Below are positions 1 to 38,430 of a DNA stretch of 38,430 bases, piece after piece (position 1 is the first letter of the stretch; each line of letters begins with the position of its first letter). The notes beneath the pieces were generated by a model. That model was not told where the DNA came from, made no database searches, and saw only the letters and a program-made list of their open reading frames with translations. The DNA is from Sulfuricurvum sp. (GTDB taxonomy: Bacteria > Campylobacterota > Campylobacteria > Campylobacterales > Sulfurimonadaceae). The translations under genes and the position numbers were made by a program. Location: contig NZ_JAEMQA010000101.1 in the NCBI RefSeq assembly GCF_022759005.1, forward strand, positions 1 through 38,430, in the 5' to 3' direction.

Positions 1-2
1 CG

Positions 3-1418
3 TTGTTGGAATTGCTCGTTAATTTGGAGGATCGCGAATGGAAATTTGATTCAAGCGTCCTGTTTCATTTCACCTATACCCATATCAAACACCCTCTTAG
101 AGTCAAAACGTATACATTATTGCGCAAATTGTTTGAGCGAAACCATTTTTATGTCATTTCAAAGCTCTTTTACGACGCGGGAATTTTGCACCATCTCATC
201 GGCGCTTTCAAAAAAGTGCTCCATCTACCTCAATTTGACGGGTATCATCATTATCCGGTCGATTTGCATTCGATTAAATGTCTTGAAGCACTTGAAAATA
301 TCAAAGACCCTTATGTAGAGGCGCTCTATAAACCGCTCAGCGCTTCTGATAAGCTCCTTCTTAAAACAGCTATTTTACTCCATGATACAGGAAAAGGGCG
401 CAAACAAGACCATTCCGAAGTGGGCGCGAAACTGATCGTCCCATTTTTGAAAAATCTCAAACTTCCCTCTCATCAGCTTGAGCGTGGAGCACTTTTGGTA
501 CGGCACCATATCTTGATGAGCAACGTAGCCTATCGGGAAAACCTCTATAACGAAAAAACCCTTTATCAGTTTATGTCTAAAATCAAAACACCTGAAAACC
601 TAACACTCTTGTATATCTTAACCTATGCCGATATCAACGGAGTCGGGAATGGTACGTACACGAGTTTCGGCGCGAATTTGCTGCATGAGCTCTACGATGC
701 CGCACTCGAAATTTCATCCCAAAACGACCGAATTACCGATGCAATCAAACGTGCGAACAAAGAGAAACGTCTCCTACATGATCCCGAATTTATGCAGCTT
801 TCAAAAATTGAACAGAAAAAGATCCTCTCGATTGAATCCAACCTGTTCTTTTTCAAAAATACCCCAAACGATATTATCGACATTTCAAAACAGGCCTTTG
901 CTTGCCACTCCTTTACCTATCAGCTCAATATCGAAGGGGGGCTGGTGATTCATATCTTCCGTCGGGTTCCGCTGAACCTCGGTTATTTACTCGGAAAACT
1001 CAGTTATCTTGATGTTGCCTCGATGGATATTTTCACGTTGTTCGACGGGATCAAATACTTCAAAATCGAATTCTTGCAACGCCCGCTTGATGGGACAATG
1101 GAACAAGTTGAAATGATTGTCGAAGAGGCATTCGATATGAGTAAAAAACTCTCATTATCTAAACCGATCATCAAACCCAGCGAAATCACTCTCGATTGTG
1201 ATCACTCGATCCATTACGCGCAACTCAATCTAAATACTATAAATCAGCGGGGGCTTTTAGCCTATTTCGTTCAGCTTTTTGACGAAGCACAGATCAATAT
1301 CGCAACCGCAAAAATTCATACCAACAAAAATATGGCGCGCGACCACTTCTTAATTGAAAAACAAAACAGAATGTGCGATAATGCGCGCGAAATAATTGCT
1401 AAATTAGTAGGAGAGTAA
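3..1418 (+). CDS. glnD: GlnD, [protein-PII] uridylyltransferase/uridylyl-removing enzyme, C-terminal part (5' truncated by window)
   Basis: This is the nitrogen-status sensor that uridylylates and de-uridylylates PII proteins. Only about the last 471 residues are in the window. The reading frame is open to the left edge, so the TTG given by the ORF track is not a real start; the family is usually about 800-900 aa and the nucleotidyltransferase domain lies outside. An HD hydrolase domain is visible, with the GlnD-type FDGYHHYPVDLHS stretch followed by LLHDTGKG and a downstream H-S-E. Two ACT-like regulatory segments follow, and the last (HYAQLNLNTINQRGLLAYF) is clear. The stop lies 2 bases before the glmS start, so the two are probably co-transcribed, linking nitrogen sensing with a glutamine-consuming enzyme. 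The assignment rests on the HD plus ACT order. An isolated HD/ACT protein cannot be formally excluded without the N-terminus. Confidence 0.88.
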   Translation: MLELLVNLEDREWKFDSSVLFHFTYTHIKHPLRVKTYTLLRKLFERNHFYVISKLFYDAGILHHLIGAFKKVLHLPQFDGYHHYPVDLHSIKCLEALENIKDPYVEALYKPLSASDKLLLKTAILLHDTGKGRKQDHSEVGAKLIVPFLKNLKLPSHQLERGALLVRHHILMSNVAYRENLYNEKTLYQFMSKIKTPENLTLLYILTYADINGVGNGTYTSFGANLLHELYDAALEISSQNDRITDAIKRANKEKRLLHDPEFMQLSKIEQKKILSIESNLFFFKNTPNDIIDISKQAFACHSFTYQLNIEGGLVIHIFRRVPLNLGYLLGKLSYLDVASMDIFTLFDGIKYFKIEFLQRPLDGTMEQVEMIVEEAFDMSKKLSLSKPIIKPSEITLDCDHSIHYAQLNLNTINQRGLLAYFVQLFDEAQINIATAKIHTNKNMARDHFLIEKQNRMCDNAREIIAKLVGE

Positions 1419-1420
1419 CT

Positions 1421-3235
1421 ATGTGCGGTATCGTCGGATATATTGGAGTCAAACCGGTTAAACAAATTTTGATCGACGGACTTCGTGAACTCGAATACCG
1501 AGGATACGATTCTGCCGGAATCGCAGTACTCCAAGAGGGACATTTTTCATTGTTCAAAGCGGTCGGCAAATTGGTTAATCTCGAAGAAAAAGCCAAAAAC
1601 TACGAAAGCACCGGTTTTTCTGTCGGAATCGGGCATACCCGATGGGCAACTCACGGAAAACCGACCGAGCTCAATGCCCACCCCCATTTGGGACAAAACT
1701 CGTATGTCGTCCATAACGGTATTATCGAAAATTACCAAGAGCTAAAATCGATGCTCACCGCGCAAGGGGTTCAATTTTTGAGCCAAACCGATACCGAAGT
1801 TATCGTCCATCTCTTTGAACATCAACTCAAAACCGCCACATCACCGCTTCAAGCGTTTGAACAAACACTTGCTCAGCTGCACGGTGCGTATGCGATTTTA
1901 CTCGTCAATGCCGATACGGAAGGGACGATTTTCTTTGCGAAACACGGTTCTCCGATGATCATTGGACGCAACAGCGAGAATGAAACGCTCTTTGGCTCTT
2001 CCGATGCCGCACTGATTGGAAAATGTCATGAAGTCATCTATCTCGAAGATGGCCATTACGGTTACGCTTCTGCCGAAAAAACAGTTCTCTTTAATGAACA
2101 ACACCAAGAGGTAGCCCTTCGCTTTACCCCTCTTTCAGAGAACAAACTCTCTGCCCAAAAAGAGGGTTACCGTTTTTTTATGGAAAAAGAAATTTACGAA
2201 CAAAGCCGTGTATTGGCAGATACCCTTTTAGGTCGTTTGCACGATGAAAGCGTCTATTTTGAAGAGATAGATCCGACCCTTTTCAACGGGATCAACGAAG
2301 TTAAATTTTGCGCTTGCGGAACCAGTTACCATGCAGCGCTCGTTGCAAGCTACCTTTTTGAACGTCACGCAAAAATCAAAACGTCTGTTGAAATCGCAAG
2401 TGAGTTCCGCTACCGCGAACCGTTCCTCACCCCAGATACCCTTTTTGTCGTTATCAGCCAAAGCGGAGAAACCGCCGATACGCTAGAAAGTCTCAAAATG
2501 GCAAAACGCAACAACCTCAAAACACTGGTGATTTGTAACGTCGACAACTCCTCGATGGTTCGACTTGCCGATGCTTCAATTCTTACCCGTGCGGGGATTG
2601 AAAAAGGGGTAGCGTCCACCAAAGCATTTGCCACCCAAGTGTGTGTTTTATGGATGCTCAGTCTCTATCTCGGTGGACTTAAGAACACTCTCTCAAACGA
2701 TGAGCTTAAACGGCAAATCCATCTACTCCGAACCGTCCCCGCTACCGTTAATGTTGAGAATGCCCTTCATGAACAATTGCGCCGTCTCTCAAAACGCTAC
2801 CTTCACGGACACGGCTTCTTCTTCATCGGACGAGATGTTTTTTATCCTCTTGCATTAGAGGGTGCGCTCAAACTCAAAGAGATCAGCTATCTCCATGCAG
2901 AGGGGTATCCGAGCGGAGAGATGAAACACGGCCCTATCGCCCTTGCCGATCCAGAGCTTTTTACCATTGCGCTCCTTCCTCAACACATGCTCTATGATAA
3001 AACAAAAAGTAATATCGAAGAACTCAGTGCCCGTGATTCAACCATCTGTTCAATCAGTCCGCTCGATTTTGACAAAGCAGACGATCACATTCGCACCTTT
3101 GATCGAGAAGATTACATGCTCGAATTTTTTGAGATAATGGTTGTATTACAGCTTCTATCAATGGAGATTGCTATTCGTCTAGGAAATGATGTCGATATGC
3201 CTCGTAATCTCGCTAAAAGTGTTACGGTTGAATAA
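1421..3235 (+). CDS. glmS: GlmS, glutamine--fructose-6-phosphate aminotransferase (isomerizing)
   Basis: It makes glucosamine-6-phosphate from fructose-6-phosphate and glutamine, the entry step to UDP-GlcNAc for peptidoglycan and LPS; it is cytosolic. The 604 residues are the normal full length. The N-terminus MCGIVGYIG supplies the class II amidotransferase nucleophile Cys, with TRWATHGKPTELNAHPH and VHNGIIENY completing the glutaminase site. Two SIS domains follow, with CACGTSYHA, SQSGETADT and the C-terminal end PRNLAKSVTVE that is characteristic of GlmS. The ATG is preceded by AGGAG and lies 2 bases after the glnD stop. No glmS ribozyme is expected or seen, because the leader is inside glnD. 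Confidence 0.98.
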   Translation: MCGIVGYIGVKPVKQILIDGLRELEYRGYDSAGIAVLQEGHFSLFKAVGKLVNLEEKAKNYESTGFSVGIGHTRWATHGKPTELNAHPHLGQNSYVVHNGIIENYQELKSMLTAQGVQFLSQTDTEVIVHLFEHQLKTATSPLQAFEQTLAQLHGAYAILLVNADTEGTIFFAKHGSPMIIGRNSENETLFGSSDAALIGKCHEVIYLEDGHYGYASAEKTVLFNEQHQEVALRFTPLSENKLSAQKEGYRFFMEKEIYEQSRVLADTLLGRLHDESVYFEEIDPTLFNGINEVKFCACGTSYHAALVASYLFERHAKIKTSVEIASEFRYREPFLTPDTLFVVISQSGETADTLESLKMAKRNNLKTLVICNVDNSSMVRLADASILTRAGIEKGVASTKAFATQVCVLWMLSLYLGGLKNTLSNDELKRQIHLLRTVPATVNVENALHEQLRRLSKRYLHGHGFFFIGRDVFYPLALEGALKLKEISYLHAEGYPSGEMKHGPIALADPELFTIALLPQHMLYDKTKSNIEELSARDSTICSISPLDFDKADDHIRTFDREDYMLEFFEIMVVLQLLSMEIAIRLGNDVDMPRNLAKSVTVE

Positions 3236-3342
3236 ACCGTTTCACCGCCACTTTGCTTTCATCAAATTTTAAAAATTATTTAGGTACCGTCCTTAAATTC
3301 TTTTCTCTACTTTTCACTGATTAAATTATAAGGTAATAATAT

Positions 3343-5181
3343 ATGAATACAAATCGTAAAATACTCTTTATCGTCGCCTTAATGCTGATCGGACTTGCCG
3401 TGGCAACAATCACGAACGTTGCTCTCAATTTCCGTGATTATGGGTATAACAACGCGATTGAAAAATCAAAAATGACGGCGGAAATCGTCCGTGACGGCCT
3501 CACCGCACATATGGTCAACGGCATCATGGACAAACGGGAATTTTTTCTTGCCAATATCGCTAATATCAAAGATGTTCAAAAATTATGGATTGTTCGATCC
3601 GATAACGTTGTCAGACAACACGGTGAAGGGCTTGATAACGAGCATGCACGTGATGCAATCGATAAAAAAGTTCTCAAAGAAGGGGTAATCATTCGCGAAA
3701 TTCACGAAGATGCCCAAAATGCCGTATTGCGCGTCACAATCCCTTATACCGCTACGGCATACGGAAATCCAAACTGTCTTGCCTGTCATAATGCAAAAGA
3801 AGGCGATGTTTTAGGTGCGATCAGCATGGAATTTAATATCAATGACATCCGTCAAACCGGAGCAATGACCATTGCGAAAATTTTCGCGATCAATGTGGTT
3901 TTCATCATCATTGCACTTTGGGTAACCCACCACTATTTCAAACCGTATATGAAACTCTTTGAAAATCTCCAAAACGGTATCAAACGTGCCCGTACGGGAG
4001 ATTTTAGTTTTCGTTTTACTACAACGCTTAAAGATGCGGGAAGCGAAGTAGCCGATCAGATGAATACCCTCTTCCAAAAGATGGAAGAGACCTTCGGAGG
4101 GATCAAGCACAATCTCAATACTTTTGCCTCACGCTCAAATATATCGACCTCCGACCCGCTCAGTACAGCCGGAATCATCATTCAAGAGCTTTCAGACGTT
4201 TATAAATTCAAAAAGACCATTGAGCATGATGCCAACAAAGACGCAGTCTATGAGCGCTTTATCTATGTTCTCAAAGAAAAATTCAATTTCAACCATTTTG
4301 CCCTTTACGAAGTCGATAAAACAACCAAAGAGCGCAAATTGATCTATATTACCGATCATCAAAGCTTCTGTCTTCCTGCAGTGGATAAAGATGCAAATGA
4401 ATGCCGTGCATATCGGACGGCAACCGATGTGTATTCAACCGATTTCCCTGAAATTTGTGTCAATTGTGCGGACAAAAAAGAGTACTCTTGTATTCCGTTT
4501 AATATCAATGACGATTTGTCGCTGATTCTCTCTTATTCAGCAAAAGACGTTGAAACCATTCAAGCGATGAATCTCGTATTGCCAAGTATTCGAAACTATT
4601 TTGAAGCGGCAAAAGCGGTCATCGAAAGCCGTACATTGATGGATAAGCTGCGTGATTCATCACTGCGCGACGGAGCTACGGGACTCTATAACCGCCGTTT
4701 CTTGGAAGAATTTATTGACAAAATTTCCGAGCAAGCGATCCGTTCACACGTATCTTATGCCGTACTGATGATTGATATCGATTACTTCAAAATGGTCAAT
4801 GATACGTATGGGCACGATGCGGGTGATGTCGTTATCAAATCACTTTCGGAAATTTTGGTCCAAAATATCCGAAAAGCCGATCTTCCGGTCCGTTACGGCG
4901 GAGAAGAGTTTTTAGTCTTGCTTCATAATACAACAACCGAAGGGGCATTGGGTGTAGCTGAAAAAATTCGGACACACTTTAATCAGAAAAAATTCCAGTT
5001 TGGAAGCGATACGGTTCAAAAAACGCTCAGTATCGGAATCGCGCACTTCCCGTCTCAATCAAATTCGATTTGGAAAGTGATCAAATTCGCAGACATCGCT
5101 CTATACGAAGGAAAACATACCGGACGTAATCGTATTGTCGAGTTTGAAGACCGTATGTTTAACGGCGGAGATCAATTCTAA
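3343..5181 (+). CDS. Membrane diguanylate cyclase with periplasmic CxxCH heme sensor and Cys-rich GAF-like domain
   Basis: The protein has 612 aa. A membrane segment lies near residues 7-28. A periplasmic sensor region follows, with CLACH at 145-149 just before the second membrane segment (about 177-195). This layout fits the Tll0287/DUF3365-like family that binds c-type heme. A HAMP-like linker is at about 196-250. A GAF-like region (about 290-430) carries Cys343, 354, 372, 375 and 383, and a C-terminal GGDEF domain begins at DGATGLYNRR. The A-site is GGEEF (519-523). An RxxD inhibitory site (RKAD, 510-513) sits at canonical spacing, so c-di-GMP synthesis with product inhibition is predicted. 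It is a paralogue of the convergent gene at 5269-7062. The ATG has TAAGGT upstream. The signal sensed (redox, NO, O2 or other) is not readable from sequence. Confidence 0.9.
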   Translation: MNTNRKILFIVALMLIGLAVATITNVALNFRDYGYNNAIEKSKMTAEIVRDGLTAHMVNGIMDKREFFLANIANIKDVQKLWIVRSDNVVRQHGEGLDNEHARDAIDKKVLKEGVIIREIHEDAQNAVLRVTIPYTATAYGNPNCLACHNAKEGDVLGAISMEFNINDIRQTGAMTIAKIFAINVVFIIIALWVTHHYFKPYMKLFENLQNGIKRARTGDFSFRFTTTLKDAGSEVADQMNTLFQKMEETFGGIKHNLNTFASRSNISTSDPLSTAGIIIQELSDVYKFKKTIEHDANKDAVYERFIYVLKEKFNFNHFALYEVDKTTKERKLIYITDHQSFCLPAVDKDANECRAYRTATDVYSTDFPEICVNCADKKEYSCIPFNINDDLSLILSYSAKDVETIQAMNLVLPSIRNYFEAAKAVIESRTLMDKLRDSSLRDGATGLYNRRFLEEFIDKISEQAIRSHVSYAVLMIDIDYFKMVNDTYGHDAGDVVIKSLSEILVQNIRKADLPVRYGGEEFLVLLHNTTTEGALGVAEKIRTHFNQKKFQFGSDTVQKTLSIGIAHFPSQSNSIWKVIKFADIALYEGKHTGRNRIVEFEDRMFNGGDQF

Positions 5182-5192
5182 CTCTAATCCCC

Positions 5193-5214
5193 ATTTCTCT
5201 CGATAGAGAGAAAT
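5193..5214. repeat. Perfect inverted repeat between convergent genes
   Basis: Nine-base arms ATTTCTCTC and GAGAGAAAT flank a GATA loop, placed between the tail-to-tail stops of the two GGDEF genes. Position suggests a bidirectional terminator, but neither strand has a proper U-tract after the stem, so only an RNA hairpin is claimed. Confidence 0.6.
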
Positions 5215-5268
5215 ACTCTCCTCGAAATAAACCAATCCTCTTTATAACACTCAAAAAAACATCAACTC

Positions 5269-7062
5269 TCACACCGGCATCGTCTTCGTATCATAGGATA
5301 ACGCGATATTGCCCCCTTGATGTTTAGCTTCCAATAAAGCCCGCTTTGCATACTCGATACATTGCATCATATCCGGTGTTTGCTGTGGAAAATACGACAT
5401 ACCGATACTTACCGTTTTGAGAATAGCATATGTATTGATCCGAATCTTCTTTTTAAAAGAGAGTCGGATCGCTTCTGCAACGCCGTTCACATCTTCAGGT
5501 TCATAATCGTATAACACAACAGCAAAAGTATCTCCGCTATAGCGAATGAGTATATCTCCTTGGCGAATATTTTCATGGATATTGTGAGCCATTGCTTTGA
5601 TCACTTCATCCGCAATCACTGTGCCGTAAGAGCTGTTAATTTGATCGAATTGATCCATATCGACAAACAAAACGCCATAAGGGATGATGGTACGAGTCGA
5701 CTGTGCCATGATAAGTTTCGTCATCTCTTCGAGATAAGCGCGGTTGTAAAGTTGTGTTAGAGGATCGATGCGAACCGTTTGCTGAAGCTTCTTGTTAATG
5801 ATCTGAAGTTTCGCCGCATTGATGTAATTTCCAAGCTGTTCAAGAGCTAAACGGATCGGTTTGATTTCACGTTCATCGTACGTTACCAACGATATAACTA
5901 TATCCAAATCGTCCACAATCGGATAACTTTGACACACGTAATGGGCTGAGGGATCGATCATCTTCGGACATGCCACTTCGCATTGACTCGAATCGACAAT
6001 TCCGCTTGTACGATCGGCTCGACACCCGCTTAATGCATCACACAACAATGTTTTCTCAGAATGGATAACATGGGTCGTTTTATTGAGCGGATTTAGCTCC
6101 AAAATATTGAAATTACTCAAATTCCATCGTGTACGCAGTAATGCGATAATACGGCTGTAAACCTCTTCAAGATTTTGATCTTTTTCAATTTCCGCACGAA
6201 AGCGCTCCACCTCATAGAGTTGATGTATCCCCATTTGAAGGTTATAGAGCGGATCGCTGTTTTGATGATCGAGTCGGATAAGAGATCTCATCTTTTTACC
6301 GCTGATCGTAAGGGCGCTGTCGAGTTTTTCCATCACCGAATTGGTCCACATCGCCGCATTATGCGCATCCAATGTCTCTGCCGACATAATGCGGTGCGAA
6401 TAATCTCCCCCTTCCGCATATTCCATCGTTTGAGCTACGGACTGCAATGTTTCTTTGTACGATGTAATAAATCGATAAATATTGCGGATCAGAAAATAGG
6501 TCAAGACAACGATAAGCGTTATGAGCAATGCAACACTAATCAGCCCTGTAACTTTGAGATCGTTCATCTCCATTTCGATGGAAACAACACCCAATACCGC
6601 TCCGGCTTTGGAATCGTGACAACTCAAACAATCAATTTTCCCTTTGTCGGTTGCGACATAAGGGATCGATAAGCGATATAGCGTATCTGCAAAAAGAGTT
6701 CCTTTGATCTCATCCATCTCTTTAGCACTTCGCAAAACGCTACGATCAATATCATCGACCGGTTCTTGGGGGTGAATGCCTCTGCCGTATTGCCGTGCCA
6801 GTTCATCCGAACGAACCACCCATGCCCGCTTCATCCCATCAACCGTCGCAATCTGTTTGAGCAAATCGTTTTGATAATCAGAACTGCCGGTTATCATGTG
6901 AGCCGTTAGCGATTCACGAACAATGTCTGCCGCCGTTTTCGCTTTGCTCTGTGCGGATTGCAAGGTCATATAACGAAACGTTCCAGCCAAGATGACAATA
7001 AAAAGAACCATTATGGCAATGATAGTGATCGATAGGGTAAAAAGTGTTTTCTCTTTTTTCAT
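5269..7062 (-). CDS. Membrane CxxCH-sensor protein with degenerate GGDEF domain (SGDTF), probable c-di-GMP receptor
   Basis: The 597-aa protein has the same architecture as its convergent neighbour: N-terminal membrane segment, periplasmic sensor with CLSCH at 145-149, second membrane segment (about 173-192), cysteine-rich GAF-like region (Cys341, 347, 361, 365, 377) and a GGDEF-type domain starting at IDPLTQLYNRAY. The active-site signature reads SGDTF (509-513), so the first Gly and the catalytic Glu are lost. The RxxD site (RQGD, 500-503) is kept at the correct distance. Established c-di-GMP biology says such proteins usually bind rather than make c-di-GMP; that is the inference here. No EAL or HD-GYP domain is present. 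It is transcribed from its own promoter (TATAAT at 7094-7099), not from mrp. Confidence 0.88.
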   Translation of the reverse strand: MKKEKTLFTLSITIIAIMVLFIVILAGTFRYMTLQSAQSKAKTAADIVRESLTAHMITGSSDYQNDLLKQIATVDGMKRAWVVRSDELARQYGRGIHPQEPVDDIDRSVLRSAKEMDEIKGTLFADTLYRLSIPYVATDKGKIDCLSCHDSKAGAVLGVVSIEMEMNDLKVTGLISVALLITLIVVLTYFLIRNIYRFITSYKETLQSVAQTMEYAEGGDYSHRIMSAETLDAHNAAMWTNSVMEKLDSALTISGKKMRSLIRLDHQNSDPLYNLQMGIHQLYEVERFRAEIEKDQNLEEVYSRIIALLRTRWNLSNFNILELNPLNKTTHVIHSEKTLLCDALSGCRADRTSGIVDSSQCEVACPKMIDPSAHYVCQSYPIVDDLDIVISLVTYDEREIKPIRLALEQLGNYINAAKLQIINKKLQQTVRIDPLTQLYNRAYLEEMTKLIMAQSTRTIIPYGVLFVDMDQFDQINSSYGTVIADEVIKAMAHNIHENIRQGDILIRYSGDTFAVVLYDYEPEDVNGVAEAIRLSFKKKIRINTYAILKTVSIGMSYFPQQTPDMMQCIEYAKRALLEAKHQGGNIALSYDTKTMPV

Positions 7063-7093
7063 TATTCCTGACTTACAGTACGTAAATAGACCG

Positions 7094-7099
7094 ATTATA
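7094..7099 (-). promoter_or_regulatory. -10 box for the degenerate GGDEF gene
   Basis: On the minus strand TATAAT lies about 30 bases before the ATG and is preceded by a run of seven T. A -10 box with upstream T-rich sequence and no conserved -35 box is typical of Campylobacterota sigma-70 promoters. Confidence 0.55.
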
Positions 7100-7121
7100 C
7101 TGAAAAAAAGATTAGAGTTGT

Positions 7122-7155
7122 AAAAAAGGGAGGTTTCTCCTCTCTAAATGAGGAG
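7122..7155 (-). terminator. Possible rho-independent terminator after mrp
   Basis: Reading the minus strand past the mrp stop, CTCCTC and GAGGAG can pair around a 7-base loop, and a run of six T follows 9 bases later. An alternative shorter stem (GGAG/CTCC) sits directly before the T run. It is weak but correctly placed. Confidence 0.4.
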
Positions 7156-7168
7156 AAAAAGGGTTATT

Positions 7169-8332
7169 TTAGTGGCAGCCGCATCCGGTGCCGCAACTTC
7201 CGCCGCTCTCTTGTTTTGGAGCCGCAGCCGTAGAACACGCCGATACACCCGGAGGAGTATTTGGTTGGATCGCTTGATTATCTACCCCACCCTCTTCGTT
7301 GATTTTCTCAATAGTTGCCCAAAGATCTTCCGCCGCTTTCATGTAGCGTTTTGCCGTTTCAGAGGTCGGAGCGTAATACGTTACCGGCTTTCCTTCGTCT
7401 CCTCCGGTACGGATTGACGGTTCGATAGGAATTTCAGCGAGAATAGTCGTCTCGAACTGATCTGCCATCGCTTTGGATGTCCCTTTTCCGAAGATGTCAT
7501 ACTCGACACCTGTATCCGGAGCGATAAAACCGGACATGTTTTCCACCACACCCGCGATAGGGATATGAAGTTTTTTGAACATATCGAGGCTTCGGCGTGA
7601 ATCATCCAAAGAGACCATTTGCGGTGTTGTAACCGTTACACCGACGGTGACCGGAACGCTTTGCGCCAATGTTAGTTGCGCATCCCCCGTCCCCGGAGGC
7701 ATATCGATCACCAAACAATCCAAATCCGACCACATAATGTCACGCAAAAACTGCTCGATCGCTTTCATAATCATCGCACCGCGCCAGATAAGCGATTGGC
7801 CCTCTTCCATGAGGGAGCCCATCGACATCATCTCAATCCCGTACGCTTTGATCGGGAGGACTTTATTTCCGACCACTTCAGGCTTAATCCCATCCACGCC
7901 AAGCATACGCGGGATATTAGGACCATAAATATCCGCATCCAAAAGACCCACTTTTTTCCCTTGCATCGCTAAAGCTACCGCAAGGTTGACCGAAGTGGTC
8001 GATTTACCGACTCCACCCTTACCTGAACTCACCATAATGAAGTTTTTCACCTGCGGAGCGATATTTTTCCCCTTGGACGAACTCTCACGCGGCATTTTAG
8101 GTGCCGTAATGTTCACAACAACCTCACCTGCACCGGCACGTTTCAACGCATCGGTTGCTTCCATGGTGATTTGGTGCGCTACCTCAGGAGCACTGGAGGT
8201 GATGTCGACAGTGACGCTGACATTGTTCCCCTCAATTTTGATCTCTTTGACAAATCCGAATGTCACGATGTCTTTCGTGAATCCCGGATAGGTAACTTTT
8301 GATAATGCCGATTTTACAATTTCTTCTGTCAT
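7169..8332 (-). CDS. mrp: Mrp/ApbC/NBP35-family Fe-S cluster carrier P-loop ATPase
   Basis: It is a predicted cytosolic iron-sulfur cluster carrier/ATPase. An N-terminal DUF59/MIP18-like domain (about residues 1-80) is followed by the deviant Walker A motif SGKGGVGKS (about 103-111), LLDADIYGPN and DMPPGTGDAQL, all Mrp signatures. I start at the ATG at 8332 (387 aa) and not at the longer ORF: AAGGA lies upstream and the extra 25 residues are translated repeat/intergenic DNA. The segment where Mrp proteins carry CxxC reads ENMSGFIAPDTG, so both cysteines are missing. Instead the C-terminus ends in an unusual tail with Cys366, 380, 384 and 386 (GSCGTGCGCH). It lies downstream of thiC on the same strand. 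Confidence 0.93.
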   Translation of the reverse strand: MTEEIVKSALSKVTYPGFTKDIVTFGFVKEIKIEGNNVSVTVDITSSAPEVAHQITMEATDALKRAGAGEVVVNITAPKMPRESSSKGKNIAPQVKNFIMVSSGKGGVGKSTTSVNLAVALAMQGKKVGLLDADIYGPNIPRMLGVDGIKPEVVGNKVLPIKAYGIEMMSMGSLMEEGQSLIWRGAMIMKAIEQFLRDIMWSDLDCLVIDMPPGTGDAQLTLAQSVPVTVGVTVTTPQMVSLDDSRRSLDMFKKLHIPIAGVVENMSGFIAPDTGVEYDIFGKGTSKAMADQFETTILAEIPIEPSIRTGGDEGKPVTYYAPTSETAKRYMKAAEDLWATIEKINEEGGVDNQAIQPNTPPGVSACSTAAAPKQESGGSCGTGCGCH

Positions 8333-8370
8333 TTTATTTATTTCCTTTTTATTTGTTTTCCGTTTGTGGC

Positions 8371-8422
8371 GAGCTTGTCGAACCATGAACTTTTCACCCT
8401 TCGACAAGCTCAGGGCGAACGG
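8371..8422. repeat. Dispersed palindromic repeat of the RPELVEG type
   Basis: Perfect 12-base arms GAGCTTGTCGAA and TTCGACAAGCTC are separated by 17 bases, and the right half continues CAGGGCGAACGG up to 2 bases after the thiC stop. On the minus strand the right half translates as RPELVEG, a peptide I recognise as the signature of a repeat widely mis-annotated inside proteins in many phyla. It fills most of the 92-base thiC-mrp gap and could act as an mRNA hairpin. Copy number in this genome is unknown. Confidence 0.75.
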
Positions 8423-8424
8423 TA

Positions 8425-9813
<1,389 letters not shown>

Positions 9814-9847
9814 TTAAATTCCGAAAGCTATTTGGACTTATAAATAA

Positions 9848-9864
9848 GACCCCCTAAAAGGGTC
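9848..9864 (-). promoter_or_regulatory. Small GC-rich hairpin in the thiC leader
   Basis: GACCC and GGGTC pair around a 7-base loop about 50 bases before the thiC start, followed on the minus strand by TTATTTATAAG. It could be an attenuation hairpin or only a weak structure. Nothing else was identified in the 215-base divergent region besides the ispDF promoter. Confidence 0.3.
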
Positions 9865-9980
9865 GTATCGCTTTTCATGTAAATTAAAAATTTCAAGAGG
9901 ATTTAGGAAAACTCTTCTCATCTCCCCTTGATGTGTTCTATAATTTATCGCAAACAAGATAAAAAAAAGCTTTTTAAGTG

Positions 9981-9986
9981 TATAAT
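9981..9986 (+). promoter_or_regulatory. -10 box of the ispDF operon
   Basis: TATAAT follows AAGTG and an A/T-rich tract. Transcription would begin about 25 bases before the TTG start of ispDF, leaving room for AGGA at 10007-10010. This placement argues against the upstream GTG start shown in the ORF track, which would overlap the promoter. Confidence 0.6.
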
Positions 9987-10016
9987 TTCGTAACAGTTTT
10001 CAAAATAGGATACATT

Positions 10017-11138
10017 TTGTCTGATTTTACCCTTGTTTTGCTTGCAGCAGGCAACTCAACCCGTTTTAAAGTTCCGGTAAAAAAACAATGGCTCCGTATC
10101 GGGCATGATCCTTTATGGTTTTATGTTACTAACCGTATCAAAGCCTCTATGGCCGATGTTCCTATTATTCTCGCCGCTCACCCCGATGAAATCCCATTTA
10201 TGCGTACTATGTGTGATTTTACGATCGTTGAGGGGGGCAGCACCCGACAGCAATCGCTCAAAAATGCCCTCAAAGAAGTTCATACCCCTTATGTCCTTGT
10301 AACAGATATTGCCCGTGCCTGTATCGATCCTTCACTGATTGAACGATTGCTCGCGTCCAAAGGTTCTGCCGATGTTATCGTTCCAGCATTAGACATTCAT
10401 GACACGGTTGTTTATGGAGATGCGACAATTGCGCGGGAGCAAGTCAAACGGATTCAAACACCGCAGCTTTCCCGCACCGATATTCTTCGAAATGCCTTAG
10501 AAACGGATGAAGAGTATACCGATGAGAGCAGTGCAATCGTCGCATTCGGAGGGACACGCCGATTTGTAAACGGCGATGAACGTGCAACCAAGATTACCCA
10601 TGCGGGCGATACGGCAGGGCTAGAGTGTCTTCTCCCCCCTTCAACCATGACATTTACCGGCAACGGATTTGATGTACACGGTTTCGAAGATAACAAACCC
10701 ATGGTACTCGGCGGGGTGAGCATCGATAGTCCCTTTGGGTTCAAAGCGCACAGTGACGGCGATGTCGCTATTCATGCCCTTATCGATGCACTGCTTGGAG
10801 CGGCATGCCTAGGAGACATCGGGATGCTTTTTCCCGATACGGATACAACATATAAAGATATCGATTCCAAAGAGTTATTGCGTCTATGTGTGCAAAAGCT
10901 TCACCATTTCGGGTTTGTGATTGCCCATGCCGATGTGACGATTATTGCGCAAACACCGAAAGTTGCCGCATACAAAAATGCGATGCGTCAAACATTGGCA
11001 TCAATCATGCTTATTCCTGCATCACGGGTCAATGTTAAAGCGACTACAACGGAACATTTGGGCTTTATCGGACGCAAAGAAGGAGTCGGCGTCTTGGCTA
11101 CAGCCTCAGTACACTATTTTGATTGGAAAAACGGATGA
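10017..11138 (+). CDS. ispDF: IspDF, bifunctional 2-C-methyl-D-erythritol 4-phosphate cytidylyltransferase / 2-C-methyl-D-erythritol 2,4-cyclodiphosphate synthase
   Basis: It catalyses two non-consecutive MEP-pathway steps for isoprenoid synthesis. The N-terminal IspD part has LVLLAAGNSTRF (CTP-binding) and HDTVVYGD. The C-terminal IspF part begins near GNGFDVHGF, with the metal-binding DVH pair, AHSDGDVAIHALIDALLGAA and FPDTD. The fusion is established for Campylobacterota and alphaproteobacteria. I choose TTG at 10017 (373 aa): AGGA sits 6 bases upstream and homologues begin at this SDFTLVLLAAG stretch. Its TGA overlaps the ATG of the next gene (ATGA), so the downstream regulator is translationally coupled. 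Confidence 0.96.
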   Translation: MSDFTLVLLAAGNSTRFKVPVKKQWLRIGHDPLWFYVTNRIKASMADVPIILAAHPDEIPFMRTMCDFTIVEGGSTRQQSLKNALKEVHTPYVLVTDIARACIDPSLIERLLASKGSADVIVPALDIHDTVVYGDATIAREQVKRIQTPQLSRTDILRNALETDEEYTDESSAIVAFGGTRRFVNGDERATKITHAGDTAGLECLLPPSTMTFTGNGFDVHGFEDNKPMVLGGVSIDSPFGFKAHSDGDVAIHALIDALLGAACLGDIGMLFPDTDTTYKDIDSKELLRLCVQKLHHFGFVIAHADVTIIAQTPKVAAYKNAMRQTLASIMLIPASRVNVKATTTEHLGFIGRKEGVGVLATASVHYFDWKNG

Positions 11139-12022
11139 ATATTCTCATTATCGAAAACGAAATTTACTTAGCGCAAAGTATCGCCTCCAAACTAAGCGAT
11201 CTAAGTCACAACTGCGATATTTCAAGCTCCACGAAAGAAGGTTTGCGCGGGTTGCCGTATGATGTCGTCCTCCTCTCGACCAATATTAGCGGTCAAGATA
11301 TTTATCCTGTCATCGAAGCGTATAAAGATGCCGTTGTTATCTTGATGGTCAGCTATGTGAGTAACGATACGGTATCCAAGCCTCTCGCCGCGGGAGCCAA
11401 AGACTATATTCTCAAACCCTTTATGATCGAAGAACTCATCCGTAAAATCCAACATTTTCAAAATCACGAACGTCTTCGCCGACAAAACCAAACGTATGAA
11501 CGTTACCTTACCCATACGTTTAATGCGATCAACGTGGATGAGGATTTAGACAAAACCGAGCTTCCCCTCTTCATCTGCAGCGGCTACCAAAAATATGCCG
11601 ACGCATTCGCATTCCGCTATGCGGCACACCACGATAAAACACTCCAATTCATTTCTCTTTCCTCCGCCAAAGCGTTCAGTGATATTGCGGCACAAAGTGA
11701 TGATTCCATTCTCTTTATCACCGATTTTCAAAATCTCAAAAAATCGGATCAGAAACCGTTTTACGAATTGATCGGCGGCAAAAAATGTATCGTTTCGAGC
11801 ACTGAACCGATCGATAACCCTCCATTCAAATTGATCGAGATTGAAAGCGACAATAACCTCTTCGACCAAGGTGAAATTTTACCGATTGAAGAGTATGTCA
11901 AATACATTATGATCCATTTCCAAAACCGCTTTCCGGATACCGAACTCTCCAAAAAATTAGGAATCTCACGCAAAAGCTTATGGGAAAAGAGAAAGAAATA
12001 TGGCATCGTCAAGAAAAAATAG
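11135..12022 (+). CDS. Atypical response-regulator-like protein: pseudo-receiver plus C-terminal Fis-type HTH
   Basis: The protein is 296 aa from the ATG overlapping the ispDF stop. The N-terminus folds like a receiver (MNILIIENE, then KDYILKPF with Lys94). The phospho-acceptor position reads YDVVLLSTN, so Ser48 replaces Asp, and the acidic pocket is Glu-Asn-Glu. The central part (about 140-255) has no Walker motifs but sits where an NtrC-type AAA+ domain would be. The last about 30 residues (ELSKKLGISRKSLWEKRKKYG) resemble the Fis-type helix-turn-helix of NtrC regulators. It looks like an NtrC-class regulator reduced to pseudo-receiver, remnant and HTH, unlikely to use canonical phosphorylation or to activate sigma-54. 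Its 3' end overlaps sat by 23 bases. Target genes are unknown. Confidence 0.75.
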   Translation: MNILIIENEIYLAQSIASKLSDLSHNCDISSSTKEGLRGLPYDVVLLSTNISGQDIYPVIEAYKDAVVILMVSYVSNDTVSKPLAAGAKDYILKPFMIEELIRKIQHFQNHERLRRQNQTYERYLTHTFNAINVDEDLDKTELPLFICSGYQKYADAFAFRYAAHHDKTLQFISLSSAKAFSDIAAQSDDSILFITDFQNLKKSDQKPFYELIGGKKCIVSSTEPIDNPPFKLIEIESDNNLFDQGEILPIEEYVKYIMIHFQNRFPDTELSKKLGISRKSLWEKRKKYGIVKKK

Positions 12023-13190
12023 AGCTCTTTTCATCGACCAAGAGGCGGTTTCCGCCCTCACATTGCTCAAAGCGGGGATGCTCAGTCCCGTAACGGCACT
12101 AATGAACGAAGCACAAAGCAAAGAGGTCCTTAGCAGCGGTATGTTCATGGGGAAAACCTTCCCGTTTCCTCTCATCCTCTCTCCGAGCGGGAAAGTCAAT
12201 GAAACCATTTTAACGACTGCCCAAAAAGGTGAGATTCTCGATCTGATTTGTGATGGCACTTTTATCGGAGAACTGTGTGTCGATGAAGTCTATCCTATCG
12301 ATCCGTGTGAACGGCTGCGCCAGATTTACGGCACCGAAGATCTCTCTCATCCGGGGGTCAGTGCGACCTATAAGCGTCTCGGAAAATACGCGATCTGCGG
12401 TGATTATTCGATTGATCTCTCTCCAATACAATCACTGCAAAACATGATTGCCGAAGCAAAAGAGCAAATCGGAGCCCAACATACAACGGCGATGTTTATG
12501 GCAGCCAATCCGCTTCATCGCGCACATGAACGCCTCATCCGACAAAGCTTGGAAAGAACTGATCTGATCGTCATCTTCTTGCATAAGCCCTACAATTCAG
12601 CCGATTTGAAATACGAGCTTCGCCATCAGGCACTCCAATATTTCATCGATAACTTCTTACCGTGCAACCGCGCCGTCATCGTACCGCTGGAGAGCAGCTA
12701 TATTTTTGCGGGAAGCAACGAAGTCATTCTCGATGCGATCGTCGCGAAAAACTACGGTTGCGATCGTCTGATGATCGGTCAAAATCATGCCGGAATCGGA
12801 ATGTACTACGATCACAATGCCAACAAGTCAATCGTGGATCGTCTCGTCGGAATCGATATCGAAGTAGGAATGTCCAGCGAATACGTCTATTGTAATCAAT
12901 GCAAAACACTCGTCAGCGTTCAAACCTGCCCTCACGGCCATCACCATCACATTTCTTATCATTCCGAATCGATCTTGGAGCTTATGCAGCAGGGGCTTCT
13001 CCCTCCGGCTGTTTTAGTGAGAAAAGAGATCTCTGCGATGATTGTCTCCTCACTCCATCCCAACCGATTCAAGAATCTCTCAAAGCTCTACTATGACATT
13101 ATGCCCGTCAAAGGTCTTCTCGAAGAGCACACCGAAAAAGATTTCTACGTCGAGCTCATGCGCTTATACCAAACAACATCTTTAAACTGA
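12000..13190 (+). CDS. ATP-sulfurylase (Sat)-like protein with altered sulfate-binding motif
   Basis: The 396 aa align along their length with dissimilatory-type ATP sulfurylase: N-terminal PUA-like part (LTLLKAGMLSPVTALMN), GTEDLSHPGVSATYKRLG, the nucleotidyl-transferase HRAHE motif (173-177), a GxxHAG loop and a C-terminal CNQC...CPHG zinc-type segment followed by SESILELMQQGLLPP. The family signature QTRNPxHRAHE reads FMAANPLHRAHE here (about 166-177), so the sulfate-contacting Gln and Arg are absent, and GRDHAG reads GQNHAG (260-265). The ATP-handling His residues remain. It is therefore a Sat homologue with doubtful activity on sulfate. It could be a nucleotidyltransferase with a different oxyanion or a divergent lineage. 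ATG at 12000, overlapping the upstream gene; followed 8 bases later by pgpA. Confidence 0.8.
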   Translation: MASSRKNRALFIDQEAVSALTLLKAGMLSPVTALMNEAQSKEVLSSGMFMGKTFPFPLILSPSGKVNETILTTAQKGEILDLICDGTFIGELCVDEVYPIDPCERLRQIYGTEDLSHPGVSATYKRLGKYAICGDYSIDLSPIQSLQNMIAEAKEQIGAQHTTAMFMAANPLHRAHERLIRQSLERTDLIVIFLHKPYNSADLKYELRHQALQYFIDNFLPCNRAVIVPLESSYIFAGSNEVILDAIVAKNYGCDRLMIGQNHAGIGMYYDHNANKSIVDRLVGIDIEVGMSSEYVYCNQCKTLVSVQTCPHGHHHHISYHSESILELMQQGLLPPAVLVRKEISAMIVSSLHPNRFKNLSKLYYDIMPVKGLLEEHTEKDFYVELMRLYQTTSLN

Positions 13191-13198
13191 GGAATTTA

Positions 13199-13708
13199 AT
13201 GAACTGGTTTTTTCTCACCGTCGGATACAGCGGTCTTTTTCCCAAAGCTCCCGGAACCATGGGAACGATCGCCGCGCTTCCTTTAGGCGTTGCAATTCTC
13301 CTCTACTTTGGACCGCAAACGCTGTTTATGGCAACCATTTTGATCACGCTGATCGCGATCAAAGCGATCGACAAACACGAAAGCATCGTCAATAAACATG
13401 ATGACAGTCGTATCGTTATCGATGAGCTGGTCGGAATGTGGTTCGCCCTCTCTATTGCACCCGGAATCAGATTTGATCTCACAGAGCTGATGGCATGGAC
13501 GAACGGTATCGCGCTTCAAATTGTGATGAGTTTTATCTTTTTTCGCCTCTACGACATCAAAAAACCCTCGATTATCGGTCGGATTGATCGCGAAACCAAA
13601 GGAGGGCTTGGAGTTATGGGTGATGATATCATTGCTGGATTTGCTGCCGGTATCTCCTCTGCAATTGTTTGGCAAATTCTCCTCAAAAGCGGATTACTCT
13701 TTTTATAA
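13199..13708 (+). CDS. pgpA: PgpA, phosphatidylglycerophosphatase A
   Basis: This inner-membrane enzyme dephosphorylates phosphatidylglycerol phosphate to phosphatidylglycerol. The 169 aa have the family motifs PKAPGTMGT near residue 16, DDSRIVIDELVGMW in the middle and MGDDIIAGFAAG near the C-terminus, with several hydrophobic segments. GAGGAA lies just before the ATG, and the gene follows the Sat-like gene by 8 bases as the last gene of the ispDF operon. The 149 bases after it contain a short TTCCC/GGGAA hairpin and no gene I can support. Confidence 0.93.
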   Translation: MNWFFLTVGYSGLFPKAPGTMGTIAALPLGVAILLYFGPQTLFMATILITLIAIKAIDKHESIVNKHDDSRIVIDELVGMWFALSIAPGIRFDLTELMAWTNGIALQIVMSFIFFRLYDIKKPSIIGRIDRETKGGLGVMGDDIIAGFAAGISSAIVWQILLKSGLLFL

Positions 13709-13857
13709 CCTTTTTCCCTTTGTTGGGAATCATCTTTATATTTCCTTAATACTGTAACGATTTCTTTGACATCCTCTTGATATCGCACGTCTTACAATAA
13801 AAACTCCAAACTTCCATCAAAGGGTTCTTATGACGTTTACCATGTCACAGATAAACG

Positions 13858-14349
13858 TTAAATCATCATGGGTTCATCAGTCGGTTCGATCTCTTCGAAA
13901 TCCAATACTATCTGATCCAATATTTTTTGCGTCTGTTTTATTTTATCAATGTTTTCATCAAAGATCCCCTTTGACGCCGGAAATGCTTCGGAAAGCTCTT
14001 GATAAATCAAAATACGTCCGCCGAAATGGCGATTGAATTCATCAAAGGCACGGCGCAGATACTCTTTTGAGGTCGTATGACGGAAAAGTGCTTTGATCAT
14101 TTTTTTACGCTCTTTGATCGGAATCGATTCATCGATCGCTTCAGCCACACGCTTGATGTCCAAACGAGACAAATAAGCACCGCAATGGTAAGGGGCTAAA
14201 AGTTTATCGGCCAGCTCTTCGACAAATCCGGGAACCGGTTCTTCGCCATTCTCATCCTCACTGTTTGTTTCACAACTTCCGGTATCGCATTTTTCGCGAA
14301 CAAATTGATCAAACTCAGCTCGCAGGGTGCTAAAATCGTTATCTTTCAT
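13858..14349 (-). CDS. Unknown acidic protein, last gene of the molybdoenzyme operon
   Basis: I do not recognise this 163-aa protein. It is acidic and soluble, without signal peptide or membrane segment. The N-terminal third has a C-x5-C pair (KCDTGSCE) followed by an acidic linker. The rest is predicted largely helical (VEELADKLLAPYHCGAYLSRLDIKRVAEAID). The start overlaps the upstream AroE-like gene by 11 bases, with GGAG upstream, so translation is coupled. The operon position suggests an accessory or maturation role for the molybdoenzyme, possibly a chaperone or metal-binding factor. That is inference from context only. Confidence 0.65.
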   Translation of the reverse strand: MKDNDFSTLRAEFDQFVREKCDTGSCETNSEDENGEEPVPGFVEELADKLLAPYHCGAYLSRLDIKRVAEAIDESIPIKERKKMIKALFRHTTSKEYLRRAFDEFNRHFGGRILIYQELSEAFPASKGIFDENIDKIKQTQKILDQIVLDFEEIEPTDEPMMI

Positions 14350-14788
14350 TCTTTTCTCCTCGTATTAAATCATAAAAATAGCGGCAATGTGAGCGCAACG
14401 CAATATCATCTGCAAAATCGTTACTCTCGGCATATCGCTCCAGCGCTTCTGGCATGATAAGTTCTCCGTTCAAACGCCCCTCTTCTATCCAAATCAGATC
14501 TACCAACCCTTGTTCTTTTGCATTTTCGGAAACCGAATCAACCAACGTTATCGCCTCTTCTTGATATTCCGAAGCGATAACTGCACCGCTGAGTTTTGAG
14601 CTGCGCATTTGAGAGAGGGTAAAAACAACATCATCACTCCGAATATTCATCGGAATAACCATGGCATTGACTCCGTTTTCTTTGAATAATTTGTTCACCG
14701 TCGATGAAAAACGGCTACTATGTGCCTCTTCGGCAATGTAGCCGAATAATCTGGTCTCTACCGTAATTGAATTATCGTTATTCATCAT
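14339..14788 (-). CDS. Stand-alone protein resembling the N-terminal (substrate-binding) domain of shikimate dehydrogenase AroE, catalytic residues lost
   Basis: The 149-aa protein shows an AroE-N-like progression: RLFGYIAEEAHSSRFSSTVN aligns with the xxFGxPIxHSxSPxIHN start of AroE. KLSGAVIASEYQEEAI aligns with the GxNVTxPxKEEA stretch, and WIEEGRLNGE aligns with the L..DGRLxGDNTDG end of the domain. The catalytic Lys is Gln here, the Asp of DNTDG is missing, and no Rossmann NADP domain follows. It cannot be a working shikimate dehydrogenase. The ATG overlaps the TGA of the polyferredoxin gene. A ligand-binding or assembly role in the molybdoenzyme operon is inferred. The fold assignment is by eye. 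Confidence 0.6.
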   Translation of the reverse strand: MMNNDNSITVETRLFGYIAEEAHSSRFSSTVNKLFKENGVNAMVIPMNIRSDDVVFTLSQMRSSKLSGAVIASEYQEEAITLVDSVSENAKEQGLVDLIWIEEGRLNGELIMPEALERYAESNDFADDIALRSHCRYFYDLIRGEKNER

Positions 14789-15882
14789 GAATTAAGCCCC
14801 CATAATTCCATCGCTTCCTCCTCTTCCAGTCGGCATCGTCGACAAATTTTTTCATCCCCGACCGAACTAAATATCAATCCGCATTCATCGCAACGGCGTA
14901 CCGAAAAAGTAATCATATTTTGAACGGTCGGTTCATACCACTCTTTGAGATTATATGAAGTGGATACGCTAAGTGCATCACTCTCACATACATCATGACA
15001 CAAATGGCATTTGACGCACAAAAACGGATCAAAATCGATTTTTGAACTGCGCATATCCGATGTCAAAGCGCCCGTAGGGCAAATGCGATAACAGAGTTCG
15101 CATGCCGTGCATTTTGACTCATCCATCAACTTTTGAGACGTAAAGGAGATCATCTGCGCATCCACCACGTGATATACGGAAGGTTTTTCAAACCTTTTTA
15201 ATGCGGTAAAAAAGAGTTTTCGCCGATCGGTAATCTTTTTCGTTCGTAACTCCTGCGTATGGCTGCTGTCTGTTGAATACGTCATAAACTCATCGGTACT
15301 CAGCCGTACCTCCCGCTCAAAATTTTCCTTGATGACACCGATTTTATTGAGACGAAACGTCTTGAAAAAATCGCGCCGATCTTTCTCCTCTTTTGCCTCT
15401 TCTGCCGTATATCCTTCACTCACCAAATCTACACGATAAGGTGATTCAATCGCTTCGAGTGCATAATTGACATTCTCAACACGCACCAGCATATCACGCA
15501 TCACTCTCTCACCGATAGAACATTCACTACAATGCCCGATATCGAGACGAAGAGCTTTTTTCATTCCACATAATGCAATAAGATGTTCACTTCCCAGAGC
15601 AGTGATGCAGGGAATATTTTTTTGACACGAGACCAGTGTTTCATTATCGGATAAAAATGAAAAGAAAAACTCGGTCGGGCTAAAATCATCCAATCCTAGC
15701 GCTTCAGTAGGGCACGATGCAACACATCCCGCACACCCGACACACATAGCTTGATTGATCGATGGTAAACGATCCGTGATAACAATCGCATCGGTAGGGC
15801 ACACCTTTGAACAGTGTGTACATGCTGAGTTAATGCTCAGAGCACGAACACATGAAGCAGGAGACAAACTAAGCAAACCCAT
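14785..15882 (-). CDS. Polyferredoxin-like protein with four [4Fe-4S] motifs and a C-terminal zinc-ribbon-like segment
   Basis: It is predicted to be a soluble electron carrier or assembly protein. From the ATG at 15882 it has 365 aa. Two ferredoxin motifs lie near residues 11-57, the first with its leading Cys displaced (C-x9-C-x2-C-x3-CP), the second regular (CVGCAGCVASCP). A middle region carries five further cysteines (86-121). A second ferredoxin pair (CTACELCYRICP, CVKCHLCHDVC) lies near 278-309. The C-terminus has C-x2-C...C-x2-C, like a zinc ribbon. The longer ORF to 15981 is rejected because its extra 33 residues overlap torD, whose stop is 7 bases upstream of 15882. No clear ribosome-binding site precedes the start, so coupling to torD is likely. 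Confidence 0.8.
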   Translation of the reverse strand: MGLLSLSPASCVRALSINSACTHCSKVCPTDAIVITDRLPSINQAMCVGCAGCVASCPTEALGLDDFSPTEFFFSFLSDNETLVSCQKNIPCITALGSEHLIALCGMKKALRLDIGHCSECSIGERVMRDMLVRVENVNYALEAIESPYRVDLVSEGYTAEEAKEEKDRRDFFKTFRLNKIGVIKENFEREVRLSTDEFMTYSTDSSHTQELRTKKITDRRKLFFTALKRFEKPSVYHVVDAQMISFTSQKLMDESKCTACELCYRICPTGALTSDMRSSKIDFDPFLCVKCHLCHDVCESDALSVSTSYNLKEWYEPTVQNMITFSVRRCDECGLIFSSVGDEKICRRCRLEEEEAMELWGLNS

Positions 15883-15889
15883 CGTCGTC

Positions 15890-16501
15890 TTATATCGCTT
15901 GAGAGAGAGTTTCGTTATCGCCAAGGATAAATTCGAGCGCTGTCTCAGCCGCGTCATAATAGAGCGGTGTACGTGCTTCATATTTCATATTGATCAGATA
16001 CATCGGAGCCCATTTGAGCAGATGGGTATTGAGGAAACGGTGCTGAACATTTTTGAGCTCTTTAACCGCTTCATCATCGTTGAGTTCCATCGCTTTACGC
16101 TGCGCTTCACACAAATGGTGCATAAATTCCAACTCAATGCCGATATGATCTGACGATACCACACGCGCTACTTCATAATCGACCAAAAAATCGTATGCAC
16201 TGTAAAAATCAGTCACAGGGTTTGCACCCCCTGTTTCGATCATCTGATCACTACGTGTATAAAACGTCTCATAGGGAACCAGATGCAAAATCGAAAGATT
16301 GACAAAATCAGGGTTCAAATGCCCTTCGATAATCTCTTTGTTGGAATGTTTTTTACGCACTTCCCATTCGCTCCAGTGAGGAAAAAATTCTAAAACAGTC
16401 GGATCGTTTTGCAAAGTTTCTAACAACGCTTCGTCAAGTTCTTGAAGCAATATTCGTGAAAGCAACGCATATATATTGCTTCGGGCAATGATCTCATCCA
16501 T
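15890..16501 (-). CDS. TorD/DmsD-family molybdoenzyme maturation chaperone
   Basis: The 203-aa helical, soluble protein has the TorD-family marks: YALLSRILLQELD near the N-terminus, PYETFYTRSDQ in the middle, then DHIGIELEFMHHL and a C-terminal LLKWAPMYLINM helix. Such chaperones bind the Tat signal and apo-form of a specific Mo/W-bisPGD enzyme until the cofactor is inserted. The partner here is clearly the catalytic subunit encoded 91 bases upstream. The gap between them holds a strong hairpin and a possible internal promoter (TACAAT at 16533-16538), so the chaperone level may be set separately from that of the enzyme. Confidence 0.88.
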   Translation of the reverse strand: MDEIIARSNIYALLSRILLQELDEALLETLQNDPTVLEFFPHWSEWEVRKKHSNKEIIEGHLNPDFVNLSILHLVPYETFYTRSDQMIETGGANPVTDFYSAYDFLVDYEVARVVSSDHIGIELEFMHHLCEAQRKAMELNDDEAVKELKNVQHRFLNTHLLKWAPMYLINMKYEARTPLYYDAAETALEFILGDNETLSQAI

Positions 16502-16540
16502 AACAGCTAGGCCTTTTAATTGTGATAGTAGGATTGTAGC

Positions 16541-16564
16541 CTAAAGGGCTGAAATGCCCTTTAG
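16541..16564 (-). promoter_or_regulatory. Perfect hairpin between catalytic subunit and torD genes
   Basis: CTAAAGGGC and GCCCTTTAG (9-base arms) enclose a 6-base loop. No U-tract follows on the minus strand, so it is not a classical terminator. It could stabilise the 3' end of the upstream message or partly terminate it. TACAAT immediately after it could restart transcription for torD. Confidence 0.55.
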
Positions 16565-16592
16565 AAGTCCCTATTAGAAAGAGAAGAGGAGG

Positions 16593-19500
16593 TTATCCTT
16601 TGATATTGACATCGTATGCCGATGGATCGAGTTTAACCCACGGACGGAAAATGTGTTTCGGTCTGCGTAGTTTAGAATTTGAATCCAAACCGCGTGAAAG
16701 TTTGTCTCTCCACGCTTGATACACTTTGAAGTTGTTTTCATAGTTGACATAAATGTCACCGATCTTATCGCCCGCTTGCGCAGGCTCTAACAATACTTTA
16801 TGGTGCCAACAGTGCATTCCCGATACCGGATCCGGATGAGCTGCCGCAACGGCATTTTGCCATGAACCGCTCAGACCATCCCACCAAACATTTTCAGAGT
16901 CACGGTTGTACTCTGGGAAACGTTCTGCTTTAAATCCTTTGATCCCCTCGACGTATTTGAGTTTACCCTCTTTACCGTCCATTTGAATCTCAGCAACCGG
17001 AACCCCGAAGCTATTAATACCGGTGGTACCGCTGTAATCATCAATGATACTTTGCCCACCCTCTTTACCGACGTTTGCAGGAGACTCTTTGAGAAACTCT
17101 TTATTGCTTAAATCACGAGGTGCGACGCCCGGAACGACTTTCCCATCAGTTACACCGTTAGGGATAGTTACATGGTTACTCAATTTCCAGCGTCCGCCGT
17201 GGTGAGAACACGCGAGTGTACCAGGAAGAACTCCCTCGGTCGGAACCGCCATAGCCACGAAGTGTCCGCTCTCCAGTCCTGAAACCGTATCGACAATTTT
17301 GACACGGATCGCATCACCGCGTTTGAATCCGAGACGTTGTGCATCTTTGGTCGAAATCCAAATCGGATCGTGGTTTTGAGAGATCTCCATCAAATGTTTC
17401 GAATTCGCAGAACGGGTATGAATGTTATACGGCAAACGGAATACCGTATTAAGGGCAAACGAGTTCTCCTCTTTCATATAGTAATGGTTGACGTGGGAGA
17501 GAATATGAACCATCTCCTCTTTCTCTTTATCGTTACGCGGATAGATTGCCATTGCGTATTCCGGCCATTTCCATTCTTTAGCTACCCATTGGGTATAGAC
17601 ATCAAGTTTACGGGTCGGAGTGGTATATCCTTGAAGTTTTTTGCCGTCAATTTGGATACCGATTTTTTTCGAGTTCCCTTTTTCATCGACCGCACTGATA
17701 ATACCAGCTCCATCAACGCTCATAGAGGCTGCATCGTATTTGTGTTCATACGATTCTACTTTGCCCTCTTCGATTTTGAGTTCACGCTCTTGTACATCAT
17801 AAACCTTATCCTCTTCTAGCCATGCACCGTGGTCACGCATATAGGAGTAGACAGGGAATTCCTCTTTGGTATAGCGCTCATCGTTCATAACTGTCTCGTA
17901 GAGTTTCGGCAAGTTGTCACCAAACGCCGCATCGTACCACTCTGCAATGGTAACCGGTTTGCCCGGATGACGTTTGGATTCCCACATCGTACGAATATTC
18001 AAGCTGCCGTCTGGATCAATAAATGAGTGAAGAAGCTCAAACCAGAACTCATTCTCTTCCCACACTTCTCCAAGTCCCGCTTTGATGTGTGCTTCGAGGG
18101 TTGCACGGTTAGGATTTTTAGGTTTCCAGCCTGATTTTTCGAGCGCCACACGTAAAACCGGCTGACGAAACGACGTCCAACGTGCAGGCATTGTCGCTTC
18201 GGAGTGTTGATCATGTCTCTCACCCGCAAGACCCACAGGGAGGACATAGTCCATGTACCAGTTGGTTTCTGACCATACCGGAGAGAGGTTAAAGGTGAGT
18301 TCCATTTTGGACTCATCTTTAAGCACCTCAATCCAGCGGAATCCGTCCGGATTAATCCAAACCGGATTGTACATACGCGGTGCATAGACTGACAATTTCG
18401 TCGGCACTTGCAATCCACGTGCAATCCATTTTTTCTGCCACTCCGTGTCAGTAAGAAGATGCGGTAATAAAAATGACATTTCATACGTCGAAAGAGGCCA
18501 TTCCGGCGGCCATGTCAACTCATTCCATACCTTAACAGACGGAACGTCTTTGCCCGATTTACCTTGACCAACCGTAGAGCTTCCCCCTTTACCGCCAACG
18601 GAAATATCATGCCAATGGTACCAACCGGTACCTCCAACATTTCCGATAGCTCCACGTAAACCGGCAAGGAACAATACTGATTTACCAGCCATCCAACCGC
18701 CTCGATTCCCCGCAGCCGTTGCACGCCAAATATAGGTAGAGATCGCGTCACCTGCCCAGATAAACATCTCATAGAGTTTTTCGAGTTTATATGCCGGAAT
18801 ATGGGTCTCTTTTTCGGTAAATTCAAGGGTATAAGGGGCATACATCTCTTTAAGCATCCCCAAGTAACTCTCGAAATCACGCCCTTCCGGAACTTTTGAA
18901 ATATAGTTTTTTTCAACCATATAATTCAGATAGTCGGTATCCTTCATCAACGTATCCCAGTTGAACCAACGTTTAACGAACGCTTTGTTTACCAAATTAT
19001 CGTTCAAAATGCGGCTTGCCAAATAGAGATAAATAGCCGATTCAGTACCCGGCCATGGTGCCAACCAAAGATCGGCAATCCCCGCTGAGTTAGAGAGGCG
19101 CGGATCCATTACAACCAATTTCGCACCTTTTTTACGAGCATCGGCAATCATTCCGGCAGCCTGTTGAAAATAGTGCCCTGCATCCGCAGCATGCGAAGAA
19201 TTTAAGAAAATAAGTTTCGCGTTTGCCCAGTCAGGACTGGTACGGTCATCATTTACGAAATGGATCGACGGTGTACGCCCGTTTGCTGAACAAATATTGG
19301 TATGGGAGTTGTATGAATCAATCCCCATAGATTCCCATACTTTAGGGACAAATCCGTTTTCATTCGGGCGACCAACATGGTACATACACAATTTTCGTGA
19401 AAGCGGATCACCTACGCGGAGAGTATCTCCCATTTTTTTACCGATAGTGGTCATCGCTTCATCCCACGTCGTACGGATCCATTTACCCTCACCGCGTTTT

Positions 19501-19988
19501 GAACCCGGCGCACGTTTAAGCGGGAACGGAATACGGTCAGGATCGTACATTTGCGATTGAACCGCGTACCCTTTGGCACAGTTACGACCGCGTGAACCCG
19601 GGTGTAATGGATTCCCCATGTATTTGCGTACGGTCAATGTTTTCTTATCAACCCATGCCGTCAATCCGCATGATGCTTCACAGTTCGAACATGCCGTCGG
19701 AATGACCATAAAATCGTGCACTAAAATACCGTCAGGATTCTCTTCACTACGGACGCCGTGACGACCAATACCGCCCCGTTTCCAATCGGTTCCGTCGAGT
19801 TCTTGGAAGTTATCCCATTGATCGAGCGGCGGATAAAACGATAAGGTATCGGGGGTATTGGTAAATTTGCTGGCTTTTACGGATTCAGCGGCAGCATCAA
19901 TCGAAAATACCCCTTTAGCGATTGCGGCACCCGCTACAGTGAGCGCGGTCCCTTTTAAAAATGTTCTTCTACTTTCTAAATACATCAT
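16593..19988 (-). CDS. Periplasmic Mo/W-bisPGD oxidoreductase catalytic subunit (CISM family, substrate unknown)
   Basis: The 1131-aa protein starts with a Tat signal (SRRTFLKG and a hydrophobic stretch rich in Ala/Gly), so it is exported folded. Cys100, 103, 107 and 137 (C-x2-C-x3-C-x29-C) bind the FS0 [4Fe-4S] cluster. NSHTNICSANGR around 227-238 matches the molybdenum-ligand region, with Cys233 the probable ligand. The MopB core follows (LFLAGLRGAIGNVGGTGW, PVWSETNWYMDYVLP), and the C-terminal dinucleotide-binding domain is at about 830-950 (LMEISQNHDPIWI, AMAVPTEG). Gene order Fe-S, NrfD-type, catalytic resembles ttrBCA and soe/psr-type clusters, and the length is closest to SoeA/TtrA. 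Sulfite, tetrathionate, polysulfide and arsenic substrates all remain possible, so no symbol is given. AGAGGT precedes the ATG. Confidence 0.9.
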   Translation of the reverse strand: MMYLESRRTFLKGTALTVAGAAIAKGVFSIDAAAESVKASKFTNTPDTLSFYPPLDQWDNFQELDGTDWKRGGIGRHGVRSEENPDGILVHDFMVIPTACSNCEASCGLTAWVDKKTLTVRKYMGNPLHPGSRGRNCAKGYAVQSQMYDPDRIPFPLKRAPGSKRGEGKWIRTTWDEAMTTIGKKMGDTLRVGDPLSRKLCMYHVGRPNENGFVPKVWESMGIDSYNSHTNICSANGRTPSIHFVNDDRTSPDWANAKLIFLNSSHAADAGHYFQQAAGMIADARKKGAKLVVMDPRLSNSAGIADLWLAPWPGTESAIYLYLASRILNDNLVNKAFVKRWFNWDTLMKDTDYLNYMVEKNYISKVPEGRDFESYLGMLKEMYAPYTLEFTEKETHIPAYKLEKLYEMFIWAGDAISTYIWRATAAGNRGGWMAGKSVLFLAGLRGAIGNVGGTGWYHWHDISVGGKGGSSTVGQGKSGKDVPSVKVWNELTWPPEWPLSTYEMSFLLPHLLTDTEWQKKWIARGLQVPTKLSVYAPRMYNPVWINPDGFRWIEVLKDESKMELTFNLSPVWSETNWYMDYVLPVGLAGERHDQHSEATMPARWTSFRQPVLRVALEKSGWKPKNPNRATLEAHIKAGLGEVWEENEFWFELLHSFIDPDGSLNIRTMWESKRHPGKPVTIAEWYDAAFGDNLPKLYETVMNDERYTKEEFPVYSYMRDHGAWLEEDKVYDVQERELKIEEGKVESYEHKYDAASMSVDGAGIISAVDEKGNSKKIGIQIDGKKLQGYTTPTRKLDVYTQWVAKEWKWPEYAMAIYPRNDKEKEEMVHILSHVNHYYMKEENSFALNTVFRLPYNIHTRSANSKHLMEISQNHDPIWISTKDAQRLGFKRGDAIRVKIVDTVSGLESGHFVAMAVPTEGVLPGTLACSHHGGRWKLSNHVTIPNGVTDGKVVPGVAPRDLSNKEFLKESPANVGKEGGQSIIDDYSGTTGINSFGVPVAEIQMDGKEGKLKYVEGIKGFKAERFPEYNRDSENVWWDGLSGSWQNAVAAAHPDPVSGMHCWHHKVLLEPAQAGDKIGDIYVNYENNFKVYQAWRDKLSRGLDSNSKLRRPKHIFRPWVKLDPSAYDVNIKG

Positions 19989-19998
19989 AATTTACCTC

Positions 19999-20898
19999 TT
20001 AGCTCATATTTAATAATTGTGGAATAACGAGCCAAACGTGTTTGCTCACCCACAAACCGACCAATGCCGATACGGCTGCGATTTTTAACAAATAATACGA
20101 TTTGTTTTTCAAACTTAAGCATACGAGAGCCATAGGAATCAAGAACGCCAGAACTTGTCCAATCCAGAACATCGCGGTGTATTCGCCCCCTTTTACAAAC
20201 GCTAATGTCGCGGCGACCTCTTCGGCTTTCATTCCGCCGAAGATATACTCTGACATATAGAGAATAAACGCTGCCGCTGCACTAAAGCCGAGTACTAGCG
20301 CCAAATCTTTTTTGACCGCTTCAGAAAATTTATTGCCACCGAGGAGAAGCATCGTTGCCGATCCCGCAAGGAGCGCTGCCAAAATCATTTGTGCCGATTC
20401 GGTAGGCATTTGCCACAACTCACGCGCTGTTGCTTCTGCCATTAAACCTGCGGTGTACAATGTGACCGGAATCGCCAACAATGTCGTCCATCCGAGCAAC
20501 TTATCGTACATCGCTTCGTCTTTTTTCATGTAGATTGCATACGTCATCGCCAAAAGAAGTCCGACAAATCCTGTTGCCATCCATGCACCGATCGTAATCG
20601 CCGACGTCAAGTGCGGATAGAAGAAAATGTGCCAAAAACGGAACATTTGGTGCAAATCGATGACCGTAAAGAACAAGAAAAGGTGAATGAATACAATCGA
20701 AATCACCACTGCAGGGAACCGGATAAAGCCGGTTTGTTCCGGATACTTTTTCAACAAAAAGAACGTGAGGAAAATGATACCAGTACCGACACTTTTTGCC
20801 CACATATTCATTGTAATAATCCAGCCCCAAAATACGCTAGGAAGAGCAACGTCAAGGACTACGATCGCATTGGTTGCCGCAAGTGTTTCGTGTACCAT
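19999..20898 (-). CDS. NrfD/PsrC-type integral membrane subunit (quinone-interacting anchor)
   Basis: The 299-aa protein has about eight hydrophobic membrane segments. The N-terminal part (WGWIITMNMWAKSVGTG) and the overall length fit the NrfD/PsrC/DmsC family, which carries electrons between the quinone pool and the periplasmic Fe-S/molybdenum subunits without heme. Its ATG overlaps the stop of the Fe-S subunit (TAATG) and its stop lies 10 bases before the catalytic gene, consistent with a three-subunit membrane complex. Confidence 0.92.
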   Translation of the reverse strand: MVHETLAATNAIVVLDVALPSVFWGWIITMNMWAKSVGTGIIFLTFFLLKKYPEQTGFIRFPAVVISIVFIHLFLFFTVIDLHQMFRFWHIFFYPHLTSAITIGAWMATGFVGLLLAMTYAIYMKKDEAMYDKLLGWTTLLAIPVTLYTAGLMAEATARELWQMPTESAQMILAALLAGSATMLLLGGNKFSEAVKKDLALVLGFSAAAAFILYMSEYIFGGMKAEEVAATLAFVKGGEYTAMFWIGQVLAFLIPMALVCLSLKNKSYYLLKIAAVSALVGLWVSKHVWLVIPQLLNMS

Positions 20899-21536
20899 TA
20901 GTGATGTCCTCCTAAATGGATATGGGTAAGGTTGTTAAATAGGTTGTGCCCTTCTCCACGGAATGATGCCAGTGGGTTAAGTTGAACGTTACCGCCGCCG
21001 ACATAGAAGTGGTGAGGGTCAGTCCCTTTTTCAGGTTTACGTACTTGTACGTCACCTTGGTGTTGTTGAATATATTTGCTGATATTCGAGGTAGGATCAT
21101 CCAAATCACCGAAAATATTGGCTTCAACCGGACATGCTACGACACATGATGGCATCATGCTGCTTGCAATACGGTGTGCACAATAAGTACATTTGTCTGC
21201 CGTTTGAGTTTGTGGATCGATGTAGATCGCACCGTAAGGACATGCCATTACACATCCCGCACATCCGATACAACGCTCTTTATCGATATTCACAATACCG
21301 TTTTCGAGATAATGCAATGCACTAACCGGACAAATGCGTTCACACGGTGCATTAGCACAGTGATTACATCGAAGCGGAGTAAACGTCCGTTTTGTCTCAG
21401 GGAATGCTCCCACATCAACATATTTAACACGTAGTCGCCATGTACTAAGTGGAACTTCGTTTTCCACTTTGCACGCGATCTCACAGCCCTTACACCCCAT
21501 ACAGAGGTGAAGGTCCACCAAGAAACCTAACTGCAT
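20898..21536 (-). CDS. Four-cluster ferredoxin subunit (PsrB/DmsB/SoeB type) of the molybdoenzyme
   Basis: The 212-aa electron-transfer subunit has four cysteine groups: CMGCKGCEIAC near the N-terminus, CNHCANAPCERICP, CIGCAGCVMACP and CTYCAHRIASSMMPSCVVACP. That is the pattern for four [4Fe-4S] clusters in the DmsB/PsrB family. There is no signal peptide, so it would leave the cell with the Tat-dependent catalytic partner. The C-terminal tail is rich in His and Gly (LTHIHLGGHH). It is the first gene of the operon, with AAGGAG before the ATG and palindromic and direct-repeat elements upstream. Confidence 0.93.
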   Translation of the reverse strand: MQLGFLVDLHLCMGCKGCEIACKVENEVPLSTWRLRVKYVDVGAFPETKRTFTPLRCNHCANAPCERICPVSALHYLENGIVNIDKERCIGCAGCVMACPYGAIYIDPQTQTADKCTYCAHRIASSMMPSCVVACPVEANIFGDLDDPTSNISKYIQQHQGDVQVRKPEKGTDPHHFYVGGGNVQLNPLASFRGEGHNLFNNLTHIHLGGHH

Positions 21537-21572
21537 ATATTCTCCTTATTCCTGATTCACGCTGCTATCACA

Positions 21573-21590
21573 CATATCATAAGTGATATG
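21573..21590. promoter_or_regulatory. Palindrome upstream of the molybdoenzyme operon (candidate operator)
   Basis: CATATCA and TGATATG are perfect inverted 7-base arms around TAAG, 37 bases before the first operon start. The half-site polarity is opposite to the FNR/CRP consensus (TTGAT-N4-ATCAA), so it is not assigned to that family. Confidence 0.45.
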
Positions 21591-21620
21591 AATAATCTTT
21601 ATTTGATGCTGTGATTACAG

Positions 21621-21636
21621 GCATTTAACGGCATTT
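21621..21636. promoter_or_regulatory. Direct repeat GCATTT with exact 10-base period (candidate regulator site)
   Basis: GCATTT occurs at 21621 and 21631, one helical turn apart, about 85 bases upstream of the operon start. Tandem half-sites spaced one turn apart are common for OmpR-type response regulators. The link is suggestive only. Confidence 0.3.
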
Positions 21637-21725
21637 CTGCTGGATTCATGATAGCCAAAATAGAATAAACTCAAACTAAATGCAAAACCCATTTTGCTAT
21701 AACTTTTTGATATGTTACCATTTGT

Positions 21726-21755
21726 AAAAATAAACTCTCACCATTAGAGAGTTTA
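21726..21755 (-). terminator. Rho-independent terminator after hisD
   Basis: TAAACTCTC and GAGAGTTTA (9-base arms) flank a 7-base loop starting 15 bases after the hisD stop. On the minus strand the stem is followed by a T-rich ATTTTTA tract. Confidence 0.75.
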
Positions 21756-21769
21756 ATAATAGAGGGATT

Positions 21770-23062
21770 TTAGAGGCCTAAGCGGCAGCGGACAGAAGCC
21801 TCGTGTGCTCCTAATCCTTCGGTATGGGCGATCAGTGCACACGCTTCACCGATCTCATTGATTGCTTGGCGCGAAAATGAAATGATGGAAGATTTTTTCA
21901 TAAAATTCTCCACCCCCAGCGGAGAATAAAACTTCGCCGTTCCTCCCGTTGGAAGAGTATGATTCGGTCCCGCGACATAATCACCGATCGCTTCAGGGGT
22001 ATAGTGACCGAGGAAAATGGCTCCGGCATGTTTTATCGACGGCAAAAGGGCAAAAGGGTTATCCGTTGCGACCTCAAGGTGCTCCGGAGCTACTTCATTC
22101 ATTAATTTAACCGCTTCTTCCATCGATTCGGTCACAATGATCGCAGCACGCTCATGGATCGATTTGCGGGCAATTTCTTCGCGAGGAAGTTTTTTGAGCC
22201 AAACCTCGATCTCTGCCGCACAGGTATTCGCAAATTTTTGCGACGGTGTGATCAAAATTGAGCTTGCCATCTCATCGTGCTCCGCCTGAGAGAGAAGATC
22301 GATTGCGATATGCGACGGATTTGCCGAATCATCAGCCAAGACCCCGATCTCGCTTGGTCCTGCGATCATGTCGATATTCACCTCACCAAAGACCATTTTT
22401 TTTGCCGTAGCAACAAAAATATTACCCGGACCGGTGATGACGTCCACTTTTGGAATCGTTGCGGTTCCATATGCCATAGCGGCGATTGCGCTCGCTCCGC
22501 CCACTTTGAACACTTCAGTGACTCCACATAAATGGCATGCTGCCAAAAGAAGCTCATTGGGTTCATTATCCGGTGTCGGAGTGGTGACCACAATATGTTC
22601 TACCCCTGCAACCTGTGCGGGGATGACGTTCATAAGCAATGAACTCGGATAAGCCGCTTTCCCACCGGGAATATACAAACCTGCACGGTCGACCGGAGTC
22701 ACTTTTTGTCCCAAAATCGTCCCGTTGGCTTCGGTATCAAACCAGCTTTTTGGCAATTGTTTTTCGTGATAGCTACGAATACGCTCATACGCCAAATGCA
22801 ACGATGACTTCAACGTCGGTTCTAATGCTTCATATGCTCGTTTCATCTGCACTGCATCAATACGTAATTCTGCCCCCGAAGAGGGTGTCCAACGGTCAAA
22901 TTTAGAAATATGCCCGATGAGTGCATCATCACCATCGGTACGAATGTCGTCAATCAACCCTTTAACAATCGATGAAACATGCTCCATATCCATTTTACCA
23001 CGCCCTAAAAGCTCCCTGAACACGGAATCGAATGTTACATCATTGGTATGTATCAAAGTCAT
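21770..23062 (-). CDS. hisD: HisD, histidinol dehydrogenase
   Basis: It carries out the last two oxidations of histidine synthesis, histidinol to histidine, with NAD and zinc. The 430 aa are the usual length. Landmarks are YIPGGKAAYPSSLLMN, DVITGPGNIFVATAKK, GPSEIGVLAD, the metal/catalytic region LLSQAEHDE, APEHLE and GPNHTLPTGGTAKF. GGGAGAAG precedes the ATG. It is the last gene of an aroK, thioredoxin-like, hisD unit, with an 11-base gap to the upstream gene and a terminator after it. Confidence 0.97.
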   Translation of the reverse strand: MTLIHTNDVTFDSVFRELLGRGKMDMEHVSSIVKGLIDDIRTDGDDALIGHISKFDRWTPSSGAELRIDAVQMKRAYEALEPTLKSSLHLAYERIRSYHEKQLPKSWFDTEANGTILGQKVTPVDRAGLYIPGGKAAYPSSLLMNVIPAQVAGVEHIVVTTPTPDNEPNELLLAACHLCGVTEVFKVGGASAIAAMAYGTATIPKVDVITGPGNIFVATAKKMVFGEVNIDMIAGPSEIGVLADDSANPSHIAIDLLSQAEHDEMASSILITPSQKFANTCAAEIEVWLKKLPREEIARKSIHERAAIIVTESMEEAVKLMNEVAPEHLEVATDNPFALLPSIKHAGAIFLGHYTPEAIGDYVAGPNHTLPTGGTAKFYSPLGVENFMKKSSIISFSRQAINEIGEACALIAHTEGLGAHEASVRCRLGL

Positions 23063-23073
23063 TGCTTCTCCCT

Positions 23074-23487
23074 TTATTTTTGCGGCGTGTTGGTTTTATA
23101 TTCTTGCTTAACAATCTCAAGCGCTTTTAAAAACTCATCGCTCTCGATAGCCCCCATAATCGGTTCAAACATCGGCGTTCTCTCTTTTATAAACCATGTT
23201 GCCGGTGTCCCCTGAGTCATAAGCGACGGCGGAACGCTCCCTTCATCCACTACCCCTTCGTAACTTACGAAATCACGGTTCAATACGGCAACAACTTTTT
23301 GGTTTTTAAGTGTCTTTTGCTTGAGGACATCACACCATCGGCATCCGTTTTTGGTCACCAGTACCATTAAAGGTTTTTTCTCTTTGATAGAGCGTTCAAC
23401 AGCCGAAGAAATATTCTTTTCCCATTTAACCTCTGCCGCATACAATGAGATCATTGATAGCGCAAGCAACCATAGTATTTTTATCAT
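23074..23487 (-). CDS. Periplasmic thioredoxin-fold protein with CRWC motif
   Basis: The 137-aa protein has a signal peptide (MIKILWLLALSMISLYAA). It carries a thioredoxin-like fold with the active-site pair C-R-W-C (NGCRWCDVLK) and a cis-Pro segment GTPATWF. Proteins of this size and motif in Campylobacterota resemble SoxW/DUF255-like thiol oxidoreductases that act on periplasmic disulfides, for example in cytochrome c or sulfur-oxidation pathways. The partner is not identifiable here. Its ATG overlaps the aroK stop by four bases. Confidence 0.82.
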   Translation of the reverse strand: MIKILWLLALSMISLYAAEVKWEKNISSAVERSIKEKKPLMVLVTKNGCRWCDVLKQKTLKNQKVVAVLNRDFVSYEGVVDEGSVPPSLMTQGTPATWFIKERTPMFEPIMGAIESDEFLKALEIVKQEYKTNTPQK

Positions 23488-23996
23488 TTTAATTTTACCT
23501 TTTTTAGAATCTCTTTGGCAATTTTAGGAATCTCTTTGTTCTCAACGTCGATCACGATATCGGCTACTTTTAGATACAGCGGTAAACGCTCTTCATACAA
23601 AGCACGCGCTTTCTCAATGTCTTGAAACAAAGGTCGTTTTTTGAGTTTTTTCTCGGCGTTCGGATGTTCCAAAATGCGCCGATAAATAACATCAAAAGGG
23701 GCATTCAATAATACTATCGTCCCTACTTTTTTCAGATTAGGAACTTTATAAAATCCCCCTCCGGTAGAAATCAAAGTATTATCGACATTTTTTTTGAGCC
23801 AACGCGCCACTTTCCGTTCAAGTGCACGGAAGTACGGCTCTCCCTCTTCAGCGAAAATCTTTTTGATACGGCGATTTTCCATGCTCTCGATAATATCATC
23901 CGTATCCAATGCTACCATTTTGGAAACTTTGACAATCTCCCGCGCTACGGAACCCTTACCAACTCCCATAAAACCGATTAGGACAATGTTTTTCAT
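23484..23996 (-). CDS. aroK: AroK, shikimate kinase
   Basis: It phosphorylates shikimate in aromatic amino-acid synthesis and is cytosolic. The 170 aa have the P-loop GFMGVGKGS (slightly unusual: the common form ends GKST), DTDDIIE for shikimate and Mg binding, EGEPYFRALE, STGGGF, the lid RPLF and the C-terminal substrate Arg in RLPLY. It is first in the operon with the thioredoxin-like gene and hisD, and divergent from the cupin gene. Confidence 0.94.
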   Translation of the reverse strand: MKNIVLIGFMGVGKGSVAREIVKVSKMVALDTDDIIESMENRRIKKIFAEEGEPYFRALERKVARWLKKNVDNTLISTGGGFYKVPNLKKVGTIVLLNAPFDVIYRRILEHPNAEKKLKKRPLFQDIEKARALYEERLPLYLKVADIVIDVENKEIPKIAKEILKKVKLK

Positions 23997-24015
23997 AAAT
24001 TCTCTACTGTTGGTT

Positions 24016-24032
24016 TATAATGATGACATCAT
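24016..24032 (+). promoter_or_regulatory. -10 box and adjacent palindrome in the aroK/cupin divergent region
   Basis: TATAAT at 24016-24021 faces the cupin gene. It overlaps a near-perfect palindrome ATGATG-A-CATCAT (24020-24032), which would sit at the transcription start. The minus strand offers TATAAA for aroK in the same place, so the two promoters probably overlap. Confidence 0.45.
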
Positions 24033-24059
24033 ATCATGCATTAACTTAGGAGTATTTTC

Positions 24060-24368
24060 TTGATTCAACTCAATAATTTATCAATCGCCCCTTACCCGAA
24101 TGAAGAAGCAGAAACATTTACCACCCTTTTTGAAAACACGTCACTCAAAATAGAGGCCATCCGATCTTGGTTAAAAAACCCCGGAGAACTCTATAATCAG
24201 GATCGAGACGAATGGGTGTTGTTGGTAGAGGGGGAAGCCGAATTGGAAATCGAGGATCAAATACTGAAATTATGCAAAGGGGACTATCTGCTCATCCCAA
24301 AATATACCTCGCACAGGGTACGTTCTACAGCCAAAGATACCCTTTGGCTCGGTATCTTTAGCTCTTGA
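24060..24368 (+). CDS. Small cupin-domain protein
   Basis: The 102-aa single-domain protein starts at TTG, with AGGAG 8 bases upstream. It has the cupin barrel pattern: [17 protein letters not shown] (first conserved motif, with Glu but without the H-x-H pair) and [14 protein letters not shown] (second motif, with the metal-type His). Function is unknown; small cupins of this type are often enzymes or metal-dependent regulators. The last 11 bases overlap the end of the convergent chemoreceptor gene. Confidence 0.8.
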
Positions 24369-25947
24369 ATTCGTTGATTCGCGCAGAAAGCGATTGAGCA
24401 ACTTGCATCAATTGTGCCGAATCGCTCTGAATTTGCTCGACACTTTTTTGATTTGATTCGGAAACCACATTGATTTGTGAAATTTTTTCAATGATCCACT
24501 CAATATGACCGACCATTTCAACCGAATCGTTGTGCGAGCGTTGTGCGACACCGACAGAGCGCTCCATCTCTGAGGATGTTGCAGAGATTTTCTCTTCCAC
24601 TTCGTTGGAAATGGCCGTCAGTGTATTCATATTTTTCGCGTTTTCACCCATTTTGTCACTCACATCGTTGATCGATTGAACAATCGTTCCGACACTGATT
24701 TCAATCTCGGTCAAACTTTTTTGGGTACGTTCTGCCAATTTACGCACTTCATCCGCAACAACAGCGAATCCGCGTCCATGTTCACCGGCGCGCGCGGCTT
24801 CAATCGCTGCATTAAGAGCCAAAAGATTGGTCTGATCAGCAATATCTTTGATGACACCGAGAACATTTTTGACCTGATCGGCATCATTGCGAAGTGAAAT
24901 AAGCTGCGAAGACATCTCTTGCTCTGTTTCGATGTACCCCTCTACTTCACCGACCAAACGATACAACGCATCTTTAGCCGTTACCAACTCTTCGTTGGCA
25001 TTGGCAACGTTGCGTTGTGTTTGTTCCGAAATCGCGATCGCACCGGAGAGAATTTCTTTGATCGATTGGCTTTTTTGGGTCGTCGATTCAACGATTTGAC
25101 GCTCTTGCTCAACTCCGCCGGAGATAGTACGGGTAGCGTCGGTAATCGTTGTCGCGATCATTGAGTTCTGTTTTCCGAGATCTTTGACTTCATTAACCGT
25201 TTCTTGAACCATCGAGACAAAATTATTCACGGCGGTTGCGGCATCGGCAAATTCATCTTTTTTGACAACTTCAAGCCGTTTGGTTAAATCTTTATCCCCG
25301 CTTACTAATGCTCCGATACGATTTCGTAGCCCTTCGAGAGGTTGAAGCACCTCTTTTCCGAAGAAAATATTCATAACCACAATAAATGCGATGACGACAA
25401 TGCTCAATGCAATCAATAAAATGGTTTGTGTTTTATTGATTTTCGCATCGTTTTTCTCAAGAGAAATAACCAAATCCATAACCCCAAGAACATGTCCGGC
25501 TTCTACATTCGTATGACATGCGGTACAACGCTGCTCAGCAACGAGAGGCTGTAAAAGGCGGATCGTATGCTCTCCGTTATCTATTTTTTCAAGAACTTGG
25601 GGTTTTTTCGTTTTAAATACGTCTTGGATCATCGGTTCATCGCTGAACTTTGCATCCGGAGCTAACAGATCGATAACCGCTTGGGATTTTTCCACTTTTA
25701 AAGCAGCAATCCCGTCAATTTTTTGTGCTTTTGTAATCGCATCCGCAACAATCGCAGGATCCCCTGCGAGCATACTACCCGTCAAGGTTTGAAAAATTGA
25801 TTCACTTAGCATGGTCAAAGAGCGTTTTGCTGTCTCATTTGAAAAATCACGAAAGGTTGTCGTCAGGTACCAATAGATAGCTCCAAGCCCCACAAAACTA
25901 AACAAAAGTGTTGAAAAAAATATTTTTGATTTGACAGTATTGAACAC
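24358..25947 (-). CDS. Methyl-accepting chemotaxis protein with periplasmic CxxCH (heme c) sensor
   Basis: From GTG at 25947 (AGAGGAG upstream) the protein has 529 aa. This start is preferred over the longer ORF because [16 protein letters not shown] directly forms the first membrane segment. The periplasmic sensor contains CTACH at 141-145, just before the second membrane segment, the same layout as the two GGDEF proteins in this window. A HAMP domain follows, then the MCP signalling domain with the conserved hairpin tip ([21 protein letters not shown]). It should steer motility in response to redox or a heme ligand. Covalent heme attachment is inferred from the motif and compartment. Confidence 0.92.
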
Positions 25948-25977
25948 CCTAAGCTCCTCTGTTATTATCAATGTCTA

Positions 25978-27351
25978 TTATTGTACCGTATATCGATCAC
26001 CTTTTTGCGGCAATGTAACGATTCCCTCTAAACTTTGCATTTTGACCGGTAAATTCATCGGTCGGCGCATCGATATCGGATCAACTTTGCTGACACTAAA
26101 ATGGAGATGCGGACCGCTGCTATTACCCGTATTACCCGAATAACCGATCAAATCTCCTTTGAGAACTTTTTGACCGATTTGAACAGCGGCACCCCCCTGT
26201 TTCAAATGGTAATAGTTACCCATCGTTCCGTCACTGTGTTCAATAATAACATAATTGGCATATTGGCGGTATTCTGCTCCGACACCGCCGAAATTATTGC
26301 TCCCCTCTGCACCCACAACAATCCCCTCACGCGCCGCATAGATAGGTGTCCCGACCGGGACAGGAAAATCAACCGCATAGGCGGAAAGCCCTTTATGGGT
26401 AAATTCTCCATTATACCCTTGCGAGACACTGACACACGCACCTTTTGCAAAAGGGAGTCTATAGAGGTAACTGTCCTTATGTACCGCAAATGCCGATCCT
26501 CGGACCCATCCATACGATGAGCGATAGTTCACCGGAGACTCCGATGATATGCGGGATAATTCCAAGACCCGTTTTTTACTCCGTCCGGGGATCTCGATAA
26601 ACAACGGAATTTTTCCGGAAGCTTTGAGATTGTTCAGATATTCGAAATCGATACTCATGGTTACCGTATAAGGGTTTAAGTTTTCTGCTTCAAACTCAAA
26701 CCCTCCCATTTTAGTTGATTCAGCACTCAAAATAACGCTGTTTCGTGAACCAATTTGGGCCAGTTTCTTTACGCTGGAAACTTCGGAGCGTTTAAGAATA
26801 CGTAAATGTTCTTCATACGCTTGCTCTTGTTCAACAGCGATTTTGATACTTTTCTCTTCCAGCTCCTGCTGCTCACACAGTGCATCAATGCTTTGAATCG
26901 AATGGTGGGGATAATTTTTTTGATAAAAAGCGATCACCTCAGAACGGATACGGGGATGGTTCAGCGGATCGAGAGGGGCGGAAATCAACTCTTCAAAGCT
27001 CTTTTTATCACTATGTTCTATGGCAGAATTGAGCGATTTGCGATAGATCAAATCGATCGATTCTTTCACTTGAGACAGTTCGCGTAAATCTTTCAAATAG
27101 TTGCCTAAACGTTCATCATCGGCTTTATTCACACCGGAGAGCTCTTTGCCGACACTCAAGGTTGTCTCGAGTTTAGTCAAAAAACTGCGCAAAATCTGCT
27201 TGTTGGGCTCCATCACCGGTTTTTGACTCAGTTTTTCGATAGACGCTGTACTTTTTTGAAGCGGCTCAGAGAGGGTATTAAAAACAATAGGGGTGGAGGC
27301 GGCAAATACGATCCCATACCATACGACAAGGAAAATCCCTATACGACCCAC
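25978..27351 (-). CDS. M23-family (LytM-type) peptidoglycan endopeptidase, secreted
   Basis: The 457-aa protein has an N-terminal signal or membrane segment (IGIFLVVWYGIVFA), a long helical middle (about 30-210), and a C-terminal LytM domain. Zinc and catalytic residues visible are HKGLSAYAVDF (His, Asp), a His in the YVIIEHSDG strand, YYHL and the closing GPHLHFSV. The first zinc His precedes a short insert compared with the HxxxD of typical LytM enzymes. It probably cleaves peptide cross-links during growth or cell-shape control; the substrate is not proven. GTG start with AGAGGT upstream. The MCP gene follows 30 bases after its stop. Confidence 0.88.
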   Translation of the reverse strand: MGRIGIFLVVWYGIVFAASTPIVFNTLSEPLQKSTASIEKLSQKPVMEPNKQILRSFLTKLETTLSVGKELSGVNKADDERLGNYLKDLRELSQVKESIDLIYRKSLNSAIEHSDKKSFEELISAPLDPLNHPRIRSEVIAFYQKNYPHHSIQSIDALCEQQELEEKSIKIAVEQEQAYEEHLRILKRSEVSSVKKLAQIGSRNSVILSAESTKMGGFEFEAENLNPYTVTMSIDFEYLNNLKASGKIPLFIEIPGRSKKRVLELSRISSESPVNYRSSYGWVRGSAFAVHKDSYLYRLPFAKGACVSVSQGYNGEFTHKGLSAYAVDFPVPVGTPIYAAREGIVVGAEGSNNFGGVGAEYRQYANYVIIEHSDGTMGNYYHLKQGGAAVQIGQKVLKGDLIGYSGNTGNSSGPHLHFSVSKVDPISMRRPMNLPVKMQSLEGIVTLPQKGDRYTVQ

Positions 27352-27396
27352 CGCTTACCTCTTTTTATTTTAATTCTAACATTATTCCTCTAACGT

Positions 27397-27402
27397 TATA
27401 AT
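27397..27402 (+). promoter_or_regulatory. -10 box of fbaA
   Basis: TATAAT lies 28 bases before the fbaA ATG in the divergent gap with the M23 gene, with GGGG as ribosome-binding site between them. Confidence 0.6.
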
Positions 27403-27430
27403 ATCGTCAATTTTAACAGTGGGGTAAACA

Positions 27431-28513
27431 ATGTCCGTAAAAATCTTAGATGTAATGAAACCGGGAGTCCTCTTCGGTGATGATGTGCAAAAACTCTTTG
27501 AAATTGCAAAACAAGAGGGGTTTGCACTCCCAGCGGTCAATGTGGTCAATACCGACTCGATCAACGGTGTCCTCGAAGCGGCTAAACTGGTCAACTCTCC
27601 CGTTATCATCCAATTTTCCAACGGCGGTGCCAGCTATTTCGCGGGAAAAGGGCTCAGCAACACCGATGAAAAAGCGGCTATCGCCGGTGCGATCAGCGGA
27701 GCGATGCACGTTCATATGATGGCGGAAGCGTACGGCATCCCTGTTATTCTTCATACCGACCACGCGGCACGCAAACTCCTCCCGTGGATCGATGCGTTGC
27801 TCGATGCGGGTGAAAAACACTATGCACAATACGGCAAACCGCTTTTCAGCTCTCACATGCTTGACCTCTCCGAAGAGTCTCTCGAAGAAAACGTTGAAAC
27901 GTGCGTAGCATACATGAAGCGCATGGATAAAATCGGGATGACATTGGAGATCGAACTCGGTGTTACCGGTGGTGAAGAAGACGGCGTCGATAACTCCAAC
28001 ATCGATAATGCCCTCCTCTACACTCAACCTGAAGATGTCGCGTATGCGTATGAAAAACTCAGCGCGGTGAGCAACCGATTCACCATCGCCGCATCGTTTG
28101 GAAACGTCCACGGTGTTTATAAACCCGGAAATGTCGTCCTCACTCCGATCATCCTAAACAACTCCCAAAAATATATCCAAGAAAAATTTGCCACTGCTTC
28201 AGACAAGCCCGTTAACTTCGTATTCCACGGCGGTTCGGGCTCTACCCACGCCGAAATCCGCGAGGCGATTAGCTACGGCGTCATCAAAATGAATATCGAT
28301 ACCGATACCCAATGGGCAACATGGGAAGGGGTCAAAGATTATTATGAAAAATACAAAGATTACCTCCAAGGGCAAATCGGAAATCCTGAGGGTGAAGAAA
28401 AACCGAACAAAAAATACTACGACCCGCGCAAATGGCTCCGTTACGGACAAGTCGCCCTGGTCAACCGTGTCAAAGTAGCGTTTGAAGATTTGAACGCGAT
28501 CGGTAGAAATTAA
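27431..28513 (+). CDS. fbaA: FbaA, class II fructose-1,6-bisphosphate aldolase
   Basis: It interconverts fructose-1,6-bisphosphate with dihydroxyacetone phosphate and glyceraldehyde-3-phosphate, with zinc; it acts in gluconeogenesis or glycolysis. The 360 aa match the class IIA (E. coli FbaA) length. Visible motifs are ALPAVNVVNTDSINGVLEAA, the zinc and catalytic segment VILHTDHAARK, LEIELGVTGGEEDGVDN, and VFHGGSGST. It is monocistronic with its own promoter and a strong terminator. Confidence 0.97.
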   Translation: MSVKILDVMKPGVLFGDDVQKLFEIAKQEGFALPAVNVVNTDSINGVLEAAKLVNSPVIIQFSNGGASYFAGKGLSNTDEKAAIAGAISGAMHVHMMAEAYGIPVILHTDHAARKLLPWIDALLDAGEKHYAQYGKPLFSSHMLDLSEESLEENVETCVAYMKRMDKIGMTLEIELGVTGGEEDGVDNSNIDNALLYTQPEDVAYAYEKLSAVSNRFTIAASFGNVHGVYKPGNVVLTPIILNNSQKYIQEKFATASDKPVNFVFHGGSGSTHAEIREAISYGVIKMNIDTDTQWATWEGVKDYYEKYKDYLQGQIGNPEGEEKPNKKYYDPRKWLRYGQVALVNRVKVAFEDLNAIGRN

Positions 28514-28551
28514 TCTTAACTCAATATTTTAAAGTCAAAAATGGTGAGAAA

Positions 28552-28576
28552 ATCCCGCAAGTGCGGGATATTTTTG
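28552..28576. terminator. Bidirectional rho-independent terminator between fbaA and the isomerase gene
   Basis: ATCCCGC and GCGGGAT pair around an AAGT loop. On the plus strand ATTTTTG follows. On the minus strand a TTTTCTCACC tract follows, so it can serve both convergent genes. Confidence 0.8.
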
Positions 28577-28589
28577 AGGATAGAAAGAG

Positions 28590-29432
28590 TTATTTTGCGT
28601 AGACGATTTTTGCTTTAGCGCGGAGATCTGCCATTTTTTTCTCCATCGCCGCTTTGAATTTGTCCATTTTTAAACGTTGCTCAATAAAATTTTTCACTTC
28701 ATCAAACCCGAGTTTTTTTGCCGGTTTTTTATCTTCGATATAGATAACATGGTACCCGAATTGGCTTTGAACCGGAGTCGACGAAATGGTCCCCTCTTTC
28801 ATAGCAAATGCCGCATCATTAAACGACGGTACCATTTGCCCGCGAGGGAAATAACCGAGATCCCCTCCTTTTGCAGCACTCGGTCCAGTCGATTTTGATT
28901 TTGCCTGTGCGATGAATTCATTTCTGAGTTTATCACCGCTTAGCCCCTTCATGCTTTTGATGATCGCTTGCGCTTCAGATTCCGATTTGACCAAAATATG
29001 ACGTGCGCGGATTTTTTCTTTATCGACGAACTCTTCTGGGTTAGCATCATAGTATGCTTTAACCTCTTTTGGATCGACTTTAATCGCTTCAAATTGTTGC
29101 TGTTCCCATACTTTTGCCGCCAATTGGACTTTTAAACGGCTCACAAGAGCTTCTAGCTCTTGTTTATACTCTTTTGTATCCAGTACACCGGTGCGTTGAG
29201 CATCATCATATACAAGCTCCTGCGCAATCATCCCTTCGATAATTCGCTGACGCAATTCATTTTGCTTCTCTGCGGGAAGCGTATCGAAACGCCCTTGCGT
29301 TCCTTCCATCAACACTTTATTCACTTCATCCGAGGTAATTTCATTACCATTAACCGTTGCCAAAACAGCTGCTGATGCACTTGTCGCACCCAACAATAAT
29401 CCTAAAATCCAAGCGGCATAATATCGCTTCAT
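28590..29432 (-). CDS. Periplasmic peptidyl-prolyl cis-trans isomerase (parvulin/SurA type, PEB4-like)
   Basis: The 280-aa protein starts at the ATG at 29432 (AAGGAT upstream); the longer ORF runs back through the promoter and is rejected. A signal peptide (RYYAAWILGLLLGATSASA) is followed by a SurA-N-like helical chaperone region and a parvulin domain: RARHILVKSE, KGGDLGYFPRGQM, SFNDAAFAM and SQFGYHVIYIED. It matches Campylobacter PEB4/Cj0596 and Helicobacter HP0175 in layout, which assist folding of outer-membrane proteins. Own promoter at 29481-29486. Confidence 0.92.
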   Translation of the reverse strand: MKRYYAAWILGLLLGATSASAAVLATVNGNEITSDEVNKVLMEGTQGRFDTLPAEKQNELRQRIIEGMIAQELVYDDAQRTGVLDTKEYKQELEALVSRLKVQLAAKVWEQQQFEAIKVDPKEVKAYYDANPEEFVDKEKIRARHILVKSESEAQAIIKSMKGLSGDKLRNEFIAQAKSKSTGPSAAKGGDLGYFPRGQMVPSFNDAAFAMKEGTISSTPVQSQFGYHVIYIEDKKPAKKLGFDEVKNFIEQRLKMDKFKAAMEKKMADLRAKAKIVYAK

Positions 29433-29480
29433 TGCTATCCTTGTATTTCCTCTCACTCTAAGGGGAATTTTGATCTCGGC

Positions 29481-29486
29481 ATTATA
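29481..29486 (-). promoter_or_regulatory. -10 box of the isomerase gene
   Basis: The minus strand reads TGTATTATAATGCC about 50 bases before the ATG, and a T-rich run lies further upstream. Confidence 0.5.
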
Positions 29487-29524
29487 ATACATTCGTCAGT
29501 ATAGTATGCAAAAAACAATCAATA

Positions 29525-31441
29525 TTAAACAAGATTTCCTTGTCGCTTTTGCTGTGCTATTTTAAGGTAACGCTCTATTGTCTGCAACAAGAAATGTTTG
29601 TCGATCGGTTTGGCCAAATGGGCATCAAGTCCGGCGGCGACAATACGCTCCCGATCTCCGATCAATGCATGTGCGGTGAGCGCGATTACCGGAATATATC
29701 CTCTGCCGTCACGCTTGTCAATCTCTTTGATCAAACGATTTGCCATCAAACCGTCCATTACAGGCATATCAATGTCCATCAATACCAAATCGAATTTCTC
29801 TTTCAGATACGCATCAACCGCTTTTTGTCCGTTATCAACGGCAATAACTCGATAATGCTCTTGAAGTAAGATTGTTTCCAAAAGTTTGAGATTGATCAGA
29901 TTGTCTTCGGCAACCAAGATTTTAATATTATCCGGTTTAGGGACACTTTGAACTTCGACGGAGTGAGCGATATACTCTTTTGGCATCGTATTCCAAATTA
30001 CTGCCAATGTTTTGTGGAGCGAACTCGGTAGAATCGGCAATACTACAATAGAGGGCACCGACTCGATAATAGCATCCGCTTGATCTCCGTAATCTTGCTT
30101 CATAATCGGAATGATCTGCAAACTCGGATAGGTCGATTTCAGCGCATCGATCTGAACAGGGGACAAATGGGGAACATCCAAGAATAAAACATCGCTTTCA
30201 AGCAAAGCAGGAGTGACCAAATCATGAATTGCTTTTGCTTCCACATGGAAAAGTTCCAAATATTTATACAGCAATGCACCTTGCGAGGTCAGATGATGTT
30301 CCGAGGTATAAATAGCGGCCCGAGTCCCCTCGATAAAGTCAAAAATTCCCTCTTCATTGATTTGATGAACAATCCGGAACGAAAATCGGGACCCTTTGCC
30401 ACTCTCGGATGCGAGCATAAGATGCGAGTCCATCATATCGACATATTTATGGCTCAAGCTCAATCCGATACCTAAGCCGTCTCTTCCTTTACGCTGATTT
30501 TCCCATGCCGATGCAAACGGCCGCAGAAGAGTTTTGACCCGTTCATGTTCGATACCGATTCCCGTATCGCTTACCGCATATTCAATCTCGACAAAGTTAC
30601 CTTCTTCTTTGACGATTAAAATTTCGACAAGAACGCTCCCGTCTTCTTCGGTAAATTTGATGCCGTTTTGGATCAAATTACGCAAAATTGCTAGAATTTT
30701 GTCCTGATCCCCGATAATGGTTTTCGGCAAATGCGGATCGATCAAGAACATAAGCCGAATGCCTTTAGAAAGGGCAAGATCACAAAATTGCATCGAGAAA
30801 TTTTCATACACTTCCAGAGGGTTGAAAAGCCCCAAATTGGTATGGACGCTTCCGCTTTCGACCTGCATCAATTCCAAGAGGTTCTCGATGTTACGCATCA
30901 TGGATTGAGCACTTCGACTCGTCATTTGGACGTATTCTTGTTGCCATGAACTCAGAGGAGAGTTTTTCAACAGATCGGTAAATCCGATAATCGCATTCAT
31001 AGGGGTGCGGAATTCATGCGAAATATTGGTCAAAAATTTATTTTTGAAATGTTCAAAATAACGCTCAGCAGCACGTGCCCGCTCAATGATCGAGGTGTCT
31101 CGAAACACCACTCCGACAATAGGATTAGTATCTACTAAAAGAACTTCGGACTTTACGGCGACATCATACTCCATCCCGTCTGAACGAATTTTCCCCCGAT
31201 ACTCTCCCGATTTTGAGAGCAAATAAGGCATATTGACCCCCTGCGGGTCAAACCAACTCTCCAAATCTTGAACCTCATCCAGCGAAGAGAGATGCAAAAG
31301 CTCCAGCAACGCTTCATTACATCCGACGATTACACCGGACAATTCAGCATAAATCATCGGATCCGAGTGTAGATTGGCACACGAGGTCATCAAATCAATA
31401 TGAGGCTCATGTTGTTCCAAAAATGTTTTAGAATAAATCAT
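29525..31441 (-). CDS. Soluble hybrid histidine kinase (PAS-HisKA-HATPase-pseudoREC-REC)
   Basis: The 638-aa protein has no membrane segment. A PAS-like domain is at about 20-120. The dimerisation/H-box NISHEFRTPMNAIIGF is near 140-155, the N-box NLIQNGIKFT and G-boxes (DTGIGIE, GLGIGLSLSH) follow, then a receiver-shaped region without the phospho-Asp (about 370-490) and an intact receiver (LVAEDNLINLKLLE, LVLMDIDMP, ALTAHA, AKPID). No HPt domain is encoded, so phosphorelay would need a separate HPt or a reverse flow. It lies 9 bases after a paralogous kinase gene, with AAGGAG before the ATG, so the two form an operon. The signal is unknown and must be cytosolic or delivered by a partner. Confidence 0.9.
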   Translation of the reverse strand: MIYSKTFLEQHEPHIDLMTSCANLHSDPMIYAELSGVIVGCNEALLELLHLSSLDEVQDLESWFDPQGVNMPYLLSKSGEYRGKIRSDGMEYDVAVKSEVLLVDTNPIVGVVFRDTSIIERARAAERYFEHFKNKFLTNISHEFRTPMNAIIGFTDLLKNSPLSSWQQEYVQMTSRSAQSMMRNIENLLELMQVESGSVHTNLGLFNPLEVYENFSMQFCDLALSKGIRLMFLIDPHLPKTIIGDQDKILAILRNLIQNGIKFTEEDGSVLVEILIVKEEGNFVEIEYAVSDTGIGIEHERVKTLLRPFASAWENQRKGRDGLGIGLSLSHKYVDMMDSHLMLASESGKGSRFSFRIVHQINEEGIFDFIEGTRAAIYTSEHHLTSQGALLYKYLELFHVEAKAIHDLVTPALLESDVLFLDVPHLSPVQIDALKSTYPSLQIIPIMKQDYGDQADAIIESVPSIVVLPILPSSLHKTLAVIWNTMPKEYIAHSVEVQSVPKPDNIKILVAEDNLINLKLLETILLQEHYRVIAVDNGQKAVDAYLKEKFDLVLMDIDMPVMDGLMANRLIKEIDKRDGRGYIPVIALTAHALIGDRERIVAAGLDAHLAKPIDKHFLLQTIERYLKIAQQKRQGNLV

Positions 31442-31450
31442 TTCATCTCC

Positions 31451-33391
31451 TTATACCTGCACATGTAAATATTTTTGAAGCACATATTCAAGCTTTTCGC
31501 GGGTCAAAGGTTTTGAAAGATAATCGTCCAATCCTCGACCTAAAATATATTCTCGATCCCCCTCCATGGCCAAAGCCGTCAATGCGATAATCGGCATTCG
31601 TTTCAACGAACGCTCCTCCGATTTGATCTCTTGGGTTGCCAAAATACCGTCTTTGATCGGCATATCGATATCCATAAAGACAATATCAAAAGTTTTTTCC
31701 CGACATACTTCAACCGCTTCATCACCGTCAGAAACCGCCACGACAGAAATACCATACTCTTTTAGCAATAGTTTGATCAAACGCTGATTGATAAGATTGT
31801 CTTCAACCACCAATGCATTGACCCCGCGTTGAATCTGAGGAGCAGCGACGGAAGCTGTTTGCGGGAGGTTAAATAGCACTCTCAAATGCTCTAATAAAGA
31901 TGTCGGCAATAAAGGTTTTGATAACGATAAATCGACCACATGCAGCATTTTTGCCTGCAACCGCTCTTCATGTTCCAACAGCAAAACTGTTTTGCATTCT
32001 CGTTTTAATCTTGCAAGATTCATTGTCCATTCGCTTTTTTCCTGTGATCCGATTAAATAAACCGCCTCGGTGTCGTTAAAAATAGTATCTTCAATCGCTT
32101 GTATTTTTGTAACGCTCACACCGAAACTGCGCAGATAATTCGTCAAATGGTTTGCGTCATCGAGTTTTTTCTCATCGATCAAAACTACTTTGACATGATG
32201 GGCGTTAATCATCGGCATCGCTTGATCGGATGAGCCCTCAAGCGTCAGTGCAAAACTGAATGTCGAACCTTTTCCCTCGTCACTGGTAATTTTTAGCTCA
32301 CCGCCCATCAGCAAAATCAATCCGTGTGAAAGACTAAGCCCGACTCCTAGACGGTTGTCAGCATGATCTCCTGACACAAACGGTCGAGTTACATTATTGA
32401 GTTCAGATTTACTAATCCCTTTTCCGGTATCTTTAACGCTGAATCCTATGTTGCAGGTTCCGGTCGTATTGCGTTTCAATAATTTGATCTCAACGGTAAT
32501 ACGCCCGCCCGATGGGGTAAACTTCAACGCATTATTGTACAGATTGTTCATAACCTGCTTGATTTTTCGAACATCTCCACTCACGTATGTGGGGAGTTTC
32601 GGATCAATAAAAAATTGCGCAACAACTCCTTTATCAAAGGCACTTACAACGGCACTGCGAGCCAGCTCTTCCATCTCTGAGACGATATTAAACTCACTGT
32701 TACTGACGTTTAAGCGACCATTTTGCATTTGAGCCAAATCAAGCAAATTCTCGATATTCGACATCAAATTGCGTGCCGAGCCTTGTACGGAACAAATATA
32801 TTCCAATTGCGTTTCATTCAGTGAGGTTTTTGAAAGAAGATCGATAAATCCCAAGATCCCATTCATCGGTGTGCGAAATTCATGCCCTATATTGGCCAAA
32901 AATTTACTTTTAAGCTGTTCGACTTTGACCACTTCAGCTTTTAGATCAACCAATTTACTTTGATCTTCCAACCGAAGCAGATAGAGATCTTTGCCCCCCT
33001 CTTGCAAAAGAGTTGCCGTCGCAACCATCGTACGCATTTTCCCTAAAGGATCCATTATACTTACTCCATACCCGTTTGGGCAATGGGTTCGGATATAGTC
33101 TAACCAGCTTTTGTCGAATTCGGTAAATACCTCTTCGTCCTCATGATCAAAAAGTTCACGGATGCTCTCATGTTTGTTGCGGAGTTGTTCAATATTTTGA
33201 AGAGGTACCAGATCAAAAAAAGCTTTATTCGCCCCTATCCATCCGTTTTTTTTAGTAAAAAAAAGGATCGGATTTGTATCCGTATCCAATACTTTGTAAA
33301 AGAGTTCTTTATTTATAATTTGATCGTTTTCATCTGAAAAACGGTGCTTATCGCTTCCGAAAAAGTTACTGATAAAGCCAAAGAATCCCAA
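31451..33391 (-). CDS. Soluble hybrid histidine kinase, paralogue of the downstream gene
   Basis: The 646-aa protein starts at TTG 33391, with AAGGGG 6 bases upstream and a TATAAT promoter at 33432-33437. It has a PAS-like domain (about 28-150), H-box ANIGHEFRTPMNGILGF, N-box NLYNNALKFT, G-boxes (DTGKGIS, RLGVGLSLSH), an internal receiver-like segment lacking the Asp, and a canonical C-terminal receiver (VVEDNLINQRLIK, IVFMDIDMP, ALTALAM, LSKPL). The first residues (MGFFGFISNFFGS) are hydrophobic or amphipathic and could attach it to the membrane surface. There is no HPt. Tandem duplication with the next gene is evident from architecture and residue order. Confidence 0.9.
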   Translation of the reverse strand: MGFFGFISNFFGSDKHRFSDENDQIINKELFYKVLDTDTNPILFFTKKNGWIGANKAFFDLVPLQNIEQLRNKHESIRELFDHEDEEVFTEFDKSWLDYIRTHCPNGYGVSIMDPLGKMRTMVATATLLQEGGKDLYLLRLEDQSKLVDLKAEVVKVEQLKSKFLANIGHEFRTPMNGILGFIDLLSKTSLNETQLEYICSVQGSARNLMSNIENLLDLAQMQNGRLNVSNSEFNIVSEMEELARSAVVSAFDKGVVAQFFIDPKLPTYVSGDVRKIKQVMNNLYNNALKFTPSGGRITVEIKLLKRNTTGTCNIGFSVKDTGKGISKSELNNVTRPFVSGDHADNRLGVGLSLSHGLILLMGGELKITSDEGKGSTFSFALTLEGSSDQAMPMINAHHVKVVLIDEKKLDDANHLTNYLRSFGVSVTKIQAIEDTIFNDTEAVYLIGSQEKSEWTMNLARLKRECKTVLLLEHEERLQAKMLHVVDLSLSKPLLPTSLLEHLRVLFNLPQTASVAAPQIQRGVNALVVEDNLINQRLIKLLLKEYGISVVAVSDGDEAVEVCREKTFDIVFMDIDMPIKDGILATQEIKSEERSLKRMPIIALTALAMEGDREYILGRGLDDYLSKPLTREKLEYVLQKYLHVQV

Positions 33392-33431
33392 TTTTTCCCC
33401 TTAAAATAACGATTTTGGACAAAAACCACTT

Positions 33432-33437
33432 ATTATA
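33432..33437 (-). promoter_or_regulatory. -10 box of the histidine kinase pair
   Basis: The minus strand reads TTTTTTGTGATATAATAAG about 40 bases before the TTG start, typical of a Campylobacterota promoter. Confidence 0.6.
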
Positions 33438-33469
33438 TCACAAAAAATATCTGATCTCTTTTTAAATGT

Positions 33470-33475
33470 TACAAT
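33470..33475 (+). promoter_or_regulatory. -10 box of nth
   Basis: TACAAT follows a T-rich stretch and lies 24 bases before the nth ATG. Confidence 0.5.
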
Positions 33476-33499
33476 ACGCCAAAAAAAACGGAATTACAG

Positions 33500-34150
33500 A
33501 TGATAAAAAAAGCAACCAAAAAAGAGATTGAATCGATTAAAAATGCTTTTTTAGTACGCTACAACAACGCAGTTACGGAACTTTCCTATTCAAACGCCTA
33601 TGAGCTTGTCGTCGCGGTTGCCCTCTCAGCCCAATGCACCGACAAACGGGTCAATCTGATCACACCCGCATTGTTTGAAGCCTATCCGTCCCCTCAAGCA
33701 CTGGCAAATGCCGATATAGAACACGTAAAATCTCTCATTCAAAGCTGTTCATTTTTCAATAACAAAGCAATCAATCTCATCGCTATGGCAAAACGGGTTG
33801 TCGAGGTCTATGGAGGAGATATCCCCCTCGATGAAAAGGAGTTGGTTACATTGGCGGGAGTGGGACAAAAAACGGCTCATGTCGTTTTAATCGAATACAC
33901 ACAGGCAAATCTGATGGCGGTTGACACCCATGTATTTCGTGTCAGTCATCGGCTGGGTTTGAGTGACGACCTCAGTGCAATCGCCACAGAAGAGACATTG
34001 GTCAAAAAATTTAAATCCGATCTGCATCAGCTCCATCAGGGGATGGTACTGTTCGGCCGCTACATCTGTACCGCTAAAAATCCAAAATGCGATACGGAGT
34101 GTTTTTTAACCCAATTTTGTAAAAGTAAGGATGGGTTTAAACCCAGATAA
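33500..34150 (+). CDS. nth: Nth, endonuclease III (DNA glycosylase/AP lyase)
   Basis: This base-excision repair enzyme removes oxidised pyrimidines. The 216 aa show AVALSAQCTDKRVN near the N-terminus, the helix-hairpin-helix GVGQKTAHVV with catalytic Lys, and the catalytic Asp in AVDTHVFRVSHRLGL. The C-terminal [4Fe-4S] loop reads C-x6-C-x3-C-x5-C (CTAKNPKCDTECFLTQFC), one residue longer between the second and third Cys than the usual x2. Its stop lies 15 bases before the lipoprotein gene. Confidence 0.96.
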   Translation: MIKKATKKEIESIKNAFLVRYNNAVTELSYSNAYELVVAVALSAQCTDKRVNLITPALFEAYPSPQALANADIEHVKSLIQSCSFFNNKAINLIAMAKRVVEVYGGDIPLDEKELVTLAGVGQKTAHVVLIEYTQANLMAVDTHVFRVSHRLGLSDDLSAIATEETLVKKFKSDLHQLHQGMVLFGRYICTAKNPKCDTECFLTQFCKSKDGFKPR

Positions 34151-34152
34151 GA

Positions 34153-34158
34153 TACAAT
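34153..34158 (+). promoter_or_regulatory. -10 box immediately upstream of the lipoprotein gene
   Basis: TACAAT ends 7 bases before the ATG, so a transcript from it would be leaderless or nearly so. Alternatively the gene is read from the nth transcript using the AGG just before the ATG. Confidence 0.4.
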
Positions 34159-34165
34159 AGGTCTC

Positions 34166-34381
34166 ATGAAAAGATACATTCTATTACTTTTATTGCCGTT
34201 ACTGTTTGCTGGATGTGTGAATAACCGAGGAATCAGTCTCAAATATTATAACGACTGTGAAGAGTATTATGACGTTCAGGGATATTATCACAAACAGTGT
34301 GATAAAAATATTCTCGATTATTCAGATGTAACCAACGCTTTAGAATCGAATGTAAATCCCAAATACGGAAGTGTTCGGTAA
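34166..34381 (+). CDS. Small lipoprotein of unknown function
   Basis: The 71-aa protein has a lipoprotein signal (MKRYILLLLLPLLFAGC, lipobox LFAGC), giving a mature peptide of about 55 residues after lipidation. The mature part is Tyr/Asn/Asp-rich and has two more Cys (NDCEEYYD, HKQCDK) that could form a disulfide in the periplasm. I do not recognise the family. It ends 7 bases before the convergent cmoA stop. Confidence 0.82.
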   Translation: MKRYILLLLLPLLFAGCVNNRGISLKYYNDCEEYYDVQGYYHKQCDKNILDYSDVTNALESNVNPKYGSVR

Positions 34382-34388
34382 CTGGGAT

Positions 34389-35105
34389 TTATTTGATAGC
34401 AATAAACGTAGCGAAATTCGCCCATCGGAAAAGTACTTCGCAGCTCTTGAATCCGCTATTTTTTACCATTTGTATATTTTCATTCATCGTATAGGGGATC
34501 AAAACGTTTTCAAGCGCTTCACGTTTTTGAACGATCTCATATTCGCTGTATCCCTGCACTTTTTTGAAATCATAATAGCAATCAATCAGCTCTTTGTTCA
34601 GTTTCGGATCTTCGCTCACCACTTTTTCACTAAAGATAAAAATACCCCCGTCATTCAACGTATCGCTAATCGTCCGAACCAAGGTATCCCGAACCATCGG
34701 CCGAATGAACTGCAGCGTATAGGTACTAATAATCACTTGGGCTTTTTCATACGCGAATGTGAGAATGTCTCCTTCATACAATTCGATCTTTGAACCGTAT
34801 GCTTCCACTTTTTTTCGGGCATGTTCAATCATGGCAGCAGAGTTGTCAATACCTATCAGACGAATATTTTCTCCATCCCCCATCGCACGTTCAATTTCAA
34901 GGAGTAACGAAGCAGTAGAGCATCCCAGATCATACACGATCCCTCCCTCATCAAGCGCGTTCAAGGCGAATCGGCGTGTCAATGATTGTGACTCTTTGTA
35001 AAAAGGGACGGAACGAACCAGCATGTCATCAAAAACGGCAGCAACATCCGCATCAAATTCAAATTGTTTGGAGATCGGTTTTGTAAAAAGAGTATCGGTT
35101 TTCAT
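34389..35105 (-). CDS. cmoA: CmoA, carboxy-S-adenosyl-L-methionine synthase
   Basis: It makes carboxy-SAM from SAM and prephenate, the donor for cmo5U34 modification of wobble uridine in tRNAs. From ATG 35105 it has 238 aa, the family length; the longer ORF adds a non-homologous N-terminus. Motifs are the SAM-binding [27 protein letters not shown], and the CmoA-specific [18 protein letters not shown] plus [12 protein letters not shown]. There is no Shine-Dalgarno sequence, and TACAAT ends 7 bases before the ATG. CmoB is not in the window. Confidence 0.93.
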
Positions 35106-35112
35106 AAAAGGA

Positions 35113-35118
35113 ATTGTA
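35113..35118 (-). promoter_or_regulatory. -10 box of cmoA, possible leaderless start
   Basis: The minus strand reads TACAAT-TCCTTTT-ATG. With the usual 6-8 bases from -10 box to start site, transcription would begin at or next to the A of the start codon. Confidence 0.4.
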
Positions 35119-35139
35119 GCGTAAAGTAGAGAAGGTTTT

Positions 35140-35184
35140 GAGGGGCACCTATTTAGTGACGAAACAAAACGGGCGATGCCCCTC
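35140..35184. repeat. Inverted repeat with 8-base arms between pyk and cmoA
   Basis: GAGGGGCA (35140-35147) and TGCCCCTC (35177-35184) flank a 29-base spacer. The unit looks like a small dispersed palindromic element and not a terminator: the arms are far apart and no T run follows. Confidence 0.5.
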
Positions 35185-35218
35185 ACCTGCTTGAGAAGCA
35201 ATTTTTAGTCCAACCCCT

Positions 35219-36715
35219 CTAAAAAAGGGTTGCAACGGTATTTCGTTCGTTTCTCTTACCTTTTGAAGCGAGAGATTTGGTTTCACCGAAAAAGGTAATT
35301 TCATTTTCACGTAAAATACGGATGATATTCGTCGTCCCCGGCGTACCGATAGGATACCCCGCCGTGAAAATATAGGTATTATTTTTATCGATAATGTTTC
35401 GCTTTAATCCGCTTTGGATAATCTCCATCAGCATATCTTCGATGCGCCCTTTTTTGATGTGATAAGCCGGTACCACACCCCAAGCCAGTGTCAGCAATCG
35501 GGCTACTCTCTCTTCATGGGTTGCGGCATATATGGTCATTTTCGGACGGTATCGGGAGAGTTTTTTCGCCGATTGGCCTGAAGCCGTCATGGCAATAATC
35601 CCCTCCGCATTGAGGGAGTCTCCCAACCGCACTGCCGATTCATTGACCATATCCATCGCATCATCATAACCGAAATTAAATTTCTCATAGGGATAGATCT
35701 CTTCGATTGATCGGATCGTGTTCACCATTGTCTCGACAACCAATACCGGATTATGCCCTATTGCACTCTCTTCTGAGAGCATTACCGCATCCGTTCCATC
35801 CAGTACGGCATTCGCGACATCGCTGATTTCTGCCCGCGTCGCCGACTCTTTTTCTGTCATGGACAAGAGCATTTGGGTCGCGGTAATAACAGGTTTAGAA
35901 TGGGAATTTGCCTTGTCAATCAACATTTTTTGAATCGTCGGAACTCGGTAATACGGAACTTCGATCCCCAAATCCCCGCGCGCGACCATTAACCCGTCCG
36001 AATGACGTAAAATTTCATCGATGTTCTCTACCGCATCAAACTTCTCGATTTTGGCGATGAGTTGAACATCTCCGCCGTATGAACGGACAACGTCACGGGC
36101 GTTGATCATATCCTGTGCGTTCTGAACAAACGAAATGGCCATAAAATCAATCCCGTTTTCAACGCCCCATTTCATGTCCGCCTTGTCTTTTTCGGTCAAA
36201 ATTTCAATCCCTAAACGGGTATTCGGAAAATTGATCCCTTTATTGGAAGAGAGTTTTCCTTTGTTCTCAACGACCGAACGTACGTATTGCGTAGTAATCT
36301 CAACGATACGTGCCCGAATCAATCCGTCATACAAATAAATCGAATCTTCCGGTTTCAACATGCGTAAAATATCGTTTTGATTGACGGAAAGGCGATAATG
36401 ATTGTCTCCGACTTTTTCACCGACACAACTCTCAAACTGAAAATCGAGTACATCTCCGCTTTCAAGATTAAACTCTTCTTTGAGTTTACCGACACGGATT
36501 TTTGGGCCGCTAATATCTTGCATAACTCCTACGATCAATCCGGTTTGACGCATGGCCGAACGGATATTTGCTAACACTTCCGAATGATATTCATGTGTAC
36601 CGTGAGAAAAATTGAGACGAAAGACATTGACTCCGGCTTGGATCAAAGCCGCAAGGGTTGCAACATTATCCGATGCAGGACCGACGGTTGCTAAAATTTT
36701 AGTCCGTTTTTGCAC
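35219..36715 (-). CDS. pyk: Pyk, pyruvate kinase
   Basis: It converts phosphoenolpyruvate and ADP to pyruvate and ATP. I start at GTG 36715 (498 aa), with AAGGTGG 5 bases upstream; the ORF track's TTG has no ribosome-binding site and homologues begin at KRTKILATVGPASD. Visible motifs are NVFRLNFSHGTHEYH, MQDISGPKIRVG, ISFVQNAQD, the active-site LIAKIEKFDAVENIDEI, GLMVARGDLGIEVP, and KPVITATQMLLSM. The C-terminal allosteric domain is present (IIAMTASGQSAKKLSRYRP). It lies upstream of cmoA on the minus strand with a repeat-containing gap between them. Confidence 0.97.
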   Translation of the reverse strand: MQKRTKILATVGPASDNVATLAALIQAGVNVFRLNFSHGTHEYHSEVLANIRSAMRQTGLIVGVMQDISGPKIRVGKLKEEFNLESGDVLDFQFESCVGEKVGDNHYRLSVNQNDILRMLKPEDSIYLYDGLIRARIVEITTQYVRSVVENKGKLSSNKGINFPNTRLGIEILTEKDKADMKWGVENGIDFMAISFVQNAQDMINARDVVRSYGGDVQLIAKIEKFDAVENIDEILRHSDGLMVARGDLGIEVPYYRVPTIQKMLIDKANSHSKPVITATQMLLSMTEKESATRAEISDVANAVLDGTDAVMLSEESAIGHNPVLVVETMVNTIRSIEEIYPYEKFNFGYDDAMDMVNESAVRLGDSLNAEGIIAMTASGQSAKKLSRYRPKMTIYAATHEERVARLLTLAWGVVPAYHIKKGRIEDMLMEIIQSGLKRNIIDKNNTYIFTAGYPIGTPGTTNIIRILRENEITFFGETKSLASKGKRNERNTVATLF

Positions 36716-36820
36716 AGTGCCCACCTTACTCAACTAATTGTTTTGGAAATAGTAACACACATTCATCGCAATACGGATACCAATCTGCCCAACTTTTAGT
36801 CCTTATCAGCTTTTTTAGAC

Positions 36821-36826
36821 TACAAT
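36821..36826 (+). promoter_or_regulatory. -10 box of the cyclase-like gene
   Basis: TACAAT follows TTTTTTAGAC and lies 29 bases before the ATG. Confidence 0.45.
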
Positions 36827-36855
36827 AGACGATTCATTGAAAAAGGCTATCCAAA

Positions 36856-37512
36856 ATGGGCAAAAGAGCGATACAAACCGATATTGTTCTAATCGATATT
36901 ATCGATTTTTCCCGATTAGGGATGGATATGCAATTGGAGATTATCTCCTATCTCTCTCTCACTTACAAAAAAATGATTCAAAAAATGCTCAAAGCATCAG
37001 GTATTTCGATGGAGCACATGCTTCAAGGAATAATCCCTACGGGTGATGGATTTTATTGCATTCTTCACCCATCTTTACGTGGTTTTGGTCCTATTCTTGG
37101 GCTCTCTTTTCTCCATTTTTCCGATTTCATTGCCAAAGAGTACTCCTATTTTAAAGGGATTCGAGTAGGAGTCCATACCGGAAAAGTTCACCGCTTTGAC
37201 GATATTTTAGGGCATGAAAATTTTATCGGTGACGGGTTAAACGAATGTGCCCGCTACATAGAAAATAAAAATCTTGCAAACAGCAATACGGTCATCATCT
37301 CCGATAAAGCATTCTTGTCACTCGAACTCTTTTTAAAAAGCCATACCGACTACCAAGAACTCCTCGCGCAATGTGAATTCCGACACAGTTCTATCCATAC
37401 ATTTGAAGACAAGCATCACATTACCCACCATGGATATCTCATTTGGATGCGCAAAGGGGGAATCATCCCTCCTCCTCGCCCCACATGGCTTGCCTCCTCT
37501 AAAAAATCCTAA
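36856..37512 (+). CDS. Class III adenylate/guanylate cyclase-like catalytic domain protein, stand-alone
   Basis: The 218-aa cytosolic protein consists of little more than a cyclase homology domain. The two metal-binding Asp are present (Asp14 in VLIDIIDFS, Asp64 in PTGDGFYCIL), and so are the transition-state Asn129 and Arg133 (GDGLNECAR). The GIRVGVHTGKV strand is well conserved. The purine-selecting positions are not those of adenylate cyclases: Ile60 replaces Lys and the partner position is Asn122 and not Asp. It may make cGMP, another product, or nothing. No sensor domain is fused. Next gene follows after 59 bases. Confidence 0.75.
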   Translation: MGKRAIQTDIVLIDIIDFSRLGMDMQLEIISYLSLTYKKMIQKMLKASGISMEHMLQGIIPTGDGFYCILHPSLRGFGPILGLSFLHFSDFIAKEYSYFKGIRVGVHTGKVHRFDDILGHENFIGDGLNECARYIENKNLANSNTVIISDKAFLSLELFLKSHTDYQELLAQCEFRHSSIHTFEDKHHITHHGYLIWMRKGGIIPPPRPTWLASSKKS

Positions 37513-37571
37513 TCACAGAAAAGCTTTTTTTCGATAAGATAACATCTACACACTATCCTTGAGGAGGATGT

Positions 37572-38234
37572 ATGCGCTTTACGGTTGATGAATACGCTAA
37601 AACTTTTAAAATGTCCAAAGAGATGATTCAAAATAAACTTCGGACAAAACGTCTAAACTATATTATCGAGGGGGGAGTAACCTACATCATTGTTCCTCGC
37701 AGCTCATTAGATGAAGACAAACGCCGCGAACTAACCCAAACGGCCAAATCCGCTGCTGCTCCGGCACCTCAAAAAACAACCGTCGGCATGATTATCGCTT
37801 TGTACCAAAAAGAGAACCAACAACTTAAACTGAAAATCAAAGAGCTCGAAGCAAAAATCGACCGTTTGGTCAATGACAAAGAACAGATGTTGATTGCCGA
37901 GCGCGAGCGAATCGAAGAGATCTATACCGCCAAAGATGAACAGCTCAAAAACTTCTTTGAAGTGATCAATACCAAACTTCTCCTCTCCCAAGAGAATAAA
38001 GTACACGATGTGGATATCTCCGCAACCCCCATAACCGCTGCACCGCAAACCACCGGCAGTGGGATTATTGAGCTCAAACGGTATCTCAAGTTTATCGGTA
38101 TGAGTTCGGATGAACGTAAAGCGGTCAGACGACGCTTTGAACTCGCATACGGCAGTGACGTCCGTGTTATCCAAAAAGAGGGAGAGTTTTACGTCGACCT
38201 CTCACGCTACGACTATACCGATTTTCTCTCTTAA
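37572..38234 (+). CDS. Putative HTH and coiled-coil protein (possibly DUF3972-like), function unknown
   Basis: In this 220-aa protein the N-terminal about 50 residues (RFTVDEYAKTFKMSKEMIQNKL) resemble a short helix-turn-helix of the excisionase/MerR type. An Ala/Pro-rich linker leads to a charged coiled coil (about 78-130, KIKELEAKIDRLVNDKEQ). A second low-complexity linker precedes a basic C-terminal domain (IELKRYLKFIGMSSDERKAVRRRF). From memory it resembles the DUF3972 proteins of Campylobacterota; this needs a profile search. GAGGAGGAT before the ATG is a very strong ribosome-binding site. A terminator follows. Confidence 0.7.
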   Translation: MRFTVDEYAKTFKMSKEMIQNKLRTKRLNYIIEGGVTYIIVPRSSLDEDKRRELTQTAKSAAAPAPQKTTVGMIIALYQKENQQLKLKIKELEAKIDRLVNDKEQMLIAERERIEEIYTAKDEQLKNFFEVINTKLLLSQENKVHDVDISATPITAAPQTTGSGIIELKRYLKFIGMSSDERKAVRRRFELAYGSDVRVIQKEGEFYVDLSRYDYTDFLS

Positions 38235-38240
38235 TCCATA

Positions 38241-38263
38241 AGGGCGCCTAGCCCTCTTTTTTT
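38241..38263 (+). terminator. Rho-independent terminator after the coiled-coil gene
   Basis: AGGGC and GCCCT pair around a GCCTA loop and are followed by seven T, starting 7 bases after the stop. The remaining 167 bases to the window end are very AT-rich and show no gene. Confidence 0.8.
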
Positions 38264-38430
38264 CCTTTTCCTCACCCTTTTAATCCATTCTTTCTCTAGA
38301 TCTACATCCTCTATATTTCGCATCACATCCAATTCATTTTGCATCCTAACGTAATTTATTAGACAAATTTTTATACAGTTTATCGTATATTTCAAACATT
38401 TTAATTAGTTTTTTAATTGGAATACTTCTT

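Follow-up and report, generated by a model that had tools for sequence, protein, structure and literature searches.

A block of seven genes in a 38,430-nucleotide stretch of DNA from Sulfuricurvum sp. (contig NZ_JAEMQA010000101.1; the whole stretch is called the window) raises the question of which substrate is served by an exported molybdoenzyme and what the genes beside it contribute. An earlier note, made from the sequence alone, had described seven genes for a periplasmic, Tat-exported CISM enzyme of unassigned substrate with three accessory genes absent from textbook operons. Coordinates and Pfam domains agreed with this description, as did the view that the three genes are foreign to the textbook operons.

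Organization of the gene block

The genes were verified in the order B-C-A-D-E-G-F (Table 1), and the start of E was the sole correction. As first called, the E open reading frame had 398 aa and a 92-base overlap with D. The E proteins of relatives are approximately 355-390 aa and begin at an ATG equivalent to window position 15882, and the start of E therefore needs correcting to that position, which leaves a D-E gap of 7 bases. The spacing between A and D is exactly 91 bases. The transcription unit probably begins with B because a terminator-like hairpin separates this gene from hisD, although the hairpin (21755-21731) is a consensus match in a region where the count of terminator-like matches was about the shuffle mean. 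The B-C-A-D-E-G-F order was found repeatedly across many families of the order and a chance arrangement is therefore excluded.

Table 1. Features of the gene block, in window coordinates
Feature	Position	Strand	Product	Evidence
B	20898..21536	-	Fe-S electron-transfer subunit, 212 aa	Fer4_11 1.5e-21 (Pfam)
C	19999..20898	-	NrfD-type membrane anchor, 299 aa	NrfD 5.6e-13 (Pfam)
A	16593..19988	-	catalytic molybdopterin subunit, 1131 aa	Molybdopterin, Fe4S4, Molydop_binding (Pfam)
D	15890..16501	-	TorD-family chaperone, 203 aa	Nitrate_red_del 7.4e-16 (Pfam)
E	14785..15882	-	polyferredoxin, ArxB2 family, 365 aa from corrected start	Fer4 repeats (Pfam)
G	14339..14788	-	shikimate-dehydrogenase-like, N-terminal domain alone	Shikimate_dh_N 7.5e-8 (Pfam)
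F	13858..14349	-	acidic protein, 163 aa	C-terminal domain of TorD-F fused chaperones; no Pfam match
Terminator-like hairpin, between hisD and B	21731..21755	-		consensus scan only

Catalytic subunit and its relatives

The N-terminus of A carries the Tat motif SRRTFLKG, followed by an Fe-S motif around residue 100 and by HTNICS, in which Cys233 is the candidate Mo ligand. B is without its own signal peptide and is 75-97% identical to its counterparts in relatives. A scored below the cut-off of every NCBIfam model, including those for TtrA of the tetrathionate reductase TtrABC (52 bits against 1750), PhsA of the thiosulfate/polysulfide reductases PhsA/PsrA (126.6 against 694) and ArrA (69.9 against 1600). 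The affinity to TtrA suggested in the earlier note was not borne out by this weak match, although the closest NCBIfam likenesses of B and C were TtrB and TtrC, the TtrB model being the top one for B at 203.6 bits, under its cut-off of 416. A Cereibacter ArxA-type sequence was placed outside the clade of A in a tree with long branches.

The Campylobacterota A sequences formed a single clade (support 100), and the sister of this clade was a large group of cytoplasmic enzymes. The two grouped together apart from other CISM enzymes, with a support of 100 for their union. A was not placed within any characterised clade whose operons contain the same accessory genes, the placement that the earlier note had set against its own proposal. 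The cytoplasmic relatives lacked the Tat motif in all 77 loci and usually consist of two genes, one encoding a fused Fe-S/NrfD protein (B-C) and the other the catalytic subunit. A Chlorobium system in this sister clade has the two-gene make-up published for PSRLC3 (PMC5473276), and we infer from that make-up, rather than from accessions, that the Chlorobium loci are PSRLC3. The PSRLC3 system has been called an alternative sulfite-oxidising system, itself a proposal (PMC6338057). The window block and these relatives share a catalytic subunit that is collinear over almost its full length (35-38% identity to the window A in plasmid-borne members), the B and C domains, and conserved HTN-[IV]-CS and Fe-S motifs. 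The relatives differ in being cytoplasmic with B and C fused, in lacking E and G, in rarely having a chaperone gene and in adjoining sulfur genes. The fused two-gene cytoplasmic arrangement was not found for A, B and C, which are encoded by three separate genes, with a Tat motif on A, and were therefore regarded as a relative of PSRLC3 and not filed as a member.

The sulfur-gene share of the open reading frames beside the cytoplasmic relatives was 20%, 10%, 4.5% and 3% in successive 2-kb bins outward. At least one sulfur gene was located within 6 kb at 39 of the 77 loci, including MBL-rhodanese (26) and SulP (21) genes. Persulfide dioxygenase and sulfate permease genes are among the neighbors, and DsrE, TusA, YedE, SQR-like and TauE genes were also present. 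There were no sulfur genes inside the Campylobacterota operon itself. The earlier note had also leaned toward a Soe-like enzyme, and this leaning gained support from the kinship of A to a cytoplasmic clade of the sulfite-oxidation type. By description, SoeABC of Allochromatium and Aquifex resembles the block in the reaction proposed here and in being an NrfD-anchored molybdoenzyme (PMC8076601), while its catalytic side is reported to be cytoplasmic. An approximate SoeA query matched arx and other enzymes and yielded no verifiable SoeA.

A different periplasmic sulfur compound could be the substrate, with polysulfide, thiosulfate or tetrathionate being reduced or oxidised during respiration or disproportionation as in Psr, Phs or Ttr enzymes. 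These bacteria carry many Psr-like genes, whose substrates are not readable from sequence (PMC8359478), some Campylobacterota can disproportionate sulfur without a known pathway, and the likeness of B and C to TtrB and TtrC points the same way. We regard this as rather unlikely, though a serious contender, as A is far under the PhsA, TtrA, DmsA and ArrA cut-offs and its nearest kin outside the phylum occur in oxidative, sulfite-producing contexts.

Distribution and co-inheritance

A was present in 131 of the 137 good genomes of the family Sulfurimonadaceae and, across the order Campylobacterales, in 108 of 299 genomes. E was detected in 98 of the 108 A-positive genomes versus 3 of 190 A-negative genomes, and F in 99 versus 2 of the same sets. 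E and F follow A even when D-E-G-F is unlinked from B-C-A and kept as a cluster of its own. A second Tat-exported enzyme in Campylobacterota, which is type-II-like, is also accompanied by paralogues of E and F. The association of SoxB with A was loose (50 of the 108 A-positive genomes) and no SoxB was seen in the source genome. A literature search by locus tag for a Sulfurimonas denitrificans match returned no paper.

Accessory proteins

E contains four 4Fe-4S motifs, a further Cys group in its middle part and a CxxC..CxxC site at the C-terminus, and is without a signal peptide and cytosolic. Comparison with the ArxB2 profile by hhalign gave a probability of 99.9% and an E-value of 1.5e-36, and 23 Cys columns were common to at least 9 of 11 aligned sequences. 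The homology was full-length with the Cys pattern kept, which places E in the ArxB2 family. The role of ArxB2 has been described as unclear and its gene as seemingly confined to arx (PMC6549141). The operon arxB2ABCD, encoding an anaerobic arsenite oxidase, resembles the window block in its Tat-exported A, B, NrfD anchor, TorD chaperone and E homologue (PMC6549141) and differs in catalytic clade and substrate, and no F or G homologue was found there at 1e-5.

This membership of E, together with the location of the Azoarcus relative of A near arsenic genes, would suit an enzyme for arsenic or selenium oxyanions. Such a function is very improbable given the ArrA score (70 bits against 1600), the position of the ArxA-type sequence outside the clade of A, and the near-universal presence of A in the family of the source genome, which ill suits an arsenic niche.

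E homologues go with the Tat-exported enzymes ArxA, the Azoarcus enzyme and the type-II-like enzyme of Campylobacterota. There was no clear homologue beside the cytoplasmic relatives, where the inspected matches of approximately 24-30 bits were at the level of generic Fe-S subunits, and E-model matches at 25-30 bits were judged to be the Fe-S subunits of those loci. The earlier note had allowed either a maturation role or a second electron route for the polyferredoxin, and our analysis favors maturation because E and F track A also in those genomes in which D-E-G-F and B-C-A lie apart. The 4Fe-4S motifs, the conserved cysteines and the missing signal peptide would be compatible with E carrying electrons to or from the cytosol. 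This is improbable, however, as A and B lie across the membrane from E, D and F share its cassette, its homologues accompany other exported enzymes, and none is evident next to the cytoplasmic relatives, which would be directly accessible to a soluble ferredoxin.

F matched TorD-F fused proteins at 2.6e-10 and the reverse search gave 3.9e-17, while the D proteins of relatives matched the first half of the fused model. On the 366 positions representing six fused proteins, D covers approximately 90-220 and F approximately 237-359. These matches identify F as the second half of a TorD-F chaperone, here encoded separately, and so as part of a TorD chaperone system. TorD-F is a single protein in some cytoplasmic relatives and adjoins six of them, and is therefore not strictly tied to export. 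D belongs by Pfam to the TorD/DmsD/NarJ chaperones (REMPs), from which the block differs in that the role appears to be shared by D and F and in that the F domain has no Pfam family. The description of the accessory genes as unusual was thus only half right, failing for E as an ArxB2 homologue and for F as part of a chaperone system.

Two-domain relatives of G occur elsewhere, and G is truncated in the source genus, the window protein being without the Rossmann (NADP) domain. Alignment with the true AroE, which is encoded elsewhere in the genome, showed that the catalytic Lys and Asp positions are not conserved, so that G was rejected as a shikimate dehydrogenase. Single-sequence structure predictions of F and G had mean pLDDT values of 59 and 51 and gave no significant PDB fold match.

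Proposed function

With moderate confidence, the block is read as encoding a periplasmic NrfD-anchored molybdoenzyme that oxidises sulfite or a close sulfur substrate, together with D, E and F for the cytosolic assembly of A. The sequences themselves establish the gene order, the export motif, the kinships, the separation of D from F, the homology between E and ArxB2 and the co-inheritance. For the substrate, the direction of electron flow and the exact jobs of D, E, F and G, we infer the following. In the periplasm, A would oxidise sulfite to sulfate, or would do so with a near relative of sulfite that is likewise partly oxidised, and the electrons would pass via B to menaquinone at C. A-B-C would thus be a Tat-exported counterpart of the PSRLC3-type systems, which have two genes and are cytoplasmic. 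The assembly of A before export would fall to D, E and F in the cytosol. D and F may together make up a single TorD-type chaperone encoded by two genes, E may take part in building or checking the Fe-S and Mo cofactors, and G is a putative non-catalytic helper. Several points count against the sulfite reading: the Campylobacterota operon contains no sulfur genes, the association with SoxB is loose, and SorAB has also been named as a sulfite enzyme of Campylobacterota (PMC9948710).

As a more tentative extension, D, E and F could represent cytosolic assembly machinery that serves exported molybdoenzymes in general, in which polyferredoxins of the ArxB2 type donate or proofread Fe-S clusters and F supplies a missing half of TorD. 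Its most widespread use would then be in a core, hitherto unrecognised periplasmic sulfite:menaquinone oxidoreductase of sulfur-oxidising Campylobacterota, with the cytoplasmic sisters facing the other side of the membrane.

The block encodes a respiratory enzyme present in nearly all of the family, for which a function assignment was not found in the literature searched. E shows that the ArxB2 family is wider than arx and points to an assembly role, and F is a new domain for the study of TorD chaperones. The sister clades differ in export and so offer a natural test of how enzymes switch membrane side, and a concrete, testable substrate would bear on sulfite handling and on the routes of sulfur disproportionation in these bacteria.

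Block layout and gene calls

Coordinates and Pfam matches bore out the gene content claimed in the earlier note, with seven genes in the order B-C-A-D-E-G-F. The longest open reading frame of the polyferredoxin gene E begins within D and the start in relatives corresponds to window position 15882, so E was called from that position with a 7-base gap. A terminator-like hairpin located between hisD and B suggests that the block may form its own transcription unit, with such matches in the region being near chance level. The sulfate adenylyltransferase gene and pgpA adjoin the block, a place kept in several families, and the former scored below the NCBIfam cut-offs. A small protein gene between aroK and hisD also had a conserved position upstream of the block.

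Genes of the block and neighbouring features in the window
Feature	Description	Strand	Window position
B	Fe-S subunit	minus	
C	NrfD anchor	minus	
A	catalytic subunit, 1131 aa, Tat motif	minus	
D	TorD chaperone	minus	
E	polyferredoxin, 365 aa	minus	start at 15882
G	AroE-N-like protein	minus	
F	acidic protein, 163 aa	minus	
Sulfate adenylyltransferase gene and pgpA	the former divergent		12000-13708
Small protein	137 aa, without strong family match		23074-23487

Distribution and co-inheritance

The catalytic subunit A was present in 179 of 200 Sulfurimonadaceae genomes, with 131 hits among the 137 of good quality. Across the Campylobacterales, 108 of 299 genomes, representing 28 of 81 genera, had it. 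The order B-C-A-D-E-G-F was kept in most family genomes examined, usually downstream of hisD, and blocks of other families had the same order or B-C-A alone. Among approximately 298 genomes of the order, E was found at high score in 98/108 A-positive and 3/190 A-negative genomes, and F in 99/108 and 2/190, respectively. Fisher's p values of 1e-62 and below overstate these associations as the genomes are related. A better argument for a functional tie to A is that two genomes of one genus carried D-E-G-F away from B-C-A, in a separate cluster adjoining pgpA and sat. SoxB was weakly associated with A (50/108 A-positive and 46/190 A-negative genomes).

Two length classes of A, about 1131 and 1090 aa, occurred inside one genus and differed around residues 944-989. 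In a Sulfurovum mangrovi plasmid record the A gene lies in two frames (9139-10014 and 10028-12169), reflecting either mutation or sequencing error, and the other block genes look intact.

Family placement of the catalytic subunit

A scored under the cut-off of every NCBIfam model matched, including PhsA (127 vs 694 bits), DmsA/YnfE (126 vs 778), ArrA (70 vs 1600) and TtrA (52 vs 1750), except a generic Tat-signal model matched at threshold. The best solved structure was of the Thermus polysulfide reductase type (8e-32, a quarter of the length covered). Collinear relatives with 35-38% identity were identified by tblastn of plasmids in Thermomicrobium, Rhodococcus jostii RHA1 and haloarchaea, and a genome scan gave at least 580 stretches encoding group members; the 80 best of these, spanning many phyla, were retained. 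None of 77 relatives outside the phylum had a Tat motif and most had B and C fused into one protein; these relatives look cytoplasmic.

A was placed in a tree with DmsA, FdnG, NapA, an ArxA-type and other enzymes as comparators. Campylobacterota sequences formed one clade (support 100), sister to a clade of the cytoplasmic relatives (support 89), and the two were united with support 100. The Azoarcus KH32C enzyme branched next outside (support 87), where the branching order is unsure due to long outgroup branches and the quick search mode used.

Gene context of the cytoplasmic relatives and proposed substrate

Neighbouring genes at the 77 cytoplasmic-relative loci were clustered and their domains checked by Pfam, which upheld them except for an SQR-like call that was a generic Pyr_redox_2 match. 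MBL-fold-rhodanese proteins of the persulfide dioxygenase type were present at 26 loci and SulP permeases at 21, with YedE, DsrE, TusA, rhodanese, SQR-like and TauE genes in smaller numbers. At least one sulfur gene lay inside 6 kb at 39/77 loci, and as an internal control the sulfur-gene share of ORFs was 20% within 2 kb and dropped to 3% at 6-8 kb. Such neighbours, with a dioxygenase that yields sulfite and a carrier for sulfate or sulfite, fit an enzyme that oxidises sulfite to sulfate.

The Chlorobium loci consist of two genes and match in this make-up that reported for PSRLC3 (PMC5473276); elsewhere PSRLC3 is presented as an alternative system for sulfite oxidation (PMC6338057). In Aquifex and Allochromatium, SoeABC is reported to convert sulfite to sulfate and is placed on the cytoplasmic side (PMC8076601). 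No sulfur genes were located inside the Campylobacterota block, and sulfite as the putative substrate of A is suggested by kinship and by the gene context of the sister clade, itself only a proposed sulfite oxidiser.

Accessory proteins and a probable maturation role

F matched no Pfam family, and its profile hit TorD-like proteins in their C-terminal portion (best 2.6e-10), these being encoded next to cytoplasmic relatives. Six such TorD-F fusion proteins were gathered, five encoded directly downstream of A, and in a model built from them D proteins matched one half and F proteins the other. In many relatives G has both domains of a shikimate-dehydrogenase-like protein, and in the window's genus it has the first domain only; the Lys of NVTxPHK and the Asp of NTDADG positions were unconserved and the true AroE is encoded elsewhere in the genome.

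By blastp (5e-24 to 7e-14), E was homologous over its full length to the arx polyferredoxins of Sulfuricella and Cereibacter and to that of the Azoarcus operon, and profile comparison with the arx type gave 1.5e-36. The corresponding gene arxB2 has been described as apparently arx-specific with an unclear role (PMC6549141). Exported enzymes of several kinds had an E homologue nearby, and no clear homologue adjoined the cytoplasmic relatives of A. The Azoarcus KH32C operon has more small unknown genes by TorD and the E homologue, at 11428-13036 and 14163-14561.

Paralogues of E and F also lie beside a second Tat-exported enzyme in genomes of the order, including the window's own. This second operon (loci L213 on C93 and L214 on C84, also L210 and L212), annotated by reading the sequence rather than by family search, includes a rhodanese-like gene, and the F paralogue is adjoined by genes for TorD and for an Mrp-like Fe-S carrier. 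The enzyme looks type-II-like, judging from its beta subunit.

The earlier note had considered either maturation or a second electron route for the polyferredoxin. A mature periplasmic enzyme is out of reach of a cytosolic ferredoxin, which argues against the electron route, so the simpler reading is maturation, in which E would act on A in the cytosol ahead of Tat export. In Rhodococcus and Natrinema, which have the cytoplasmic form, an Mrp/NBP35 gene immediately follows A, and these genes point to Fe-S insertion as a step that may need help.
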